NCBI RefSeq assembly: GCF_000993825.1
Contig: NZ_CP011114.1
Location: forward strand, 1,054,001 to 1,118,000
DNA: 64,000 nt
Origin: Paenibacillus durus ATCC 35681
Lineage (GTDB): Bacteria > Bacillota > Bacilli > Paenibacillales > Paenibacillaceae
Direction: 5' to 3'
Position numbers and translations under genes: made by a program. Below are positions 1 to 64,000 of the stretch, piece by piece. Numbering within the stretch: the stretch's first letter is position 1; every line of letters starts with the position of its first letter. The notes under the pieces are model-generated. The model worked only from the letters and a program-made list of their open reading frames with translations. It made no database searches and was not told the origin of the DNA.

Positions 1-1199
1 ATATCGGCGGGCAGAAATATGGCCTGCGCTCGAATGCGGACAATTTCAGCTTTGAGGAAATGCGCGAAGGCGTGGAATTCGCCAAGAAATACGGCGCTAA
101 AGTATTTGTGGCGACCAATATTTACGCCCATAATGAAGATATCGCCGGGATCGAGGAGTACCTCCGCAATCTGTACGAGGTCGGCATCGCTGCAATCATT
201 GTGGCGGACCCTGCGATTGTGGATATCGCCCTGCGGACCGTCCCGGGTCTTGAGGTGCACCTCAGCACCCAGCAGTCAACGCTGAACTGGCAGGCCGTAG
301 CCTTCTGGAAGGAGGAGGGGCTGCCGCGCGTCGTCCTGGGCCGCGAAACGAGTCTTCAGGAGATCGCCGAGATCAAGGAGCATGTCGATATCGAGATCGA
401 GGCTTTTATCCATGGAGCGATGTGCTCGTCGTATTCCGGCCGCTGTGTGCTGTCCAACCACTTTACGGACCGTGACTCGAACCGCGGGGGATGCTGCCAG
501 TCATGCCGTTGGAAGTATGATTTGTTCGAGGATGCCCGTCCAGGGGAAGTCTGGGTCTCCGAGGAGCAAAGCGCCGGACAGTCTCCGCAGCGTCTGCAGC
601 CTGGCGTTACGCAGCTGCCGCTGCATCAGCCGGAGGATAATCCGTTCTCCATGGGCGCCAAGGATCTCTGTATGCTGGAGAGTATTCCCGACTTGATCGA
701 GGCCGGCATAGACAGCTTTAAAATCGAGGGACGGATGAAGTCGATCCACTATGTTGCTACTGTGGTTAATGCTTACCGCAAGGCAATTGACGCCTACATG
801 GCCGATCCCGAGCATTACGAGCTGAAGCAGGAATGGCTGGACGAACTGAACAAAGCGGCCAACCGTCCGCTGAACACGGGCTTTTTCTACGACACGCCGG
901 ATCATGAGGATCATATTTACGAGCCGGAAGAAAAAGCCGCGCCGTATGATTTTGCCGGCCTCGTGCTGGATTATGATGCGGAGACGGGTATGGCGCTCAT
1001 TCAGCAGCGCAATCACTTCAAACCCGGCCAAGAGGTGGAGTTCTTCGGACCGGACCGCCTTCCGTTCAAGCAGATCGTGGGCGAGCTTCAGGATGAACAG
1101 GGCGTTCCGCTCGATGCGGCCCGCCATCCCTTGCAGCATATTCGGATGAAGGTTGACCAGCCGGTAGCTTATTTTGATATGATGCGGAAAAAGAAGTAA
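1..1199 (+). CDS. U32-family peptidase / TrhP-type tRNA hydroxylation protein (5' truncated)
   Basis: The reading frame is already open at the left edge (frame begins at base 3), so the start codon lies outside the window. The U32 signature is visible as 'EAFIHGAMC' followed by a Cys and 'VLS', with a further Cys cluster 'GGCCQSC' just downstream. In Bacillus and E. coli, U32 proteins of this type (TrhP/YrrO) act in hydroxylation of the wobble uridine of tRNAs, and the cysteines are expected to bind a metal or Fe-S centre. The C-terminal part ('FKPGQEVEFFGPD') fits the beta-barrel typical of the longer TrhP2-like members. B. subtilis yrrO sits in the same neighbourhood as a pbpI-type gene, as here. 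Protease function is a historical label and not implied. A terminator follows the stop codon. Confidence 0.9.
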   Translation, partial: IGGQKYGLRSNADNFSFEEMREGVEFAKKYGAKVFVATNIYAHNEDIAGIEEYLRNLYEVGIAAIIVADPAIVDIALRTVPGLEVHLSTQQSTLNWQAVAFWKEEGLPRVVLGRETSLQEIAEIKEHVDIEIEAFIHGAMCSSYSGRCVLSNHFTDRDSNRGGCCQSCRWKYDLFEDARPGEVWVSEEQSAGQSPQRLQPGVTQLPLHQPEDNPFSMGAKDLCMLESIPDLIEAGIDSFKIEGRMKSIHYVATVVNAYRKAIDAYMADPEHYELKQEWLDELNKAANRPLNTGFFYDTPDHEDHIYEPEEKAAPYDFAGLVLDYDAETGMALIQQRNHFKPGQEVEFFGPDRLPFKQIVGELQDEQGVPLDAARHPLQHIRMKVDQPVAYFDMMRKKK

Positions 1200-1226
1200 G
1201 CTTTGGCCGCGTTGATACGGGTGAAT

Positions 1227-1267
1227 CGGGCGTGTTCCTGGGATCAGGAGCATGGCCCGTTTTTTTT
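1227..1267 (+). terminator. Intrinsic terminator after the U32 gene
   Basis: An imperfect stem (CGGGC-GTG-TTCCTG pairing with CAGGAG-CAT-GGCCCG) with a short loop is followed directly by a run of eight T. Confidence 0.85.
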
Positions 1268-1317
1268 GCCGCAATATAGGTATTAGGACTAAAGACATAA
1301 AAAAATTGGAACAGGTA

Positions 1318-1345
1318 TAAGATATTTCCGGCAGTCTGCCGATAT
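1318..1345 (+). promoter_or_regulatory. Sigma-D-like promoter for the chemoreceptor gene
   Basis: The sequence TAAG, 16 bases, then GCCGATAT matches the sigma-D motility/chemotaxis consensus (TAAA, about 15 bases, GCCGATAT) with one mismatch in the upstream element. It ends about 50 bases before the start of a methyl-accepting chemotaxis gene, a class commonly transcribed by sigma-D in Bacillus. Confidence 0.75.
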
Positions 1346-1397
1346 AAAAGATATCGCTTACATAACGTTTTGCAAATTCATCAGGCAGGTGATCTGA

Positions 1398-3608
1398 ATG
1401 GCAGCTCCTAATCGGGAGAGAAAGAGAAATGGGCGTAAAGAACGGTTAAAATTAGGTCAGACGGGCAGCAGCGAATCCGTACGGCACCGGACGGAGTTAG
1501 CGAAGACAGACTTGAAAGAATGGCTGCAGAGAACCTTGCGGCAATTAAAAAAAGTAAATCCCGCCAAATCGGTCGGGGTAAAGCTGTTTCTGATTTTTTT
1601 ATCGTCCATCGTCGTCGTGGTGCTGGGTCTGGGACTGATGTCTTATACCAAGGCCAGAGAGACCATTAAGGATAACGTATCCGAAGCCAACCGCCAGACG
1701 ATTATTCAAAATGCCGAGAAGCTTGATATTATTTTGAACCAGTATGAGACGCTCGCGTTGCAGGTGTTCTTCGATCCGCAAATTCAGGAGCGGCTTACCA
1801 CTATTGAAAACGCTTCATCTAATTATGAGCAGTTTGTGGCCAATGATGATATCGGCAAAAAGCTAAGCAACCAGACGACCTCGGACTCCAATATTGTAAG
1901 CTTTTCCCTGATTCCGGAGAATGAAAAACTGCAGATTATCTCAAGCGGAAATCGCGATCTGGTGAAGAACGACATACGGGCAGCGGACTGGTATAAGAAA
2001 GCGGTTGCCAATACCGACAGCTATCAACCGTGGTTTGCCAAAGAATCTGCTAGCCAGCAGTTTTACTGGTTCCCGATGAGTGTCGGCGTGAAGGGCAGCA
2101 CCAATGTCGCTGTCGTCCGAAGAATCAAGGATATGAACGGCCAGGCGGGTTACGTTATTCTGATCGAGCTTAAAAAGGATTTGTTTGAAGACGCTTTCCA
2201 AAGCGTCAAGCTGGGAGAAGGCTCGCATGTTCAGCTTGTTTCTCCGGAGGGGACCGTTATTGCTTCCTCGGTCAAAGAGGAGGACGGAAAAGCGTCGCAG
2301 TACGCTTTTATCAAGGACAGCAAAGCCAATAACAACAGCATAGAGGCCAGAGACGCTTCCAGTAATGATCTGTTAGCCGTCTTCAGCCCGCTTGCGAAGG
2401 CCGACTGGAAGCTTGCAGGCATCATTCCGACCAACGAGCTTATACAGGACGCGAAGCCGATTCTCTTCACTACTTACCTCGCTGCCGGTGCGGCCGCTCT
2501 GCTGGCGCTGCTGCTTGGCGTGTGGATGGTACGCATGATTGCCCGCCCGCTCGCGCGGCTTAAGGATCTAATGGGCGTAGGCGCCAAGGGAGACTTGACG
2601 GTGCGGACACCCTATACTTCCTCGGATGAGATCGGCCAGTTGTCGGTTTCTTTTAATCTGATGATGGAACGCATTACGGAGTTGGTCTCCCAGACAACGG
2701 AAACGGCCCGTGAGGTGCTGGAGACGGCAGGCGAGCTGGGGGAAGCCTCACGCAAGACGGCGGATTCGGCCAAGGATATTGCGGTCGCTACCGAAGAAAT
2801 CGCGGAAGGCGCCGGCAGCTTGGCTATAGAAGCCGAAAAAGGCAATGATCTCACCGCCGTATTGTCGCGCCAGATGGAGCACGTCATCCTAGCGAACAAT
2901 GAAATGGATAAAGCGGCCCGGATCGTGGGCGAGTCGAGCGGCAGGGGCGCAGAGCAGCTTGAAGAGCTGATGAAGCAGACCGGCCGCACCGGCGAAATGA
3001 CCAAAGCGCTCGTAGGGAAAGTGGACAATCTGAAGGAAACCGCCTTGTCCGTGTTGAAGGTGCTCGACGTGATGAAAAATATTACGCAGCAGACGAATAT
3101 TTTATCGCTCAACGCAACGATTGAAGCGGCGCGGGCGGGAGAGGCCGGACGGGGCTTCATGGTGGTAGCTGACGAGATTCGCGGACTGGCGGATCAGACT
3201 CGGGAATCCATCGCTTTGGTAGCGGGCATCACCGACAAAATCATGAACGAAATGAATGAGACGGTGAACGTGCTTTCCGAGGTGACGCCGCTATTCGCCG
3301 AGCAGATGAGCTCCGTGAAGAGCACTGGGGAAATCTTTGTATCGGTTCGCGGGCAGATGGACAGCTTTGTGTCCAGTCTGCAATCGGTTACAGAGTCGAT
3401 CGACAGCCTGAAGGATGCGCAGATTGAGCTGTCGGAGGCGATGGGCAATGTCAGCGCCGTAGCGGAGGAATCGTCTGCGACTTCGGAAGAGGTGGCTTCG
3501 CTCAGCAGCGAGCAGCAGAACGTGAGCGATCAGCTCGTAACACTGTCGGCCAACCTGGAAAGCGTTTCCGGAAATCTGAAGGACAAGCTGGCGCTGTTCA
3601 AGATATAA
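1398..3608 (+). CDS. Methyl-accepting chemotaxis protein (736 aa)
   Basis: This is a transmembrane chemoreceptor that would signal to CheA/CheW. After a basic cytoplasmic N-terminus of about 60 residues (longer than usual) comes TM1 (about 61-82), an extracellular sensor of about 270 residues consistent with a dCache-type domain, and TM2 (about 353-376). HAMP follows (about 376-430, '[11 protein letters not shown]') and then a long helical signalling domain containing the hairpin-tip region around '[18 protein letters not shown]' and '[12 protein letters not shown]'. The ligand cannot be read from the sequence. The ATG is preceded by AGGTGAT, and a sigma-D-like promoter lies upstream. The gene is flanked by terminators, so it is probably monocistronic. 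Confidence 0.95.
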
Positions 3609-3623
3609 ATAGTCGATCAGGAG

Positions 3624-3654
3624 GAGCCTTTCGCCGCCGCGAAGGGCTCTTTTG
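3624..3654 (+). terminator. Intrinsic terminator after the chemoreceptor gene
   Basis: A GAGCCTTTCGC/GCGAAGGGCTC stem (one G:T pair) with a tiny loop is followed by TTTT. Confidence 0.8.
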
Positions 3655-3732
3655 CGTATATCATCCGCAAATTAAGCATCTTATTTCGCATACTGGGCAT
3701 AATAGGGAAAATTTCGGTCCGGAGGCAGAAGG

Positions 3733-5574
3733 ATGCAGAAAAAACGTCATCAGCGTAACAAACGAATGATTGCCGCCATCTATTTTCTAGCCGCCGCTTT
3801 TACTCTGCTTGCGCTGCGCCTCGCCTGGCTGCAGTTCGTTATGAGCGGGCGTCAGGTTCCGGGAGGGCAGTACCCGCTTGCCAAAATGTCGCAGATTCAG
3901 AGCGAACGGGAGATTGTGCTTGATACCGGGCGGGGGCGTCTGTATGACCGCCATGGTCTGCCGCTGGCCGGAGAAACGGTCTGGACGGTGGCTTTTTTTC
4001 CGCAGGAGGGCGGAAAGCCTCGGGCGGACGGAGGCGGGGACACCGCTTCCCTTCGCCGGCTGGCGGCGGTCCTCGGCGTACCTTATGAACAGCTTAAGGC
4101 AAAAAGAGAGAAGCTGGCACAGCCTTTCCTATGGCCCGTAAAGTCCGACGGGGGGCCGCTTGCGCTTTCGCAGCAGCAGGCGGACGAAATCAGCAGGCTT
4201 GGCGTTGACGGCGTGCGGGTTATGCCGTTTGCCCGCAGGCCGGGCGGCAGCCTTACGGGGCGGCAGTGGCTCGGCCATTTGTCCGAAGCTGTACCGAAGA
4301 AACCGGAAGGAGAGGAAGGAGTCAAGGGAGCATTCGTTCAAAAGAGTAACCCTTCGGATCTCCGGGTACCGCTGGAAGGAACGACTGGACTTGAGAAGAC
4401 GCTGGAGCCCCTGCTGCACGGGATCGGACATACCGAGGTATATGCTAGAGTCGATGCGCAGGGGAAGCGTCTTCCAGGCACCGGACTGACGGTGCGGACG
4501 CCGTCCAATCCTTATTATCCGCTGTCGATCCGCACGACCATCGACCGCCGTCTTCAGGAAGGCATCGAGAAGCTGGCACAGGGGGACGGGGTGAAGGAAG
4601 GCGCGGTCGTCGTGCTGGACGCGGAATCCGCCGATGTAACGGCGATGGTGTCGCTGCCGTTCTACGACCCGGAGGACATTTCTCCGCAGGGCGGAGAATG
4701 GAATAACCGGGCGCTTCAGGCTGTGGCCCCCGGTTCGATCTTCAAAATCGTCACCGCCGCTGCCGCGCTGGAGGCCGGCGTGACTTCGCCAGGCGAAGTG
4801 TTCCACTGCCACGGAGCCTACGGCAGATACGGACTGTCCTGCCATAAGGAGGACGGGCATGGCGCGCTGACGCTGGAACAGGGCTTCGCCTTGTCCTGCA
4901 ACACGGTGTTCGCCTCGCTTGCGGAGAGGCTGACCGCCGGTCAGCTTCAGGCGGCGGCGCTCTCGCTGGGGATGGGCAGGGACATCGGCTGGCGGCAGGA
5001 GCAGATTCTCGGCCTGCCGCTATTGCAGCCGCTCCAAGGCGAACAGCGCGGAACCGTCTTTCGGACGCTGCTCCCGGGCGACGGGGGAGCCCGGGTGCAG
5101 ACGGCCATCGGCCAGCGCGACGCCAGAGTGACGCCGCTGCAGGCTGCGAACCTGATCGTCACGCTGCTGCACGGCGGCGAGGTTCGCGCGCCGCGCATTC
5201 TGCGTGAGGTCGATTTCGCCAATGGGCAGAAGCTGATGGACCTGCCCCCGCATCTGGCGCCCGCCGCCGAGGGGCGCATCTCGGAGCGCACCGCGAAGCT
5301 GCTGCGGTCCTGGATGCGCCGGGTAGTGACGGAAGGCACCGGCCAGTCCCTGCGCGGCGCACGCTGGGCGCTTGCGGGCAAGTCCGGCACGGCGCAGACT
5401 ATGGTCAAGGGCGCTTTGCGCAACCATCAATGGTTCATCGGCTTCGGTCCGGCCGAGCTGCCCAAATATGCGGTTGCCGTGCTGGTCAAGAACGCGGCTC
5501 CTGATAGCCCGCACACCGCGACCCGATTGTTCGGCGAGGTCATGAACCTTCTGGCCGAGTCCCCTCATGCTTGA
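3733..5574 (+). CDS. Class B penicillin-binding protein, PbpI-like (613 aa)
   Basis: A peptidoglycan transpeptidase anchored by one N-terminal membrane segment (about residues 11-31). The three penicillin-binding motifs are present: S335-I-F-K (catalytic Ser), S388-C-N and K550-S-G-T. The N-terminal region ('RGRLYDRHGLPLAGE') is the usual PBP dimerisation/pedestal module of FtsI/PBP2-type proteins. There is no glycosyltransferase domain. In B. subtilis pbpI (yrrR) lies close to the U32 gene yrrO, so this is probably the PbpI equivalent, though the exact subfamily is uncertain. The ATG follows GGTCCGGAGGCAGAAGG. The last 35 bases overlap the convergent gene on the minus strand. Confidence 0.93.
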   Translation: MQKKRHQRNKRMIAAIYFLAAAFTLLALRLAWLQFVMSGRQVPGGQYPLAKMSQIQSEREIVLDTGRGRLYDRHGLPLAGETVWTVAFFPQEGGKPRADGGGDTASLRRLAAVLGVPYEQLKAKREKLAQPFLWPVKSDGGPLALSQQQADEISRLGVDGVRVMPFARRPGGSLTGRQWLGHLSEAVPKKPEGEEGVKGAFVQKSNPSDLRVPLEGTTGLEKTLEPLLHGIGHTEVYARVDAQGKRLPGTGLTVRTPSNPYYPLSIRTTIDRRLQEGIEKLAQGDGVKEGAVVVLDAESADVTAMVSLPFYDPEDISPQGGEWNNRALQAVAPGSIFKIVTAAAALEAGVTSPGEVFHCHGAYGRYGLSCHKEDGHGALTLEQGFALSCNTVFASLAERLTAGQLQAAALSLGMGRDIGWRQEQILGLPLLQPLQGEQRGTVFRTLLPGDGGARVQTAIGQRDARVTPLQAANLIVTLLHGGEVRAPRILREVDFANGQKLMDLPPHLAPAAEGRISERTAKLLRSWMRRVVTEGTGQSLRGARWALAGKSGTAQTMVKGALRNHQWFIGFGPAELPKYAVAVLVKNAAPDSPHTATRLFGEVMNLLAESPHA

Positions 5575-6733
5575 TGCCTGCATCGCCTTCTGTGGCAGAA
5601 CCGTCTCTCGCAGCCTCGTTCCCGTCGTTATAAGCGAACGGAGACACGATGAATTCCTCCTGCGGGAGGGAAATCCACTGCTGAAGATAGCCCTGCTGCA
5701 GCAGCTCTTTGATCAGAATCAGCAGGATCGGCGACAGAATCAGTCCCGCCATGCCGAAGGCCGACGTCGACAGGATGACAAAGGACAGCATGAGGAACGC
5801 CGAGGAGACGCCGATGGAGTTGCCGGTAATTTTCGGCTCAAGCAGCTGGCGGACGATCAGGACGACGGCCAGCAGGATGATCAGCCCGACCGCAAGCGGA
5901 GTGTTGCCGATGATGAAGAGATAGATGATCCAGGGGATTAGAATCGTCGACACGCCCAGCAGCGGCAGCACGTCGAACACCGCGCAGACGAGTGCCATCG
6001 TCAGTTCATTTCCGGACCTCAGGATGAACAGGCCAGCCAGCACAATGACGAATGTAATCGAAATCAGGATCAGCTGTGCTTTCAAATAGGAGCCGATGGC
6101 TTTAAAGACGTTGCCCTGCAGGAAACGGTAGGCCGTCTTGAACGTCTTCGGCATTTTGTCATGCGCGATTCGCCGCCAATCCTTGATCTCCATGCTGAGA
6201 AAAAATGCGAGAATAATGGCGACCCCGAAATTGGCCATAAATGACGAGAACGTGCCGAGAACGCCGATCATATATCTGAAGAAGATAATAAGCCAGCTTG
6301 ACAGAAGATCGGTGGCGCTTTTGAAATAACCGTTCAGCTTCTCGGTCATATTGGGCGGGAGATTCTCGATTTTCTGCTGAAGCCAAGTGGTAAGCTCCAT
6401 AAAATGCTGCTGCACTACATATGTATAATGGGGGAGGGTATCCTGAAACTGCAGCGCCTGCGATGCGATCAGCAGCCCCGCGCCGAACAGCGTCCCAAGC
6501 AGCAGGATCAGGAACAGCAGCACGGAGACCGCGGAGGCGAACGACTTGGGCAGCCCCTTGCGGTTCAAGAAACGCGCCAGCGGCTCAATGAGCAAGAACA
6601 CGAAGAAGGAGAGGAACACGGGAGCGGCCAGCTGGTACAGCTTGCTGAAGGCGAGCATGACCAGGTAGACGGTTAGAACGAGCAGCCCGATATCGAAAAA
6701 GGTACGCCAGTATTTTTTATAGAGAGGCAGCAT
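5540..6733 (-). CDS. AI-2E family transporter, YrrI/PerM-like membrane protein (397 aa)
   Basis: A polytopic membrane protein of the AI-2E exporter (PerM/YrrI/YtvI) superfamily with about seven to eight hydrophobic segments. The family pattern is an N-terminal pair of helices, a soluble stretch, then a hydrophobic C-terminal half containing 'CAVFDVLPLLGV' and 'LEPKITGNSIG', the most conserved family motif. Members export small molecules or sodium/protons in some species; most are uncharacterised and AI-2 export should not be assumed. The ATG is preceded by AAAGGAGT. The C-terminal tail is hydrophilic and Asp/Glu/Gly-rich and is encoded partly in the overlap with the convergent PBP gene. Confidence 0.9.
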   Translation of the reverse strand: MLPLYKKYWRTFFDIGLLVLTVYLVMLAFSKLYQLAAPVFLSFFVFLLIEPLARFLNRKGLPKSFASAVSVLLFLILLLGTLFGAGLLIASQALQFQDTLPHYTYVVQQHFMELTTWLQQKIENLPPNMTEKLNGYFKSATDLLSSWLIIFFRYMIGVLGTFSSFMANFGVAIILAFFLSMEIKDWRRIAHDKMPKTFKTAYRFLQGNVFKAIGSYLKAQLILISITFVIVLAGLFILRSGNELTMALVCAVFDVLPLLGVSTILIPWIIYLFIIGNTPLAVGLIILLAVVLIVRQLLEPKITGNSIGVSSAFLMLSFVILSTSAFGMAGLILSPILLILIKELLQQGYLQQWISLPQEEFIVSPFAYNDGNEAARDGSATEGDAGIKHEGTRPEGS

Positions 6734-6970
6734 GGATTAACGACTCCTTTACAGTTTGAATTCATTCTTTCACCAGCCTGTATTCCATTGTACACGATTT
6801 TACCAAAAAACCGTCTTTTTCTTTGACAGCTGTGGTAATATAGGGGGTGATGTTTTGATTTCACGTCCGCACATAGGCGGAAGATACTCACTTTGGCCGC
6901 ATTCCGCCTGGCAGCTGGCAGACGTAAGAGCGGCTCTAAAGTCTACTCTGGAGAAAAGCGGGGAAGAAAA

Positions 6971-8353
6971 ATGCAGACTTTGCTGCTCTGGTTGTTCTAC
7001 ATCTCAACATTTTATGCTTTTGTTCCCGGCATTATCAGCCGGATCTTCGGTTACCGCGTCTTCCGAAGAGGGATCGGGGTACAGGAGTTTGCCCTCACAT
7101 TCGATGATGGGCCTGATCCGAAGTATACGCCAATGCTGCTTGATCTGCTCAGCAAGTACAATGCCAAGGCTACGTTCTTTGTAATCGGTTCTCATGCGGA
7201 GCAGCACCCCGAGCTGATTCGGCGCATGCATGCCGAAGGCCATCTCGTCGGTATTCATAACTACGTGCACAAGAGCAACTGGCTGATGCGTCCCAGCACG
7301 GTCCGTAAGCAAATTCAGCGCACCAACGATATTATTTACGGAATTACCGGCGAGCGCAGCACGTACTACCGTCCGCCATGGGGTATCGTCAATTTGTTCG
7401 ACTTCTCGAAGCGCCATCATGTCAAAATTGTACTGTGGTCTGCGATGTTCGGCGATTGGCGTAAGAATCTTGGAGTGGAGCGGCTGACGGAAAAAATGCT
7501 GGCCCGCCTGGGTCCCGGTGAAGTCATGCTGCTGCATGACTGCGGCTTGACGCTGGGGGCCGATCCCGAGGCGCCGGAGCAAATGTTGTCTGCACTCGAA
7601 CGCACTCTGGAAGAAGCCAAGAATCAGGGTCTGCGCAGCATCCGGATCGACGATATGATTAAGGCTGCGGAGAAATCGCCGATCTCCCGGATGTCTTTTG
7701 GCAAGCGGCTGCTCGTCGGGATATGGCTAACTTGGGAGCGGTGCTTCCGGCTCATGCTCCGCCTGCGGACCGTAACGCCAAATCTGCCGTTTCTGCATTA
7801 CCGTCTCCGCGAATACCAGGGCCAGACGATTTCGCTGGACCGCGGGATGACGCTGAGCAAGGGCGACAGCATCATTGAGATTCATGTCGATAACCGGCAA
7901 CTCTTCGAGCTCGGCATACAGTCCCGTTCCGCAGCCCAACTTGCGATCCGGATGATCCGGCGGATGGATAAGGATCTGCCGGTTCTCGCCGAGATTATCG
8001 CCGGTGACGAATCGCTCGCGGAAGCGAAGGCATTGTATGGTGTCACCATGATTAACCGGGGGCCGGAGAAATTCGGTTTTACCGTCAAAGATCTGCCTGA
8101 GGGACTGTTTACCAGCCTTACAAAGTTCTATCTCAGCATCCTTCTCAGCGTCATTCACCCGGCTGGCGGAGCCCGGCTGAAAGAACGCAGCGAGGCGCTC
8201 GTCCCTAAGATGATCCTGATGCCAGTGTCGCAGCTGCTTGATCATTATGGAAAAAAGTGTACCGGAACGAAGCTGCGCAAGCCGCAGGAGACCGTTACGG
8301 TACTTGAGGATGGTATGGCGGCGGAGGAATTTCCTGGCGCTCATGCCCACTAA
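6971..8353 (+). CDS. Polysaccharide deacetylase family protein (460 aa)
   Basis: A NodB-type carbohydrate esterase (CE4) anchored by an N-terminal hydrophobic segment (residues 2-22). The motifs are 'TFDDGPDP' (Asp-Asp metal/catalytic pair), 'HNYVHKSN' (the His-x3-His metal motif), 'RPPWG' and 'LLHDCG'. Such enzymes deacetylate peptidoglycan or other cell-envelope glycans. The C-terminal half (about residues 235-460) is a long extra region resembling the YkoP-like extension seen in some Bacillota deacetylases; its function is unknown. The frame is open from 6893, but the ATG at 6971 has a GGGGAAG ribosome site and places the hydrophobic anchor at the N-terminus. Confidence 0.88.
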   Translation: MQTLLLWLFYISTFYAFVPGIISRIFGYRVFRRGIGVQEFALTFDDGPDPKYTPMLLDLLSKYNAKATFFVIGSHAEQHPELIRRMHAEGHLVGIHNYVHKSNWLMRPSTVRKQIQRTNDIIYGITGERSTYYRPPWGIVNLFDFSKRHHVKIVLWSAMFGDWRKNLGVERLTEKMLARLGPGEVMLLHDCGLTLGADPEAPEQMLSALERTLEEAKNQGLRSIRIDDMIKAAEKSPISRMSFGKRLLVGIWLTWERCFRLMLRLRTVTPNLPFLHYRLREYQGQTISLDRGMTLSKGDSIIEIHVDNRQLFELGIQSRSAAQLAIRMIRRMDKDLPVLAEIIAGDESLAEAKALYGVTMINRGPEKFGFTVKDLPEGLFTSLTKFYLSILLSVIHPAGGARLKERSEALVPKMILMPVSQLLDHYGKKCTGTKLRKPQETVTVLEDGMAAEEFPGAHAH

Positions 8354-8433
8354 TTCTTCTGACGACTGAGCAGGCTCTTTTTCTTGCAGACGTTGATCCG
8401 GTTCGCTGCGGCGGTACCTGGTGCGTCTTGCCG

Positions 8434-8452
8434 GAAGAAGGGCCTTCTTTTA
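8434..8452 (+). terminator. Weak intrinsic terminator after the deacetylase gene
   Basis: GAAGAAGG/CCTTCTT inverted repeat followed by TTTAT, 80 bases downstream of the stop codon. The hairpin is short. Confidence 0.4.
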
Positions 8453-8617
8453 TCCCGAACCAAGCTGCGTCCGCCGTCATTTTATTGCTTTGTACGGCTG
8501 ATTTATGGACATCTTTCAAAAAACCAATAAATAGCATTCTCATTGAGTCTCCAAAAATGTAATATAGAAGTGTCGGCGTATTATTTGTCAGCCTAATTCC
8601 AATAGGAGGTCATACCA

Positions 8618-9961
8618 ATGAGAACCGTACAGTTTCCACAAGATTTTGTCTGGGGTGCGGCAACCGCTGCATATCAAATTGAAGGGGCTTACAATGAAGA
8701 TGGCAGAGGGATGTCGATTTGGGATACGTTTTCCCGCATTCCGGGCAAGGTAGACAGCATGGACAATGGGGATGTCGCCTGCGACAGCTATCATCGTTAT
8801 CTTGAGGATATCGCCCTGATGAAGGAACTCGGAATCACATCTTACCGGTTCTCCGTCGCATGGCCGCGTATTTTTCCGGCAGGCACGGGAGAGCTTAACG
8901 CCAAAGGACTTGAATTCTATAATACTTTCGTTGACGCTCTGCTTGAGAATGGAATCGAACCTGTGTGCACGCTGTATCATTGGGATCTGCCGCAATCTCT
9001 CCAGGATTCGGGAGGATGGGAGAACAGGGATACGGTGGATGCATTTGCCGCCTATGCCGATACGCTGTTCCGCAGCCTGGGTGGCAAAATCAAGAAATGG
9101 CTGACGATTAACGAGCCTTGGTGTGTGTCGTTTCTTTCCAACTACCAGGGAACCCACGCACCAGGCAATACGGATTTGCAGACCGCCGTTACCGTCGCCC
9201 ATCATCTGCTGCTTGCCCACGGCAGCGCGGTACGGAAATTTCGTGAATCGGGCCTAACGGGAGAGATCGGCTATGCGCCCAATGTGACCTGGATGGAGCC
9301 TTACAGCAGCCGAAAGAAGGATGTCGAAGCCTGCAAACGGGAGAACGGCTTGTATGTGGAGTGGTTCATGGACCCGGTGTTTAAGGGCGAGTACCCGTCT
9401 TTTCTGGTAAAATGGTTCCGTGAGAAGGGGGCGGAGGTGCCGATTCAAAAAGGGGATATGGAGCTTATTCACGAGAAGATCGATATCCTGGGCATCAACT
9501 ATTATTCCGGATCATTGGCAAGGTACGATGAAAGCGCTGGCCTTACGGCGTGCGAGCCGGTGGAGATGGGCTATGACCGAACGGATATCGGCTGGCCGAT
9601 TTATCCGGAAGGCTTTTACAAAGTGCTAAGCTATATTCAGAGCCGGTACGGCGACATTCCAATCTATATTACCGAGAATGGGGCCTGCTACAACGACGAG
9701 CCGGACAACGGAATCGTAGCGGACACGAAGCGGGTCAATTATCTGCACAAGCATTTGCTCCAGCTTCACCGCTGCATCTCGAATGGCATTCCGGTCAAAG
9801 GATATTTTGCCTGGTCGCTGCTTGACAATTTCGAATGGGCCTATGGGTACAGCATGCGGTTCGGTCTCGTTCATACGGATTATGCTACGCTTGCCCGTAC
9901 GCCGAAAGACAGCTTTTATTGGTACCAGGATATAATCGCAACCGGCGAGGTTGAGAGCTGA
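8618..9961 (+). CDS. bglA: GH1 beta-glucosidase (447 aa)
   Basis: A retaining family 1 glycoside hydrolase that cleaves beta-glucosides such as cellobiose in the cytoplasm; no signal peptide is present. The acid/base is Glu166 in 'TINEPW' and the nucleophile is Glu353 in 'ITENG'. The N-terminal family signature 'FPQDFVWGAATAAYQIEGA' is intact. Length and residue numbering are those of the well-studied Paenibacillus polymyxa BglA/BglB enzymes. AGGAGG lies 8 bases before the ATG. There is no adjacent PTS or transporter for beta-glucosides, so the substrate route is not visible. A shared bidirectional terminator separates it from ilvD. Confidence 0.95.
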   Translation: MRTVQFPQDFVWGAATAAYQIEGAYNEDGRGMSIWDTFSRIPGKVDSMDNGDVACDSYHRYLEDIALMKELGITSYRFSVAWPRIFPAGTGELNAKGLEFYNTFVDALLENGIEPVCTLYHWDLPQSLQDSGGWENRDTVDAFAAYADTLFRSLGGKIKKWLTINEPWCVSFLSNYQGTHAPGNTDLQTAVTVAHHLLLAHGSAVRKFRESGLTGEIGYAPNVTWMEPYSSRKKDVEACKRENGLYVEWFMDPVFKGEYPSFLVKWFREKGAEVPIQKGDMELIHEKIDILGINYYSGSLARYDESAGLTACEPVEMGYDRTDIGWPIYPEGFYKVLSYIQSRYGDIPIYITENGACYNDEPDNGIVADTKRVNYLHKHLLQLHRCISNGIPVKGYFAWSLLDNFEWAYGYSMRFGLVHTDYATLARTPKDSFYWYQDIIATGEVES

Positions 9962-9977
9962 TCACGTAAATCTGCGA

Positions 9978-10027
9978 AAAAAAGCCCGGAAGGCATCGTC
10001 AGTCGACGAATCACCCTCCGGGCTTAT
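9978..10027. terminator. Bidirectional terminator between bglA and ilvD
   Basis: AGCCCGGAGG-type stem with its complement CCTCCGGGCTT; it is A-rich on the left and T-rich on the right, so it can serve both convergent genes. Confidence 0.8.
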
Positions 10028-10066
10028 TGTTGTTATTGCACGACCTTTGGTTTCGGCTGTTCGGAA

Positions 10067-11752
10067 CTAGATTTTCAGCACGCCGCCTTTGCTGGCGTTC
10101 GTTACAAGCTTGGAGTACCGGGCCAGGTAGCCCGTCTTCACCTTTGGTTCGAACTCTTTCCAGTCTTTGCGGCGTTCTTCCAGCTCCTCATCGCTGACAT
10201 GCAGCTCGATCTTGCGGTTATTCAGATCCAGCTCGATGATGTCGCCGTCACGGACAAAAGCGATCGGTCCGCCTTCCGCCGCCTCCGGCGAGATATGGCC
10301 GATGCTGATGCCGCGGGAAGCGCCCGAGAAGCGGCCGTCGGTGATCAGTCCGACCTTGGCGCCAAGGCCCATGCCGACGATCTGCGAGGTCGGGGCGAGC
10401 ATTTCCGGCATGCCCGGTCCGCCTTTCGGACCTTCATAGCGGATAACGACGACGTGGCCTTCCTTGACCTTGCCGCCGGCAATGCCTTCCAGCGCCTGCT
10501 CCTGGGAGTCGAAGCAGATGGCCGGCCCTTTATGGTAGCCGCCCACGGACGGGTCAACCGCGCCAACCTTGATAATCGAGCCTTCCGGAGCGAGGTTGCC
10601 GTACAGGACGGACAATCCGCCGACCTGGGAATACGGATTGTCCAGCTTATGAATAACGCTCGTATCCTGGATTTCATGTCCGCTGACATTCTCGGCCAGC
10701 GTCTTTCCGGTAACGGTCATGCACTCACCGAACAGTGTGCCCGGCTTCTTCAGCAGCTCGTTCAGCACGGCGCTGACGCCGCCCGCACGGTCCACATCCT
10801 CGATGAAGATGTCCGAAGCGGGGGCCAGCTTGGCCAGGTACGGTACGCGATTGGCCACTTCGTTGATCCGCTCCAGTGGGTATTCGATGCCGGCTTCTTG
10901 CGCCAGTGCCAGCGTGTGCAGCACGGTGTTGGTGGAACCGCCCATTGCCATATCGAGTGCGAACGCATTGTCGATCGATTCCTTCGTCACGATGTCGCGC
11001 GGTTTCAGATCAAGCTTGATCAGTTCCATGAGCTGCTTGGCGGACTGCCGCACGAATTCCTTGCGTTCTTCCGCCACGGCCAGGATTGTGCCGTTGCCCG
11101 GCAGGGCGAGGCCCAGCGCTTCGGCCAGACAGTTCATGGAATTGGCGGTGAACATGCCGGAACAGGAACCGCAGGTCGGACAGCCGTATTGTTCGAGTTC
11201 GAGCAGCTCCGCGTCGTTGATTTTGCCGACCTGGTGGGCGCCTACGCCTTCAAATACGGAAGTCAGCGACAGCTTGCGACCTTTGCTGTCCACGCCGGCC
11301 TTCATCGGCCCGCCGCTGACGAAGATGGTCGGGATGTTGACGCGCAGCGCGCCCATCATCATGCCCGGCGTAATTTTGTCGCAGTTCGGGATGCAGACCA
11401 TGCCGTCGAACCAGTGCGCGGATACGACCGTTTCCAGGGAGTCGGCGATAATCTCGCGGCTGGGCAGCGAGTAGCGCATGCCGATATGTCCCATCGCAAT
11501 GCCGTCGTCCACGCCGATCGTATTGAATTCGAAAGGAACGCCGCCCGCTTCGCGGATTGCTTCCTTGACGATTTTGCCAAATTCCTGGAGATGCACATGA
11601 CCTGGCACGATATCGATATAGGAATTACAGACCGCGATAAACGGTTTGCCGAAATCCTCATCTTTAACGCCGGCTGCCCGCAGCAGACTGCGGTGCGGAG
11701 CCCGGTCGAAGCCTTTTGTGATCATGTCTGAACGCATTTTCTTGGCTGCCAT
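10067..11752 (-). CDS. ilvD: Dihydroxy-acid dehydratase IlvD (561 aa)
   Basis: An Fe-S/Mg-dependent dehydratase converting 2,3-dihydroxy-isovalerate and -methylvalerate into the 2-oxo acids for valine, leucine and isoleucine. Visible family motifs are '[10 protein letters not shown]', the Cys-containing '[11 protein letters not shown]' and 'GRFSGASRG'. Residues correspond to full-length IlvD. The frame stays open 39 bases further upstream, but the ATG at 11752 begins the usual '[11 protein letters not shown]' and has GGGGGAA about nine bases before it. The rest of the ilv/leu operon is not nearby, so this is a detached copy. Its leader contains inverted repeats but I cannot identify a T-box or CodY site. 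Confidence 0.97.
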
Positions 11753-12111
11753 ACTTAAAAGTTCCCCCTTATTATTCAATTGCAATTCCAATATTTTGCC
11801 GCATTAACGCACTGCTCTCTGAAGAGCCGCGAAGCCGCGGTTTATAGAAAGAACAGGGTCCAGCTCTATGAGAAAGAGGGTGGCCGGCGCCGTTTCTATA
11901 ATAATAGCGGTTTTTCCTATTAGTAGAGTCTATCACAAAGAGCCGGGTTTTTCTACCGGGCGATGTTAAGTTTATCACCAATAAATGCATGAAAGCACTA
12001 CCCATAAGACCCTGCTGCGTCAAGGGCTGAAGGTTGTTTGCGTGTATCGATTCCTCTATAATTTTCCTTAAGAATTAAAGGACGTATGCGGTATACCTGG
12101 GAGTGGACATC
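11753..12111. other. Intergenic region upstream of ilvD (divergent)
   Basis: No gene is visible in this stretch. It should hold the divergent promoters of ilvD and of the hydrolase-like gene. It contains an inverted repeat TATAGAAA/TTTCTATA (11843-11850 and 11893-11900) enclosing a GC-rich palindrome GGCCGGCGCC, and a CCGCG/CGCGG mini-hairpin (about 11827-11840). Neither is followed by a T-run in the ilvD direction, so these may be operator or leader RNA structures rather than terminators. Confidence 0.5.
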
Positions 12112-12849
12112 TTGAATAAAAAACGTACGAAGCGCGGTCTCATTATATTGTTGGCATTTGGCGCGGCTGCGGTGGGGGCTCTCTGGTTCTATTTGAAGCC
12201 TTACACCCCGGAAGGCCAGGCCGAAGGCGCCCTCGTCTCCGGCAGGGGAATCCTCGTTGAGCGGAATGACAACTGGATTTCTTTCGAGCCTTCCACTGCG
12301 AGAATGACAGGCATTATATTCTATCCGGGCGACCTGGTCGAGGCCGAAGCCTATGCGCCGCTGGCCAGACGGCTGGCAGCAGCCGGACATCCGGTCTATA
12401 TCGCCCGCATGCCGCTCAATCTCGCGGTAACCCGGAGCGACGCGGCCGAGGATATTATCCGCGTGCATCCCAAGCTGTCCTTTATCCTTGGCGGTCATGC
12501 GCTGGGGGGCGTTATGGCTTCGCGGTTTGCCGCGAGCCACCCGGACGAATTGGAAGGCGTGTTCTTTCTGGCCTCCTATCCGGATGAGAAAGGGAGCCTG
12601 AAGACGACGACATTGGCGGCGCTGTCGGTACTTGGCACCGAGGACAAGGTTCTGGACCGCAAGAAATATCTTGAGGGCAGAGCCTATCTGCCGGACAACA
12701 CCGTGTACTACTCGCTTGAAGGAGGCAATCACGCCCAGTTCGGCAGCTATGGCTCGCAAAAGGGGGACGGAGAGGCGTCGATTTCCGAGAATCAGCAGCA
12801 GGCTGAAACGGTGCGGATGCTGCTTGATTGGATGAGTAATCTGCGTTAG
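12112..12849 (+). CDS. Alpha/beta-hydrolase-fold protein without the catalytic serine (245 aa)
   Basis: A membrane-anchored (hydrophobic residues about 8-25) alpha/beta-hydrolase of the Abhydrolase_5-like type found in Bacillota. The nucleophile elbow normally reads G-H-S-L-G-G, but here it is G-H-A-L-G-G (gcg codon at 12508-12510), so the serine is replaced by alanine. The acid region 'LGTEDKVLD' and the His motif 'GGNHAQFGSYG' are retained. Either the protein is catalytically dead or it has a different role. I chose the TTG at 12112 because TGGGAG lies eight bases before it; the in-frame GTG at 12103 has no ribosome site. Confidence 0.8.
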   Translation: MNKKRTKRGLIILLAFGAAAVGALWFYLKPYTPEGQAEGALVSGRGILVERNDNWISFEPSTARMTGIIFYPGDLVEAEAYAPLARRLAAAGHPVYIARMPLNLAVTRSDAAEDIIRVHPKLSFILGGHALGGVMASRFAASHPDELEGVFFLASYPDEKGSLKTTTLAALSVLGTEDKVLDRKKYLEGRAYLPDNTVYYSLEGGNHAQFGSYGSQKGDGEASISENQQQAETVRMLLDWMSNLR

Positions 12850-12936
12850 TCCCTAGACGGGTCAAGGCAGCTTCGGCTGCGGCATCCGGGACAGACGCGA
12901 GGTTGAACTACATAAGGACAGAAGGGAGAAGCGAAG

Positions 12937-13704
12937 GTGCCTCTACTGCATGTGAACGGCATTTCGGTGCCCTGCAAAGCCATCCTGTTTGACAAGGACG
13001 GCACACTGCTTGATCTGATGGAAATGTGGGGAACATGGGCGGAGTCCGTGCTTCGGGATATGGAGACCCAAATGGCGCTGATTGGCGCGGACTTTACAGG
13101 GGATAAGAACCTGCTGCTGGGCACCGTGCAGGATGCGAAAGGCCGGATCACCGGGTACGATCCCGGCGGACCGCTCCCGATGGCCACGGTGGAGCAGACC
13201 TACGGGATTCTGGCCTGGCAGCTCTACGCCGCAGGCGTTCCCTGGAATGACGCGATAGTGCGGGTGATGGGCATTGCCAAGGATGCGATGAACGAGCTGC
13301 GCGAGCGCCGCGCAGCAAGGCCCCTGCCCGGGCTGCTGCCCTTTCTTGCGCAGTGCGCGCAGGCTTCGCTTCGGCTGGGAGTGGTAACGTCGGATGAATC
13401 GCATACGACGGCCGAGCATCTGGAATGGCTCGGCATTTCCGGTTATTTCGGCGCGGTGGTGACAAGGGACAAAGTGGTCAAAGGCAAACCGGCTCCGGAA
13501 ATGGCCGAAGCCGCCTGCCGGGAGCTAGGGACGCTCCCTGAAGAGACCGTCGTCATTGGCGACAGCAACGCCGATATGCAGATGGGCAGGGGAGCGGGCC
13601 TGCGCCTAGCGATCGGGATATCATCGGCGGCGGGAACGGCGGAGCATTTGGCGGACGCCGATACCGTCGTCCGCGACTTTACCGAGCTTACCGTTTCAAT
13701 GTGA
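12937..13704 (+). CDS. HAD-superfamily hydrolase, phosphoglycolate phosphatase-like (255 aa)
   Basis: A HAD phosphatase. Motif I is 'FDKDGTLLD' with Asp19 as nucleophile and Asp21 as acid/base, motif II is 'VVTSD', the Lys of motif III lies in 'VKGKPAPEM', and motif IV is 'VIGDSNADM'. The alpha-helical cap inserted after motif I makes it a Gph/beta-phosphoglucomutase-type subfamily I member. The substrate cannot be told from sequence. GTG start with GAAGGGAG upstream. It lies 29 bases before the sirtuin gene, so the two are probably cotranscribed. Confidence 0.88.
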   Translation: MPLLHVNGISVPCKAILFDKDGTLLDLMEMWGTWAESVLRDMETQMALIGADFTGDKNLLLGTVQDAKGRITGYDPGGPLPMATVEQTYGILAWQLYAAGVPWNDAIVRVMGIAKDAMNELRERRAARPLPGLLPFLAQCAQASLRLGVVTSDESHTTAEHLEWLGISGYFGAVVTRDKVVKGKPAPEMAEAACRELGTLPEETVVIGDSNADMQMGRGAGLRLAIGISSAAGTAEHLADADTVVRDFTELTVSM

Positions 13705-13733
13705 CTTAACACCAGAAAGGATGATTACAAGTT

Positions 13734-14474
13734 ATGGATTCATTGCAAACCTTAGCTTCCTGGATACGGGAAAGCAGCCGTATCGTCTTTTTCGGAGGAG
13801 CCGGAACATCGACGGAAAGCGGCATTCCTGATTTCCGTTCCGCGGCGGGACTGTATCTGTCGGAGAAATCTTCGCCATATCCGCCCGAGCAAATGCTGAG
13901 CCACAGCTTCTTCATATCTAAGCCGGACATTTTTTTTGATTTTTACCGGGGCAAAATGCTTCATCCGGATGCTCAACCGAACGGCGCTCACCAGCTTCTT
14001 GCCCGCCTCGAGCAGCAGGGTCGTCTTAGTGCGGTCGTGACGCAGAATATCGACGGGCTTCATCAGAAAGCGGGCAGCCGGCGCGTGCTGGAGCTTCACG
14101 GGTCCGTACACCGCAACCACTGTATGAGCTGCTCCCGTTATTACGGGCTGGATGCGATTACCGGCAGTGAAGAGACCGTTCCCCGCTGCCTTGAATGCGG
14201 CGGCATCATTAAGCCGGACGTTGTGCTTTACGAGGAAGAGCTGGACCATAAGGTGCTGACCGATTCCGTCCAGGCGATTGCAAATGCCGATCTGCTCATC
14301 ATCGGAGGCACTTCGCTGACCGTGCAGCCCGCAGCCAGTCTTATTCAATATTTTCAAGGCAATCATACAGCGCTGCTCAACGGCGAACCGACGTCCTATG
14401 ATACGCGTGCGGACCTGATCATTACCGATCGGATCGGGTGGGCGATGGACCGAATAAGCGAGATGCTGGGCTGA
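13734..14474 (+). CDS. NAD-dependent protein deacylase, sirtuin (246 aa)
   Basis: A Sir2-family enzyme removing acyl groups from lysines with NAD+. It shows the NAD motif 'GAGTSTESGIPDFRS', 'TQNIDGLH', catalytic His122 in 'ELHGS' and a structural zinc site made of Cys130, Cys133, Cys152 and Cys155. Length is that of bacterial CobB/SrtN proteins. AAAGGA precedes the ATG. It probably shares a transcript with the preceding HAD gene. Target proteins are unknown. Confidence 0.93.
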   Translation: MDSLQTLASWIRESSRIVFFGGAGTSTESGIPDFRSAAGLYLSEKSSPYPPEQMLSHSFFISKPDIFFDFYRGKMLHPDAQPNGAHQLLARLEQQGRLSAVVTQNIDGLHQKAGSRRVLELHGSVHRNHCMSCSRYYGLDAITGSEETVPRCLECGGIIKPDVVLYEEELDHKVLTDSVQAIANADLLIIGGTSLTVQPAASLIQYFQGNHTALLNGEPTSYDTRADLIITDRIGWAMDRISEMLG

Positions 14475-14603
14475 CGGCTTCCACGTCTTCGTGTATGCGG
14501 TGATTATAATAACCTGCGGCAGTTTAAGAATAAAATATTCGGACTGCTCCGAACATTAAAAGTCATTGAGCAAGGGATACCAGACCGAGAGGCAGGGATA
14601 CGC

Positions 14604-15608
14604 ATGGTATATGTGGCAAGCGACGAGCGGTATGAGGTGATGCGGTACAACCGCTGCGGGAAGTCGGGATTAAAGCTTCCGGCCATCTCGCTTGGGCTGT
14701 GGCACAATTTCGGCGGTATTGACTCCTATGAGAACGGAAGGAAAATGATAACCCGGGCGTTTGATCTAGGGATCACCCATTTCGATTTGGCCAATAATTA
14801 CGGTCCGCCCCCCGGTTCAGCCGAAGAATTGTTCGGCAGCGTGCTTGCCAAGGATCTGGCGCCGTACCGTGACGAAATGGTAATTTCGACCAAGGCCGGA
14901 TACTATATGTGGCCGGGGCCGTATGGCGAATGGGGCTCGCGAAAGTATGTACTGTCAAGTCTGGACCAAAGTCTGAAGCGGCTCGGGGTGGATTATGTGG
15001 ACATTTTTTATTCGCATCGGCCCGATCCCGAGACGCCGCTGGAAGAGACGATGGGGGCGCTGCACCAGGCTGTCCGCTCAGGCAAGGCTCTGTATGCCGG
15101 ATTATCCAACTACTCCGCCGAACAGACGGAAGCCGCTATTGCCATACTCAGGGATCTCGGCACCCCGCTGCTGATTCACCAGCCAAGGTATTCGCTGCTG
15201 GACCGCTGGATAGAGAATGGGCTGCAGGATGTGCTGGAGCGGCATGGAGCCGGAAGCATCGCTTTTACGCCGCTCGCGCAAGGCTTGCTGACGAATAAAT
15301 ATCTGAACGGCATTCCGGGCGATTCCAGAGCGGTCAAGCCTTCGGCCGCGTTTAACGAAAGCCGGATTACGCCGGAGGCGCTGCGGAAGGTCCGGCTGCT
15401 GAACCAGATGGCCGCGGCTCGCGGCCAGAGCCTGGCGCAGTTCGCGCTGGCCTGGGTGCTGCGGAGCGGCAGGGTCACTTCCGCGCTGATCGGCGCGAGC
15501 CGTGTAAGCCAGATCGAAGAGAACGTGGCGGCGCTGTCCAATCTCGAATTCACGGATGAAGAGCTGGACCGGATCGAGATTATTTTGAAGACCGAGAACG
15601 ACGGTTAG
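14604..15608 (+). CDS. Aldo/keto reductase, L-glyceraldehyde 3-phosphate reductase-like (334 aa)
   Basis: An NADPH-dependent aldo/keto reductase of the YghZ/Gpr type. The N-terminus 'MVYVASDERY' followed by 'YNRCGKSGLKLPAISLGLW' closely follows the E. coli YghZ pattern, which fixes the start. The AKR tetrad is visible as Asp and Tyr in 'FDLANNYGPPPG', Lys in 'ISTKAG' and His in 'YSHRPD'. E. coli YghZ reduces L-glyceraldehyde 3-phosphate and methylglyoxal; the same role here is inferred by similarity. It lies 129 bases after the sirtuin gene. Confidence 0.9.
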   Translation: MVYVASDERYEVMRYNRCGKSGLKLPAISLGLWHNFGGIDSYENGRKMITRAFDLGITHFDLANNYGPPPGSAEELFGSVLAKDLAPYRDEMVISTKAGYYMWPGPYGEWGSRKYVLSSLDQSLKRLGVDYVDIFYSHRPDPETPLEETMGALHQAVRSGKALYAGLSNYSAEQTEAAIAILRDLGTPLLIHQPRYSLLDRWIENGLQDVLERHGAGSIAFTPLAQGLLTNKYLNGIPGDSRAVKPSAAFNESRITPEALRKVRLLNQMAAARGQSLAQFALAWVLRSGRVTSALIGASRVSQIEENVAALSNLEFTDEELDRIEIILKTENDG

Positions 15609-15622
15609 CAGGTAAGGCTCGG

Positions 15623-16480
15623 CTAGTGATCCTGCTGCCGCGCCGTGACGGCGCGGTAAGCTGTCGGCGACTGGCCGCAGAAGCGCTTGAACTGGCGGGA
15701 GAAGTATAAAGCGTCCGTTAATCCGACCGATGCCGCTACCTGCTCCACCGACAGTTCGGGCCGCTCGCGCAGCAGCTGGCGAGACTTGTCGATCCTCAGC
15801 TTGAGCAGATAGGTAACAGGTGACAGCCCCGTTTCCTCTTTGAAAATGCGCGACAGATAAGCCCGGTTATAGCCAAGGCTGGCGCACATCTGTTCAATTG
15901 AGACCGGATGAGCGTACTGGGAGGACATATAGTGAATCATCTGCTTGACGGTCCGCTTCACCTGCGAATCTTTTCCCGGCAGGCGCGAATGGTCCTTCAG
16001 CATCTCTGACGCTTCCCCCAGTGTCAGATAGAGAAACCCAAGCGAGGTCAAGTGACCGCTCTCCCGCCCTGCGTAGAAAGTCTTCATAATTCCGGCAAGC
16101 GCTTCTGGAATGACGCTTCTGTTGCCGCACGCCGCCACCGGCTGTTCGGGCGAGAAGCCGGCTTCGCGTACAAGCCTGCCCGCATCCGTCCCGGAAAAGG
16201 CCGCCCATCTATATCTCCACGGCCGCTCAAGGTCGGATACATAGCTGACCAGCTGGCCGGGCTGAATGAGAAAGCAGTCGCCGGGTCCAAGCTCATAGGT
16301 GCGCTGCTCCGTGCGGAATGCGCCTGCTCCCGTTTCAATGCAGTGCAGCAGGAAATAATCGTAGATTTTCGGTCCGACTTGGTGCAGCGGCGGCGTCTGG
16401 CTTTCTCCGGCGAACAGTACATGAAGGCTCTGCTCCTCGTAATAGACCGGGTTGGAGGCCACGGAATAGGTTTGTTCCAT
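15623..16480 (-). CDS. AraC-family transcriptional regulator (285 aa)
   Basis: A two-domain regulator: an N-terminal cupin-like sugar-sensing domain (about 1-150, 'YELGPGDCFLIQPGQL') and a C-terminal double helix-turn-helix (about 185-282) with 'MCASLGYNRAYLSRIFKEE' and the AraC signature around 'LYFSRQFKRFCGQSP'. It is divergent from galK across about 160 bases, so it is probably the activator of the galactose operon; this is inferred from position only. I prefer the ATG at 16480 (GAAAGGGA seven bases upstream) over the TTG at 16486, which is too close to that site. Confidence 0.9.
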   Translation of the reverse strand: MEQTYSVASNPVYYEEQSLHVLFAGESQTPPLHQVGPKIYDYFLLHCIETGAGAFRTEQRTYELGPGDCFLIQPGQLVSYVSDLERPWRYRWAAFSGTDAGRLVREAGFSPEQPVAACGNRSVIPEALAGIMKTFYAGRESGHLTSLGFLYLTLGEASEMLKDHSRLPGKDSQVKRTVKQMIHYMSSQYAHPVSIEQMCASLGYNRAYLSRIFKEETGLSPVTYLLKLRIDKSRQLLRERPELSVEQVAASVGLTDALYFSRQFKRFCGQSPTAYRAVTARQQDH

Positions 16481-16549
16481 CCGCAAATCCCTTTCTTTCT
16501 GATGCTAGGGTAAAGTCACATTTATCCATACATTACACACATGATTGCA

Positions 16550-16578
16550 TTACAGGCAAAGCACCATTTTATTATACT
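16550..16578 (+). promoter_or_regulatory. Predicted galKET promoter
   Basis: TTACAG, 17 bases, TATACT. The -35 box is poor, which suits a promoter that needs an activator such as the divergent AraC-type protein. The region between it and the regulator gene would hold the operator. Confidence 0.5.
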
Positions 16579-16643
16579 ATAAGCATGAAGCATCTGAATA
16601 TTCAGTCCAGTCAGGATAAGCGGCGAAAGGGTGGAGCGAACCA

Positions 16644-17822
16644 ATGAGTATACAAGAGCTTAATGCAGCATTCATTGAAAAATACGGAACAAGCGGCCTG
16701 GAGGAAAAAGTATTCTATGCGCCGGGCAGGGTCAATCTGATCGGAGAGCATCTCGATTATAACGGGGGTTATGTTCTGCCAGCGGCGCTGGAATTTGGCA
16801 CGACACTGATCGTACGGCCGCGTGCCGACGGTAAAGTAACGTTCGCTTCAACTAATTTTCCATATGAATTATCCATTGATTATACCGAAATCGGCAGAGA
16901 AAAGACCGGCGAATGGGTGGACTATCCGATTGGCGTAATGGTCGAGCTGAAGAAAAAAGGACACCCCGTATCGCAGGGGTACGACCTGCTCTTCCATGGA
17001 GATATCCCTAACGGTGCGGGCTTGTCGTCTTCGGCTTCCATCGAGGTCGTTACAGCTTTTGCTTTCCTGACGCTGGAGGGCGGCGATACCGATACGGTGG
17101 AAATCGCGCTGCTGTCCCAGCGCGCCGAGAATCAATACGTCGGCGTAAACTCCGGCATCATGGATCAGTTCGCTGTCGCCAACGGCAGAAAGGATCATGC
17201 CATTCTGCTTATGTGCGATACGCTGGAATATGATCTGGTGCCTTTCCTAACCGGTTCTTATAAACTCGTTATCGGCAATACGAACAAGCGCCGGGGGCTG
17301 GTGGATTCCAAATACAATGAACGCCGCCAGCAGTGCGACGAGGCGCTCGCCGCGCTGCGTGAAGAAATCCCTTCCCTGGGATTCCTGGCGCAATTGAAGC
17401 CGGACGAATTCGAACGGCATGCAGGGAAAATCGCCGATGAAACAGTCAGACGGCGCGCGCGCCATGTTGTTGAAGAGAACCAGCGCGTGCTTGACTCTGT
17501 ACAGGTGCTTAAAAATAATGATCTGAAGCAGTTCGGACAGTTCATGAACGACTCTCACGTTTCACTGCGCGATTTGTATGAAGTAAGCTGCACCGAGCTG
17601 GACGTTATGGTCGAGGAGGCGCAGCGCATTCCCGGTACGCTCGGCTCGCGGATGACGGGCGCGGGCTTCGGCGGCTGCACCGTTTCGCTGGTGCATGAAG
17701 ACGATATCGATCGCTTTATTGCCGAAGTGGGCAAAGCCTATAAGGAAAGAACGGGCCTTACGGGCGAATTTTACGTATGCGGCATCGGCAACGGGGTTAG
17801 AGAACTGGAAGGAGTGAAGTGA
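16644..17822 (+). CDS. galK: Galactokinase (392 aa)
   Basis: A GHMP-family kinase phosphorylating galactose to galactose 1-phosphate, the first committed Leloir step. Visible motifs are the GalK signature 'GRVNLIGEHLDYNGGYVLP', the ATP loop 'GAGLSSSASIE', 'NSGIMDQFA' and the C-terminal 'MTGAGFGGC'. Length is normal for the family. AAAGGGTGGAG lies before the ATG. The galE ATG follows after one base, so translation is likely coupled. Confidence 0.97.
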   Translation: MSIQELNAAFIEKYGTSGLEEKVFYAPGRVNLIGEHLDYNGGYVLPAALEFGTTLIVRPRADGKVTFASTNFPYELSIDYTEIGREKTGEWVDYPIGVMVELKKKGHPVSQGYDLLFHGDIPNGAGLSSSASIEVVTAFAFLTLEGGDTDTVEIALLSQRAENQYVGVNSGIMDQFAVANGRKDHAILLMCDTLEYDLVPFLTGSYKLVIGNTNKRRGLVDSKYNERRQQCDEALAALREEIPSLGFLAQLKPDEFERHAGKIADETVRRRARHVVEENQRVLDSVQVLKNNDLKQFGQFMNDSHVSLRDLYEVSCTELDVMVEEAQRIPGTLGSRMTGAGFGGCTVSLVHEDDIDRFIAEVGKAYKERTGLTGEFYVCGIGNGVRELEGVK

Positions 17823-17823
17823 T

Positions 17824-18813
17824 ATGGCTATATTGGTGACGGGCGGAGCGGGCTATATTGGCTCCCACACGGTAGCGGAGCTGCTTGACCTCGGTGAAGA
17901 GGTTGTGGTGCTGGATAATCTGGTAACAGGGCACCGGGAATCCCTTCTCGGAGGCAAGCTGTACGTAGGTGATCTGCGAGACAAGGAGCTGCTGGCCAAG
18001 CTGTTTGCCGAGAACGAGATTGAAGCAGTCATTCATTTTGCCGCAAGCTCGCTCGTAGGCGAGAGCATGAAAGACCCGGTAAAATACTACGATAACAACG
18101 TATATGGCACGCAGTGTCTGCTGGAAGGCATGCAAAAGGCGGGCGTGAACAAAATCGTGTTCTCCTCCACCGCGGCAACTTACGGCGAACCGGAGAAGGT
18201 ACCGATCGAAGAGACGGACCGGACCCAGCCTTCCAATGTCTACGGTGAGACGAAGCTGACGATGGAGCGGATGATGTCGTGGTTCGATAAAGTGCTTGGG
18301 ATCAAATACGTGGCGCTCCGCTACTTCAATGCCGCCGGGGCGCATGCCAGCGGTAAAATCGGCGAGGATCATCGTCCCGAGAGCCATCTGATTCCGCTCG
18401 TTCTCCAGACCGCACTGAAGCAGCGGGAGAGTATCGCGGTCTTCGGCGACGACTATCCGACTGGGGACGGCACCTGCATACGCGACTATATCCATGTCAG
18501 CGATCTGGCGGACGCCCATGTCCGGGCTGTAACTTATCTGCGCAGCGGAAGCGAAAGCAGCGTGTTCAACCTCGGCAACGGCCTGGGATTTTCCGTCAAG
18601 GAAGTGATCGAGACGGCCAAGGAAGTGACCGGCCTTGACATTCCGGTTGTCATTCAGGAGCGCCGCGCGGGCGACCCCGCCGTGCTTGTGGCCTCCTCCG
18701 ATAAAGCCCGCAGCGTGCTGGGCTGGAATCCGTCGCGCGCCGATCTGAAGGAAATCATCCGCAGCGCCTGGAATTGGCATTCGTCTCATCCGCAAGGGTA
18801 CGGAGAAGCCTGA
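17824..18813 (+). CDS. galE: UDP-glucose 4-epimerase (329 aa)
   Basis: An NAD-dependent SDR-extended epimerase interconverting UDP-galactose and UDP-glucose. The Rossmann motif 'GGAGYIGSH' is at the N-terminus, with the catalytic pair Ser in 'FSSTAATYG' and Tyr-x3-Lys in 'NVYGETK'. 'RYFNAAGAH' is the substrate-binding GalE motif. GGAGTGAAGTGAT precedes the start. It starts one base after galK ends and forms the middle of the galKET operon. Confidence 0.97.
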   Translation: MAILVTGGAGYIGSHTVAELLDLGEEVVVLDNLVTGHRESLLGGKLYVGDLRDKELLAKLFAENEIEAVIHFAASSLVGESMKDPVKYYDNNVYGTQCLLEGMQKAGVNKIVFSSTAATYGEPEKVPIEETDRTQPSNVYGETKLTMERMMSWFDKVLGIKYVALRYFNAAGAHASGKIGEDHRPESHLIPLVLQTALKQRESIAVFGDDYPTGDGTCIRDYIHVSDLADAHVRAVTYLRSGSESSVFNLGNGLGFSVKEVIETAKEVTGLDIPVVIQERRAGDPAVLVASSDKARSVLGWNPSRADLKEIIRSAWNWHSSHPQGYGEA

Positions 18814-18857
18814 TGAAGCCGATGGAGATGACACCTGGTATAAAGGAGAACAACATC

Positions 18858-20441
18858 ATGGTTATCGAAAAAAATACAACGGCTTCCGGGGCCGACCAGG
18901 CGCTGCACGCCATTGAACAACTCGTGCTGTTCGCATCGCGCCGGCGTCTAATCGAACCCGCCGATATCGATTACAGCCGCAATCTGCTGCTGGAGCAGTT
19001 CAGATTCAGCGAGCCTTATACCGGGAAAGTCGATGATACGGAATTGCAGGGCCCGCAGGCTCCGCTGGATGTTCTGATCGATTACGGCTTTGAAATCGGG
19101 CTGATTCCGGAGAACAGCGACACTTACCGGGATCTGCTGGATGCCAAGATCATGGGCCTTCTGCTGGCCCGTCCATCGGAAGTGAACGCGGAGTTTTACC
19201 GGCTGAGCGGCGAGCAAGGTGTTGCTGCCGCAACCGGCCGGTTCTATCAGCTCAGCATTGATTCCAACTATATCCGCATGGACCGCATTTCGAAGAACGT
19301 CTACTGGCTGCAGCCTACGCCATACGGGAACTTGGAGATGACGATCAATCTGTCCAAGCCGGAGAAAAATCCGAAGGAAATTGCCATGGCGCGGCTGCTT
19401 CCGCCGCCCATATACCCGAAATGCCTGCTCTGCCGGGAGAATGTCGGCTATGCCGGACGGCTTAACCATCCGGCCCGCCAGAACCTGCGGGCGATCCCGA
19501 TTGAACTGAATAGCGAGAAATGGTTCTTTCAATATTCGCCATATGTGTATTACAACGAGCACTGCATCGTATTCCATCACGATCATGTGCCGATGAAGCT
19601 GACGAAGGATACGCTGAAGCGGCTGCTGGGATTCGTTAGCGAATTCCCGCATTATTTTATCGGCTCCAATGCGGATCTTCCGATTGTGGGCGGCTCTATT
19701 TTGACACATGACCATTTTCAGGGAGGCCGCCATACCTTTGCGCTGCAAAAGGCTCCTATTGAACAAAGCTTTAACCATCCGAAGTATCCGGGGGTTGACC
19801 TGGGACTGGTCAAATGGCCGATGTCGGTTATCCGTCTGAATGGGGAGAATCCGGATATCCTGCTGGAATGCGCTGACGATCTTTACGAAGCGTGGAAAAG
19901 CTACAGCGACCCTGCGGCCGATATTCTGGCCTTCTCGGAAGCCGGCGGCGAGCGGCAGCCCCATAATACGATCACCCCCATTGTCCGCCGCAGCGAAGAC
20001 GGCGGCTATGAGATGGATATGGTGCTGCGCAACAACCGAACCAGCGAGGAGCATCCCGAGGGTATTTTCCACCCGCACCGGGAGATGCATCATATCAAGA
20101 AAGAAAATATCGGTCTCATCGAAGTCATGGGCTTGGCGATTTTACCGGGGCGGCTGAAGAATGAGCTGGATAGAGTCGCAGATATTCTCGCCGGCAACGC
20201 GGCGGAGCTCGAAGCGTTGGGCAGCGGCGCGGATCATCCCCTTGCCCAGCATGCGGACTGGATCGCGGAGCTGACCGGACGATTCGGCACAGTAATGGAT
20301 CGCGAGGAGGCCGTCCGGACGGTCCGGAACGAGGTCGGCATCAAATTCACGCAAATTCTGGAGCATGCGGGCGTGTTTAAATGCTCGTCTGAAGGCCGGG
20401 AAGCTTTCCGGAACTTCATCATTAGCTTTGGCGCGGTCTGA
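18858..20441 (+). CDS. galT: UDP-glucose-hexose-1-phosphate uridylyltransferase, class II (527 aa)
   Basis: Completes the Leloir pathway by moving UMP from UDP-glucose to galactose 1-phosphate. It belongs to the long Gram-positive GalT class II, recognisable by 'LTHDHFQGGRH' and 'CIVFHHDHVPMK' rather than the zinc-type class I sequence. The frame is open from 18774, within galE, but AAAGGAG lies eight bases before the ATG at 18858 and that start gives the normal length. A terminator follows and closes the operon. Confidence 0.95.
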   Translation: MVIEKNTTASGADQALHAIEQLVLFASRRRLIEPADIDYSRNLLLEQFRFSEPYTGKVDDTELQGPQAPLDVLIDYGFEIGLIPENSDTYRDLLDAKIMGLLLARPSEVNAEFYRLSGEQGVAAATGRFYQLSIDSNYIRMDRISKNVYWLQPTPYGNLEMTINLSKPEKNPKEIAMARLLPPPIYPKCLLCRENVGYAGRLNHPARQNLRAIPIELNSEKWFFQYSPYVYYNEHCIVFHHDHVPMKLTKDTLKRLLGFVSEFPHYFIGSNADLPIVGGSILTHDHFQGGRHTFALQKAPIEQSFNHPKYPGVDLGLVKWPMSVIRLNGENPDILLECADDLYEAWKSYSDPAADILAFSEAGGERQPHNTITPIVRRSEDGGYEMDMVLRNNRTSEEHPEGIFHPHREMHHIKKENIGLIEVMGLAILPGRLKNELDRVADILAGNAAELEALGSGADHPLAQHADWIAELTGRFGTVMDREEAVRTVRNEVGIKFTQILEHAGVFKCSSEGREAFRNFIISFGAV

Positions 20442-20463
20442 ATGCGCGGCAGGCTTTTGAAAT

Positions 20464-20499
20464 AGCCGGTTTCTCTTTAGGGGGAAGCCGGCTTTTTTC
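20464..20499 (+). terminator. Terminator of the galKET operon
   Basis: AGCCGGTTTC/GAAGCCGGCT stem (one wobble pair) followed by six T. Confidence 0.85.
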
Positions 20500-20528
20500 T
20501 TGGAATCAGGCACGTACTCTCCGCTAAT

Positions 20529-20557
20529 TTGTATGGTAAAAGTTAGGGGCTTATAAT
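20529..20557 (+). promoter_or_regulatory. Sigma-A promoter of the alcohol dehydrogenase gene
   Basis: TTGTAT, exactly 17 bases, TATAAT, located 43 bases before the start codon. Confidence 0.7.
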
Positions 20558-20599
20558 ATAGAGATGCAGCACTAATCCTAAATTATGGAGGCATAACCA

Positions 20600-21763
20600 A
20601 TGCGTAATTTCCAATTTTATAATCCAACCCGGCTGATCTTTGGGAAAGGAACCCTAGAAGCACTGACTACCGAAATCCCTAAATACGGAAAAAATGTACT
20701 CCTTATCTATGGAGGAGGCAGCATTAAACGCAGCGGTTTATACGATAAGATAACCGCGCTGCTTCAAGGCATCGGCGCGAATGTAACGGAGCTCCCTGGA
20801 GTTGAGCCGAATCCGCGCCTGTCTACCGTACATAGAGGGGTCGATCTATGCCGGAGTCAAGGGATCGAGCTGGTTCTGGCGGTTGGCGGGGGGAGCGTGC
20901 TGGATTGCGCCAAGGCAATCGCCGTGGGCGCGAAATACGAAGGCGACATGTGGGATTTCGCAGTGCGTAAGGCGGCTCCGCAGGGGGCGCTGCCGCTCGG
21001 CACCGTCCTGACAATGGCGGCGACAGGCTCGGAGATGAACAGCAACTCGGTAATCACGAATGAAGCCACAATGGAAAAAATAGGCTGGAGCAGCCCTTAC
21101 GCATACCCGGCATTCTCCATTCTCGATCCCGAGCTGACCTTCTCTCTGCCCCGAGATCAGACCGTGTACGGCGTTGTAGATATGATGGTGCATGTCCTGG
21201 AGCATTATTTCCACACGGATGGCAACACGCCTGTTCAGGACGGCTTCTGTGAAGCGCTGCTGCGGACCATGATGGATGCCGGCTCTAAACTGGTAAACGA
21301 CCTTGAGAATTATGAGCTGCGTGAGACGATTCTGTACAGCGGCACAATGGCTCTGAACGGTATGGTGAGCATGGGCTTTGCCGGAGACTGGGCTACACAT
21401 AATATTGAGCATGCCGTCTCGGCTGTGTACGATATCCCGCATGGCGGCGGCTTGGCGATTCTGTTCCCGCAGTGGATGAAGTACAACCTGGATGCAGGCC
21501 CTGAGCGGTTCCGCCAGCTTGCAGTGAACGTGTTCGGCGTCGATCCTTCCGGCAAAAGCGACCGCGAGGTTGGCCTTGAAGGCATCGAAGCCCTGCGGCG
21601 CTTCTGGGATTCCATCGGCGCTCCGAGCCGTTTGGCGGATTACGATATTGACGCAAGCCATATCGATGCAATGGCGGACAAGGCGATCCGTTTCGGTCCG
21701 TTCGGGAACTTCCGCAAGCTTAAGCGGGAAGATACGGTTGAAATCTACACCATGTCGTTGTAA
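20600..21763 (+). CDS. Iron-containing alcohol dehydrogenase, butanol dehydrogenase-like (387 aa)
   Basis: A group III NAD(P)H-dependent alcohol dehydrogenase of the YugJ/YugK/Bdh type. It has the nucleotide-binding '[10 protein letters not shown]' and metal-ligand histidines in '[11 protein letters not shown]' and 'HNIEHAVSA...DIPHGGG'. Such enzymes reduce butyraldehyde and other aldehydes, or YqhD-like lipid aldehydes; the substrate is not determined by sequence. A strong promoter and a perfect terminator flank it, so it is a single-gene unit. Confidence 0.93.
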
Positions 21764-21801
21764 CAGAGTATGAAGCTAAGCAAGACAGCAAGGAAGCAGG
21801 C

Positions 21802-21835
21802 AAAAAGGGCAGCGGCTAAGCCGCTGCCCTTTTTT
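21802..21835 (+). terminator. Perfect intrinsic terminator after the alcohol dehydrogenase
   Basis: A 15-bp perfect stem beginning AAAAAGGGCAGCGGC with a 3-base loop (TAA), ending in a T run. Confidence 0.92.
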
Positions 21836-21965
21836 AGGATGTAAATCTTACCTGGCATACACCAATAGCGCCCCAGCATGCGACAAAGCCAAGAGAATGC
21901 GCTGTTAAGATATTTTGAGTAAGCTGCTCCTGAAGCATTGCAATATGGAGGAAAATCCAGATTTT

Positions 21966-21992
21966 TGAAACTAAACGGCCTTTTATCACGTT
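21966..21992 (+). promoter_or_regulatory. Sigma-W-like promoter for yuaF-floT
   Basis: TGAAAC, 17 bases, CGTT agrees with the ECF sigma-W pattern TGAAAC-N16/17-CGTA except for the last base. It lies about 40 bases before the YuaF-like gene. In B. subtilis the yuaF-floT-yuaI operon belongs to the sigma-W envelope-stress regulon. Confidence 0.65.
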
Positions 21993-22030
21993 TAACCTAA
22001 TATGGATAGCCTGGGCGGGAGGAGAAGGAT

Positions 22031-22546
22031 ATGCACACACTGTACTTAAGCTGTCTGGCGCTGGGAATTTTGTTTGCCATAGTCAGTTTGCTGGCAGGTG
22101 ATTTGATCGGGCATGCGCTTGGAGGAATGCTGGATTTTCTGTCCTTCGATGTGCTGAGCCCCTCGGTTTTGGCCGGTGGAATAACCGTTTTTGGCGGGGC
22201 GGGGATTCTGCTGAGCAGATACAGCGGGCTTGAGGACGGGGCGGTTCTGATCCTGTCTCTTTTGATATCCTTCTTTATGAGCATGCTGCTGTATATGGGC
22301 TTCGTGAAGCCGATGGACAAAAGCGAAGTGTCGACCGGCTTCTCCATGAGCGAGCTTCCCGGCAAAATCGGCGAAATCACCGTTCCCGTTCCCGCGCAGG
22401 GCTTTGGGGAGGTTATGGTGAAATTCGGCGCCGCGAACACGCTGCATACGGCCTCAAGCTTTGACCGCTGCCCGTTGTCTGTCGGAACCAAAGTGGTTGT
22501 CGTAGAGGTCAGCGAAGGCGTCGCGTTCGTATCCGAACTAGAATAA
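22031..22546 (+). CDS. YuaF-like NfeD-family membrane protein (171 aa)
   Basis: A small integral membrane protein with three to four hydrophobic segments (residues about 2-22, 45-65 and 76-98) followed by a soluble OB-like domain (about 115-171, 'GKIGEITVPVPAQGFGEVMVK'), as in the NfeD family. B. subtilis YuaF has the same size and is encoded before flotillin FloT; together they affect membrane fluidity and lipid-domain organisation. AGGAGAAGG precedes the ATG. It forms an operon with the next gene (20 bases between). Confidence 0.85.
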   Translation: MHTLYLSCLALGILFAIVSLLAGDLIGHALGGMLDFLSFDVLSPSVLAGGITVFGGAGILLSRYSGLEDGAVLILSLLISFFMSMLLYMGFVKPMDKSEVSTGFSMSELPGKIGEITVPVPAQGFGEVMVKFGAANTLHTASSFDRCPLSVGTKVVVVEVSEGVAFVSELE

Positions 22547-22566
22547 CGAAGAGGAGAGGATTTGTA

Positions 22567-24099
22567 TTGTTTGGTTTGCCTGATTTTTTATTAATCCCTG
22601 TGGTAGTTATTGCTGTCTTGATTGTTCTTGGCCTGGCCTTTTGGGCGCGCTACAGAACGGTCGGCCCTGACGAGGCGATGATTGTGACCGGCTCCTTTCT
22701 GGGCAGCAACCATATTTCCGACGACGGCTCCGGCAGGAAAATTAAGATTGTGCGCGGCGGAGGCGCTTTTATTTTGCCGGTATTCCAAAAGGCCGAATTC
22801 ATGTCGCTGCTGTCGCATAAGCTCGATGTGACGACCCCGGAGGTCTATACCGAGCAGGGAGTCCCCGTAATCGCAGACGGCGTGGCCATCATAAAAGTGG
22901 GGAGTTCGGTGGAGGATGTCGCAACGGCGGCCGAGCAATTTATGGGCAAGCCGATTGAATCGCTGAAGGCGGAGGCTCAGGAGGTGCTGGAAGGCCATCT
23001 GCGCGCCATTCTGGGAACGATGACAGTTGAGGAAGTATACCGTAACCGCGACCGCTTTGCTCAAGAGGTGCAGGGTGTGGCGGCGCGCGATCTGAAGAAG
23101 ATGGGACTCCAGATCGTCTCGTTCACGATCAAGGACGTGCGGGATAAGCACGGCTATCTGGAAGCGCTCGGCAAGCCGCGGATCGCCGCCGTTAAGCGGG
23201 ATGCGGAGATCGCCGAAGCGGAAGCGCTTCGTGATGCGAGGATTCAAAAGGCCAGCGCCGAGGAGCAGGGACAGAAAGCGGAGCTCTTACGCGATACGAA
23301 TATAGCAGAGGCTTCCCGCGACAATCAGCTGAAGATCGCTGCTTTCAAGCGGGACCAGGACACGGCCAAGGCGGATGCCGATCAGGCCTATCATATTCAG
23401 GAGGCTCGCGCCAAGCAGACGGCGGTGGAGGAGCAGATGAAGGTCGAACTCGTCCGCAAGATGCGGGAAATCGATCTGCAGGAGAAGGAAATTCAGATCC
23501 GCGAGAAGCAGTACGATGCGGAAGTGAAAAAGAAAGCCGAAGCGGACCGCTATGCGGTGGAGCAGGCGGCGGAAGCCGAGAAGGCGCGGAAGATGCGGGA
23601 AGCCGATGCGGAGCAGTACAGCATCGAGACACAGGCCAGAGCGACCGCGGAACAGAAGCGGCTCGAAGGCCAGGCCATCGCGGACGCGGAGCGAGCCAAA
23701 GGTACGGCGGACGCCGAGGTTATCCGTCTGCGGGGTCTGGCCGAAGCGGAAGCGAAGGAGAAGCTGGCCGAGGCCTTCCAGAAATTCGGCGAAGCGGCTG
23801 TTCTCGACATTATCGTCAAGATGCTGCCGGAACTGGCGGGCCGTATTGCGGAGCCGCTGTCGTCCATCGATAAGTTGACGGTGGTCGATACGGGAAATGG
23901 CGAGGGCGCGGCCCGTGTCAGCAATTATGTGACCGGGCTGATGGCGACGGCGCCGGAAATGCTAAAGAGCGTCTCGGGTATCGATGTGGAAGGGCTGATT
24001 AAGGGGCTGACGAAGATCGGCACACAACCCTCTGGAGGAGTGCCGACGGCTGTTCCGGCCCAGGCCACGCCCGCCCCGGTGAAACCGCAAGAGGATTAA
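22567..24099 (+). CDS. floT: Flotillin-like protein FloT (510 aa)
   Basis: A scaffold protein of functional membrane microdomains. It has an N-terminal hydrophobic hairpin/anchor (residues about 2-22), an SPFH/band-7 domain (about 30-200) and a long Ala/Glu/Lys coiled-coil rich in 'EA' repeats (about 205-410, for example 'AEAEALRDARIQ'), then a C-terminal region ending in a Pro/Ala tail. Its size matches B. subtilis FloT (509 aa). The start is TTG with GAGGAGAGGA upstream. Position after the YuaF-like gene and a sigma-W-like promoter support the assignment. A strong terminator follows. Confidence 0.94.
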   Translation: MFGLPDFLLIPVVVIAVLIVLGLAFWARYRTVGPDEAMIVTGSFLGSNHISDDGSGRKIKIVRGGGAFILPVFQKAEFMSLLSHKLDVTTPEVYTEQGVPVIADGVAIIKVGSSVEDVATAAEQFMGKPIESLKAEAQEVLEGHLRAILGTMTVEEVYRNRDRFAQEVQGVAARDLKKMGLQIVSFTIKDVRDKHGYLEALGKPRIAAVKRDAEIAEAEALRDARIQKASAEEQGQKAELLRDTNIAEASRDNQLKIAAFKRDQDTAKADADQAYHIQEARAKQTAVEEQMKVELVRKMREIDLQEKEIQIREKQYDAEVKKKAEADRYAVEQAAEAEKARKMREADAEQYSIETQARATAEQKRLEGQAIADAERAKGTADAEVIRLRGLAEAEAKEKLAEAFQKFGEAAVLDIIVKMLPELAGRIAEPLSSIDKLTVVDTGNGEGAARVSNYVTGLMATAPEMLKSVSGIDVEGLIKGLTKIGTQPSGGVPTAVPAQATPAPVKPQED

Positions 24100-24116
24100 G
24101 CAGTTATTTAATATCA

Positions 24117-24168
24117 GAGCTGTTCCGCAAGGTCCGCAATTGGATTTTTCCGGAACAGCTCTTTTTTT
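24117..24168 (+). terminator. Intrinsic terminator after floT
   Basis: GAGCTGTTCCG/CGGAACAGCTC perfect 11-bp stem followed by seven T. Confidence 0.9.
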
Positions 24169-24346
24169 ACCCCCATGTGCTCCGAATTTAGATCAGCAGC
24201 TGGCAAAAGCTTATTTTGAGCATCTAGACAAGCTGTAGACCGGCGTTTTTTAGACGGAGGCAATCGGGGTGCCTGCCGGCGTTTCCGGGTTCGATGATGA
24301 ATGGACACATCTGCTTCATAATTTGCTCTCTTTAACTATAGATTTC
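24169..24346. other. Intergenic DNA between floT and glcT
   Basis: Between the floT terminator and the glcT promoter I see no ORF with a ribosome site and no recognisable RNA element. Confidence 0.5.
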
Positions 24347-24375
24347 TTGATGTTGGGGGACAGCGCAAGTATAAT
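24347..24375 (+). promoter_or_regulatory. Sigma-A promoter of glcT
   Basis: TTGATG, exactly 17 bases, TATAAT, with the start codon 69 bases downstream. Confidence 0.75.
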
Positions 24376-24443
24376 TTAACCGTGCCGTTTCCATTTTGGC
24401 TGCTGTCAGAAATAAGGATATGGATAATAAAGAGGTGTAACAC

Positions 24444-25298
24444 GTGAGCAGCATAACTGTGGCCAAGGTGCTGAATAATAATGTTATCATCGCCGACCAT
24501 CCCCAATATGCCGAAGTGGTCGTGATTGGCAAGGGAATCGGGTTTAATCGTAAGAGCCGCGATCAGATCAATTTATCTGCCGTGGAAAAGATGTTCATTC
24601 TCCGAAACCAACAAGAGCAGGAACAATATAAAGAGCTTGTGCCGCAGGTCGATGAGAAGCTGATTGAAATCATTCAGGAAATCGTGCTATACATTATGCA
24701 GCGCAGCCGGCAGCCGGTCAACGAGCATATTCATATTGCGCTTACAGATCATATCTCCTTCGCCATTCGGCGGTACGAGCAGGATGTAGCCCTTCATAAT
24801 CCTTTTTTATATGAGACCAAAGAGATTTATCCCGAGGAATATGCCATGGCCGAGTACGCTATCGCTAAAATCAACAAGGCTATGGGCGTAACGATGCCTG
24901 TCGACGAGATCGGGTTTGTCGCTCTGCACATTCATAGCGCGCTTAGCAACAGCAGTGTAGCGGAGCTCCAGCAGCATTCCCAGCTGATCGGAGATTTGGT
25001 CAATCTTGTCGAGATTAGTCTCGAGTACCGTGTTCCCAGAGATTCCTTGGATTACTCCAGGCTTGTTACCCACCTGCGGTTTGTGCTGGAACGGCTGCGC
25101 CGAGGCGAGGCAGTCAAGGAGACCTCTTCGCTTGACAGCTTGATGAAACGCGAATATCCGGAAATGTATGCGCTCGCTTGGAAGCTGACGAAGGTGATGG
25201 AGCGGCGTATGCACCTGACCGTATATCCGGCGGAAGTCAGTTACCTGACCGTTCATTTACAGCGTCTTGCCCAGAAAAAAGAGGATGAAGCCGGATGA
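24444..25298 (+). CDS. glcT: PtsG antiterminator GlcT, BglG family (284 aa)
   Basis: An RNA-binding transcription antiterminator. The N-terminal CAT domain (about 1-55, 'VAKVLNNNVIIADH') binds the RAT hairpin in the downstream ptsG leader, and two PRD domains (about 65-170 and 175-284) carry the regulatory histidines phosphorylated by PTS proteins ('HIALTDHISFAIRR', 'GFVALHIHSA'). In B. subtilis, unphosphorylated GlcT prevents termination upstream of ptsGHI when glucose is present. GTG start preceded by AAGAGGTG. The RAT and terminator are both present before ptsG, which makes the assignment secure. Confidence 0.95.
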   Translation: MSSITVAKVLNNNVIIADHPQYAEVVVIGKGIGFNRKSRDQINLSAVEKMFILRNQQEQEQYKELVPQVDEKLIEIIQEIVLYIMQRSRQPVNEHIHIALTDHISFAIRRYEQDVALHNPFLYETKEIYPEEYAMAEYAIAKINKAMGVTMPVDEIGFVALHIHSALSNSSVAELQQHSQLIGDLVNLVEISLEYRVPRDSLDYSRLVTHLRFVLERLRRGEAVKETSSLDSLMKREYPEMYALAWKLTKVMERRMHLTVYPAEVSYLTVHLQRLAQKKEDEAG

Positions 25299-25365
25299 AC
25301 TAGAGCTGCGCCCGTCCCGGCATCCTTCACACGTTTGGCCGATTGTGGCATTTTTAAGGCATATA

Positions 25366-25394
25366 TTGCAAGATGAAATAATTGGTGCTAGAAT
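25366..25394 (+). promoter_or_regulatory. Promoter of ptsG (extended -10)
   Basis: TTGCAA, 17 bases, TAGAAT, with a TG two bases before the -10 hexamer forming an extended -10 element. It lies upstream of the RAT element. Confidence 0.75.
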
Positions 25395-25423
25395 AAACAT
25401 TGTTAATAAGCAAAACAGAATAC

Positions 25424-25455
25424 TAACGTGTAACTGATTCGATCAGGCATGAGTG
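25424..25455 (+). promoter_or_regulatory. GlcT ribonucleic antiterminator (RAT)
   Basis: The sequence around AACGTGTAACTGATTCGATC and the following CAGGCATGAG is nearly the same as the RAT of the B. subtilis ptsG leader as I remember it. It overlaps the 5' arm of the terminator at 25445, so binding of GlcT would block terminator folding. Confidence 0.85.
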
Positions 25456-25551
25456 ATTTACAGTATCTTGGTTGTATTCCCCTTAGTTGGGGTAATCTAA
25501 CTTTAGAGTTAGAGAACAACGGGTGTGCTGTATACGCTCATGCCTTTTTTG
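25445..25551 (+). terminator. Regulated terminator in the ptsG leader
   Basis: AGGCATGAG (25445-25453) pairs perfectly with CTCATGCCT (25537-25545), followed by TTTTTT. The 5' arm is shared with the RAT. The long apical region contains a smaller CCCC/GGGG hairpin (about 25480-25492). Confidence 0.82.
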
Positions 25552-25599
25552 TTCTCTGTTTTGCTTGTAGCCATAATCGTCCAAAGGAAGTGAAACTTT

Positions 25600-27672
25600 A
25601 TGTTTAAAAAGCTTTTCGGCGTCTTACAAAGAGTCGGTAAAGCGCTAATGCTTCCGGTTGCCATTCTTCCGGCGGCAGGTCTGCTGCTGGGTATCGGCAA
25701 CATGTTGGTCAACCCGGACTTCCTGCAATACGTTCCCGCTCTGGAGAACCATACGGTTCAAGCCATCGCCAACGTATTGATGAACTCGGGCCAAATCGTG
25801 TTCAGCAACTTGTCACTGCTGTTCGCCGTAGGTGTAGCCATCGGGCTTGCCGGAGGCGAGGGCGTTGCGGGCCTTGCGGCCATCATCGGTTTTCTCGTCA
25901 TGAACGTGACGATGGGAACGGTGCTCGGAATCAACAGCTACGTGCTGAGTAAGGGGGATTTCGCCTACTCCAGCGTGCTCGGGATTCCAACGCTGCAAAC
26001 CGGGGTGTTCGGCGGTATTCTCGTCGGTATACTGGCATCATCCATGTACAAACGTTTCTTCAAAATCGAGCTTCCTTCCTATCTTGGCTTCTTCGCCGGC
26101 AAACGCTTCGTACCGATTATGACAGCCGTAACTTCCCTGATTCTGGGCTTGGCGTTGACTGTGATCTGGCCTCCAATCCAGCACGGACTGAACTACTTGT
26201 CCCAGAATATGATCAATACAAACCTGACATTGTCGGCGTTTATCTTCGGTCTGATCGAACGCTCGCTGATTCCGTTCGGCCTGCATCACATCTTCTATTC
26301 ACCGTTCTGGTACGAGTTCGGAAGCTATGTCGATAAGGCAGGCGACCTGGTCCGGGGCGACCAACGCATCTTTATGCAGCAGCTCCGTGACGGCGTACCC
26401 TTTACAGCCGGTACTTTTACAACCGGTAAATATCCATTCATGATGTTCGGTCTCCCTGCCGCGGCTCTGGCTATTTATCATGAGTCCAGACCAGAGAACA
26501 GAAAACTCGTGGGCAGCTTGATGGTATCTGCGGCCCTGACTTCGTTCCTTACAGGGATTACCGAGCCGCTGGAATTCTCATTCTTATTCGTTGCTCCGAT
26601 GCTGTTCGCCGTACATGCCGTGTTCGCCGGTCTGTCCTTCATGACTATGCAGATTCTGGGCGTCAAGATCGGCATGACCTTCTCCGGCGGATTTATCGAC
26701 TATGTGCTGTTCGGCATCATTCCGAACCGTACCTCTTGGTGGCTCGTTGTTCCGGTCGGTCTTGCCATCGCTGTCATCTACTACTTCGGATTCCGTTTCG
26801 TTATCCGTAAGTTCAATCTGAAGACGCCGGGACGCGAAGATGTAGTTGAGGATGACGCCGATGGAGCGGATTCAAATGCGGCGGCGATATCCACCGCAGG
26901 GGACGATCTTCCGCGTAATATTCTTGCCGCTCTTGGCGGCCAGCAGAACATCGTTCATCTCGACGCCTGCATTACCCGCTTGCGGGTAGAGGTCAAGGAG
27001 AAAACGAATGTCGACAAGAACCGGCTGAAGAAGCTGGGCGCTTCCGGCGTACTGGAAGTGGGGAATAATGTACAGGCCATTTTCGGCACCCGATCCGATA
27101 CGATCAAATCGCAAATTCAGGATGTTATCGCCGGCAGAACTCCGGCGGCCGCTCCAGTGGATGCAACTCCGCAGCCTGAGTTAGAGCAGCAGGCGGGTGA
27201 AGCGGGCGAGGCGATTATTCCCGAAGATATCGTATCACCGGTAAACGGGGATTTGCTGGATATCACAGAGGTTCCGGATGCGGTATTCTCGCAGAAGATG
27301 ACTGGTGACGGATTCGCGTTCCTATCCTCTGACGGCAAGATCGCTTCTCCAGTCAATGGTAAAGTATTTAATGTATTCCCGAGCAAGCATGCAATCGGCA
27401 TTATGTCCGACGGCGGCAAGGAAGTACTGGTGCATATCGGCGTCAACACGGTTAAGCTGAAAGGCCAAGGCTTCACCGTATTGGTGGAAGAAGGCGATCT
27501 CGTCGCCGCCGGACAGCCGATTATGGAGGTTGACCTGGAGTATGTGAAGGCCCATGCGCCTTCGGTGATTTCGCCGGTTATTTTCTCGAATCTGCCTGAA
27601 GGCTCTGCGGTCACCCTGAAGAAGCCGGGAAAGGTATCCATCGGCGACAAAGATATTGTTAGTATTAAGTAA
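25600..27672 (+). CDS. ptsG: Glucose-specific PTS enzyme IICBA (690 aa)
   Basis: The membrane permease and phosphotransfer protein for glucose. Domain order is IIC (about 1-410, polytopic, 'GITEPLEFSFLF'), IIB (about 430-510, phosphorylated Cys457 in 'LDACITRLR') and IIA (about 545-690, phosphorylated His612 in 'VLVHIGVNTV'). This is the normal Gram-positive three-domain layout and length. GGAAGTGAAAC precedes the ATG. Expression is expected to be glucose-inducible through GlcT at the leader. Next come ptsH and ptsI, giving the full phosphorelay in one block. Confidence 0.97.
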   Translation: MFKKLFGVLQRVGKALMLPVAILPAAGLLLGIGNMLVNPDFLQYVPALENHTVQAIANVLMNSGQIVFSNLSLLFAVGVAIGLAGGEGVAGLAAIIGFLVMNVTMGTVLGINSYVLSKGDFAYSSVLGIPTLQTGVFGGILVGILASSMYKRFFKIELPSYLGFFAGKRFVPIMTAVTSLILGLALTVIWPPIQHGLNYLSQNMINTNLTLSAFIFGLIERSLIPFGLHHIFYSPFWYEFGSYVDKAGDLVRGDQRIFMQQLRDGVPFTAGTFTTGKYPFMMFGLPAAALAIYHESRPENRKLVGSLMVSAALTSFLTGITEPLEFSFLFVAPMLFAVHAVFAGLSFMTMQILGVKIGMTFSGGFIDYVLFGIIPNRTSWWLVVPVGLAIAVIYYFGFRFVIRKFNLKTPGREDVVEDDADGADSNAAAISTAGDDLPRNILAALGGQQNIVHLDACITRLRVEVKEKTNVDKNRLKKLGASGVLEVGNNVQAIFGTRSDTIKSQIQDVIAGRTPAAAPVDATPQPELEQQAGEAGEAIIPEDIVSPVNGDLLDITEVPDAVFSQKMTGDGFAFLSSDGKIASPVNGKVFNVFPSKHAIGIMSDGGKEVLVHIGVNTVKLKGQGFTVLVEEGDLVAAGQPIMEVDLEYVKAHAPSVISPVIFSNLPEGSAVTLKKPGKVSIGDKDIVSIK

Positions 27673-27674
27673 AA

Positions 27675-27703
27675 GTGCAAACTGGCTACGCTTCCTTTAT
27701 AAT
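27675..27703 (+). promoter_or_regulatory. Possible internal promoter of ptsHI
   Basis: GTGCAA, 17 bases, TATAAT, starting just after the ptsG stop codon. The -35 is imperfect. A separate constitutive ptsHI promoter is typical because HPr and EI serve all sugars. Confidence 0.5.
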
Positions 27704-27764
27704 AAATGGGAGCGAAAGCTGTTAAACTAAACCTACAAATTTTAGAAAGCGAGATGGATTAATT

Positions 27765-28040
27765 ATGCAAAAAACATTCAGAATTATCGATGAAGATGGA
27801 ATTCACGCACGCCCGGCTACGGCCCTGGTAAACACGGCAACTAAATTCAAAGGCACTGAAGCATTTGCAGAAGCTAAAGGTAAAAAAGTAACCTTGAAAT
27901 CCATCCTCGGCGTTCTGTCCCTGGGACTGGAACCTGGCGACACGCTGACATTGATTACAGACGGCAGCGAAGAAACTGAAGCGCTGAGCGCGCTTCAGGA
28001 TGTGATGATTAAGGAAGGGCTGGGAGAACTGAATGACTAA
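27765..28040 (+). CDS. ptsH: Phosphocarrier protein HPr (91 aa)
   Basis: Carries phosphate from enzyme I to the sugar-specific PTS proteins via His14 in 'GIHARPAT'. Ser46 in '[11 protein letters not shown]' is the HPr-kinase site that makes P-Ser-HPr, the CcpA corepressor in Bacillota. The protein is complete and of normal size. The stop overlaps the ptsI start by eight bases, which implies coupled translation. Confidence 0.97.
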
Positions 28041-29745
28041 AATTTCAGGAATCGCGGCTTCGGCAGGGATTGCGATAGCACGAGCCTTTATCCTGGAACA
28101 CCCCGACTACACCATCAAGAAGAATGCGGTAACGGATGTAGAAGCGGAAGTTGTTAAGCTGGAAGAAGCGCTCGATAAATCGAAAGCGGAACTGCTGAAG
28201 ATTAAAGAACGCACTTTGGCGGAACTGGGTGAGAAGAAAGCGGAGATTTTCGAATCCCATTTGCTCATTCTGGACGATCCGGAGCTGATTAATCCTGTTA
28301 AGGATAAAATCCGTGAGGATGCCGTAAATGCGGATTATGCATTGAATGAAGTGGCGACACAGTTCATCGCCATGTTTGAGAATATGAAGAGCGCCTATCT
28401 TCAAGAGCGCGCAGCCGATATGCGCGACGTAACTAAGCGCGTGCTGAACCATCTGCTCGGCATTCACTATGTGAGCCCTGCTGAAATCAGTGAAGAGGTT
28501 GTGGTTATTGCGGAAGACCTGACGCCGTCCGATACGGCTCAGCTCAACCGGCAGTTTGTCAAAGGCTTTACAACCAACATCGGCGGCCGTACGTCCCACT
28601 CGGCAATCATGGCCCGCTCTCTGGAAATTCCAGCGGTTGTCGGCACCAAGGATGTGCTCTCCCAAGTCAAATCGGGCGATTTCGTCATTGTCGACGGCTT
28701 GAGCGGAGATGTGCTCATTAATCCGAGCGACGCCGAAGTGGCGGAATACAGCGCCAAGCGCGAAGCCTATGCTCTGCAAATTGCAGAGTGGAGAAAGCTT
28801 CGTGACGAGCCGACGGTATCCGTGGACGGCAAGCATGTGGAACTGGCAGCCAACATCGGTACGCCTAACGACGTTACGGGCGTAATCGAGAACGGGGGCG
28901 AGGGTGTCGGCCTGTACCGCACCGAGTTCCTGTACATGGGCAGAGACAAACTGCCTTCCGAGGAAATCCAGTACAATGCGTACCGGACCGTTTTGGAAAA
29001 TATGAATGGCAAGCCGGTCGTCGTCCGTACGCTGGACATTGGCGGCGATAAAGAACTGCCTTACCTGGATTTGCCGAAGGAAATGAACCCATTCTTAGGC
29101 TTCCGCGCCATTCGCCTCTGTTTGGAGCGCCAGGACATTTTCCGCACGCAGCTGCGCGCTCTGCTGAGAGCAAGCGTTCATGGCAACCTGCGCATCATGT
29201 TCCCAATGATCGCGACGCTTACGGAATTCCGCGCTGCCCGCGATCTGCTGCTTGAAGAGAAAGCCAAGCTGCAGGCGGAAGGCCAGGAAGTATCGGACAG
29301 TATCCAACTCGGCATTATGGTGGAGATTCCATCCACGGCCGTACTTGCGGATCAGTTCGCCAAAGAAGTTGATTTCTTCAGTATCGGTACGAATGACCTT
29401 ATTCAATATACAATGGCTGCCGACCGTATGAATGAGCGGGTATCTTATCTGTATCAGCCGTACAATCCCGCTATCCTGCGCCTGATCAAGAACGTTATCG
29501 ACGCTGCCCATGCGCAGGGTAAATGGACAGGCATGTGCGGTGAGATGGCCGGGGATGCAACAGCCATTCCGCTGCTGCTTGGTCTTGGGCTAGACGAGTT
29601 CAGCATGAGCGCAACTTCGATTTTGCCGGCTCGCAGCCAAATCTCCAAGCTGTCGGCTGAAGAAATGAAGACTCTGGCTGCAAAAGCTCTGAATCTAGGC
29701 ACGGCGGAAGAGGTAGTCGCTTTGGTGCGCGCCATCGGCAACTAA
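28033..29745 (+). CDS. ptsI: PTS enzyme I (570 aa)
   Basis: Phosphoenolpyruvate-protein phosphotransferase starting the PTS relay. His189 in 'GGRTSHSAI' is the phosphorylation site; the PEP-binding barrel contains '[10 protein letters not shown]', '[10 protein letters not shown]' and '[12 protein letters not shown]', and the active-site Cys lies in 'GMCGEMAGD'. Full length. It overlaps ptsH by eight bases and ends the operon. Confidence 0.97.
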
Positions 29746-29808
29746 ACCTGTTTTTTTGCAGGGAAACTCCTTCGTTTTAACTTCGACCACTTTTCCAAAT
29801 AATTGCTT

Positions 29809-29835
29809 AGCCGGTCCTTTTAGGATCGGCTTTTT
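29809..29835 (+). terminator. Terminator after ptsI
   Basis: GCCGGTCC/GGATCGGC stem with loop TTTTA, followed by TTTTTA. Confidence 0.75.
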
Positions 29836-30194
29836 ACTTTAATTCACGAAATTCGTGGCAAAATGGCGACGATATTCATAAAAATCCCATAAAGTAGTGT
29901 CATTTGTATATAATTGTTAGTGAAATACGCAGCAATGCGGGTTATAATCTTTAAAATTAAAAGTAATTTGATTATTCATATTTAGGAAAAGCTATCTTCA
30001 GCCGATAATAAGTAAGTGGTTTTGTGAAACCGAAAATAACCCAAGCCTGTGAACATATTGTTACATATTATATATTAGCAATGAGCCTTATCCTTGTTCA
30101 TTGCCAATGTATAAGACATCTAAGAAGAGGGCATATATGGATCTAAAAACTTCCGGCGGAGCTTATGTACGGAAGCGTTAGGATGGTGGATTTT
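29836..30194. other. AT-rich region upstream of the pullulanase gene
   Basis: No gene is visible. A TATAAT at about 29909 and several other AT-rich hexamers could be promoter parts, but none has a convincing -35 at the right distance. A one-mismatch cre-like sequence (TGAAACCGAAAATA, 30025-30038) is noted but weak. Confidence 0.4.
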
Positions 30195-32570
30195 ATGAAA
30201 AGCAACTATATAAATGCGGAACCCGCATCGGAAATATACAATGGCATGGATTTAGGATTAAGCTACTCTCCAGAACGCAGCATATTTAAGGTTTGGGCGC
30301 CAACGGCCTTTGCCGTATCGCTCGTCTTGTATAGTTCTGGAGGGGAAGAGATTGGAAATGCGGAAGGCTCGGAGGACGCCCGCTTGACGTATATGCTTCG
30401 CCGGGACGGAGGCGTTTGGCAGGTGAAAGTCGAGGGTGACCTGAAAGGTAAATTTTACATGTACCGGGTCGTTTATGAGGATGGGATGATCCGTGAGTCC
30501 GCCGATCCGTATTCGACGGCCGTTTCCGCGAACGGACTTCGTTCGGCCATTATTGATATGCAGGATACCGATCCCGATGGCTGGGACCAGGATGTTTCTC
30601 CGCCCTTGCAGCATGCTGTGGATGCAGTGCTCTACGAACTCCATGTTCGCGATTTCTCGATTCACGAAAGCTCGGGCATTAGCGAAAAAGGAAAATATAA
30701 AGCGTTCACCGAGGCGGACCTGCGCGATCCTGAAGGCCATACACTCGGAATCGATCATTTAAGCGAGCTGGGTATCACGCATGTCCATTTGCTGCCTGTT
30801 TTCGATTTTCAGACGGTGGATGAGCTGCAGGTAAAGGATAGATTCTCGGGAGAAAGCAACTATAACTGGGGGTACGACCCTCAGCATTATAACGCGCCGG
30901 AAGGTTCTTACAGTACGAATGCCGCCGATCCCGCAGCACGCATCCGGGAGTTTAAAGAGATGGTTCAGGCGCTGCATCGACGGGGAATTTCTGTCGTGAT
31001 GGATGTAGTATACAATCATACGTACTCTGTGGACGGGGGGCCCTTTGAAGCCTTTGTCCCCGGGTACTTCTATAGACATGATTATGCCGGCCGCCTCTCC
31101 AACGGTTCGGGTGTCGGCAATGAGCTGGCCACAGAACGGCCGATGGTGCGCAAGTTTATCAAGGATTCGCTCCGCCATTGGGCGACAGAGTACCATATCG
31201 ACGGATTCCGGTTTGATCTGATGGGTCTTATCGATACGGTAACGATGCGCGAAGTTGTCGAGGAATTGCGCCTGGAGGTCAATCGCAACCTGATCTTCTA
31301 CGGTGAGCCGTGGACCGGCGGCGATTCACCACTGGTTTCCAAGACGCTGAAAGGCGCACAGCGCGGAAAAGGCTATGCCGTCTTCAACGATAACTTCCGA
31401 GCCGCCATCAAAGGAGACAGCGACGGATGGGGCAGAGGCTTTGTTACAGGAGAACTCGGCAAGGAAGGGGCGGTCGCGGCCGGCATTATAGGCGCGGTTC
31501 ACGATTTCACGGACTCTCCGGCGGAGACGGTTAATTATGTGACGGCTCATGACAATCTGAATCTATGGGATAAGCTCCTCGCGACGCAGGGTCTTCGCCG
31601 GGATGCGCGGTTTCCGGATCTGGATAATGGAAGGCCGAAACATGGAGGCAGCCTGGAAGAGGCTGTAGCGAACGCCGATCCGTATGTCGGCATTACGGAA
31701 GATATCCTTTTGGAAAATGAAACGGTGCGGCGATCACTGCTGGCGGCTGGGATTGTGCTGACCTCTCAGGGCATCCCTTTCATGCATGCGGGAGATGAGC
31801 TGCTTCGCAGTAAATATGGTGATCATAACAGCTATCGGAGCGGCGATGCCATCAACGCGATCCGCTGGAGCAACAAGGCCAGATTCCTTCCAGTGTTCCA
31901 GTATTATAAGAATTTGATCGCACTGCGCAGAAATCACCCGGCCTTTCGGCTGCGCGGACGTCAGGAAATTGAGCGCTCGCTGGAGATTTACCGTTGTGAT
32001 GGCGGCGTAGTATCCTATGTGCTGAAAAATCATGCCGGCGGCGACTCCTGGAAGAATATCGTCGTTCTGTTTAACGCTAATCCTTGGGAGGTCACGACAG
32101 GCCTGCCTGCCTCTTCCGAACAATGGAATGTGGTTGTCGATCATACCCGGGCGGAAATAGCCCCTTTTCGCAAAGTGGAAGGTACAGAGGTCCAGTTGGA
32201 AGGACTGTCGATGATGGTGCTTTACGATGAATGCGGAACCCCGCCTCAGCGGGCCAAGACAGTCGAGGTGCATTATGAGCGCTCCGACAGGGACTACAGA
32301 GGCTGGAATTTATGGGTATGGGATACCGGGATACAGGATGGCCAATGTGATTTCCGGTACATGGAAGACGGCAGAGCCGTTGCCACGGTTGAGGTGCTGC
32401 CGGAGACCCGTTCCTTCGGTTATATTCTGCGGGTGAACGATTGGGAGGCCAGGGACGGAAGCACAGACCGCTTTATCGATTGTTCGGTAAGTGAAGAAGT
32501 GATCAAGGTGTTGATTAGGGACAGTGATGACAACACCGTTGTTGAACAGAAATTCTCGATGACAAGTTAA
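30195..32570 (+). CDS. Type I pullulanase with C-terminal CBM41-like module (791 aa)
   Basis: A GH13 debranching enzyme acting on alpha-1,6 bonds of pullulan, glycogen or limit dextrins. An N-terminal CBM48-like domain ('SIFKVWAPTAFAVSLVLYSS', about 25-115) precedes the catalytic barrel. That barrel holds the type I pullulanase sequence 'YNWGYDP', 'DVVYNHTY', 'GFRFDLMG' (nucleophile Asp), 'FYGEPWTGG' (acid Glu) and 'YVTAHDN'. The last 110 residues contain 'VEVHYERSDRDYRGWNLWVW', which looks like a CBM41/PUD module; in most pullulanases this lies at the N-terminus. There is no signal peptide, so it is probably cytoplasmic. The ATG at 30195 has AGGATGG eight bases upstream; in-frame ATGs at 30165 and 30183 are possible alternatives. 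Confidence 0.9.
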   Translation: MKSNYINAEPASEIYNGMDLGLSYSPERSIFKVWAPTAFAVSLVLYSSGGEEIGNAEGSEDARLTYMLRRDGGVWQVKVEGDLKGKFYMYRVVYEDGMIRESADPYSTAVSANGLRSAIIDMQDTDPDGWDQDVSPPLQHAVDAVLYELHVRDFSIHESSGISEKGKYKAFTEADLRDPEGHTLGIDHLSELGITHVHLLPVFDFQTVDELQVKDRFSGESNYNWGYDPQHYNAPEGSYSTNAADPAARIREFKEMVQALHRRGISVVMDVVYNHTYSVDGGPFEAFVPGYFYRHDYAGRLSNGSGVGNELATERPMVRKFIKDSLRHWATEYHIDGFRFDLMGLIDTVTMREVVEELRLEVNRNLIFYGEPWTGGDSPLVSKTLKGAQRGKGYAVFNDNFRAAIKGDSDGWGRGFVTGELGKEGAVAAGIIGAVHDFTDSPAETVNYVTAHDNLNLWDKLLATQGLRRDARFPDLDNGRPKHGGSLEEAVANADPYVGITEDILLENETVRRSLLAAGIVLTSQGIPFMHAGDELLRSKYGDHNSYRSGDAINAIRWSNKARFLPVFQYYKNLIALRRNHPAFRLRGRQEIERSLEIYRCDGGVVSYVLKNHAGGDSWKNIVVLFNANPWEVTTGLPASSEQWNVVVDHTRAEIAPFRKVEGTEVQLEGLSMMVLYDECGTPPQRAKTVEVHYERSDRDYRGWNLWVWDTGIQDGQCDFRYMEDGRAVATVEVLPETRSFGYILRVNDWEARDGSTDRFIDCSVSEEVIKVLIRDSDDNTVVEQKFSMTS

Positions 32571-32593
32571 CTGGTTCAATAAAAACCGTACAA

Positions 32594-32649
32594 AAAAGGC
32601 TGCTCCATCCGCTTTATTCCGCGGCGTGAGCAGCCTTTTGTTCGTCCAC
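32594..32649. terminator. Bidirectional terminator, pullulanase / GGDEF gene
   Basis: AAAGGCTGCTC pairs with GAGCAGCCTTT; A-run on the left and T-run on the right serve both convergent genes. Confidence 0.88.
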
Positions 32650-32650
32650 T

Positions 32651-34264
32651 TCAATTTCTGGAGTGTTCTTGTTCCGGATATTCCTCATCCATTTCCTCGT
32701 CATACAGATTGGATTCATTTCCGCCATGGCTTTTGGAACGGTACATGGCCAAATCGGCTGCGCGTAAAAGTTCATTAATCGTGCTTCCATGCTGGGGATA
32801 CAGCGCTACTCCAATACTGGCTGAAGTGCAGAAGCTTGATCCGTTGTTTGCCGACCACTGCTTGTTGAACAGCTGAAGCAGCCGGTTCAGAATATCATGG
32901 AGTGCTTCGTGAGCAAAGCCAAGGTGAAGGATGACGGCGAATTCATCGCCTCCGATTCGAAATGCCTGTCCATAGCCTTTAACGCTCTGCTGAAGCTCAC
33001 GGGACAGCAGCTGCAGAAATTCATCACCGGCCAGATGGCCCAATGTGTCGTTAAGTTGCTTGAATCTATCGCAATCCAGCAGGGCGAGTGCAAACTTTTG
33101 TCTGCGGTCATCGGGATGGGTGAGGAGGTTTTCCATGTACATTTTAAAATGCGCACGATTGGGTATCGAGGTCAAATGGTCGTAGAACGCCAGTTTATGC
33201 AGCCGCTCCTCATACTGCTTACGCTGCGTTATTTCCCGGGAAACAAGCATGAACTGCGCTGGAAAAGACAGGTTGCCTTTTACGGGTGACACCCTTGTCT
33301 CAAGCCAAATCCAGTGGCCGTCAGCGCTTCTCATTCTAAGTTCCGCCATTCGCGGCGTCGCTTGGACAACGCTCTTCAGCTTGGCCCAGGCAATTTCTGA
33401 TTCTCTGATGTAATTCGAGAGAGGCTCGCCTTTCTTGGGGATGTAGCCAAGCGCTGATGAATGTGACGGAGATGCGTATAAAATCTGGCCGTTCGTATCG
33501 GTTAACAGAATAAAATCGGACATGGTCTCCCCGATGAGCTGGTATAGCGCCTGATCCTCCTGCATCTCGCTTTGGAGCCGGACAATTCTTTGGATGAGAT
33601 AAATGATAACCAGAATAAGCATGAACAGTAGAAGAGAATAGAGTGCGAATAACGTGCTTTTCTGGTTTTGAAAATCGGCGGTTACCCGTTCTGCATAGAT
33701 GCCGATCAATTTCTCCGCCTGATCCAGACTCCGGTGAGCATCGTTCAACTGTTCGCTTGAAATTGCGGGAGAGGAAAGGCCTGGATTTCCGCCACTGTTC
33801 AGCGAATCTGCCGAGAGAGCCACTCCCGCAGCTTCCCCCCATTGACCGAAGGGACCGTCAAAATTGGCAAGCTCCTGCCGGATTTTGCCCAACAGCTCCT
33901 TGCTGCTGCCGAAGTTTTGATAAGCTTCCATGGCGGCCAGATTTTGCACAATGGTATTAATGCTCTTCTCGGTCTCGGCCAAGCTGTTCCCGAATTCCTG
34001 CCGGAAATGAGAGCGCTGCAATCCGGTTAAAGAAGGGTTAAGGGCGTTCTGAAGGAGCAGCGAGGAATGATACAAATTGCGGTCAGCTCTCAAAATAAGA
34101 TTCGTATTCCGGTAAATGTCCTTGTACAAAGTATCCGAGAACCGGTTGATGGAATGGTTCAAATACAGCAGGGAACCGATACTTACGGTAATCAAGAGAA
34201 CTGTAATAGCAGCGAATAATACAAGTAATTTGCGAGTCTTTTTCGCTTCGGTAAACCCAGCCAC
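32651..34264 (-). CDS. Membrane PAS-GGDEF diguanylate cyclase (537 aa)
   Basis: A predicted c-di-GMP synthase. TM1 (about 12-35) and TM2 (about 205-228) enclose an extracytoplasmic helical sensor of about 165 residues; a PAS domain (about 240-345, 'TDTNGQILYASPSH') and a GGDEF domain (about 360-520) follow. The active-site motif 'RIGGDEFAVI' is intact, with 'DRFKQLNDTLGHLAGDEFL' as substrate/metal region. GTG start preceded by GAGGAGAGGAAG. The sensed signal is unknown. No EAL domain gene lies nearby. It is a stand-alone gene. Confidence 0.92.
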   Translation of the reverse strand: MAGFTEAKKTRKLLVLFAAITVLLITVSIGSLLYLNHSINRFSDTLYKDIYRNTNLILRADRNLYHSSLLLQNALNPSLTGLQRSHFRQEFGNSLAETEKSINTIVQNLAAMEAYQNFGSSKELLGKIRQELANFDGPFGQWGEAAGVALSADSLNSGGNPGLSSPAISSEQLNDAHRSLDQAEKLIGIYAERVTADFQNQKSTLFALYSLLLFMLILVIIYLIQRIVRLQSEMQEDQALYQLIGETMSDFILLTDTNGQILYASPSHSSALGYIPKKGEPLSNYIRESEIAWAKLKSVVQATPRMAELRMRSADGHWIWLETRVSPVKGNLSFPAQFMLVSREITQRKQYEERLHKLAFYDHLTSIPNRAHFKMYMENLLTHPDDRRQKFALALLDCDRFKQLNDTLGHLAGDEFLQLLSRELQQSVKGYGQAFRIGGDEFAVILHLGFAHEALHDILNRLLQLFNKQWSANNGSSFCTSASIGVALYPQHGSTINELLRAADLAMYRSKSHGGNESNLYDEEMDEEYPEQEHSRN

Positions 34265-34600
34265 TGTCTTCCTCTCCTCGCCAAAAACATATTGGAAATA
34301 ACCCTATATATTTGCCAAAAGCCGTGCGGTAGTATGTGTTTAAGTAAAGCTGAATCCGTGGAATCAAGCTATTGATTATGTATTAAGACTATGAGCTTTT
34401 ACTTATACCGGAACAAACCGTTGAGACTTATTACCCAGCTTATGCCCATTCGATACATTTTTGGCCTAATCCGGCTTTATTCTCAAATACGATCGGGACT
34501 TGTCTCGCCAGTGATATTCAGACTGCCCCGACTAAGGCTTAGGGCCGATATCTCAAACTATGTATCTGCGGAAGCTCCATCCTTGCCGTCATCTTACAGC
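34265..34600. other. Intergenic DNA between the GGDEF gene and the pheS promoter
   Basis: I see no gene here. Short ORFs in this stretch lack ribosome sites. It should contain the promoter of the minus-strand GGDEF gene. Confidence 0.45.
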
Positions 34601-34629
34601 TTGCCAAAGCTGCGCGCATTGCCTATAAT
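34601..34629 (+). promoter_or_regulatory. Sigma-A promoter of pheST
   Basis: TTGCCA, exactly 17 bases, TATAAT. Transcription would start at about 34636, directly before the T-box leader. Confidence 0.8.
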
Positions 34630-34635
34630 AAATAG

Positions 34636-34957
34636 ATGTTACTTTGTTGACTATAAACAACGCGACGATGGAGAAGAGTACGCAGCTTCTGACCCACAGG
34701 GAGGAAACGCCGGAGATTGAGAGCGTGACCGGGAAGCAGGGCTGTCGAAGTTCGCTCCGGAGCAGTTCCTTGAACTTTGCCCGCATGGAAGGCGGGACAG
34801 TCAGTAGAGGATACCGGCCGCAGACCGTTATTTCTGTATAAAGTGAGGCAGTCTATAGGGCGGTTTCCCCGTTTGGGGAGCAGCTGGATTATAGCGCCTA
34901 ACAAGGGTGGTACCACGGTCTTTTCGTCCCTTACCGGGAGAAAAGGCTTTTTTTGTG
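34636..34957 (+). ncRNA. T-box riboswitch controlling pheST
   Basis: A tRNA-sensing leader. The 5' part has the usual 'CGATGGAGAAGAGTA' stem I opening, and the 3' part has the T-box proper, AAGGGTGGTACCACGG (34903-34918), which pairs with the NCCA end of uncharged tRNA. The best specifier candidate is TTC (Phe) at 34751-34753: it follows a GAAG S-turn-like sequence, and the flanking GCTTC/GAAGC and GGAG/CTCC segments can pair around it. A Phe specifier agrees with the downstream phenylalanyl-tRNA synthetase genes. Confidence 0.93.
34917..34954 (+). terminator. T-box terminator hairpin
   Basis: GGTCTTTTCGTCCC pairs with GGGAGAAAAGGC, followed by seven or more T. Its 5' arm overlaps the T-box antiterminator sequence, as required for the switch. 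Confidence 0.88.
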
Positions 34958-34993
34958 CATTGATACCTGAAGTGAAGGAGGCTGCTTAAGGCG

Positions 34994-36028
34994 ATGAAGG
35001 AAAAGTTGGAAGCATTGAAGATTGAAGCGTTGGCGAAGCTGCAGGAGGTGCAGGACGCCCAGACGCTGAATGACCTGCGGGTAAAATATCTCGGTAAAAA
35101 AGGTGAGCTTACGGAGGTCCTGCGCGGCATGGGTTCATTAAGCGCGGAGGAGCGTCCGGTCATCGGACAGGTGGCGAACGCGGTGAGAAGCGCGATTGAG
35201 GAGATTATTAGCGCGAAGCAGGAAGCTTTTCAAGAGCAGGAAACGCTGCAGCGCCTGCAGGCGGAGAAGGTGGACGTTACGCTGCCGGGACGCCGTCTGC
35301 CCCAAGGCGGTATTCATCCGCTGAACAGAGTGATTCAGGAAATTGAGGATATCTTCATTGGTATGGGGTACCGTGTGGCTGAAGGTCCAGAGGTGGAGAC
35401 GGATTATTTCAATTTCGAGGCGCTGAATTTGCCCAAGAATCATCCGGCCCGCGATATGCAGGACTCTTTCTATCTGACCGAGGAGCTGCTGATGCGCACC
35501 CAGACGTCTCCAGTGCAGGTTCGTACTATGCAGTCGATGGAAGGCGAGGTTCCGGTTAAAATCATCTGCCCGGGCAAAGTATTCCGGCGTGACGACGACG
35601 ACGCGACCCACTCTTTCCAGTTCCATCAAATTGAAGGACTGGTTATCGGGCCGAACATCCGCATGAGCGATTTGAAAGGCACGCTTCAGCAGTTCGTTAA
35701 GGAAATGTTCGGACCGAACACACGCATGCGTCTTCGTCCGAGCTTCTTCCCGTTCACCGAACCGAGCGTAGAGGTAGACATAAGCTGCTTCAAATGCGGG
35801 GGACATGGCTGCAGATTGTGCAAGCAAACGGGCTGGCTGGAAATTCTGGGCTCCGGTATGGTGCATCCGAAGGTGCTGGAAATGGGCGGTTACGACCCTG
35901 AAAAATACAGCGGATTTGCCTTTGGCATGGGCGCTGAGCGGATCGCGATGCTGAAATACGGCATTGATGACATCCGTAATTTCTATTTCAACGATATGGG
36001 CTTTGTCAAACAGTTCAGAGGCGTGTAG
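34994..36028 (+). CDS. pheS: Phenylalanyl-tRNA synthetase alpha subunit (344 aa)
   Basis: The catalytic subunit of the alpha2-beta2 enzyme. An N-terminal coiled-coil tRNA-binding arm (about 1-90) precedes the class II core with motif 2 '[16 protein letters not shown]' and motif 3 '[18 protein letters not shown]'. Length is normal for bacteria. AAGGAGG lies 12 bases before the ATG, slightly long. Expression is controlled by the T-box leader. It is followed by pheT after 138 bases that hold two repeat-like palindromes. Confidence 0.98.
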
Positions 36029-36030
36029 CC

Positions 36031-36080
36031 CCCCACAAAGTGAAGCTTGACTTCGAAGTATAATCAGGTACTTTGCGGGG
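36031..36080 (-). repeat. 50-bp palindromic repeat, copy 1 (between pheS and pheT)
   Basis: Ends form a stem CCCCRCAAAGT/ACTTTGYGGGG. Read on the minus strand it matches the element at 60399-60448: both are exactly 50 bp with the same ends (CYCCGCAAAGTACC at the left, TTCACTTTGTGGRG at the right) and a variable middle. Confidence 0.8.
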
Positions 36081-36166
36081 ACCCCGAAAGGATGGAAATT
36101 CTTCATATCGTAAGAGAAACGGCTTCGCCGTGCGGAAATCAACATTAAATAAGGAAGTGAGCGGAC

Positions 36167-38611
36167 ATGAAAGTATCAACCGGCTGGCTGGCTGATTATA
36201 TATCGCTGGAGGGCGTGACCGCCGAGGAACTGGCGGATAAAATTACGGATGCGGGCATCGAAATCGACGGTGTGGAGCGCCGCAATAAAGGGCTGTCCGG
36301 GATCGTCACCGGATTTGTTAAATCCAAGGAAAAGCATCCTGACGCCGACAAGCTGAATGTGTGCATTGTCGACGCCGGTCAGGAGGAGGACCTGCAGATC
36401 GTCTGCGGCGCGAAGAACGTGGCCGCCGGCCAAAAGGTTCCTGTGGCGCTTGTTGGCGCGAAGCTTCCGGGTCTTGAGATCAAGAAAGCGAAGCTGCGCG
36501 GCGTATTGTCCCAGGGCATGATTTGCTCCGCCAAAGAGCTGGGGCTGAATGACAAGCTGCTGCCGAAAGAGCTTCAGGAAGGCATCCTGGTGCTGCCTGA
36601 AGATACGGAAATCGGACAAGACATTACGAAGGTGCTCGGCCTGAACGACGAAATTCTGGAATTCGATCTGACTCCGAACCGGTCCGACTGTCTGAGCATG
36701 ATCGGCGCGGCTTACGAGACTGGCGCCATTCTGGGACGCGAGCTGTCGCTGCCGAACCCCGGCCGGGATATTATTGAAATCGCCGTTCCCGCATCGGACG
36801 CCATATCCGTCAGTATTGAGAACGAAGAGCACTGCAAGCATTACGCGGTCCGCTATATTGCCGGCGTGAAGCCCGCTCCTTCTCCGCTGTGGATGCAGAA
36901 CCGTCTTATGGCGGCGGGTGTGCGTCCAATCAACAATATTGTGGACATCACCAACTACGTCATGCTGGAGTATGGCCAGCCGCTGCATGCATTTGATGCC
37001 GACCGGCTGGAGGGCGGCACACTTGGCGTCCGCCTTGCCCGTGAAGGTGAGATCCTGACCACGCTGGACGGCCAGGAGCGCAAGCTGGAGCCGCACATGC
37101 TGGTGATTGCGGACGCCGCAAAAGCGGTGGCGCTCGCCGGAGTGATGGGCGGTCTGAATTCGGAAGTGACCGATCAGACGGTGAATATCGTGCTGGAGTC
37201 GGCCAGATTCGACGGCGGAACGATCCGCAAGACGTCACGCCAGCTCGGTCTCCGCTCGGAAGCTTCGCTGCGATTCGAGAAGGAAGTGGACCCGCGTTCC
37301 GTCATTCCCGCGCTGAACCGTGCGGCTTCGCTTCTTAGCACCTATGCTGGAGGCTCTGTGCATGAAGGAATTATTCAAGCCGGGACCGCCGAAGTGCAGG
37401 AAAGAGTAATTAAGCTGTCGCTCGATAAGCTGAACCGGCGGCTCGGCACGGACCTTTCGATGCTGGAAGTGAAGACGCTGTTTGCACGGCTGCATTTTTC
37501 CTGCGGGGATGTGGAACAGGGAATGCTCGAGGTTAGCGTTCCTACCAGACGCGGTGATATCAGCTGGGACGTGGATCTCTTTGAGGAGATCGCCCGCCTG
37601 TACGGTTATGACAACATTCCGACTACGCCGATTGAAGGGCCGACTACACCGGGAGGATTGACCGGGCCGCAGGTGCTTCGCCGTGCGCTGCGCAAATTGC
37701 TGGCAGATGGCGGCTATCAGGAGGTGCTCGGTTATTCCTTCATTCAGCCCGAGCAAACTACGCTGTTCCCCGCACTGACCGAGGGTGGGCTTGCGGTCAA
37801 GCTGGCTCTGCCGATGAGCGAGGAGCGCAGCGTGCTGCGGACAAGTCTCCTGCCGCAGCTGCTGGATATCGCTCAGTACAACACGAACCGCCGGCAGAGC
37901 GACCTGGCGCTGTTCGAAATCGGTACCGTGTTCGTAACGGATGAGGAACACTTGACCCGCCAGCCGCGCGAGTTCCAGACGCTGGGTCTGTTGCTGACGG
38001 GCAGCAAGGCGGCGAAGCAGTGGAATGTCGCTGCCGAGCCCGTGGACTTCTTCGATCTCAAGGGAGCGCTGGAATCCGTATTTGCCTACCTCGGATTGGA
38101 GAACGCCGTTGTCTTCGAAGGCGATTCTCCGCAAGGCTATCATCCCGGCCGCTCGGCTTCCGTGTACCTGAACGGAGAAAGAGGACGGGTAAAGCTCGGC
38201 ACCATAGGGCAGATTCATCCCGACTTGCAGCGTAAGCAGGATCTGGAGGATACGTATGCCGCTGAGATTTTGCTGTCGCCGCTCTATGAAGCGGCGCGGA
38301 CATTGCTGCAGTACAGCGAGCTTCCCCGTTTCCCGGGCATGGAACGGGATATTGCGCTCGTCGTGGACTCGGAAGTTCCGGCGAGCCGGCTGTTGGATGC
38401 CATTCGTGAGCAGGGAGGAAGCCTGCTGCAATCGGCGCAGGTATTTGACGTATATACCGGAGGCAAGCTGGAGAGCGGCAAGAAGAGTATCGCTATCTCG
38501 CTGCTGTACCGCCATACGGAGCATACGCTGACCGACGAGGAAGTCTCGGAGGTTCACGATAAGGTGCTGGCCGCGCTTCAGCAAAGTTTTGGCGCGAACT
38601 TAAGAAAATAG
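36167..38611 (+). CDS. pheT: Phenylalanyl-tRNA synthetase beta subunit (814 aa)
   Basis: The large structural and editing subunit. Domains in order are an N-terminal B1 region, an EMAP/OB-like tRNA-binding domain (about 40-150, 'CGAKNVAAGQKVPVALVGA'), the B3/B4 editing domain (about 210-400, 'NRLMAAGVRPINNIVDITNYVMLE'), B5, the catalytically inactive class II-like core, and a C-terminal FDX-anticodon-binding domain (about 720-814, 'FPGMERDIALVVD'). Length is typical. AAGGAAGTGAGCGG precedes the ATG. It shares the T-box transcript with pheS. Confidence 0.98.
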   Translation: MKVSTGWLADYISLEGVTAEELADKITDAGIEIDGVERRNKGLSGIVTGFVKSKEKHPDADKLNVCIVDAGQEEDLQIVCGAKNVAAGQKVPVALVGAKLPGLEIKKAKLRGVLSQGMICSAKELGLNDKLLPKELQEGILVLPEDTEIGQDITKVLGLNDEILEFDLTPNRSDCLSMIGAAYETGAILGRELSLPNPGRDIIEIAVPASDAISVSIENEEHCKHYAVRYIAGVKPAPSPLWMQNRLMAAGVRPINNIVDITNYVMLEYGQPLHAFDADRLEGGTLGVRLAREGEILTTLDGQERKLEPHMLVIADAAKAVALAGVMGGLNSEVTDQTVNIVLESARFDGGTIRKTSRQLGLRSEASLRFEKEVDPRSVIPALNRAASLLSTYAGGSVHEGIIQAGTAEVQERVIKLSLDKLNRRLGTDLSMLEVKTLFARLHFSCGDVEQGMLEVSVPTRRGDISWDVDLFEEIARLYGYDNIPTTPIEGPTTPGGLTGPQVLRRALRKLLADGGYQEVLGYSFIQPEQTTLFPALTEGGLAVKLALPMSEERSVLRTSLLPQLLDIAQYNTNRRQSDLALFEIGTVFVTDEEHLTRQPREFQTLGLLLTGSKAAKQWNVAAEPVDFFDLKGALESVFAYLGLENAVVFEGDSPQGYHPGRSASVYLNGERGRVKLGTIGQIHPDLQRKQDLEDTYAAEILLSPLYEAARTLLQYSELPRFPGMERDIALVVDSEVPASRLLDAIREQGGSLLQSAQVFDVYTGGKLESGKKSIAISLLYRHTEHTLTDEEVSEVHDKVLAALQQSFGANLRK

Positions 38612-38623
38612 CAGGAATTTGTA

Positions 38624-38669
38624 AAGCCGCAGCGAATCCATTTAGAAACCTGGAATCGCTGCGGCTTTT
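38624..38669 (+). terminator. Terminator after pheT
   Basis: AAGCCGCAGCGA-TCCA pairs with TGGA-TCGCTGCGGCTT, followed by TTCC. It separates pheT from the ZapA-like gene. Confidence 0.85.
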
Positions 38670-38812
38670 CCTTTATTGGAGAATGCGGCCTGAGGTTGAA
38701 GTTTAGGGAAGAGAGCTTTTTGCCAAACGCTTGTGGGTAAAGTTACAATAGAAAGAGAACAAGAATAGAGAAACAGCTTAGAATCCGCATACACACAAAG
38801 GAGGGCACAACT

Positions 38813-40837
38813 GTGGCAATGGACCGGACCCGTGTCGCCGTGGAGATTTATGGTACTTCCTATAGACTGGTTGGAAGCAGTATTGAATATATGAAGCAGG
38901 TCGCCCAATATGTGGACGAGCATATGCACGCGATTTCCAAATCCCATAACCGGCTGGATACACCGCGCATAGCGGTGCTGGCCGCTGTCCATATGGCAGA
39001 GCAGGCAATACAGGCACAGGATCTCAAGAATGAATTGAATGTGCTGACCGGAGAGCGCAGCTCGCTGCGCAGCGAAGTCGCCCGGCTGCTGGAAACGCAG
39101 CGGCAGCAGCAGGAAGAACTCGAAAGGGTTGCTGCAAGCGCCCGGGAGGAATCGAATCGGCTGATTACCGAGGCTGCGGAGGAGCGCAAGCGGCATCAGG
39201 AGGCCGAGGAGCAAGAGCGCAGGAAGCATGAAGAGCTGCTGCAGCAGGCGGAGGAGGCGGCCGAGGCGGTTCGCCAGGGACTTGAGGAGGAGCTGAACCG
39301 GCGGGACCTGGAGCAGCAGGAGCTGCGAGACAGTCATGAACGCGAGCTGGCGGAGAGTCGGGAAAGCAAGCTGCGGGAGCTGGGACAGGCCGAGGGGCTT
39401 CGCCTGAAGCAGGTGGATGAATTGGCGGCGGCGCACCGTCTGGAGCTTGATGAACTTCGGGCTTCACACTTGGCGGAGTTGACGGAAGTCAAGACCCGTC
39501 TGGAACAGGAGCTTGCGGAGACGAAAGCCGCGCTAAAGAGAGAACTCTCGGAAACGAAAAGCATGATGACCGGTGAGCGGGAGGAGGCCGTTTCGGCGCT
39601 GAATAAGGAACTTAGCCGGGAACGGGAACAGCTGCAGCGCGAGCTGGCGAAGAACAAGGATCTGCGGCAGACCTTAGGCAACCAGGAGCATCGGCATAAG
39701 CAGAGCGCGCATGAGTTCGAGAAGCAGATTGGCGAGCTGCGCGGCACAATCAGCCAGCTGCAGGCCAAGCTGCGCGCCGAGGAGGCGGGCCTGAAGACGG
39801 AGCGGGAAGCCCGGTTCGCTCTGCAGAACCAGCATAATGAGGCTCTTATGCGTGAACAGCAGCTTGAAGATGAACTGCAGGCCGCCGGAAGTCTTGGCGA
39901 TCTGTTGCAGCAGGAGCTTACGGAGCTGCGCGAGGCCCATGAACTGTCGAAGGGCCAGGCAGAAGAGCTTCGGAAGTCTCTTGGCGAGACTGCCAAAGAC
40001 CTTGCCTGTACCCGGGATGAGCTTGCCCGGATAACGGCTGAGCATGGGGAGTGGAAGGCAGCGGCAGACAAGCGGCAGGAGGAAATCGGCGAGCTGGAGA
40101 TCAGTTTGCTGGAAGCCGAAGAGAAGCTCGAAGCCGTGAAAGGAGAGCTTCACGGACTTCGAGGCGAAACCGAAGGGCTGTCGGCGTCACTGGAGCGGGA
40201 ACGGGCTCTCCGGCAGGAAGCCGAAAGCGCCGGAGATGCGCTGAAGGCCAAAGAAACGGAACGGGAGACTGCTCTTGCCGGTTTGCGGGAACGGTATGAG
40301 GAATTGATTGTGCAGTACGATGAAGTGCTGCAGGAGGGAGAACGGCAGCAGGAGCGCTGCCGTCTGCTCGAAGAAGAAGCCGAACAGACCTCGCTTCGCC
40401 TGGAAGAGTTGTCCGAAGCGGGCAGAGAGGCCGCGGCTTCCGCAGAACTCCAGCGTGAGCAATTGAGCGAAGCGCAGAGTTACGGCGAATCGTGGAGAGC
40501 GAGGTATGAAGAGCTGAAGCAGGCGCAGCAGCAGTGGGCCGAGACGGAAGCGAAGCTGCGCGAGGAGATCGACCTGTGGCAGCAGGAGGCCGCGGAGGGC
40601 GAGCGGGTGCGCGATTCGCTGAGCCAGGAGCGCAGCGACGCTCTCCAGAAGCTTGGCGAGGTTGGAGACAGCTACGAGCTGGTGCAGGGTCAACTCCGGC
40701 TGCTCCAAGCCGAATTCGAACTGCGGCATAGCGAGCTGGAACGCGTTACGCAGGAACACCAGAAGTTGCAGGCGGAATATGCCAAGCTGCAAAATGAATA
40801 TAATGAATGGATTCAACTTATCGAACAGGATAGTTGA
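38813..40837 (+). CDS. ZapA-domain protein fused to a giant coiled coil (674 aa)
   Basis: Residues about 5-85 are a ZapA domain ('RVAVEIYGTSYRLVGSS', 'QYVDEHMHAI', 'RIAVLAAVHMAEQ'). In Bacillus ZapA is an 85-residue protein that crosslinks FtsZ filaments and is encoded after pheT, exactly the place found here. In this gene the domain is followed by almost 590 residues of highly charged Glu/Arg/Gln/Leu-rich heptad sequence with no other recognisable domain, giving a protein about eight times the usual length. Composition is consistent from end to end and the frame is uninterrupted. GTG start with AAAGGAGGG upstream. The likely role is Z-ring organisation with a long reach; the coiled-coil partner is unknown. 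Confidence 0.88.
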   Translation: MAMDRTRVAVEIYGTSYRLVGSSIEYMKQVAQYVDEHMHAISKSHNRLDTPRIAVLAAVHMAEQAIQAQDLKNELNVLTGERSSLRSEVARLLETQRQQQEELERVAASAREESNRLITEAAEERKRHQEAEEQERRKHEELLQQAEEAAEAVRQGLEEELNRRDLEQQELRDSHERELAESRESKLRELGQAEGLRLKQVDELAAAHRLELDELRASHLAELTEVKTRLEQELAETKAALKRELSETKSMMTGEREEAVSALNKELSREREQLQRELAKNKDLRQTLGNQEHRHKQSAHEFEKQIGELRGTISQLQAKLRAEEAGLKTEREARFALQNQHNEALMREQQLEDELQAAGSLGDLLQQELTELREAHELSKGQAEELRKSLGETAKDLACTRDELARITAEHGEWKAAADKRQEEIGELEISLLEAEEKLEAVKGELHGLRGETEGLSASLERERALRQEAESAGDALKAKETERETALAGLRERYEELIVQYDEVLQEGERQQERCRLLEEEAEQTSLRLEELSEAGREAAASAELQREQLSEAQSYGESWRARYEELKQAQQQWAETEAKLREEIDLWQQEAAEGERVRDSLSQERSDALQKLGEVGDSYELVQGQLRLLQAEFELRHSELERVTQEHQKLQAEYAKLQNEYNEWIQLIEQDS

Positions 40838-40853
40838 ATGGCGGCGCATGATG

Positions 40854-40893
40854 AAAGGGCAGGCTCACGGAGAAATCCGGAGGCTGCCCTTTT
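40854..40893. terminator. Bidirectional terminator, ZapA-like / cupredoxin genes
   Basis: AAAGGGCAGGCT pairs with AGGCTGCCCTTT with an inner CGG/CCG stem; suited to both converging genes. Confidence 0.8.
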
Positions 40894-40914
40894 AAACGGG
40901 TGAATATGAGAATA

Positions 40915-41310
40915 TCATTCAACGATGATGTCGGCGCTCATTTGGCTGTGGCCAGAGCCGCAAAATATGGCGCAGGTCATTCGGAACGTGCCTGTTTGTT
41001 CAGGGACAATGACTTGGGAATTATTTTTTTCGTCCAATTGAAGATTAAGCTCGGGGACCAGTATACCATGATGGCCGCTCTCGTTCTCAAATGTAATTTG
41101 AACGGGAACCCCTTTTTTCAAATGGTATTCTTTTTTGTCAAAGCTGAAATTGCTTGCCTTGATGACAACCTTCTCTTCCGCCGCTGCCGGGCTAACCGCA
41201 CTCTCCTTCCCGCTGTCCGCGGCATTTCCGCCGTTCCCCGAATTGCCGCCGCAAGCGGCAAGCATGAGCAATAAGGCGATGGATAACAACAACAAAGGCA
41301 TGTTCTTCAT
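40915..41310 (-). CDS. CuA-type cupredoxin lipoprotein (131 aa)
   Basis: A secreted lipoprotein with a signal peptide and lipobox 'LMLAAC' (Cys21), a Gly/Asn/Ala linker, and a cupredoxin domain like that of cytochrome c oxidase subunit II. The CuA ligand set is complete: a His in 'SGHHGILVPEL' plus C-x3-C-x3-H-x2-M in 'CAIFCGSGHSQM'. There are no transmembrane helices beyond the signal and no oxidase genes nearby, so it is probably a free electron carrier or copper-handling protein rather than an oxidase subunit. AAGGAGG lies before the ATG at 41310; the frame is open further upstream but without a ribosome site. Confidence 0.85.
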   Translation of the reverse strand: MKNMPLLLLSIALLLMLAACGGNSGNGGNAADSGKESAVSPAAAEEKVVIKASNFSFDKKEYHLKKGVPVQITFENESGHHGILVPELNLQLDEKNNSQVIVPEQTGTFRMTCAIFCGSGHSQMSADIIVE

Positions 41311-41353
41311 TTTTTCCTCCTTAAGTTTAAGGATGCAAAAGCCTTTCAAATTT

Positions 41354-41383
41354 ATTATAATGAAAATCGGTTTATGTGTTCAA
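41354..41383 (-). promoter_or_regulatory. Promoter of the cupredoxin lipoprotein gene
   Basis: On the minus strand TTGAAC, 18 bases, TATAAT, 44 bases before the start codon. Confidence 0.65.
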
Positions 41384-41408
41384 ATCCGAACGTATGTGCT
41401 ATCATGAA

Positions 41409-41436
41409 AGGAAATTTCAGTAATCTGAAATTTCCT
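41409..41436. repeat. Perfect 12-bp inverted repeat in a divergent promoter region
   Basis: AGGAAATTTCAG, TAAT, CTGAAATTTCCT. No T-run follows on either strand, so an operator is more likely than a terminator. It lies 25 bases upstream of the -35 box of the minus-strand lipoprotein gene and 53 bases before the GGDEF reading frame. Confidence 0.7.
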
Positions 41437-41489
41437 GCCTTGCAGGTGCGGTGTGTTCAAAATACATAGGTTAAAAGTAGGGGATTTTC

Positions 41490-42611
41490 ATTAGTAGAGC
41501 TGCTGTTTTACTGAATACCGAAGTCTGGCACCGAAGAATATTGAATGTATACTGGACATTGGCCGCCATTGCTCTAATCGGGCAGGCTTTCTTTACGCTG
41601 AGCGGCTATAATCCGGAGCCTTATCGCGCCATTTCATCACAGATCGGATATTTATTATTCTTCTGCTATCTGCTCATTTTCCTGAGCGTAATTTTGGCTG
41701 AGATCTGGCTGCGCTCCGACTTCAGATTTCAAAAGCAAATGGTGGTCGGCTGCGGGTTCGTCATGTCTTGCCTGCTGTATTTTGTTAGTGTGCCTTATGT
41801 CGACGGCGCGCAGATGGCGCTGATGATGCCGGCAATGACTTCACTCGTTTACTTTGACCGCCGCATGCTTTATGTTCTCGGACTGCTCGGTATCTTCGAT
41901 TACGCCGGTATTTATTTCATGCTGGAGCGGGAACTGCTGAATAAACCGCTGTCTGAGTTTTTAATGATGGAATGTATTTTTATCGTATTTGTGGTCTTGG
42001 CGCATGGGGTTATCGTGCGTGCGCATGAAGCGAGCGAATATTTAGAGCAGCTGACCCAATCAGAGCAAGGTCTGCTGGTTGAACGGGCGATTGCCGACAA
42101 ACTGCTGAAGATTGATGCGCTTACCGGACTTTACAACCACAAGACCTTCCACGAATATTTGGATTCGCTGCTGGAGCAGTGTGAGACGAACGGGCTGCGG
42201 CTTCAGCTTGCCTTATTTGATATTGACAATTTTAAGCAGGTGAACGATACATACGGCCATTGGATTGGAGACATTGTACTGAAGGAGGTCGCGGGAAAAA
42301 TCGGCGGAATGATCGGCCCGAATGATTTTGCCGCAAGGTATGGAGGAGAGGAGTTCGCGATTATTTTTACGGATAAAGATCCGGAGGAAGCGTATGCGCT
42401 GGTCGAAGAGCTCCGGTCCGATATAGCCGGAATGGAGCATCCTTATGCGGGAGGAAGACGGATTACTGTTAGCATCGGCTTATGCCGCTACTGCATGGGC
42501 GACGGAAAGGAACTGTTGTTCCGTAAAACGGACGAAGCTCTATACCTGGCTAAACACAGCGGTAAAAACCGGGTCGTAACTTCTAGAAATAAGAAGCTCG
42601 TGCCGGTCTAA
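41490..42611 (+). CDS. Six-TM GGDEF diguanylate cyclase (about 373 aa)
   Basis: A membrane diguanylate cyclase: about six TM helices (roughly the first 190 residues) with short loops, then a linker and a GGDEF domain with 'RYGGEEFAIIF' and 'FDIDNFKQVNDTYGHWIGD', so catalytically competent. The start is unclear. A TTG at 41541 has only a weak GAAG upstream. The frame stays open to 41481, and an ATT at 41490 sits six bases after AGGGG; it would add 17 residues including 'LLNTEVWHRRI'. No ATG or GTG exists in that stretch. I annotate the longer form with low certainty about the first codon. It is divergent from the cupredoxin gene. Confidence 0.75.
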   Translation: MSRAAVLLNTEVWHRRILNVYWTLAAIALIGQAFFTLSGYNPEPYRAISSQIGYLLFFCYLLIFLSVILAEIWLRSDFRFQKQMVVGCGFVMSCLLYFVSVPYVDGAQMALMMPAMTSLVYFDRRMLYVLGLLGIFDYAGIYFMLERELLNKPLSEFLMMECIFIVFVVLAHGVIVRAHEASEYLEQLTQSEQGLLVERAIADKLLKIDALTGLYNHKTFHEYLDSLLEQCETNGLRLQLALFDIDNFKQVNDTYGHWIGDIVLKEVAGKIGGMIGPNDFAARYGGEEFAIIFTDKDPEEAYALVEELRSDIAGMEHPYAGGRRITVSIGLCRYCMGDGKELLFRKTDEALYLAKHSGKNRVVTSRNKKLVPV

Positions 42612-42616
42612 TCCGC

Positions 42617-42664
42617 AAAAGAAGCCGCCCTGTCACTCATCGTGTTAGGGACGGCTTCTTTTTG
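42617..42664. terminator. Bidirectional terminator after the six-TM GGDEF gene
   Basis: AAAAGAAGCCG-CCCT pairs with AGGG-CGGCTTCTTTTT. Confidence 0.85.
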
Positions 42665-42680
42665 GGCTTCGAACGTCCGG

Positions 42681-43028
42681 TTATTTGCCGGCTTCAAACG
42701 GGGTAGAGACGGGCAGGAACAGGTCAATGATCCCGATGACCAGAGCTGCGAGGAGGGCGCCAATAATAGACACACTAACGCCCGCGACAATGAACTGTGC
42801 TAGCCAGATGACCAGTGCGCTTACCAGAAACCCTACGATACCGCGTCCGAACGGCGTTGTTTTGCGGCCGAAAATGCCTTCGGCGATCCAGCCCAGCAGT
42901 GCGATCACCAGAGCAAGCATAAGGGCGCTCCAGAAGCCGCCGATGCTGAAGTTCGGAACAATCCAGCCAACTACAAGAAGGACAAGCGCGGACACGATGA
43001 AACGTACAACATGACCCAAAAATCTCAC
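42681..43028 (-). CDS. YvlD/phage-holin-4-like membrane protein (115 aa)
   Basis: A small protein with four hydrophobic helices of the phage_holin_4_2/YvlD type ('VVGWIVPNFSIGGFWSALMLALV' and 'LAQFIVAGVSV'). Despite the family name these are host membrane proteins; in B. subtilis YvlD belongs to envelope-stress genes. I chose the GTG at 43028 because AAAGGAGG lies eight bases upstream; the open frame continues 42 bases further without a ribosome site. It is divergent from mutS2. Confidence 0.8.
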   Translation of the reverse strand: MRFLGHVVRFIVSALVLLVVGWIVPNFSIGGFWSALMLALVIALLGWIAEGIFGRKTTPFGRGIVGFLVSALVIWLAQFIVAGVSVSIIGALLAALVIGIIDLFLPVSTPFEAGK

Positions 43029-43182
43029 TGTACAAGCCTCCTTTGCTTTTAGCCTTAAGGATACGTGCAAGGGTTATTGTACACAGAAACATTCCCCGTT
43101 ATGTTGGTAAAACGTACCCAAATAGCGAAAATGAGCCACATTCGGTATAATGATTTTTATATGAAGGGAGCTGTGACCGTAA

Positions 43183-45552
43183 TTGGACGACAAGATTTTG
43201 CATACGCTTGAGTATCAAAAAATTATAAATAAATTGAAGCAATATATACAAACTCCAATGGGACTGATGATGGCCGAGAACCTGAAGCCCTCCGGCGATT
43301 TCGAAGGCGTCAAGCTGCTGCTGCAGGCGACGGACGAGGCGGCCACGGTTGACCGTCTGAAAGGAATACCGTCCTTCGGCGGGATAACCGACATCAAATC
43401 TTCGCTGAAGCGGGCCGCCATCGGCGGAATGCTCGGCCCGCACGAACTGCTGGCCGTAGGCAACACCATTGGCGGCGGGCGCCGGGTCAAACGTTTTTTG
43501 GCCGCTATGCATGAAGAAGAACCGATCCAGATGCTCTTCGACTTGAGCGATTTGGTCTCGGAGCAGAAGCCCGTTGAGGACGCCATCCGCTCTGCCATCG
43601 ACGAGAATGCGGAGGTGCTGGATACCGCCAGCGCCGAGCTGTCCTCCATCCGCAGGGAGCTTAGGAACGGCGAGACAAGAATCCGCGAGAAGCTGGACTC
43701 GATGATCCGTTCCTCTTCGGTCGCAAAGATGCTGCAGGATCAGCTGGTAACTATTCGCGGCGACCGGTTTGTGATTCCGGTGAAGGCGGAGTACCGCTCT
43801 CACTTCGGCGGCATCGTTCACGACCAGTCAGGTTCGGGAGCAACGCTGTTCATCGAGCCCGAATCGATTGTCGCAATGAACAATAAGCTCCGGGAGACGC
43901 GGCTGCGCGAAGAGCGGGAAATTGAGATCATCCTGCGGAAGCTGACCGCGCTTGTCGGTGAAATTGCCGAGGAGACGGGGTATGACGTTGACCTTCTCGG
44001 CCAGCTTGATTTTATATTCGCGAAGGCCCGGCTGGCACGGGAAATGAAAGCTGCCCGTCCGCGGATGAACGATCGCGGCTATCTGAAAATTCGCAAGGGA
44101 CGACATCCGCTGATTGCTGCGGAGTCCGTCGTTCCGCTGGATGTGGAGCTCGGCAACCAGTACAGCTCCATTATCGTGACAGGCCCGAATACGGGGGGAA
44201 AGACCGTTACGCTGAAGACCATCGGGCTGCTCAGCCTGATGTCGATGTCCGGTCTTTTTATTCCTGCCGAGGAAGGAAGCCAAATGTGCGTGTTCGACGC
44301 CATCTATGCTGATATCGGAGACGAGCAGAGCATCGAGCAGAGCCTGAGCACATTTTCCAGCCATATGACCAATATTATCTCCATTCTGAAGCGGATGACT
44401 CCCAAAAGCCTGGTCCTGCTCGACGAAGTTGGAGCGGGAACGGACCCTGCCGAAGGCTCGGCGCTTGCAATCGCCATCCTGGAGCATATTCACCGGACGG
44501 GATGCCGGATGGTGGCAACGACGCATTACAGCGAGCTTAAGGCTTATGCCTATGAACGCAAGGGAGTAATCAATGCCAGCATGGAATTCGATGTACAGAG
44601 CCTGCGGCCGACATACCGTCTGCTGGTCGGCGTTCCGGGCCGAAGCAACGCCTTCGCGATCGCCGAGCGGCTGGGACTGCCGGCGGCCGTTCTGGAACAT
44701 GCGCGCGGCGAGGTGAAGGAAGAGGATTTGCGCGTCGAGCATATGATCGCTTCGCTGGAGGAGAACCGTCTCGGCGCGGAGAACGAACGCGAGCGGGCCG
44801 AGAATCTGCGGCGCGAGGCGGAGGAACTGCGCGGCAAGCAGCGCCAGGAACTGGAGAAGCTGGAGAGCCAGCGCGACAGATGGCTTGAGAAGGCGGAGAA
44901 GGATGCCGCCGCGATTGTCGACAAGGCCCGCAAGGAAGCCGAGCAGATTATCAGCGATCTGCGGCGGCTGGCTCTGGAGGAAGGGGCGTCGGTCAAGGAG
45001 CATAAGCTGATCGAGGCCCGCAGGCGGCTCGATGAAGCGCAGCCTTCGCCCCGCAAGAAGGAGCCAACGCGAGGGGCGAAGAACAAGCAGGCCCGCCAAA
45101 TCGGGCCCGGTGATGAAGTGGCTGTACACAGCCTGAATCAGAAGGGTCATGTCGTCGAGCTGAGCGGAGCCAAGGAAGCCGTCGTACAGCTCGGCATTAT
45201 GAAGATGAAGGTGCGGCTGGACGATCTGGAGCTGCTGTCGCCTGGCGTACCGGCTGCCCCGCAGCCACTGCGCCAGGCTACCACAGTCAAGCGCACGCGG
45301 GACGAGAATATCCGCAGCGAACTGGATTTACGAGGAGCAAATTTGGAAGAGGCGCTGATTGAGACGGACCGTTTTCTTGATGAGGCGTTTCTCGGAAATC
45401 TTGGCCAGATTTACATTATCCACGGCAAGGGAACCGGTGTCCTGCGCTCGGGGATTCAGGAATATTTGCGCAAGCATAAGCATGTCAAGAACTACCGTCT
45501 GGGCAACTACAACGAAGGCGGCGCGGGCGTAACGGTTGCGGAGCTGAAATAA
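43183..45552 (+). CDS. mutS2: Endonuclease MutS2 (789 aa)
   Basis: A MutS-like ABC ATPase that acts against recombination and, in Bacillus, in rescue of collided ribosomes (RqcU). The N-terminal MutS core and clamp lead into the ATPase with Walker A 'GPNTGGKTV' (Lys340), 'LLDEVGAGTDP' (Walker B) and 'ATTHYSELK'. A coiled coil and a KOW-like region follow, then a C-terminal Smr nuclease domain (about 712-789, 'LDLRGANLEEAL', 'IIHGKGTGVLR'). The mismatch-recognition domain of MutS is absent, as expected. TTG start after GAAGGGAG. Confidence 0.97.
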   Translation: MDDKILHTLEYQKIINKLKQYIQTPMGLMMAENLKPSGDFEGVKLLLQATDEAATVDRLKGIPSFGGITDIKSSLKRAAIGGMLGPHELLAVGNTIGGGRRVKRFLAAMHEEEPIQMLFDLSDLVSEQKPVEDAIRSAIDENAEVLDTASAELSSIRRELRNGETRIREKLDSMIRSSSVAKMLQDQLVTIRGDRFVIPVKAEYRSHFGGIVHDQSGSGATLFIEPESIVAMNNKLRETRLREEREIEIILRKLTALVGEIAEETGYDVDLLGQLDFIFAKARLAREMKAARPRMNDRGYLKIRKGRHPLIAAESVVPLDVELGNQYSSIIVTGPNTGGKTVTLKTIGLLSLMSMSGLFIPAEEGSQMCVFDAIYADIGDEQSIEQSLSTFSSHMTNIISILKRMTPKSLVLLDEVGAGTDPAEGSALAIAILEHIHRTGCRMVATTHYSELKAYAYERKGVINASMEFDVQSLRPTYRLLVGVPGRSNAFAIAERLGLPAAVLEHARGEVKEEDLRVEHMIASLEENRLGAENERERAENLRREAEELRGKQRQELEKLESQRDRWLEKAEKDAAAIVDKARKEAEQIISDLRRLALEEGASVKEHKLIEARRRLDEAQPSPRKKEPTRGAKNKQARQIGPGDEVAVHSLNQKGHVVELSGAKEAVVQLGIMKMKVRLDDLELLSPGVPAAPQPLRQATTVKRTRDENIRSELDLRGANLEEALIETDRFLDEAFLGNLGQIYIIHGKGTGVLRSGIQEYLRKHKHVKNYRLGNYNEGGAGVTVAELK

Positions 45553-45585
45553 CGGGCTTTCCCGGCGGAAAGAAGGAGAAAACCT

Positions 45586-46005
45586 ATGGAACACGTAATC
45601 GATGCTTGGCTGAGCCATCCGCTGGGGAGCCTGCTCGGCTACTTTGCGGTTGCCATTTTGGAGCTGGTTGTTTTTCTGTCCATATTTGAAATGGTAACAA
45701 AGTACAACTGCTGGGATGAAATCCGCAGGGGTAACGTGGCGGCTTCAATGGCGACCGGCGGCAAAATATTCGGCATCTGCAACGTGCTGCGCTTCAGTAT
45801 CCAGGCGGAGGCTTCGATTTACGAAACCATGAAATGGTCCGTAATCGGTTTTGTTCTGCTGCTAATTGCTTACTTTATGTTTGAATTTCTGACGCCCGTC
45901 TTTTCGATCGACAAGGAGATTGCGGCGGATAACCGGGCGGTCGGACTGACGGCGATGCTCATTTCCGTATCATTATCCTATGTAATCGGGGCTTCCATTC
46001 TGTAG
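45586..46005 (+). CDS. DUF350 membrane protein, YshE-like (139 aa)
   Basis: A small integral membrane protein with about four hydrophobic segments and the DUF350 pattern around 'EIRRGNVAASMATGGKIFGIC'. B. subtilis carries yshE of the same family after mutS2 (mutSB), so the arrangement is conserved. The function is unknown. GAAAGAAGGAG precedes the ATG; 33 bases separate it from mutS2. Confidence 0.88.
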   Translation: MEHVIDAWLSHPLGSLLGYFAVAILELVVFLSIFEMVTKYNCWDEIRRGNVAASMATGGKIFGICNVLRFSIQAEASIYETMKWSVIGFVLLLIAYFMFEFLTPVFSIDKEIAADNRAVGLTAMLISVSLSYVIGASIL

Positions 46006-46043
46006 AAAAAATCGAACGGCGCAAAAGGAGACGCTGAAGCCGA

Positions 46044-46124
46044 ATGAAAATTCTGGTGCGTGTGCTGTTTGTTGCGGCGGTCTTGTTTATGGCGGCCGGA
46101 ATTATCTATCTAATGATGAATTGA
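46044..46124 (+). CDS. Small single-TM protein (26 aa)
   Basis: An ORF of 26 codons, M-K-I-L-V-R followed by one hydrophobic helix and ending '...YLMMN'. AAAGGAG lies upstream at a spacing of about 13 bases, longer than ideal. It is placed between the DUF350 gene and the zinc-ribbon gene on the same strand with 38 and 17 bases on either side, which fits an operon member. Nothing is known of its function. Confidence 0.5.
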   Translation: MKILVRVLFVAAVLFMAAGIIYLMMN

Positions 46125-46141
46125 CGAAGGAGACTGAAAAA

Positions 46142-46678
46142 ATGGATACGACCATCTGCCCTTGGTGCCATACGGAAATTGTATGGGACGAAGAACTCGG
46201 ACCGGAGGAAGCCTGTCCGCATTGCGGCAACGAACTTAGCGCTTACCGTACGGTAAATATCAGCAAGGAAGATCTGGATGACGACGAATTGGAAGACGAT
46301 GACGAGCATGAGCATGAACATGGCGGCGATTTATGGGGAGAAGACGAGCAAGAGGGAGTTGTTCCCATATTCAACACACTCGACGCTTACCGGGACACTT
46401 ACGATCTGGAGCGTTATGACAGCTCTGCAGCCGCCGTTCTTGATGAGCAGACCGAAGTGCCTGAATGTCCACAGTGTCATGAATATATGCTGCTTGCCGG
46501 TACGGTAGGGGTGAGTGATTTCAAATCCGCCGTTCCCGCCTTTCTTGGCGTACCGCTGCTGAACGCACCGTTCTCCTTAAATATGTATGTCTGTCCGTCA
46601 TGCTTTCAGGTTCAGCACAGCCTGGCCGAAGAAGACCGGGAGCAGTGGGTGCGCAATATCGGGGGCCTTCGCAAATAA
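46142..46678 (+). CDS. Double zinc-ribbon protein of unknown function (178 aa)
   Basis: I do not recognise the family. Two Cys-pair units are visible at the N-terminus (Cys6-x2-Cys9 and Cys25-x2-Cys28) and two more near the C-terminus ('CPQCHEY' and 'CPSCFQ'). Between them lies a strongly acidic, His-containing stretch 'DDDELEDDDEHEHEHGGD'. There is no signal peptide. A soluble metal-binding protein or nucleic-acid/protein adaptor is possible. GAAGGAG before the ATG at 46142 sets the start; the frame is open 21 bases further. Confidence 0.75.
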   Translation: MDTTICPWCHTEIVWDEELGPEEACPHCGNELSAYRTVNISKEDLDDDELEDDDEHEHEHGGDLWGEDEQEGVVPIFNTLDAYRDTYDLERYDSSAAAVLDEQTEVPECPQCHEYMLLAGTVGVSDFKSAVPAFLGVPLLNAPFSLNMYVCPSCFQVQHSLAEEDREQWVRNIGGLRK

Positions 46679-46755
46679 ATAAGTTCCTCCGCTAAGATCC
46701 TCCGGTTTGGGGCATGTTATACAGGTGCATGTCTCAAAGGTTAAGGAGGAATACG

Positions 46756-47967
46756 ATGAAGGTCTCGCTGCGGGGACAGGCGGCGCTGCTGCTGGCGGTT
46801 AACGGGTTATTCGTGCTTTCGGGCGCGCTCGCGGGAACTTTTCTGAATGTCTACTTGTGGAAAAACCGTCAGGATTACGCCATGATCGGCTGGTTTACTG
46901 TAGCCCAGCAGCTTGCTCTGGGTCTCAGCTTTTGGCTGGGCGGCAAGTGGGTGAAGGAACATAATAAAATGAACGCCCTGCGGCTTGGCATCGCCGTTTC
47001 GGGCCTTTTTTATCTTCTGGTGCTGTGGCTGGGAAGCAAGGTGGCTCTGTACGTCTGGCCGCTTGGCATTGTGCTTGGTATTGCTTCGGGCCTGTTTTGG
47101 CTGGCCTTCAACATCGTTTATTTTGAAATTACGGAACGTGAGAACCGCGATGCATTTAACGGCTGGGTAGGGCTCCTTGGTTCGCTGACCGGCATCGTTG
47201 GGCCGTGGCTTTCCGGTTGGCTGATCTCCACGCTGCATGGAAACCGGGGCTACCGGCTTGTTTTTATGATTTCGCTTTGTATTTACGGTGCGGCGGCGGT
47301 GCTGAGCTTTTTTCTGAAAAAGCGCAAAACCTCCGGCAGCTACGAATGGCTGGAGCCTTGGCATCAGCTGCGTTCCGGAGACGCGGATTGGCGCGTAACG
47401 GGGGCTGCGCTATTTTTTCAGGGCCTGCGTGAAGGCGTATTTTCCTTTCTGATCGGTCTCCTGGTATACATAGCGGCGAAGGAGGAGAGCAAGCTGGGGC
47501 AGTTCACGCTGATTACCTCTGCGGTGTCGCTCGTCAGCTACTGGGCGGCCGGCAAATGGCTGAAGCCCAAATTCCGGTCGGCTGGCATGCTCTGCGGAGC
47601 GCTCCTGCTGGTAGGGGTGATCGTGCCTATGCTGTGGGCGGTAAGCTACGGCATGCTGCTCGTTATGGGCATCGGGACATCGCTGTTCATCCCGCTGTAT
47701 ATGCTGCCGATGGTTTCCACCAGCTTTGATCTGATGGGGGAAAGCGAGGAGAGCGCCGGCAAGCGCGTCGAATTGGTTGTGCTGCGCGAGCTATGCCTGA
47801 TGACCGGACGGCTGGCGGGAACCTTTATTTTTATCGCCATTCTGTCGGTCAGCGCCGCACCGCGCACCGTTACTCTGCTGCTGCTGGGGCTTGGAGCCGC
47901 GCCGGTTGGAAGCTGGCTGTTTCTGCGCCGGATGCTGCGTAGGGAATCTTTGCCGGAACGTTCATGA
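46756..47967 (+). CDS. MFS transporter (403 aa)
   Basis: A 12-helix major facilitator superfamily permease, with 'NVYLWKNRQDYAMIGWFTVAQQL' after the first helix and a central hydrophilic loop ('FFLKKRKTSGSYEWLEPW'). It resembles Bacillus YqgE-type MFS proteins; the substrate is unknown. The ATG at 46756 has AAGGAGG five to six bases upstream, which is preferred over the longer open frame from 46714. It may be cotranscribed with the genes after mutS2. Confidence 0.88.
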   Translation: MKVSLRGQAALLLAVNGLFVLSGALAGTFLNVYLWKNRQDYAMIGWFTVAQQLALGLSFWLGGKWVKEHNKMNALRLGIAVSGLFYLLVLWLGSKVALYVWPLGIVLGIASGLFWLAFNIVYFEITERENRDAFNGWVGLLGSLTGIVGPWLSGWLISTLHGNRGYRLVFMISLCIYGAAAVLSFFLKKRKTSGSYEWLEPWHQLRSGDADWRVTGAALFFQGLREGVFSFLIGLLVYIAAKEESKLGQFTLITSAVSLVSYWAAGKWLKPKFRSAGMLCGALLLVGVIVPMLWAVSYGMLLVMGIGTSLFIPLYMLPMVSTSFDLMGESEESAGKRVELVVLRELCLMTGRLAGTFIFIAILSVSAAPRTVTLLLLGLGAAPVGSWLFLRRMLRRESLPERS

Positions 47968-48009
47968 CGGAAGCCGGCCAGTACCATACCCGATTCATCA
48001 GCATGAACG

Positions 48010-48060
48010 AACAGCCGTCTCCCTGGGCAATGCGGCAGGAGAGACGGCTGTTTGATTTTT
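48010..48060. terminator. Bidirectional terminator, MFS gene / mscL
   Basis: AACAGCCGTCTC pairs perfectly with GAGACGGCTGTT, followed by TGATTTTT. Confidence 0.82.
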
Positions 48061-48100
48061 CACTTTAGCTTTTCACAGAGTCTTTTTACAGAGTAAGTGC

Positions 48101-48475
48101 CTATCTGTCCTTCAGAAGATCGCGGATTTCGGTCAGAAGCAGCTCCTCGCGCGTCGGTGCGGGATCTGCTTTAACCTCTTCCTCCCGTTTACGTTGAAAC
48201 TTTCCGGCAAGCTTGACGATCACAAATAGCGAAAAGGCGATGATAAAAAAGTCGACCACGCTTTGGAGAAAAACACCGTATTTCAGCACCGCATCGCCAT
48301 ATGTATATTGCAGGCTTTTTAAATCAATACCGCCGATCAGCAGTCCAACTACCGGCATGATAACGTCCTCTACCAGCGAAGACACAATTTTACCAAAGGC
48401 AGCCCCGATCACAACGGCGAGAGCGAGATCTAGCACATTTCCTTTCAGCGCAAAGCTTTTGAACTCTTTCCACAT
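48101..48475 (-). CDS. mscL: Large-conductance mechanosensitive channel MscL (124 aa)
   Basis: A pentameric channel that opens under membrane tension to release osmolytes. The N-terminal amphipathic segment '[31 protein letters not shown]' type leads into TM1; TM2 ('[16 protein letters not shown]') and a charged C-terminal helical bundle ('[12 protein letters not shown]') follow. Length is normal. AAGGAGAG lies ten bases before the ATG at 48475, and the longer open frame upstream is not supported. Confidence 0.95.
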
Positions 48476-48583
48476 TGCAGACAATCTCTCCTTCTTGGTT
48501 GGATAACTGTTTGCTCCATTATGACAAACATAGGGGGAAGCATCAATACCAAAGGTTCGGGAACCGCTTGCGAAATTTAGCAC

Positions 48584-48611
48584 ATAAACTGCAGGCGAAG
48601 CGGCATACTAA
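48584..48611 (+). promoter_or_regulatory. Possible sporulation (sigma-E/K-type) promoter
   Basis: ATA, 17 bases, CATACTAA resembles the mother-cell sigma-E pattern ATA-N16/18-CATACAAT, 34 bases before a coat-like gene. One mismatch and a short -35 keep confidence low. Confidence 0.35.
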
Positions 48612-48644
48612 ATTTGGTTAAACTATTCCAAGAAAGGAATGAAC

Positions 48645-48881
48645 ATGATGCAATCTACGCAAATGCAACCTTTGAGCAGTAAAGAACTGGAGTACATTTC
48701 CGACTCCATTTCCAATGAAGACCTGCTGATCAAGCAGTATGCGGCCACTGCCGGAACTACGCAAAATCAAACGGTCCGCCAAATTTGTCAGCAGCAAATC
48801 CAAAACCACAGCCAACATATGGGGGCGCTGATTCAACTGCTTCAGCAGCATCAGCAGTACGCACCCAACCAGCCGCAATAA
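48645..48881 (+). CDS. Small Gln-rich spore-coat-like protein (78 aa)
   Basis: A soluble helical protein with 'LSSKELEYISDSISNEDLLIKQYAA' and a Gln/His-rich C-terminus. The pattern resembles the N-terminal half of CotF-type ferritin-like coat proteins, and the next gene is a CotF-family member. A spore coat role is inferred from that. AAAGGA is six bases from the ATG at 48645; an in-frame ATG at 48639 is too close to it. Confidence 0.65.
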   Translation: MMQSTQMQPLSSKELEYISDSISNEDLLIKQYAATAGTTQNQTVRQICQQQIQNHSQHMGALIQLLQQHQQYAPNQPQ

Positions 48882-48924
48882 AGGAACCGCTCCGCACAAG
48901 CTTAAGCGCAAGCTTCCAAGGCCG

Positions 48925-48944
48925 ATCATCACAAAACTTTTAGG
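48925..48944 (+). repeat. 20-bp direct repeat, copy 1
   Basis: The sequence ATCATCACAAAACTTTTAGG occurs here and again 64 bases downstream, where it carries the ribosome site of the CotF-like gene. This copy has no gene behind it. Confidence 0.85.
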
Positions 48945-48988
48945 GTAGGCTTCCGGAGCCAGTTTTACCAAAGTCTATCTGTAAGCGA

Positions 48989-49008
48989 ATCATCACAAAA
49001 CTTTTAGG
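48989..49008 (+). repeat. 20-bp direct repeat, copy 2
   Basis: Identical to the copy at 48925; here the repeat runs into AGGAGG of the CotF-like gene. Confidence 0.85.
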
Positions 49009-49020
49009 AGGTCAATTGAC

Positions 49021-49407
49021 GTGTACGCACAAACTGGAAATGCTTTTATGCAGGACGAGGATTTGCTGAATATTATCCTGGCAGATTTGAAACGGACGGT
49101 CGGAGAATATACGACAGCCACGACCGAATCCGCATGTCCGTCCGTTCGCCGCACATTCAGTGATCTGACCATGGATACGCTCCGTCTTCATGGCGAGCTG
49201 TTCACGCAGATGTCGCAGATGAATATGTACCAGGCTCCTTCCAAAGCGCTGCGCCAGGAGCTGGATAAAGAAATTCAGAACGCGCAACAGACTCAGCAAA
49301 AATCGCAGCAGTTCGTTCAGCAAAAAATCGGCGGTCAAGGCGCATATGCCCAAGCCCCGAATGTATCGCAGCACCAAGCTAACGTGCATAACCCTTACTA
49401 TATGTAA
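49021..49407 (+). CDS. CotF-family spore coat protein (128 aa)
   Basis: A coat F domain protein: 'FMQDEDLLNIILADLKRTVGEYTTA' and 'VRRTFSDLTMDTLRLHGELFTQMSQ' form the two main helices of the ferritin-like fold; the C-terminal 40 residues are Gln-rich and end in an Asn/Pro/Tyr tail typical of coat proteins. The start is GTG with TAGGAGG upstream. It is paired with the preceding coat-like gene. Confidence 0.85.
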   Translation: MYAQTGNAFMQDEDLLNIILADLKRTVGEYTTATTESACPSVRRTFSDLTMDTLRLHGELFTQMSQMNMYQAPSKALRQELDKEIQNAQQTQQKSQQFVQQKIGGQGAYAQAPNVSQHQANVHNPYYM

Positions 49408-49571
49408 CTCTGCCGCGCACGGTTTGAAGCCGGGCGGCGGCTGTTAGGCATGTCTGTTTTGGCCGCAGACAACGTTTATTCTTTGCGGCTTTCGGCGAGA
49501 GAACAATGCGTCCTTGCTATGTGAGAGATAAGAGGCTTTCCGTTTAGCCCATATCCGAATAACCCATTACT
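49408..49571. other. Intergenic DNA after the CotF-like gene
   Basis: No ORF with a ribosome site. A GCCGCA/TGCGGC pairing (about 49463-49491) may act as a weak terminator. Confidence 0.4.
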
Positions 49572-49598
49572 CCCCGCTGATTGGCGGGGTTATTTTTG
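49572..49598 (+). terminator. Intrinsic terminator upstream of the Lrp-type gene
   Basis: CCCCGC, loop TGATTG, GCGGGG, then TTATTTTT. It is 165 bases after the CotF-like stop codon. Confidence 0.75.
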
Positions 49599-49715
49599 TT
49601 TGCAGATATGACCTTTTCATGTCATATTAATAATAAACTCTTTATGAAACCAATTCCTTCGCCGGAGCGCCGGCAGCAGAGGGCGCGTTCCCGGCGAAGA
49701 TCCCGGAGGGAAGTT

Positions 49716-50216
49716 ATGGAACAAGTGAATGAGCTGAAGAGAAAAGTGCTGGAACTGCTCAAAGAGGATGCCAGAAGAACCCCGGAGCTTTTGGCGACGC
49801 TGCTTGGAGCGGAAGAAGAAGAAGTGAAGACTGCGATCGAGCAGATGGAGAAGGAACATGTTATTGTTAAATACGCGACCGTGGTCAATTGGGATAAAGT
49901 GGATGACGAGCGGGTTACAGCTCTGATTGAGGTGCAGATTACCCCTGAGCGCGGACGCGGCTTTGAGGGTATCGCCGAAAGGATTTATCTGTATCCCCAG
50001 GTGAAGTCTGTCTATCTGATGTCCGGCGCCTATGACCTGCTGGTGGAAGTGGAGGGCCGCAACCTGCGCGAGGTCGCGAACTTCGTCTCCGAGAAGCTGT
50101 CGCCGATTGACTCCGTACTGTCGACCAAGACGAATTTCACCCTTAAAAAATATAAACAGGACGGGATTATTTTCGAAGATCACGAAGAAGACAACCGTCT
50201 GATGATCTCCCCGTAA
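49716..50216 (+). CDS. Lrp/AsnC-family regulator, AlaR-like (166 aa)
   Basis: A winged-helix N-terminus (about 5-55, 'RKVLELLKEDARRTPELLATLLG') and a C-terminal RAM ligand-binding domain (about 70-150, 'VTALIEVQITPERGRGFEGIA'). The next gene is an aminotransferase 18 bases away. B. subtilis has the same pair, alaR-alaT, in which the Lrp-type protein controls alanine aminotransferase expression. The ATG at 49716 follows GGAGGGAAGTT; the open frame continues upstream into a terminator and is not used. Confidence 0.85.
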   Translation: MEQVNELKRKVLELLKEDARRTPELLATLLGAEEEEVKTAIEQMEKEHVIVKYATVVNWDKVDDERVTALIEVQITPERGRGFEGIAERIYLYPQVKSVYLMSGAYDLLVEVEGRNLREVANFVSEKLSPIDSVLSTKTNFTLKKYKQDGIIFEDHEEDNRLMISP

Positions 50217-50234
50217 AGGAAGAGATGAGAATAT

Positions 50235-51461
50235 ATGTTTACGAATAAAAACCAGCCGTCCGGAGAACAGAGCAAATCGATGTCATCCTATCTGTCCCCG
50301 CTGGTTCAGCAGATTCAGCCGTCGGGCATTCGCAGATTTTTCGACTTGGCCGCAGGGAGCAAGGATATCATCTCTTTAGGGGTGGGCGAGCCGGATTTTA
50401 AGACGCCGTGGCATGTCAGGGAAGCCTGTGTCTATTCGCTGGAACGGGGATTTACCGGATATACCTCCAACGCGGGAATGCCGGAACTGCGCGAGGGAAT
50501 TGCAAATTACCTGCATGCCCGCTTTAACCTGGACTACGATCCTGCGAACCAGATTATCACGACCGTCGGCGGCAGTGAGGCAATCGATCTGGCGCTTCGG
50601 GCGCTGATATCCCCAGGAGACGAAATTCTGATTCCTGAGCCCTGCTATATTTCGTACTCCCCGATTACTGCGATCGGCGGCGGTGTTCCCGTCGGCATCG
50701 AGACGTTCGGCAAAGATCGGTTCAAGCTGACGGCCGAAGGGCTGGAAGCCAAAATTACGCCGCGGTCCAAAATTCTGATTCTGTGCTACCCGAGCAATCC
50801 GACGGGAGCGATCATGAGCCGGGAAGACTGGGAGCCTATCGCCAAAGTGGTGGAGAAGCATGATCTGATCGTCATTTCCGATGAAATTTACGCCGAGCTG
50901 ACCTACGGCAGCAATCATGTCAGCTTCGCCTCCCTGCCCGGGATGATGGACCGTACGATTCTCGTCAGCGGCTTTTCCAAGGCGTTCGCGATGACGGGCT
51001 GGCGGATGGGCTATGCCTGCGGGCATCCCGAGCTGATCTCGGCCATGCTCAAAATTCACCAGTACACGGTAATGTGCGCGCCTTCCATGGGCCAGGTAGC
51101 GGCGCTTGAGGCGTTGACGAACGGCATGGAGGAAAAAGACCGGATGGTCGATTCCTATAACCAGCGGCGCAGACTAATCGTCAAAGGCTTGCGCGAGGCC
51201 GGACTGGAATGCCATGAGCCGCAGGGTGCATTCTATGCATTTCCGAGCATCGCCGGAACCGGACTGACTTCAGACGAATTCGCAAAGCGCCTGCTCCGGG
51301 AATTCAGGGTGGCGGCCGTGCCGGGAAGCGTATTCGGGCTTGGCGGCGAAGGCTATTTGCGCTGCTCCTACGCCACCTCCGTAAGCCAATTGAACGAAGC
51401 GCTCGAGCGGATCGGCGCGTTGGTGGCGCTTTTGAAGAAAGAAAGAGAAAATAAGGCCTGA
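50235..51461 (+). CDS. PLP-dependent class I aminotransferase, AlaT-like (408 aa)
   Basis: A fold-type I aminotransferase with the Schiff-base Lys249 in 'GFSKAFAMTGWRMGY', the 'SNPTGA' motif and the C-terminal Arg in 'YLRCSYATS'. Position behind an AlaR-like regulator suggests alanine transamination, but aspartate- or aromatic-type specificity cannot be excluded. AAAGGAAGAG precedes the ATG; an in-frame ATG at 50280 is a possible shorter start. Confidence 0.9.
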   Translation: MFTNKNQPSGEQSKSMSSYLSPLVQQIQPSGIRRFFDLAAGSKDIISLGVGEPDFKTPWHVREACVYSLERGFTGYTSNAGMPELREGIANYLHARFNLDYDPANQIITTVGGSEAIDLALRALISPGDEILIPEPCYISYSPITAIGGGVPVGIETFGKDRFKLTAEGLEAKITPRSKILILCYPSNPTGAIMSREDWEPIAKVVEKHDLIVISDEIYAELTYGSNHVSFASLPGMMDRTILVSGFSKAFAMTGWRMGYACGHPELISAMLKIHQYTVMCAPSMGQVAALEALTNGMEEKDRMVDSYNQRRRLIVKGLREAGLECHEPQGAFYAFPSIAGTGLTSDEFAKRLLREFRVAAVPGSVFGLGGEGYLRCSYATSVSQLNEALERIGALVALLKKERENKA

Positions 51462-51494
51462 TTAATTGGAAAAAATATGAAAGTATTGTTATTG

Positions 51495-51530
51495 AATGAA
51501 AATATTAATGAAAACACTAATGAATACGAT
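51495..51530 (+). repeat. Three imperfect tandem 12-mers
   Basis: AATGAAAATATT, AATGAAAACACT, AATGAATACGAT follow one another directly in an AT-rich promoter region. Confidence 0.5.
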
Positions 51531-51653
51531 AGCTAATATTTTTGTCATATGGTATAATATTACTCTCAATACAGTTTATTTATATAATTTAGGAGCGATA
51601 TTGCCAGGGCGGAAATATTAGTGAAGCTGCGCTCCATATAACTTTTTGGGGGG

Positions 51654-51908
51654 ATGATGGTGCTTTGTACCGATTACTATATGTGGTTTGGCGCGAAGCG
51701 TTTCCCGGAAAGCGGAAAAGCTTCCGCCAGAGATGATGCTGTCTCGTGCAGCCTCTCCCTCGAAGAGGAGATCCACATACTCCGGAAACGAATGGAGCAG
51801 TTGTTTATGCAGGAGAAGTCACTTACCTCGGATAATGTAGTGGAGATCAGCAGCAAGCTGGATTTGAAGATTAACGAATATATGAAGAGACATTCCCGCA
51901 ATAAATAA
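51654..51908 (+). CDS. Spo0E-family aspartyl-phosphate phosphatase (84 aa)
   Basis: A small helical-hairpin protein with the Spo0E signature S-x-x-L-D-x-x-I-N in 'EISSKLDLKINEYMKR' and an upstream helix 'LEEEIHILRKRMEQLF'. Family members dephosphorylate Spo0A~P and delay sporulation. The N-terminal 32 residues are less family-like; a start further in cannot be excluded. The ATG is preceded by GGGGGG. A perfect terminator follows. It is monocistronic. Confidence 0.85.
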   Translation: MMVLCTDYYMWFGAKRFPESGKASARDDAVSCSLSLEEEIHILRKRMEQLFMQEKSLTSDNVVEISSKLDLKINEYMKRHSRNK

Positions 51909-51922
51909 CGGGAGTCGGCAGC

Positions 51923-51950
51923 GAGGGTCCTTTGGACCCTCTTTTGTTTT
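51923..51950 (+). terminator. Terminator after the Spo0E-like gene
   Basis: GAGGGTCC, TTT, GGACCCTC perfect stem followed by TTTTGTTTTT. Confidence 0.88.
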
Positions 51951-52081
51951 TAGCCGCAGTATGATGAATTCAGGGCATGAAGGAACACACGACCCTTACA
52001 AGCCGTACCGAATATGGTAAAGTAGTAATACATGCAATGTTAGAAGCCGGGAGGGACGATAGGTTGAGCGGAGGACGGAAG

Positions 52082-52633
52082 ATGCGAGGTTATACCGTAC
52101 TGGCGGCGCTGATTGCGCTGGTCATGCTGCTTTCGGGCTGCGGCGGGAAAGACGAGAGTACGGTAACGGTCTTTTTGATGGGGCAGAATGGAGCGCCGGA
52201 CGGCATGGCCGAACAGCTAAAGGAGAAGCTGGAAGCGAGTTTGGGACAGGACCTGAAGGTGGAATTTAATGTGTCGTCTATCTACAATAATCAGAAACTG
52301 CTGCTGGAATATGCGGGGGCAATGAATGATCTTATTATTTTGCCCAAACAGGATATGCTGGATTACGGGAAACAGGGCTCCAATGTTCCGCTCGATGACT
52401 ATTTTAACAAGAGTGATTACGCTGAAGGAGTGTTTGAGGGCGGCGTGGAGCGCAAATCCGGGGATGAGCAGACAGAGCTGAAGCAGGAGACGCATTTATA
52501 CGGCATCCCTGTCTCGGACCTGAAGCTGTTCAAGGACGCCGGGTACACGCCGGAGGGCCTGTTCGTTACCATCCCGGCTTCCGCCGGAAATGTGGAGCGG
52601 AGCGTCCAAGTTATCCATGCAATGATGAATTAA
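52082..52633 (+). CDS. Lipoprotein of unknown function (183 aa)
   Basis: A signal peptide with lipobox 'LLSGC' (Cys near residue 19) followed by a soluble domain that begins 'STVTVFLMGQNGAPDGMAEQLKEKLE', reminiscent of a small periplasmic-binding-like fold. I do not recognise the family. It heads an operon with cobalamin adenosyltransferase 17 bases downstream. Two starts are possible: the ATG at 52082 with GGAGG, or the TTG at 52064 with GGGAGGG. Confidence 0.75.
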   Translation: MRGYTVLAALIALVMLLSGCGGKDESTVTVFLMGQNGAPDGMAEQLKEKLEASLGQDLKVEFNVSSIYNNQKLLLEYAGAMNDLIILPKQDMLDYGKQGSNVPLDDYFNKSDYAEGVFEGGVERKSGDEQTELKQETHLYGIPVSDLKLFKDAGYTPEGLFVTIPASAGNVERSVQVIHAMMN

Positions 52634-52650
52634 AGCGGAGGGATGCGATA

Positions 52651-53214
52651 GTGGCGATTTATACGCGAACGGGCGACCGGGGTGAGACCTCGGTCATCGG
52701 CGGGCGGGTCTTCAAGGATGATCTCCGGATCGAAGCTTACGGAACGATTGATGAGCTGAACGGCTTTGTCGGGCAGGCGCGCAGCATGATGGATGACGAA
52801 CGATTTGCCGATGTGCGGGAGCAGCTGCTGGAGATTCAGCATGAGCTGTTCGATTGCGGCTCCGATCTGGCTTATGTAAAGCAGGACGAAGGAAAATACA
52901 AGGTAACAGGCGAAATGGCGGAGCGGCTGGAGCGGTGGATCGATTCTTTGCAGGCGGAGAATCCGCCGATTGAGCGGTTTATTTTGCCGGGCGGCAGCGG
53001 TCTTGCCTCTGTATTGCATATCTGCCGGACCGTGTGTCGCCGCGCTGAGCGCCGGACCGTCACGCTTGGACGCAGCACGGATATCAACTGGGAGACGGTG
53101 GCTTACTTGAACAGGCTTTCGGATTATTTCTTCGCACTGGCACGCACGGCCAATACGCGGCTTGGGGTAGCCGATGTGGAATATATCCGCGGCGCCAAGG
53201 TGTTCAGGGACTGA
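52651..53214 (+). CDS. Cob(I)alamin adenosyltransferase, PduO type (187 aa)
   Basis: Transfers the adenosyl group of ATP to cob(I)alamin, giving adenosylcobalamin. The N-terminal 'MAIYTRTGDRGETSVIGG' is the ATP-binding signature, 'EAYGTIDELNGFVG' and the C-terminal 'CRRAERRTVTL' complete the PduO pattern. GTG start preceded by GCGGAGGGATG. The next gene begins one base after its stop. No cobalamin-dependent enzyme lies in the window. Confidence 0.92.
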   Translation: MAIYTRTGDRGETSVIGGRVFKDDLRIEAYGTIDELNGFVGQARSMMDDERFADVREQLLEIQHELFDCGSDLAYVKQDEGKYKVTGEMAERLERWIDSLQAENPPIERFILPGGSGLASVLHICRTVCRRAERRTVTLGRSTDINWETVAYLNRLSDYFFALARTANTRLGVADVEYIRGAKVFRD

Positions 53215-53215
53215 G

Positions 53216-54214
53216 ATGACAACGTACTATCCGCCCATCGCCTACACGGTTCCTGCTGAAGAAGAGGGCATGCTGCTCAAAACCATTCTGCAAAAGCGGA
53301 TGGACGTGTCGCGCAAGCTGCTGTCCCGCCTTAAACTGACCGAGCGTGGAATTACCCTGAACGGAGAAAGAGTCTATATCAGCGTGCATGTCCGCGCCGG
53401 CGATCTCGTCGAGATTCGGATGGAGACGGAGACCTCGGAGGATATTTTGCCGCAGCCGATTCCGTTCGATATCCTTTATGAAGACGAGCATCTGCTCGTG
53501 GTCAATAAGCCGGCAGGGATGATCGTTCATCCCACCCATGGCCACTATACCGGGACGCTGGCTAACGGAGTCGTACATTATTGGGCGCACAAAAAAGAGC
53601 GCTACCGCTTCCGGCCCGTCCACCGGTTGGACCAGGAAACGTCCGGCGTGCTCGCAATCGCGAAAAATCCGTACAGCCATCAGCATATTTCAGAGCAGAT
53701 GCTAAACGGCGCCGTGGACAAGCGTTATATCGCGCTCGTTCACGGCGTGCCCGTGCCGGAGCGCGGAGACATCGACGGCCCGATCGACCGCGATCCGCTT
53801 GAGCCGCATCGGCGGATCGTAACGCCGGACGGTTATCCGTCGCTGACCCGGTACGAGGTGAAGGAGCGGTATCCTTCCGCTTCAAAGGTCGAGCTGAAGC
53901 TGCTTACCGGCCGCACGCATCAGATCCGCGTGCATATGACGTCCATTGGCTCGCCGTTGATCGGGGACCGGATGTATCGGCATCCGGTATACGATGCGGC
54001 AGGGCCCGCCGCGGCAGCGGAGCTTGAGGCCGTATCGGCGCTGGACGCCGCGATCGGCCGCCAGGCGCTGCACGCGGCGCGGTTGATCTTCGCTCATCCG
54101 ATCCATCGCCGCGAGATGACATTTGAGGCGCCGCTTCCTCCGGATATGGAAGAACTGGAAGCGCGGCTCAGGAAGCCGCAAGAGACGAAGCAAATCCCCA
54201 ATAATCAGACTTGA
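53216..54214 (+). CDS. RluA-family 23S rRNA pseudouridine synthase (332 aa)
   Basis: An N-terminal S4 RNA-binding domain (about 18-80, 'SRKLLSRLKLTERGITLNGE') and the pseudouridine synthase core with catalytic Asp139 in 'HRLDQETSGVLAIAKN' and 'LLTGRTHQIRVHM'. It belongs to the RluA/C/D group; the target uridine is not predictable. The ATG lies one base after the stop of the adenosyltransferase gene, so translation is probably coupled. A C-terminal Lys/Glu/Asn-rich tail is unremarkable. Confidence 0.93.
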   Translation: MTTYYPPIAYTVPAEEEGMLLKTILQKRMDVSRKLLSRLKLTERGITLNGERVYISVHVRAGDLVEIRMETETSEDILPQPIPFDILYEDEHLLVVNKPAGMIVHPTHGHYTGTLANGVVHYWAHKKERYRFRPVHRLDQETSGVLAIAKNPYSHQHISEQMLNGAVDKRYIALVHGVPVPERGDIDGPIDRDPLEPHRRIVTPDGYPSLTRYEVKERYPSASKVELKLLTGRTHQIRVHMTSIGSPLIGDRMYRHPVYDAAGPAAAAELEAVSALDAAIGRQALHAARLIFAHPIHRREMTFEAPLPPDMEELEARLRKPQETKQIPNNQT

Positions 54215-54232
54215 TCTAAGGAGAATCAATTC

Positions 54233-54598
54233 ATGAGTCAATTGATCGTATATCATTATCCGAAATGCGGCACCTGCCGGAATGCGTTGAAATGGCTGAA
54301 AGAGCAGGGACATGACCTGGAGCTTCGCCATATCGTGGAGCAGACTCCGAGTGTTGATGAACTAGGTGAACTGGTCGCCGCAAGCGGACTTCCGCTCAAA
54401 AAGTTCTTCAATACGAGCGGCGAGGTCTACAAGCGGGAGAATCTGAAAGAGAAGCTGTCGAACCTCAGCGAGCGCGAACAGCTGGAGCTGCTGGCCGGGA
54501 ACGGGATGCTGATCAAGCGCCCCATTGTCAAATTGGGAGGTAAGGTATCGGTTGGATTCAAGGAAGAGGATTTCCGCCGGATCTGGGGAACCGAATAA
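54233..54598 (+). CDS. ArsC/Spx-family thioredoxin-fold protein, YusI-like (121 aa)
   Basis: A small arsenate-reductase-like protein with a CGTC motif in 'YHYPKCGTCRNALKWL' and the conserved 'KRPIV' segment near the C-terminus. This is the YusI/YffB/Spx branch. It is not evidence of arsenic resistance, since no ars genes accompany it; most of these are of unknown function. AAGGAG precedes the ATG. It belongs to the operon starting with the lipoprotein. Confidence 0.9.
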   Translation: MSQLIVYHYPKCGTCRNALKWLKEQGHDLELRHIVEQTPSVDELGELVAASGLPLKKFFNTSGEVYKRENLKEKLSNLSEREQLELLAGNGMLIKRPIVKLGGKVSVGFKEEDFRRIWGTE

Positions 54599-54624
54599 GT
54601 TCTTGAAATGGAGGTAAAACGCGC

Positions 54625-55605
54625 ATGAGTACAGAAGCTAGAGACCGCGTGATGATTGTGGATGGCATGGCGCTCTTGTTCCGGGCTTACTACGCCACCG
54701 CCTACGGAGGCTATATCCGCAAGACGGCAAGCGGTCTGCCAACCAATGCCGTGTACGGCTTTTTACAGTATTTCTTCGACGCCGTCGCGGCCTTTGAGCC
54801 TTCCCACGTCGTATGCTGCTGGGATATGGGCAAGAGCACGTTCCGTACCGAAAAATTTGACGGCTACAAATCGAATCGCGCGGAGCCTCCGCTGGAGCTG
54901 ATTCCGCAGTTCGATCTCGTTAAAGAGGTAGTCGCGGAGCTGGGCGTACCGAACGTGGGCATTCCGGGCTATGAGGCGGACGACTGCATCGGCACGCTGG
55001 CTTCCTGCTTCAGCGAGGAGTCTGAGGTGCGCATATTGACCGGAGACCACGATATGCTTCAATTGGTGAGCGACCGGGTCAGTGTCATTATTATGAAAAA
55101 AGGCCGGTCCAACTACATGGTGTACGATCCGGCAACTCTGCTGGAGGAGAAAGGACTGACCTCTTCCCAGGTCATCGACCTGAAAGGATTTATGGGCGAT
55201 ACAAGCGACAACTATCCCGGCGTCCGGGGAATCGGCGAGAAGACGGCGCTAAAGCTGCTGGCCGAATACCGGACCGTGGAGGGCGTAATTGAAAATCTGC
55301 ACCTTCTGCCCAAGGGAGTGCGGACCAAGATCGAAGCCGATCTCGATATGCTGCACCTGTCTAGGGAGCTGGCGGAGATCCGCTGCGACGTCCCGCTGGA
55401 CTGTACCCTGGCCGAGTGTCTATGGGAAGTGCGGCGGGAACCGGCGGCGCGAAAGTTCAAGGAACTGGAGTTCGGAAGCCTGATGTATCTCATATCGGCG
55501 CCAAAGGAAGAGGAGCGGGAAGACGGAATTGTGGAGATTGAGCTTCCCGAATGGCAGGGCAGCCGATCCGGAGCGGGCTCCATTAAGGCCGATCCGTTTG
55601 CATAA
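54625..55605 (+). CDS. Stand-alone 5'-3' exonuclease / flap endonuclease (326 aa)
   Basis: Homologous to the N-terminal nuclease domain of DNA polymerase I but separate, as in B. subtilis YpcP. Metal-binding Asp residues are visible in 'MIVDGMALLFRAYYA', 'GYEADDCIGTLA' and 'LTGDHDMLQLV'. The helix-hairpin-helix 'GFMGDTSDNYPGVRGIGEKTALKLL' binds DNA. It would remove RNA primers and process flaps in replication and repair. It ends the five-gene operon; a strong terminator follows. Confidence 0.92.
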   Translation: MSTEARDRVMIVDGMALLFRAYYATAYGGYIRKTASGLPTNAVYGFLQYFFDAVAAFEPSHVVCCWDMGKSTFRTEKFDGYKSNRAEPPLELIPQFDLVKEVVAELGVPNVGIPGYEADDCIGTLASCFSEESEVRILTGDHDMLQLVSDRVSVIIMKKGRSNYMVYDPATLLEEKGLTSSQVIDLKGFMGDTSDNYPGVRGIGEKTALKLLAEYRTVEGVIENLHLLPKGVRTKIEADLDMLHLSRELAEIRCDVPLDCTLAECLWEVRREPAARKFKELEFGSLMYLISAPKEEEREDGIVEIELPEWQGSRSGAGSIKADPFA

Positions 55606-55620
55606 TCGGATTTATGAGCA

Positions 55621-55671
55621 AAGAAGACTGTTCCAGACGGCGCAAGCGTCTTAGGAACAGTCTTCTTTTTG
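55621..55671 (+). terminator. Terminator after the exonuclease gene
   Basis: AAGAAGACTGTTCC pairs with GGAACAGTCTTCTT with an inner AGACG/CGTCT hairpin, then TTT. Confidence 0.9.
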
Positions 55672-55797
55672 GATGGACAGGGGTAATCGTCCTGATCATT
55701 TTGTCAGTCAGTCAGACAGGCGGACATGTTGATGCGGCGCCACAACGCTTCATATGTCCGCCCCAGGCCAATCGGCAGAGCATGAGGCCGGTCCCGG

Positions 55798-56697
55798 TCA
55801 GCTCGTCGTCATCATTCCGCCGTTGACGTGGATCGTCTGGCCTGTAATGTAGGAGCCGTCGTCCGAAGCGAGCAGAACATAGACCGGAGCCAGCTCGTAG
55901 GGCTGGCCTGCGCGCTTCATCGGCGTATCGGCTCCGAGCGTTTTGACGGCCTCCGGCGGCTGTGTCGCCACATTGAGCGGCGTCCAGAACGGACCGGGAG
56001 CAACGGCGTTGACCCGGATGCCCTTATCCGCCAAATTATTGGCAAGGGCGCGGGTGAAGCTGACGATGGCGCCTTTGGTGGAGGAATAGTCGATCAGATT
56101 TTTTCTGCCGATATAGGCGTTGACCGAGGCAGTATTCACAATGCTGCTTCCTGTGGGCATATGCGGGAGAGCAGCCGTTGTCATATGAAAAAAAGAGATG
56201 ATATTCGTATCGAACGTCATGCGAAGCTGCTCTTCTGTAATATCCAAATAATTTTCCCGGACAAACTGGACGCCTAAATTGTTCACCAGAATATCAAGCC
56301 GCCCATAGCATTCGAGCGTCAGACTAACGGCTCTTTGGCAGGATTCCTTCCGCCTTAAATCCCCGGGAATCAGCAGACAGCGGCGGTCCAGCCTTTGTAC
56401 AGCTTCTCTTGTCTCCACGGCATCCTGATGCTCGCAGAGATAAGCGATGGCCACATCAGCGCCCTCTTTGGCGAAGGCTACCGCGACCGCACGGCCGATG
56501 CCGCTGTCTCCTCCGCTGATCAGCGCCGCTTTGCCCTGGAGCTTGCCGCTGCCTACGTAGTTCGGATTATCGTAAATGGGCCTTGGCACCATCAAAAATT
56601 CGAGTCCTGGCTGCCTGTATTGATGCTGCGGCGGGAACGTCAGGGGAACCTGCTTACACTGCACCTCTGACCCGAAATATGGAATTTGCGGATTCAT
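55798..56697 (-). CDS. SDR-family oxidoreductase (299 aa)
   Basis: An NAD(P)-dependent short-chain dehydrogenase with the long N-terminus typical of YhdF/YdaD-like stress proteins. The cofactor motif is 'SGGDSGIGRAVA', the catalytic set is Ser in 'VNTASVNAYIG' with Tyr-x3-Lys in 'DYSSTKGA', and 'YITGQTIHVNGG' closes the family pattern. The 'NNAG' motif reads NNLG here. The substrate is unknown. AGAGAGGAC precedes the ATG at 56697, giving the usual 'MNPQIPYFGSE'-type start; the frame is open further upstream without support. Confidence 0.9.
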   Translation of the reverse strand: MNPQIPYFGSEVQCKQVPLTFPPQHQYRQPGLEFLMVPRPIYDNPNYVGSGKLQGKAALISGGDSGIGRAVAVAFAKEGADVAIAYLCEHQDAVETREAVQRLDRRCLLIPGDLRRKESCQRAVSLTLECYGRLDILVNNLGVQFVRENYLDITEEQLRMTFDTNIISFFHMTTAALPHMPTGSSIVNTASVNAYIGRKNLIDYSSTKGAIVSFTRALANNLADKGIRVNAVAPGPFWTPLNVATQPPEAVKTLGADTPMKRAGQPYELAPVYVLLASDDGSYITGQTIHVNGGMMTTS

Positions 56698-56907
56698 AAT
56701 AGTCCTCTCTGAGACAGTTTTGCACCCAGTATATTCCGCCCATGTGCAAGAGGTGCCTAGATACGGCATGTCAGCGGGAGTTTAAGCAGGTCCGAGGGTC
56801 CGCCTAATCCTTCGCCATAAAGTGCGTAATGGTAGAATAGAGAAGAAGAATCCATTAATTGGGCGGGATTGGCAGGCTGCTAGCTGACTATTATCTATGC
56901 CATTCGC

Positions 56908-56937
56908 TTGTCATTCATTCGGCGGACAAAGTATAAT
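56908..56937 (+). promoter_or_regulatory. Sigma-A promoter of the ROK kinase gene
   Basis: TTGTCA, 18 bases, TATAAT, with transcription expected at about 56944. Confidence 0.7.
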
Positions 56938-56960
56938 AGGTAGCGAATATTGTTTACGCC

Positions 56961-56974
56961 TGTAAGCGTATGCA
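56961..56974 (+). promoter_or_regulatory. Catabolite responsive element (cre)-like operator
   Basis: TGTAAGCGTATGCA fits the CcpA consensus TGNAANCGNNNNCA and lies about 20 bases after the predicted transcription start, a position that gives glucose repression. Confidence 0.65.
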
Positions 56975-56997
56975 TTAATAAAGGGGGAAACGCGCAA

Positions 56998-57879
56998 GTG
57001 AAATTATTGGGTGCGATTGAAGCGGGAGGAACGAAGTTTGTATGTGGAATCGGGCATGAGGACGGAAGCATTATCGACCGAGTGAGCTTTCCTACGACCC
57101 ATCCGGAAGAGACGATGGCGCAAGTATTCCAATATTTTGAAGGTAAAAATGTCGAAGCGATCGGCATTGGCTCGTTCGGGCCGATTGATCCGGTGCTTGG
57201 AAGTCCGACATACGGTTATGTTACGACCACGCCGAAGCCTTTTTGGAGCCAATATAATCTGGTAGGTGCGGTCCGTGAAAAAATAGATGTGCCGATCGGC
57301 TTTGATACCGATGTCAACGGCGCGGCTCTTGGCGAGTATAAATGGGGCGCGGCGCAGGGCTTGGACAGCTGTCTGTACATAACCGTGGGAACGGGAATCG
57401 GAGCCGGAGCCGTTGTGGGCGGCACGCTGATTCATGGTCTGTCCCATCCGGAAATGGGGCATATCTATGTCCGCCGCCATGAGCAGGATACCTTCGCGGG
57501 AACCTGTCCTTTTCACGGAGATTGCTTAGAAGGACTCGCCGCAGGTCCTGCCATCGGAAGCCGGTGGGGCCGTCCGGCGGTTGAGCTTGCACCGGATCAT
57601 CTGGCATGGGAGATAGAGGCTCATTATCTAGCTCATGCTCTGATGAGCTATGTTCTGATTCTGTCTCCACAGAAAATTGTCATGGGCGGCGGCGTCATGA
57701 AGCAGAGCCATCTCTTCCCGATGATTCGCACGAAGCTGCAGGAGCTGCTTAAGGGCTACGTGCAGCATGCTTCATTGGCTGCTGATATCGACAGCTATAT
57801 TGTCTCTCCGCAGCTTGGCGATAATGCCGGGCTGGCCGGCTCGATCGCTTTGGCAAGCATGGCCCTTAACAGGGAGTAA
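56998..57879 (+). CDS. ROK-family sugar kinase, fructokinase-like (293 aa)
   Basis: A ROK kinase with the phosphate-binding 'GAIEAGGTKFVCGIG', the ROK signature 'GTGIGAGAVVGG' and 'HPEMGHI', and zinc ligands in 'TCPFHGDCLEGLAAGPAIG'. Closest in pattern to Gram-positive fructokinases (ScrK, GmuE), which also have short length and this zinc motif. The start is GTG with AAGGGGGAAA upstream. A cre-like site between promoter and gene indicates carbon catabolite control. Confidence 0.92.
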   Translation: MKLLGAIEAGGTKFVCGIGHEDGSIIDRVSFPTTHPEETMAQVFQYFEGKNVEAIGIGSFGPIDPVLGSPTYGYVTTTPKPFWSQYNLVGAVREKIDVPIGFDTDVNGAALGEYKWGAAQGLDSCLYITVGTGIGAGAVVGGTLIHGLSHPEMGHIYVRRHEQDTFAGTCPFHGDCLEGLAAGPAIGSRWGRPAVELAPDHLAWEIEAHYLAHALMSYVLILSPQKIVMGGGVMKQSHLFPMIRTKLQELLKGYVQHASLAADIDSYIVSPQLGDNAGLAGSIALASMALNRE

Positions 57880-57924
57880 TCGCTCGGGGTTCAGGCGATA
57901 AGCTGCCTTTTGCGCAAAGGGGAT

Positions 57925-58024
57925 TGACTGTTCGTAAAAATATGGTATCGTATGGATTAACAGTATAGCCGTTTGGTAGAGGAAGCGCCTCTTTCACGTT
58001 AGCCGTGAGGGAGGCGCTTTTTTG
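57925..58024 (+). ncRNA. Candidate short RNA or leader with terminator
   Basis: A promoter-like pair TTGACT, 16 bases, TATCGT is followed after about 30 bases by a long terminator hairpin (GCGCCTC/GAGGCGC with inner TCACG/CGTGA, 57982-58024, then six T). This could be a transcript of roughly 70-80 bases, an attenuator for the HRDC gene, or simply the terminator of the kinase gene. No known RNA family is recognised. Confidence 0.35.
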
Positions 58025-58098
58025 CGTGGAATCTACCGGAAGCTTCTTACTTGGGCCGGCATACTGAACATTACCAAATGTAAAGGCAGGGAAAGAAC

Positions 58099-59115
58099 AT
58101 GCAAATTGTATTCATGAACCGATTGTCCAAAAATTCCGGCGAGTCCCCGGGGGATTTCGCCCAGCTGTGGATCGGCGAGGAGGAGGGCGTGTGGCACCTG
58201 GGCTGGCGCGATTTTGGCGAAAATCCGGAATCTGCCGATTCTACATGGTATGAAGGAAGCTCATGGAATGAGATGCTGGGGGTATATAGGCATGAGCTGG
58301 CGGTCAAAATGGGAGAAGGCTACCGCCCGCTGATTGATGGCGTCTTTCATGAAGAGGCGGCTATGACCGGACGAAATCAGGAGCAGATGAAGCTTCAATA
58401 TTACAGCGAGCAGTACGGGAACGAGGCGGTATATGAAGAGCTGTGCGCATGGAGGCGGAAAAGAGCCTCTTTGGAGCATAAAGCGCCATATCTGCTTGCG
58501 AGCAACCGGCTGCTGCGACTCTTGAGCGCCTATCTGCCGCAGTCGTTGGAAGAACTGCTGCAAATTCCAGGCGTGGGGGAAGCCAAGGCTGAACAGTACG
58601 GTCCGGAAATATTGGCCGTTACTTCCGCTGCCCCGCGCAGCCATTTCTTCCCGCTAAGCTGGGTTGGCAAGGAGATCGAAGAGGAATCATTCACCTCCTG
58701 GCTGTATAAGCAGAAGGAGATCAAATATAAGAAGCAACTGGGCCGCCTTCGTCTGCGGCGGCAGCTTCTAGAGGGGATCGCGGACGGCTGTGGACTGGAG
58801 GAGCTTACAGCGCGCAGCCAATACTCCCGCAGGGAGATCCTGGAGGCTGTGGAGGAACTGGAGAAGGACGGCTATACTGTCGATCCGCTGATTCAGCGGG
58901 AGCTCATGGAAATGCCGCTCGCCGAGCAGGAAGCGGTCTGGAACGCTTACAGGGAGCTTGGAGACTTATTTCTGAAGCCGGTGCTGCACAAAGTATACGG
59001 AGAAGATGCCGCGCCCGAAGGCGGTCTGGAAATGTATTACGAACGGCTGAGGCTGATCCGGATTCGCTTCCGGAGAGAGAATGCGGGAGCGGCCGTAGCA
59101 GTAGAGAATTCGTAG
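58099..59115 (+). CDS. HRDC-domain protein without helicase domain (338 aa)
   Basis: Residues about 115-190 form an HRDC domain ('LLASNRLLRLLSAYLP' and 'LLQIPGVGEAKAEQYGPEIL'), as at the C-terminus of RecQ helicases and RNase D. Further on, 'GLEELTARSQYSRREILEAVEEL' looks like the RecQ-type helix-turn-helix. The N-terminal 110 residues are not recognised. There is no Walker motif, so it may work as a DNA-binding adaptor. ATG preceded by GGGAAAG. A terminator-like hairpin sits 75 bases upstream. It is a single-gene unit. Confidence 0.8.
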   Translation: MQIVFMNRLSKNSGESPGDFAQLWIGEEEGVWHLGWRDFGENPESADSTWYEGSSWNEMLGVYRHELAVKMGEGYRPLIDGVFHEEAAMTGRNQEQMKLQYYSEQYGNEAVYEELCAWRRKRASLEHKAPYLLASNRLLRLLSAYLPQSLEELLQIPGVGEAKAEQYGPEILAVTSAAPRSHFFPLSWVGKEIEEESFTSWLYKQKEIKYKKQLGRLRLRRQLLEGIADGCGLEELTARSQYSRREILEAVEELEKDGYTVDPLIQRELMEMPLAEQEAVWNAYRELGDLFLKPVLHKVYGEDAAPEGGLEMYYERLRLIRIRFRRENAGAAVAVENS

Positions 59116-59142
59116 AAGCAATTGTAAGCCCAGCAAAATAAA

Positions 59143-59190
59143 TGAAGGTCTCCCTTGCGCAGTAGCCTGCGCGTAAGGAGACCTTCGTTT
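59143..59190. terminator. Bidirectional terminator, HRDC gene / corA
   Basis: GAAGGTCTCC-CTT pairs with AAG-GAGACCTTC, with an inner GCGCAG/CTGCGC hairpin, followed by GTTT; A-rich on the left. Confidence 0.8.
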
Positions 59191-59210
59191 ATGGGAAGCT
59201 TGGTCTGCTG

Positions 59211-60146
59211 TCATAGCCAATCTTTTTTACGGAATAGATACAGCATGCTGCAGCCTAGCGTCACCATGGCGCCAATGACGCCGTAGTAGCCGTATTTCGT
59301 GTGAAGTTCAGGAATATTATCAAAGTTCATCCCGTATATGCCGGTAATCACGGTCAGCGGCATGAATATGGTCGTAATCGCCGTAAACACCCGCATGATT
59401 TCATTGGCGCGGTTCGCGATACTGGATTGATAAGCTTCTCGCAAGTTGCCCATCAGGTCGCGGTATGTCTCGAATGTCTCGGAGATTTTGACCGCGTTCT
59501 CGTAGATGTCGCTGAAATATTTCTGCAGCTGGTCGTCGATCAGCCGTAAATCTTTTTTGTTGAGAGTGTTAACGACTTCCTTCTGCGGACCGAGCATTTT
59601 CTTCAGCCACAGAATTTCGCTTCGCAGACCGATAATTTCACTTAAGTGCGATTTCTTGGTATGCATTAGAATATCCTCTTCCAGCTTTTCGATCCGCACC
59701 TCGATCCGGTCGCCGACGGCGAAATAATTGTCCACAACAAGGTCGATCAGCAGATAGAGGAACCGGTCGGGCGCGCCGACCTCCTGCTCCCACAACATGG
59801 GCTTCAGTACGCGCAATTCGTTAATCTTCTGCTTCGTGACGGTAATGATAAAGTGCCGCCCAAGAAAAATATTAAGGGCGCGCAGGAAAATTTCCTCGTC
59901 GTCAAAACGGATGCTGTTTACCACAATAAAATAATGGCTCTCGTAAATTTCGATTTTGGGACGCTGTTCCTCATCGCTGAGGCAGTCTTCCACAGCCAGA
60001 TCGTGCAGATTGAACAGAGGCTGCAGCAGCTCCAAATCCTCCACGTCGGCGTCAATCCAATAGAACCCTTCTGTCGGAGGGTTAAGGGTCAGTTTAATAT
60101 CATCCACAGGGGTAAAAATGCCTGCATTAACCAGCCGGATCTTCAT
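59211..60146 (-). CDS. corA: Magnesium/cobalt transporter CorA (311 aa)
   Basis: A pentameric divalent-cation channel. A large cytoplasmic alpha/beta domain (about 1-250) senses Mg2+, and two C-terminal helices carry the selectivity motif Gly-Met-Asn in 'TGIYGMNFDNIPEL'. The last residues are basic ('YLFRKKDWL'), as usual. The ATG at 60146 is preceded by GAAGGAGTGAATCAG; the longer open frame is not supported. The upstream leader has a short ORF and a terminator-like hairpin, so expression may be controlled by attenuation. Confidence 0.95.
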   Translation of the reverse strand: MKIRLVNAGIFTPVDDIKLTLNPPTEGFYWIDADVEDLELLQPLFNLHDLAVEDCLSDEEQRPKIEIYESHYFIVVNSIRFDDEEIFLRALNIFLGRHFIITVTKQKINELRVLKPMLWEQEVGAPDRFLYLLIDLVVDNYFAVGDRIEVRIEKLEEDILMHTKKSHLSEIIGLRSEILWLKKMLGPQKEVVNTLNKKDLRLIDDQLQKYFSDIYENAVKISETFETYRDLMGNLREAYQSSIANRANEIMRVFTAITTIFMPLTVITGIYGMNFDNIPELHTKYGYYGVIGAMVTLGCSMLYLFRKKDWL

Positions 60147-60203
60147 CTGATTCACTCCTTCTCTCCCTAGCTTGCCCAGGGATATGCTTATGAAAGCACA
60201 GGG

Positions 60204-60293
60204 AAAAATCAGCTTGACCGGCGGTTGCAACTATGGACCGCTTTATATTCCGAAGGCATGAAGAAGAAGCGCTCCCGCCGCCGGCAAGCTGAT
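60204..60293 (-). terminator. Terminator-like hairpin in the corA leader
   Basis: On the minus strand ATCAGCTTGCCGGCGG (rc of 60278-60293) pairs along all 16 bases with CCGCCGGTCAAGCTGAT (rc of 60208-60224, one bulged T), followed by UUUU then CCC. The loop is 53 bases. It lies about 60 bases before the corA start, inside the leader. Confidence 0.7.
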
Positions 60294-60353
60294 ATTCATC
60301 CTGTACGGTTGTTCCTGATCAGCGCTGTGCTGCGTACTCGGGTCGCCTTCCAT
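60243..60353 (-). CDS. Short ORF in the corA leader (36 aa, candidate leader peptide)
   Basis: ATG at 60353 with AGAGGTG nine bases upstream, ending TAA at 60243. The product begins 'MEGDPSTQHSAD' and has a hydrophobic C-terminus ('SLPAAGALLLHAFGI'). Codons about 20-26 form the 5' arm of the terminator hairpin, so ribosome position would decide whether the hairpin folds. It has no recognisable homologue and could be chance. Confidence 0.4.
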   Translation of the reverse strand: MEGDPSTQHSADQEQPYRMNISLPAAGALLLHAFGI

Positions 60354-60398
60354 TCTTCATCTCACCTCTTTTATTAATAAAATTTATTATTTCAGGGT

Positions 60399-60448
60399 CT
60401 CCGCAAAGTACCGGATAGTCTTCTTAGCCAAGGCTTCACTTTGTGGAG
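60399..60448 (+). repeat. 50-bp palindromic repeat, copy 2 (between corA and metA)
   Basis: Same 50-bp element as at 36031-36080 (which lies on the other strand). Ends pair as CTCCGCAAAGT/ACTTTGTGGAG; conserved sequence extends leftwards as GGGTCYCCGCAAAGTACC. The centre differs between copies. Confidence 0.8.
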
Positions 60449-60606
60449 CGATCTCTGAAACCCTTGTCTAGTATAACGCCGGGTAATGCCTCTTTCAAGA
60501 AAAATTGTTGTCATCTTAAAGACTCTACGAACAGTGTATGGACTTGACGAAAGCCGGGTTCATGATTTAAAGTGATTTATAAGAATTTTAATTGAATATG
60601 TCCAAA

Positions 60607-60738
60607 TCTTATCAAGAGCAGGTGGAGGGACTGGCCCGATGAAACCCGGCAACCGGCGTGAAACGCACGGTGCTAATTCTTGCAGAGACGCAGGCCGATT
60701 GTAGGCAGTTTTGTTGCGTTGTCTGACAGATGAGAGAG
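60607..60738 (+). ncRNA. SAM riboswitch (S-box) upstream of metA
   Basis: All conserved S-box blocks are present: CTTATCAAGAG at the 5' side, GGAGGGACTGGCCCGATGAA, CCCGGCAACC, GGTGCTAATTC, and the closing CTGACAGATGAGAG. P1 pairs 60608-60613 with 60729-60734 (CTTATC/GATGAG). SAM binding would let the downstream terminator form and switch off metA-metI. Confidence 0.97.
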
Positions 60739-60759
60739 TATCATATGTGTATACCTATG

Positions 60760-60791
60760 ACCTTTCTCGTCTATTTCGGGAAAGGTTTTTA
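60760..60791 (+). terminator. Expression-platform terminator of the SAM riboswitch
   Basis: ACCTTTC, 13-base loop, GAAAGGT followed by TTTTATTTG, between the aptamer and the metA ribosome site. Confidence 0.8.
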
Positions 60792-60851
60792 TTTGTTTCT
60801 TGATATAACCGCTTCCTGCGGTTTCCAATTAATAGAAGGAGTGAGCTTGCA

Positions 60852-61769
60852 ATGCCGATCAAGATTCCCGACAGTCTACCCGCTAAGGAGATCCTATCCG
60901 GGGAAAATATTTTCGTTATGGATGAAAGCCAGGCCTTTCACCAGGATATCCGTCCTCTGCGGATCGCCATCTTAAACCTAATGCCCACTAAAGAAACTAC
61001 CGAAACGCAGCTGCTGCGTCTGGTCGGCAACTCGCCTCTGCAGGTGGATGTCACGCTGCTTCATCCAAGCTCCCATACCTCGAAAAACACATCGGCGGAG
61101 CACTTGGAGAGCTTCTATAAGACGTTTAACGAGATTAAGCACCGCCGTTTTGACGGTCTGATCGTGACGGGCGCCCCTGTGGAGCAGATGGATTTTGAGG
61201 ATGTGAACTACTGGGAAGAGCTGAAAGAGATTTTCGAATGGAGCAAGGACAACGTGACTTCGACGTTGCATATTTGTTGGGCGGCTCAGGCGGGACTTCA
61301 CTATCATTATGGCGTCCGTAAGGTCGGTCTGTCTGAGAAATGCTTCGGCGTGTTCCCGCACTGGACCACTGCACCGAATACCAAGCTGCTGCGCGGCTTC
61401 GACGAGCTGTTCTATGTGCCCCATTCCCGGCATACGGACATCTCACGCGAGGATGTGTTGAATACGCCGGATTTGCAGATATTGGCGGAGTCGGAGGAGG
61501 CCGGCGTTTATATCGTCGCTACCCATGACGGCCGGCAGATTTTTGTGACCGGGCACTCCGAGTACGATCCGTTCTCCCTGAAAGGGGAGTACGATCGCGA
61601 TATCGCGAAGGGGATGAATATAGCGCTGCCGAAGCATTATTTCCCGAACGATGATCCGGAGCGTACGCCGCCCGCCGTATGGCGCGCCCACGCGAACCTG
61701 TTGTTCTCCAACTGGCTTAACTATTACGTCTACCAGGAAACGCCATACGATATCGGGCCTGTAATATGA
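60852..61769 (+). CDS. metA: Homoserine O-acetyltransferase MetA (305 aa)
   Basis: Acylates homoserine in methionine synthesis. The catalytic Cys142 is in 'HICWAAQAG', His235 and Glu237 in 'TGHSEYDP'. Residue 111 is Glu ('GAPVEQMDF'); in MetA enzymes Glu111 goes with acetyl-CoA and Gly111 (as in E. coli) with succinyl-CoA, so this enzyme should make O-acetylhomoserine. GAAGGAGTGAGC precedes the ATG. It lies directly under a SAM riboswitch and is followed by metI. Confidence 0.97.
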
Positions 61770-61836
61770 ATGCTGTACCTTTAAGACAAGCCATATTATA
61801 TTGAAGATAATAGGTACTAATTTTGGGGGGTTAATC

Positions 61837-63036
61837 ATGAACGACAAACTTAGAATTGAAAGCAGACTGGCCCAAATCGGCTCACAGGAAGACCCGGCGA
61901 CGGGCGCAGTGAATTATCCGATATACCAATCCACCGCATTCCGGCATCCAAGGCTTGGACAAAGCACAGGCTTCGACTACATCCGGACCAAGAATCCGAC
62001 ACGCTCTGTGCTGGAACAAGCGGCTGCTGAACTGGAGTCCGGCGACGCCGGATTCGCGTGCAGCTCCGGCATGGCCGCTCTGCAAACCATTTTCACCTTA
62101 TTCGGGCAAGGCGACCACCTGATCGTCTCGCTGGATTTGTACGGGGGCACGTACCGGATGCTGGAACGGATTATGTCCAAATTCGGCGTCTTCGCTTCCT
62201 ATGTGGACACGAATGATTTTGACGCGCTGGAATCGGCCCGCCGGGATAACACGAAAGCGGTCTTCATCGAGACGCCGACCAACCCGCTGATGATGATTAC
62301 TGATATCGAGGCGGTGTGTACCTGGGCCCGCCGCCACGGAATGCTGACCATCGTGGACAACACGCTGTTGACGCCATATTTCCAGCGGCCGCTTGAGCTG
62401 GGCGCGGATATTGTCATCCACAGCGCGACCAAATATTTGGGCGGGCATAACGACGTGCTGGCTGGGCTGATTGTAACAAAGGGCAAAGAGCTGTCGGAGG
62501 AGATGGCGATCCTGCATAACTCAATCGGCGCCGTTCTCAGCCCGAGCGACAGCTACCAGCTAATGAAAGGCATGAAGACGCTGGCGCTTCGCATGGAGCG
62601 GCATGAGAGCAACTCCCTGGCTATCGCTCGTTTTCTAAAAGAACATCCGGCGATTGCGGAAGTGTTCCATCCGGGTCTTCAAGGGCATCCGGGGTTTGAT
62701 ATTCAACAGCGCCAGTCGAGTGGCAACACCGGCATTTTCTCCTTCAAAGTCAAGGACGCCAGATATGTGGAGCCTATTTTACGCCATATCAAGCTGATTG
62801 CGTTCGCCGAAAGTCTCGGCGGAGTCGAGTCGCTGATGACTTACCCCACAATTCAGACACATGCCGATATTCCCGCTGAAATCCGCGATGCGGTGGGCGT
62901 GGATGACCGGCTGCTGCGTTTCTCGGTCGGCATCGAGCATGTTGACGATCTTATTGCCGATCTGCGGCAAGCGCTGGAAGCGGCGCGAACGGAGCTTGAG
63001 GCGGATAGCGCCCAGGCCGGCCAGTCGGTACATTAA
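61837..63036 (+). CDS. metI: Cystathionine gamma-synthase / O-acetylhomoserine thiolyase MetI (399 aa)
   Basis: A Cys/Met-metabolism PLP enzyme that uses O-acetylhomoserine with cysteine or sulfide. The PLP lysine is Lys199 in 'SATKYLGGHNDVLAG'; 'STAFRHPRLGQSTGFDY', 'RTKNPTR' and 'FAESLGGVES' follow the Bacillus MetI pattern closely. The extra C-terminal tail (about 25 residues) has no recognised motif. GGGGGG precedes the ATG at 61837, and the frame is open to 61801 without a ribosome site. It sits 67 bases behind metA on the same riboswitch-controlled transcript. A terminator follows at 63080. Confidence 0.95.
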   Translation: MNDKLRIESRLAQIGSQEDPATGAVNYPIYQSTAFRHPRLGQSTGFDYIRTKNPTRSVLEQAAAELESGDAGFACSSGMAALQTIFTLFGQGDHLIVSLDLYGGTYRMLERIMSKFGVFASYVDTNDFDALESARRDNTKAVFIETPTNPLMMITDIEAVCTWARRHGMLTIVDNTLLTPYFQRPLELGADIVIHSATKYLGGHNDVLAGLIVTKGKELSEEMAILHNSIGAVLSPSDSYQLMKGMKTLALRMERHESNSLAIARFLKEHPAIAEVFHPGLQGHPGFDIQQRQSSGNTGIFSFKVKDARYVEPILRHIKLIAFAESLGGVESLMTYPTIQTHADIPAEIRDAVGVDDRLLRFSVGIEHVDDLIADLRQALEAARTELEADSAQAGQSVH

Positions 63037-63079
63037 TCGGCGGATTCGCTGCAGGAGCAAGAGCATAGTGTCAATTGAA

Positions 63080-63119
63080 CTAGACGGTATCGCCAAACGC
63101 TGGCGGCGCCGTCTTTTTG
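63080..63119 (+). terminator. Terminator of the metA-metI operon
   Basis: AGACGG-ATCGCCA pairs with TGGCGG-GCCGTCT, followed by TTTTTG. Confidence 0.85.
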
Positions 63120-63120
63120 T

Positions 63121-63249
63121 AAATATAAGCTATAAGCTATACGCTTATAGAGGATCTTATATTTCTACGAGAAACGGTACCGTCCCTAAAAGGACGGCGC
63201 AGCCGTTTCTTCTTGATTCGTGCAAATACGCCTTACTATGCTGCAAATT
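63121..63249. repeat. Palindrome-rich intergenic element (candidate dispersed repeat)
   Basis: Contains ATATAAG/CTTATAT (63124-63130 and 63156-63162) enclosing TATAAGC/GCTTATA (63131-63149), then a two-part hairpin AGAAACGG-CCGTCC-CTAAAA-GGACGG-CCGTTTCT (63170-63210). AGAAACGG palindromic sequences also occur between pheS and pheT (36109-36131) and in the ilvD leader (minus strand, 11887-11900). No gene is visible. Confidence 0.55.
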
Positions 63250-63273
63250 CAACCCGTTTTGCGGGTTTTTTGT
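63250..63273 (+). terminator. Second terminator-like hairpin upstream of mqnC
   Basis: AACCCG, TTTTG, CGGGTT with six T. No gene ends between it and the metI terminator. Confidence 0.7.
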
Positions 63274-63411
63274 GCCTTTTACAGGGCATAGGACGAAAAA
63301 GACGGTTTTTAACCGCAGCGGATTGTGATACGATGAATTAACGGACATATTCCTTTGTCATACAAATTTTATGGATTTATTATGCATGGTTGTAAAAGGA
63401 GGGTGCAAACG

Positions 63412-64000
63412 ATGGGCGCGATCGATCAAATTTTGAATAAAGCGCTGCAGGGCGAACGCCTTGGAGTTGAAGATACGGTCAGACTGTTTGAGAGCAACGA
63501 GATTGAGAAAATGGGCGCTGCGGCGGATATCATAATGAAAAGATGGCATCCCGAGCCGGTGACGACGTTCGTTATCGGCCGCAATATAAACTATACGAAT
63601 GTATGTGATGTGTACTGCCGATTCTGCGCTTTTTACCGCAGACCTGGCTCAGAGGAAGGCTACGTCCTGCCGGATGAGACGATTTTTGAAAAAATCAGAG
63701 AGACCATCGCCGTGGACGGAACGGAGATCCTGATGCAAGGAGGCACGAATCCCGATCTTCCTTTCAGTTATTATACGAATCTGCTGCGCAACATCAAGGA
63801 GCGATTCCCCGGCATCACGATGCATTCCTTCTCCCCGGCGGAGATTATGAAAATGAAGGAGATTTCCGGCCTGACGCTGGAAGAGACGCTGCGCCAGATT
63901 CATGCGGCGGGTCTGGATTCACTTCCCGGAGGCGGAGCGGAAATCCTGGATAACCGGACACGGAAAAGAATCAGCCGGCTCAAGGGCCCGTGGCGCGACT
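63412..64000 (+). CDS. mqnC: Dehypoxanthine futalosine cyclase MqnC (3' truncated)
   Basis: A radical-SAM enzyme of the futalosine route to menaquinone, making cyclic dehypoxanthinylfutalosine. The first 196 codons are in the window and remain open at the edge. The [4Fe-4S] cysteines are Cys65, Cys69 and Cys72 in 'CDVYCRFCAFYRRP', with 'MQGGTNPDLPFSYY' and 'MHSFSPAEI' matching MqnC/MqnE-type proteins; the 'GRNINYTNVCDVYC' context favours MqnC. AAAGGAGGG lies before the ATG. Partner genes are outside the window. Confidence 0.93.
   Translation, partial: MGAIDQILNKALQGERLGVEDTVRLFESNEIEKMGAAADIIMKRWHPEPVTTFVIGRNINYTNVCDVYCRFCAFYRRPGSEEGYVLPDETIFEKIRETIAVDGTEILMQGGTNPDLPFSYYTNLLRNIKERFPGITMHSFSPAEIMKMKEISGLTLEETLRQIHAAGLDSLPGGGAEILDNRTRKRISRLKGPWRD

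Follow-up and report, generated by a model that had tools for sequence, protein, structure and literature searches.

The corA gene of Paenibacillus durus ATCC 35681 is preceded by a short leader open reading frame (ORF) that is, in our reading, probably an acidic sensor start joined to an RNA switch, the latter setting access to the corA ribosome-binding site so that low Mg2+ would lead to more CorA. The computed support consists of the conservation of the ORF, its acidic pattern, the covariation between an arm inside the ORF and an arm 3' of it, the complementarity between this 3' arm and the corA site, and the dependence of the predicted opening of that site on where the ribosome stands. We infer that the leader ORF is translated and that ribosomes abort translation there, with Mg2+ as the signal and translation as the main level of control. 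The direction of regulation, more CorA at low Mg2+, is physiologically sensible. The locus lies in a stretch of 64,000 nucleotides (the window), and its parts are the following:

59211..60146, minus strand: corA, CorA-family Mg2+ transporter of 311 aa (PF01544, 232 bits, above the curated cut-off; ATG at 60146)
60147..60161, minus strand: GAAGGAG (60161-60155), the ribosome-binding site of corA, with its spacer; in the predicted OFF fold, the 3' arm is paired to 60158-60155 and 60153-60147
60183..60200, minus strand: small alternative hairpin (60200-60194/60189-60183), predicted to exclude the basal helix between ORF arm and 3' arm
60196..60224, minus strand: 3' arm, including the T-run 60208-60204; it is predicted to pair in the ON state with the ORF arm, and in the OFF state with the region of the corA ribosome site and start and with the small downstream hairpin
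60243..60353, minus strand: leader ORF of 36 codons, MEGDPSTQ..., with an ATG start and acidic codons 2 and 4 (from the ORF translation and relatives)
60278..60306, minus strand: 5' arm within the leader ORF, codons 16-26 (60306-60300 basal, 60293-60278 upper), from folding; the basal helix covaries
60363..60369, minus strand: ribosome-binding site of the leader ORF, AGAGGTG, nine bases 5' of the ATG
60371..60455, minus strand: interspersed hairpin element inserted in the 5' UTR, outside the conserved switch and absent from most same-genus corA leaders
60470..60498, minus strand: sigma-70-like promoter TTGAAA-17-TATACT of the corA transcript, 10/12 matches, kept in same-genus genomes

The full leader ORF of the window (60353-60243, minus strand) reads MEGDPSTQHSADQEQPYRMNISLPAAGALLLHAFGI. 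The original prediction had described a 36-codon frame with a good ribosome site upstream of corA, and this description proved correct, including the nine-base gap between AGAGGTG and the ATG. Taken by itself, the promoter scan is at chance level, with 3 sites found against 2.8 expected; the promoter stretch is conserved in the genus (positions 1-45 of the leader DNA query; genus denotes the genus label g1 in all counts), and the promoter block often lies only 15-20 bases 5' of the conserved ORF stretch in same-genus genomes. The small alternative hairpin was recognised by eye in relatives as CCTATGCTC..GAGCATA.

The stem at 60455-60371 in the 5' UTR was considered as a riboswitch and rejected, as it is an interspersed repeat element with other copies in the genome. 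This hairpin element is about 70-90 nt long, CCACAAAGTG...GTACTTTGCGGGGACCC, with window copies at 60371-60455 (minus strand) and 36033-36089 (plus strand) and 7 other matches in the same genome at E up to 0.1. In L047 (Rfam match), one copy directly follows the end of the 23S rRNA, and the same holds for L049 by sequence likeness; tandem copies occur in L040 and L054. In L026 and L028, a different AT-rich insert of about 100 nt lies between promoter and leader ORF, and given this second, unlike insert at the same place, the spot seems to tolerate insertions. On the plus strand, a SAM riboswitch (RF00162, 74.6 bits, 60606-60736) stands before a divergent gene (60852-61769), which looks like a gene for homoserine O-succinyltransferase.

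The conservation of the leader ORF was assessed in 57 genomes of the family, from 19 genera, that were selected by a CorA protein search only and picked so that genera and genomes lacking a clear DNA match were represented too. An M-[E/D]-G-[D/E] ORF is found upstream of corA in 51 of them, a count that requires a ribosome site followed by ATG GAN GGN GAN and that is made up of 48 of the 53 parsed upstream regions and of L099, L104 and L107; the pattern arises in 5 of 10,600 dinucleotide shuffles, against these 48 of 53. The strict ORF was seen in 17 of the 19 genera, and the starts among the 48 leaders include MEGDP, MDGDP, MEGDR, MEGDG, MEGDS, MEGDH and MEGEG. The exceptions are L149, L150, L151 and L152, with variant starts read by eye (MGDDRPCP, MGSEGPDI twice, and MNGDSPEP), and L128 and L144, in which no leader ORF was seen upstream of corA. 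L063 has the ORF, and the same genome is counted as L105. Among the matches listed in a search by CorA, 79 of the 80 named loci have the ORF as well; these loci may overlap with the family genome set, and their titles are all Paenibacillus except for one Neobacillus and one Bacillus record; L241, the only one of these 80 without the ORF, still has GAGGTG near the corA ribosome site. L128, L144 and L241 offer natural cases for an unregulated corA.

At the order level, 22 leaders from nine other families, drawn from 44 non-family genomes with a CorA match, comprise 16 strict M-[E/D]-G-[D/E] starts and 6 close acidic variants (MDAEP, LDGDR with a TTG start, MDSDP, MDGNP, LDGEP with a TTG start, and MDIDR), the latter obtained with a looser filter that required a ribosome site plus an acidic residue among codons 2-4. 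All 22 leaders have an acidic position 2 and 21 of them an acidic position 4, and position 3 is Gly in 19, otherwise Ala, Ser or Ile and never Pro. Within 330 nt upstream of the first matched residue, a span that takes in part of the gene itself, the ORF was found in none of 20 corA paralogues; with the span widened to 600 nt and the ribosome site not required, one of the 20 matches, at -578. At the class level the ORF was absent from the 3 parsed upstream regions among 9 loci of another family (57-61% CorA identity).

A DNA search with the leader in 295 family genomes matched the stretch from the ORF ribosome site to corA in 36 of 43 same-genus genomes, the own genome included, and the same-genus and other leaders that were read have M[E/D]GDP in common before corA, with one MEGDS. 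A search with the ORF-start pattern gave 4 leaders of two other genera; loci in other genera found via the ORF start also sit before corA and have different tails, e.g. MEGDPSPQRTTQEYQ... and MEGDPRPSWQQDG.... The own genome contains the pattern GAGG-N3-14-ATGGANGGNGAN 4 times, in the corA leader and at the starts of reading frames of 503, 75 and 68 codons. Among 75 non-redundant leaders, 49 have GAGGTG as the ribosome site of the ORF. Of 121 leaders, 96 carry Pro at position 5, and the rest carry Arg, Gly, Ser, His, Asn or Thr. Counts for codons 2-4 over the 121 leaders are circular, since the ORF was found by that motif and Gly at position 3 was fixed by the search; the fairer figures for conservation are 51/57, 79/80 and 16/22 (22/22 with the variants).

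The leader appears to be built of two parts that are conserved in different ways. The first residues are conserved with varied codons, at the order level also with varied start codon (ATG or TTG) and position 3, and they are fixed relative to the start codon; past codon ~8, the peptide differs between genera. An RNA arm, GCAYAGG, lies near codon 17, and its frame relative to the ORF varies: each of the three frames occurs (in 30, 7 and 1 of the 38 leaders having the arm), which suggests that it is probably selected as RNA. In a consensus fold of 62 non-redundant leaders, the pairing of the basal ORF arm with CCYRUGC 3' of the ORF was found unprompted, and its most variable position holds U-A in 22 leaders, C-G in 19, U-G in 9, G-C in 1 and non-pairs in 11; this set was taken from the 113 of 170 distinct leaders with a recognisable arm, near-duplicates removed, and is thus biased towards arm-bearing leaders. 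In L034, L069 and L081-L083 (genus g18), a stretch like GGGGCTCTTTCGTTTCCCGGTG in the second half of the ORF is kept across different frames, as judged by eye, and seems to be an RNA element at the apex of the hairpin.

It could be argued that the conserved start is itself an RNA or protein-binding element and the ORF untranslated, and codons 2-4 in the family are indeed mostly GAA GGC GAC, more uniform than a peptide requires. At the order level, however, codons, start codon and position 3 change while the acidic residues at 2 (22/22) and 4 (21/22) stay, and a ribosome-site-like sequence lies 5' of the conserved start, so that we regard an untranslated element as very unlikely.

The original prediction had placed one arm of a 16-bp, one-bulge hairpin inside the ORF, and this hairpin was recovered: 60293-60285 pair with 60216-60208 (9 bp) and 60284-60278 with 60224-60218 (7 bp), with 60217 as the bulged base, the arm at codons 21-26 and then five T at 60208-60204. 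The basal helix, 60306-60300 with 60202-60196, sits beyond this T-run. The folding energy of the hairpin is moderately unusual (z -2.2; 5 of 200 shuffles equally good), and it is absent from the output of a simple terminator scan because that scan accepts loops of 3-8 only. The proposed coupling of an ORF with RNA structure before corA, as in mgtL and corL, is upheld as well, as the ORF is conserved with corA and the RNA arms covary. The lack of conservation that would have spoken against the prediction was not seen: in relatives, the ribosome site and start of the ORF are kept far more often than chance would allow.

The role first assigned to the hairpin is another matter. It had been predicted to terminate transcription at its U-tract unless a slow or stalled ribosome in the ORF blocked it; the coupling of ORF and RNA stands, whereas the terminator role and the sign of the regulation are doubtful, as the T-run is patchy outside the genus and the 3' arm could also pair with the ribosome site of corA. 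Such attenuation, in which a ribosome held at codons ~15-25 would prevent termination and corA would be read through, agrees with the GC-rich stem of the window running straight into U5 and with a T-run of at least 5 after the ORF in 34 of 40 leaders of the genus, but a T-run of this length is present in just 27 of 81 leaders elsewhere in the family. The same-genus leader L005 has a broken T-run yet keeps both alternative pairings, with a computed switch of +4.8 kcal/mol; the basal helix past the U-tract covaries well and is not needed by a terminator; the loop is ~50 nt; the conserved acidic start lies far 5' of the arm; and no conserved antiterminator was seen by eye. One candidate antiterminator, GCTGATC (codons 11-13) pairing with ATCAGC, was dropped, as most relatives, inspected by eye, are without it. 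A terminating hairpin would oppose the freeing of the ribosome site, and for this reason termination is ranked second; we consider it unlikely as the explanation of the leader.

The T-run of the genus nevertheless looks like a real terminator, which would counter an ON hairpin, and it is not fully explained by pairing, because CACU should pair with the corA site better than UUUU. Both devices could in principle operate in the genus, the hairpin ending some transcripts and the translational switch setting CorA output in those that read through, and the U-tract is indeed commonest in the genus, atop a switch predicted family-wide. Termination and switch would, however, pull the one hairpin in opposite directions, and such a combination appears quite unlikely. 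The folding models suggest that the hairpin taken for a terminator more likely represents a translational switch in its ON state.

A translational switch would need a second partner for the 3' arm, and the window has a candidate in the region of the corA ribosome site and start, through the complementary stretches CUGAUUU/GAAUCAG (60212-60206:60153-60147) and UUCC/GGAG (60205-60202:60158-60155). Complementarity in other leaders takes the form of UCCCUUUCCU/GGGAAAGGGA, CUGAUAUC/GAUAUCAG and CAUUCCUUAUGCU/AGCAUAAGGAGUG, among others, and at least 6 contiguous pairs between 3' arm and corA site are present in 60 of 62 leaders, via 44 different helices. This count says little alone, because the mean weighted helix is 7.75 for native arms and shuffled arms already reach 6.0. 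When partners were swapped between leaders, which leaves the relatedness between leaders in place, the native partner paired better in 58 of 62 leaders for the ORF arm and in 51 of 62 for the corA site; by a second pairing measure, the native partner was better in 44 of 62 leaders for the ORF arm (p 1e-5) and in 38 of 62 for the corA site (p 8e-5). Shuffling the arm within single leaders is a weaker test for the corA site, because pyrimidine-rich arms pair easily with purine-rich ribosome sites; at the 5% level, 12 of 31 leaders pass in g1, 10 of 26 in g18, 2 of 3 in g7 and 0 of 2 in g8. Taken together, folding and comparison predict mutually exclusive helices, one of which covers the corA ribosome site, with g10, g12, L279 and L289 as exceptions. 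In the predicted OFF fold of the window, the ribosome site and start of the leader ORF (60368-60347) also pair with its later codons (60269-60253, minus strand), and a feedback on leader translation by this pairing is possible.

Given this complementarity of the 3' arm, the corA site is predicted to be hidden while a ribosome sits on the 5' arm and to stay free when the ribosome stops earlier. We modelled the ribosome as 30 nt blocked around one codon in 75 non-redundant leaders of the 121 (near-duplicates removed). When the ribosome occupies codons 2-8, the mean cost of opening the corA site is 3.1-3.5 kcal/mol; it rises to 5.4-6.2 kcal/mol at codons 14-26 and is 3.7-4.1 kcal/mol at codons 29-32, compared with 4.8 kcal/mol without a ribosome. 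The difference between codon 20 and codon 5 is +2.7 kcal/mol (+3.0 in the window) against -0.4 kcal/mol in dinucleotide shuffles of the stretch from ORF codon 13 to the ribosome site, and the leaders exceed their own shuffles in 65 of 75 cases and in 15 of 17 genera (genus-level p 8e-5), g10 and g12 being the two that do not. The 22 order-level leaders, which had no part in forming the idea of the switch, give the same values, +2.7 against -0.4 in shuffles, and 20 of the 22 exceed their shuffles (p 7e-6; L279 and L289 do not), with a change of less than 1 kcal/mol in seven of them. The OFF state would need steady translation, because a ribosome past the arm frees it again, as the opening cost at codons 29-32 indicates.

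Based on these data, we propose the following model of a translational switch. The sensor would be the first residues, M-[E/D]-x-[D/E] (here MEGDP), and the remaining codons would act mainly as RNA. Ribosomes that stop or drop off within the first ~11 codons would leave the ORF arm (codons 16-26) free to pair with the 3' arm, so that the corA site is open (ON), whereas ribosomes running through codons ~14-26 would melt the ORF arm and allow the 3' arm to pair with the corA site and start (OFF). At low Mg2+, the acidic start may destabilise the ribosome, by analogy with MgtL (EPDP) in E. coli, and CorA would rise. Ribosome destabilisation was reportedly first demonstrated by Chadani and co-workers in 2017.

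Three enterobacterial leaders can be compared with this model. The EPDP of MgtL is reported (PMC11282234) to be ribosome-destabilising with drop-off at low Mg2+, an effect abolished by mutating Glu2 and Asp4. MgtL of mgtA (E. coli, Salmonella) is like the corA leader in being a short ORF before a Mg2+ transporter, with acidic residues at 2 and 4, a proline next and an RNA with two folds. It differs in its output, described as Rho-dependent termination as against the predicted access to a ribosome site, and in having Pro at 3 and 5, where the corA leaders usually have Gly at 3 and do not keep the alternating EPDP. MgtL belongs to another phylum, and the likeness is claimed for the first residues only. 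Closer in output is MgtQ of mgtB (Salmonella), whose acidic residues 2 and 5, according to PMC8092293, reduce its own translation and promote the fold in which the downstream ribosome site is free, a case of translational control. MgtQ has 8 codons, lies within an operon between mgtC and mgtB and has the ribosome cover region 1 of a four-part switch; the corA leader ORF, in contrast, has ~28-55 codons, lies at the start of the mRNA and itself contains the arm that would be melted. CorL of corA (E. coli, Salmonella) shares the downstream gene family, and in E. coli the translation of corL is inversely related to corA expression (PMC11552253). CorL is Rho-dependent and is reported to have fewer acidic or proline residues. 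By prediction, the corA leader would work like MgtL and MgtQ; membership of either is not claimed.

In a keyword search of the open-access literature, the matches listed included no description of a corA leader peptide from Paenibacillus or any other member of the Bacillota, and the leader has probably not been described before as a Mg2+ sensor. The M-box (ykoK, RF00380) controls Mg2+ transport in cis in Bacillota. Unlike the mechanism proposed here, it is a direct aptamer, and the corA leader of the window has no match to it: an Rfam cmscan of 60140-60620 at E up to 10 gave three unrelated matches only, all below gathering scores, and RF00380 was not matched. Searched across the own genome, with a positive B. 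subtilis control, the M-box was not found, and under stricter filters it was found in 9 of 59 family genomes and not in the other 50.

The ribosome could also report something other than Mg2+. ABC-F factors and EF-P are reported to affect acidic and Asp-Pro motifs (PMC11282234, PMC11381351), and the leader might thus answer the general state of translation, such as ribosome stress or the supply of EF-P or ABC-F, or another ion that CorA carries. The leader is, however, tied to this corA and not to its paralogues, and the own genome, with no M-box detected, has room for another Mg2+ sensor; a signal other than Mg2+ therefore seems rather improbable to us, and Mg2+ remains the preferred one.

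To our knowledge, Mg2+ sensing through destabilisation of the ribosome by its nascent chain is known only from enterobacteria. The wider proposition, that the leader is an order-wide Gram-positive sensor with the ribosome as the sensing device, of an origin independent of the enterobacterial MgtL and MgtQ, and that it stands in for the M-box, is in our view evenly balanced. If it is true, the acidic pattern at positions 2 and 4 before corA across the Paenibacillus order would indicate a general and repeatedly used device, and would provide a Gram-positive system, with different ribosome-associated factors, for testing whether destabilisation works by itself. With a conserved acidic start linked to corA throughout an order, the convergence of ribosome-based Mg2+ sensing can be put directly to the test, and the leader suggests a route to Mg2+ sensing for bacteria without an M-box riboswitch.
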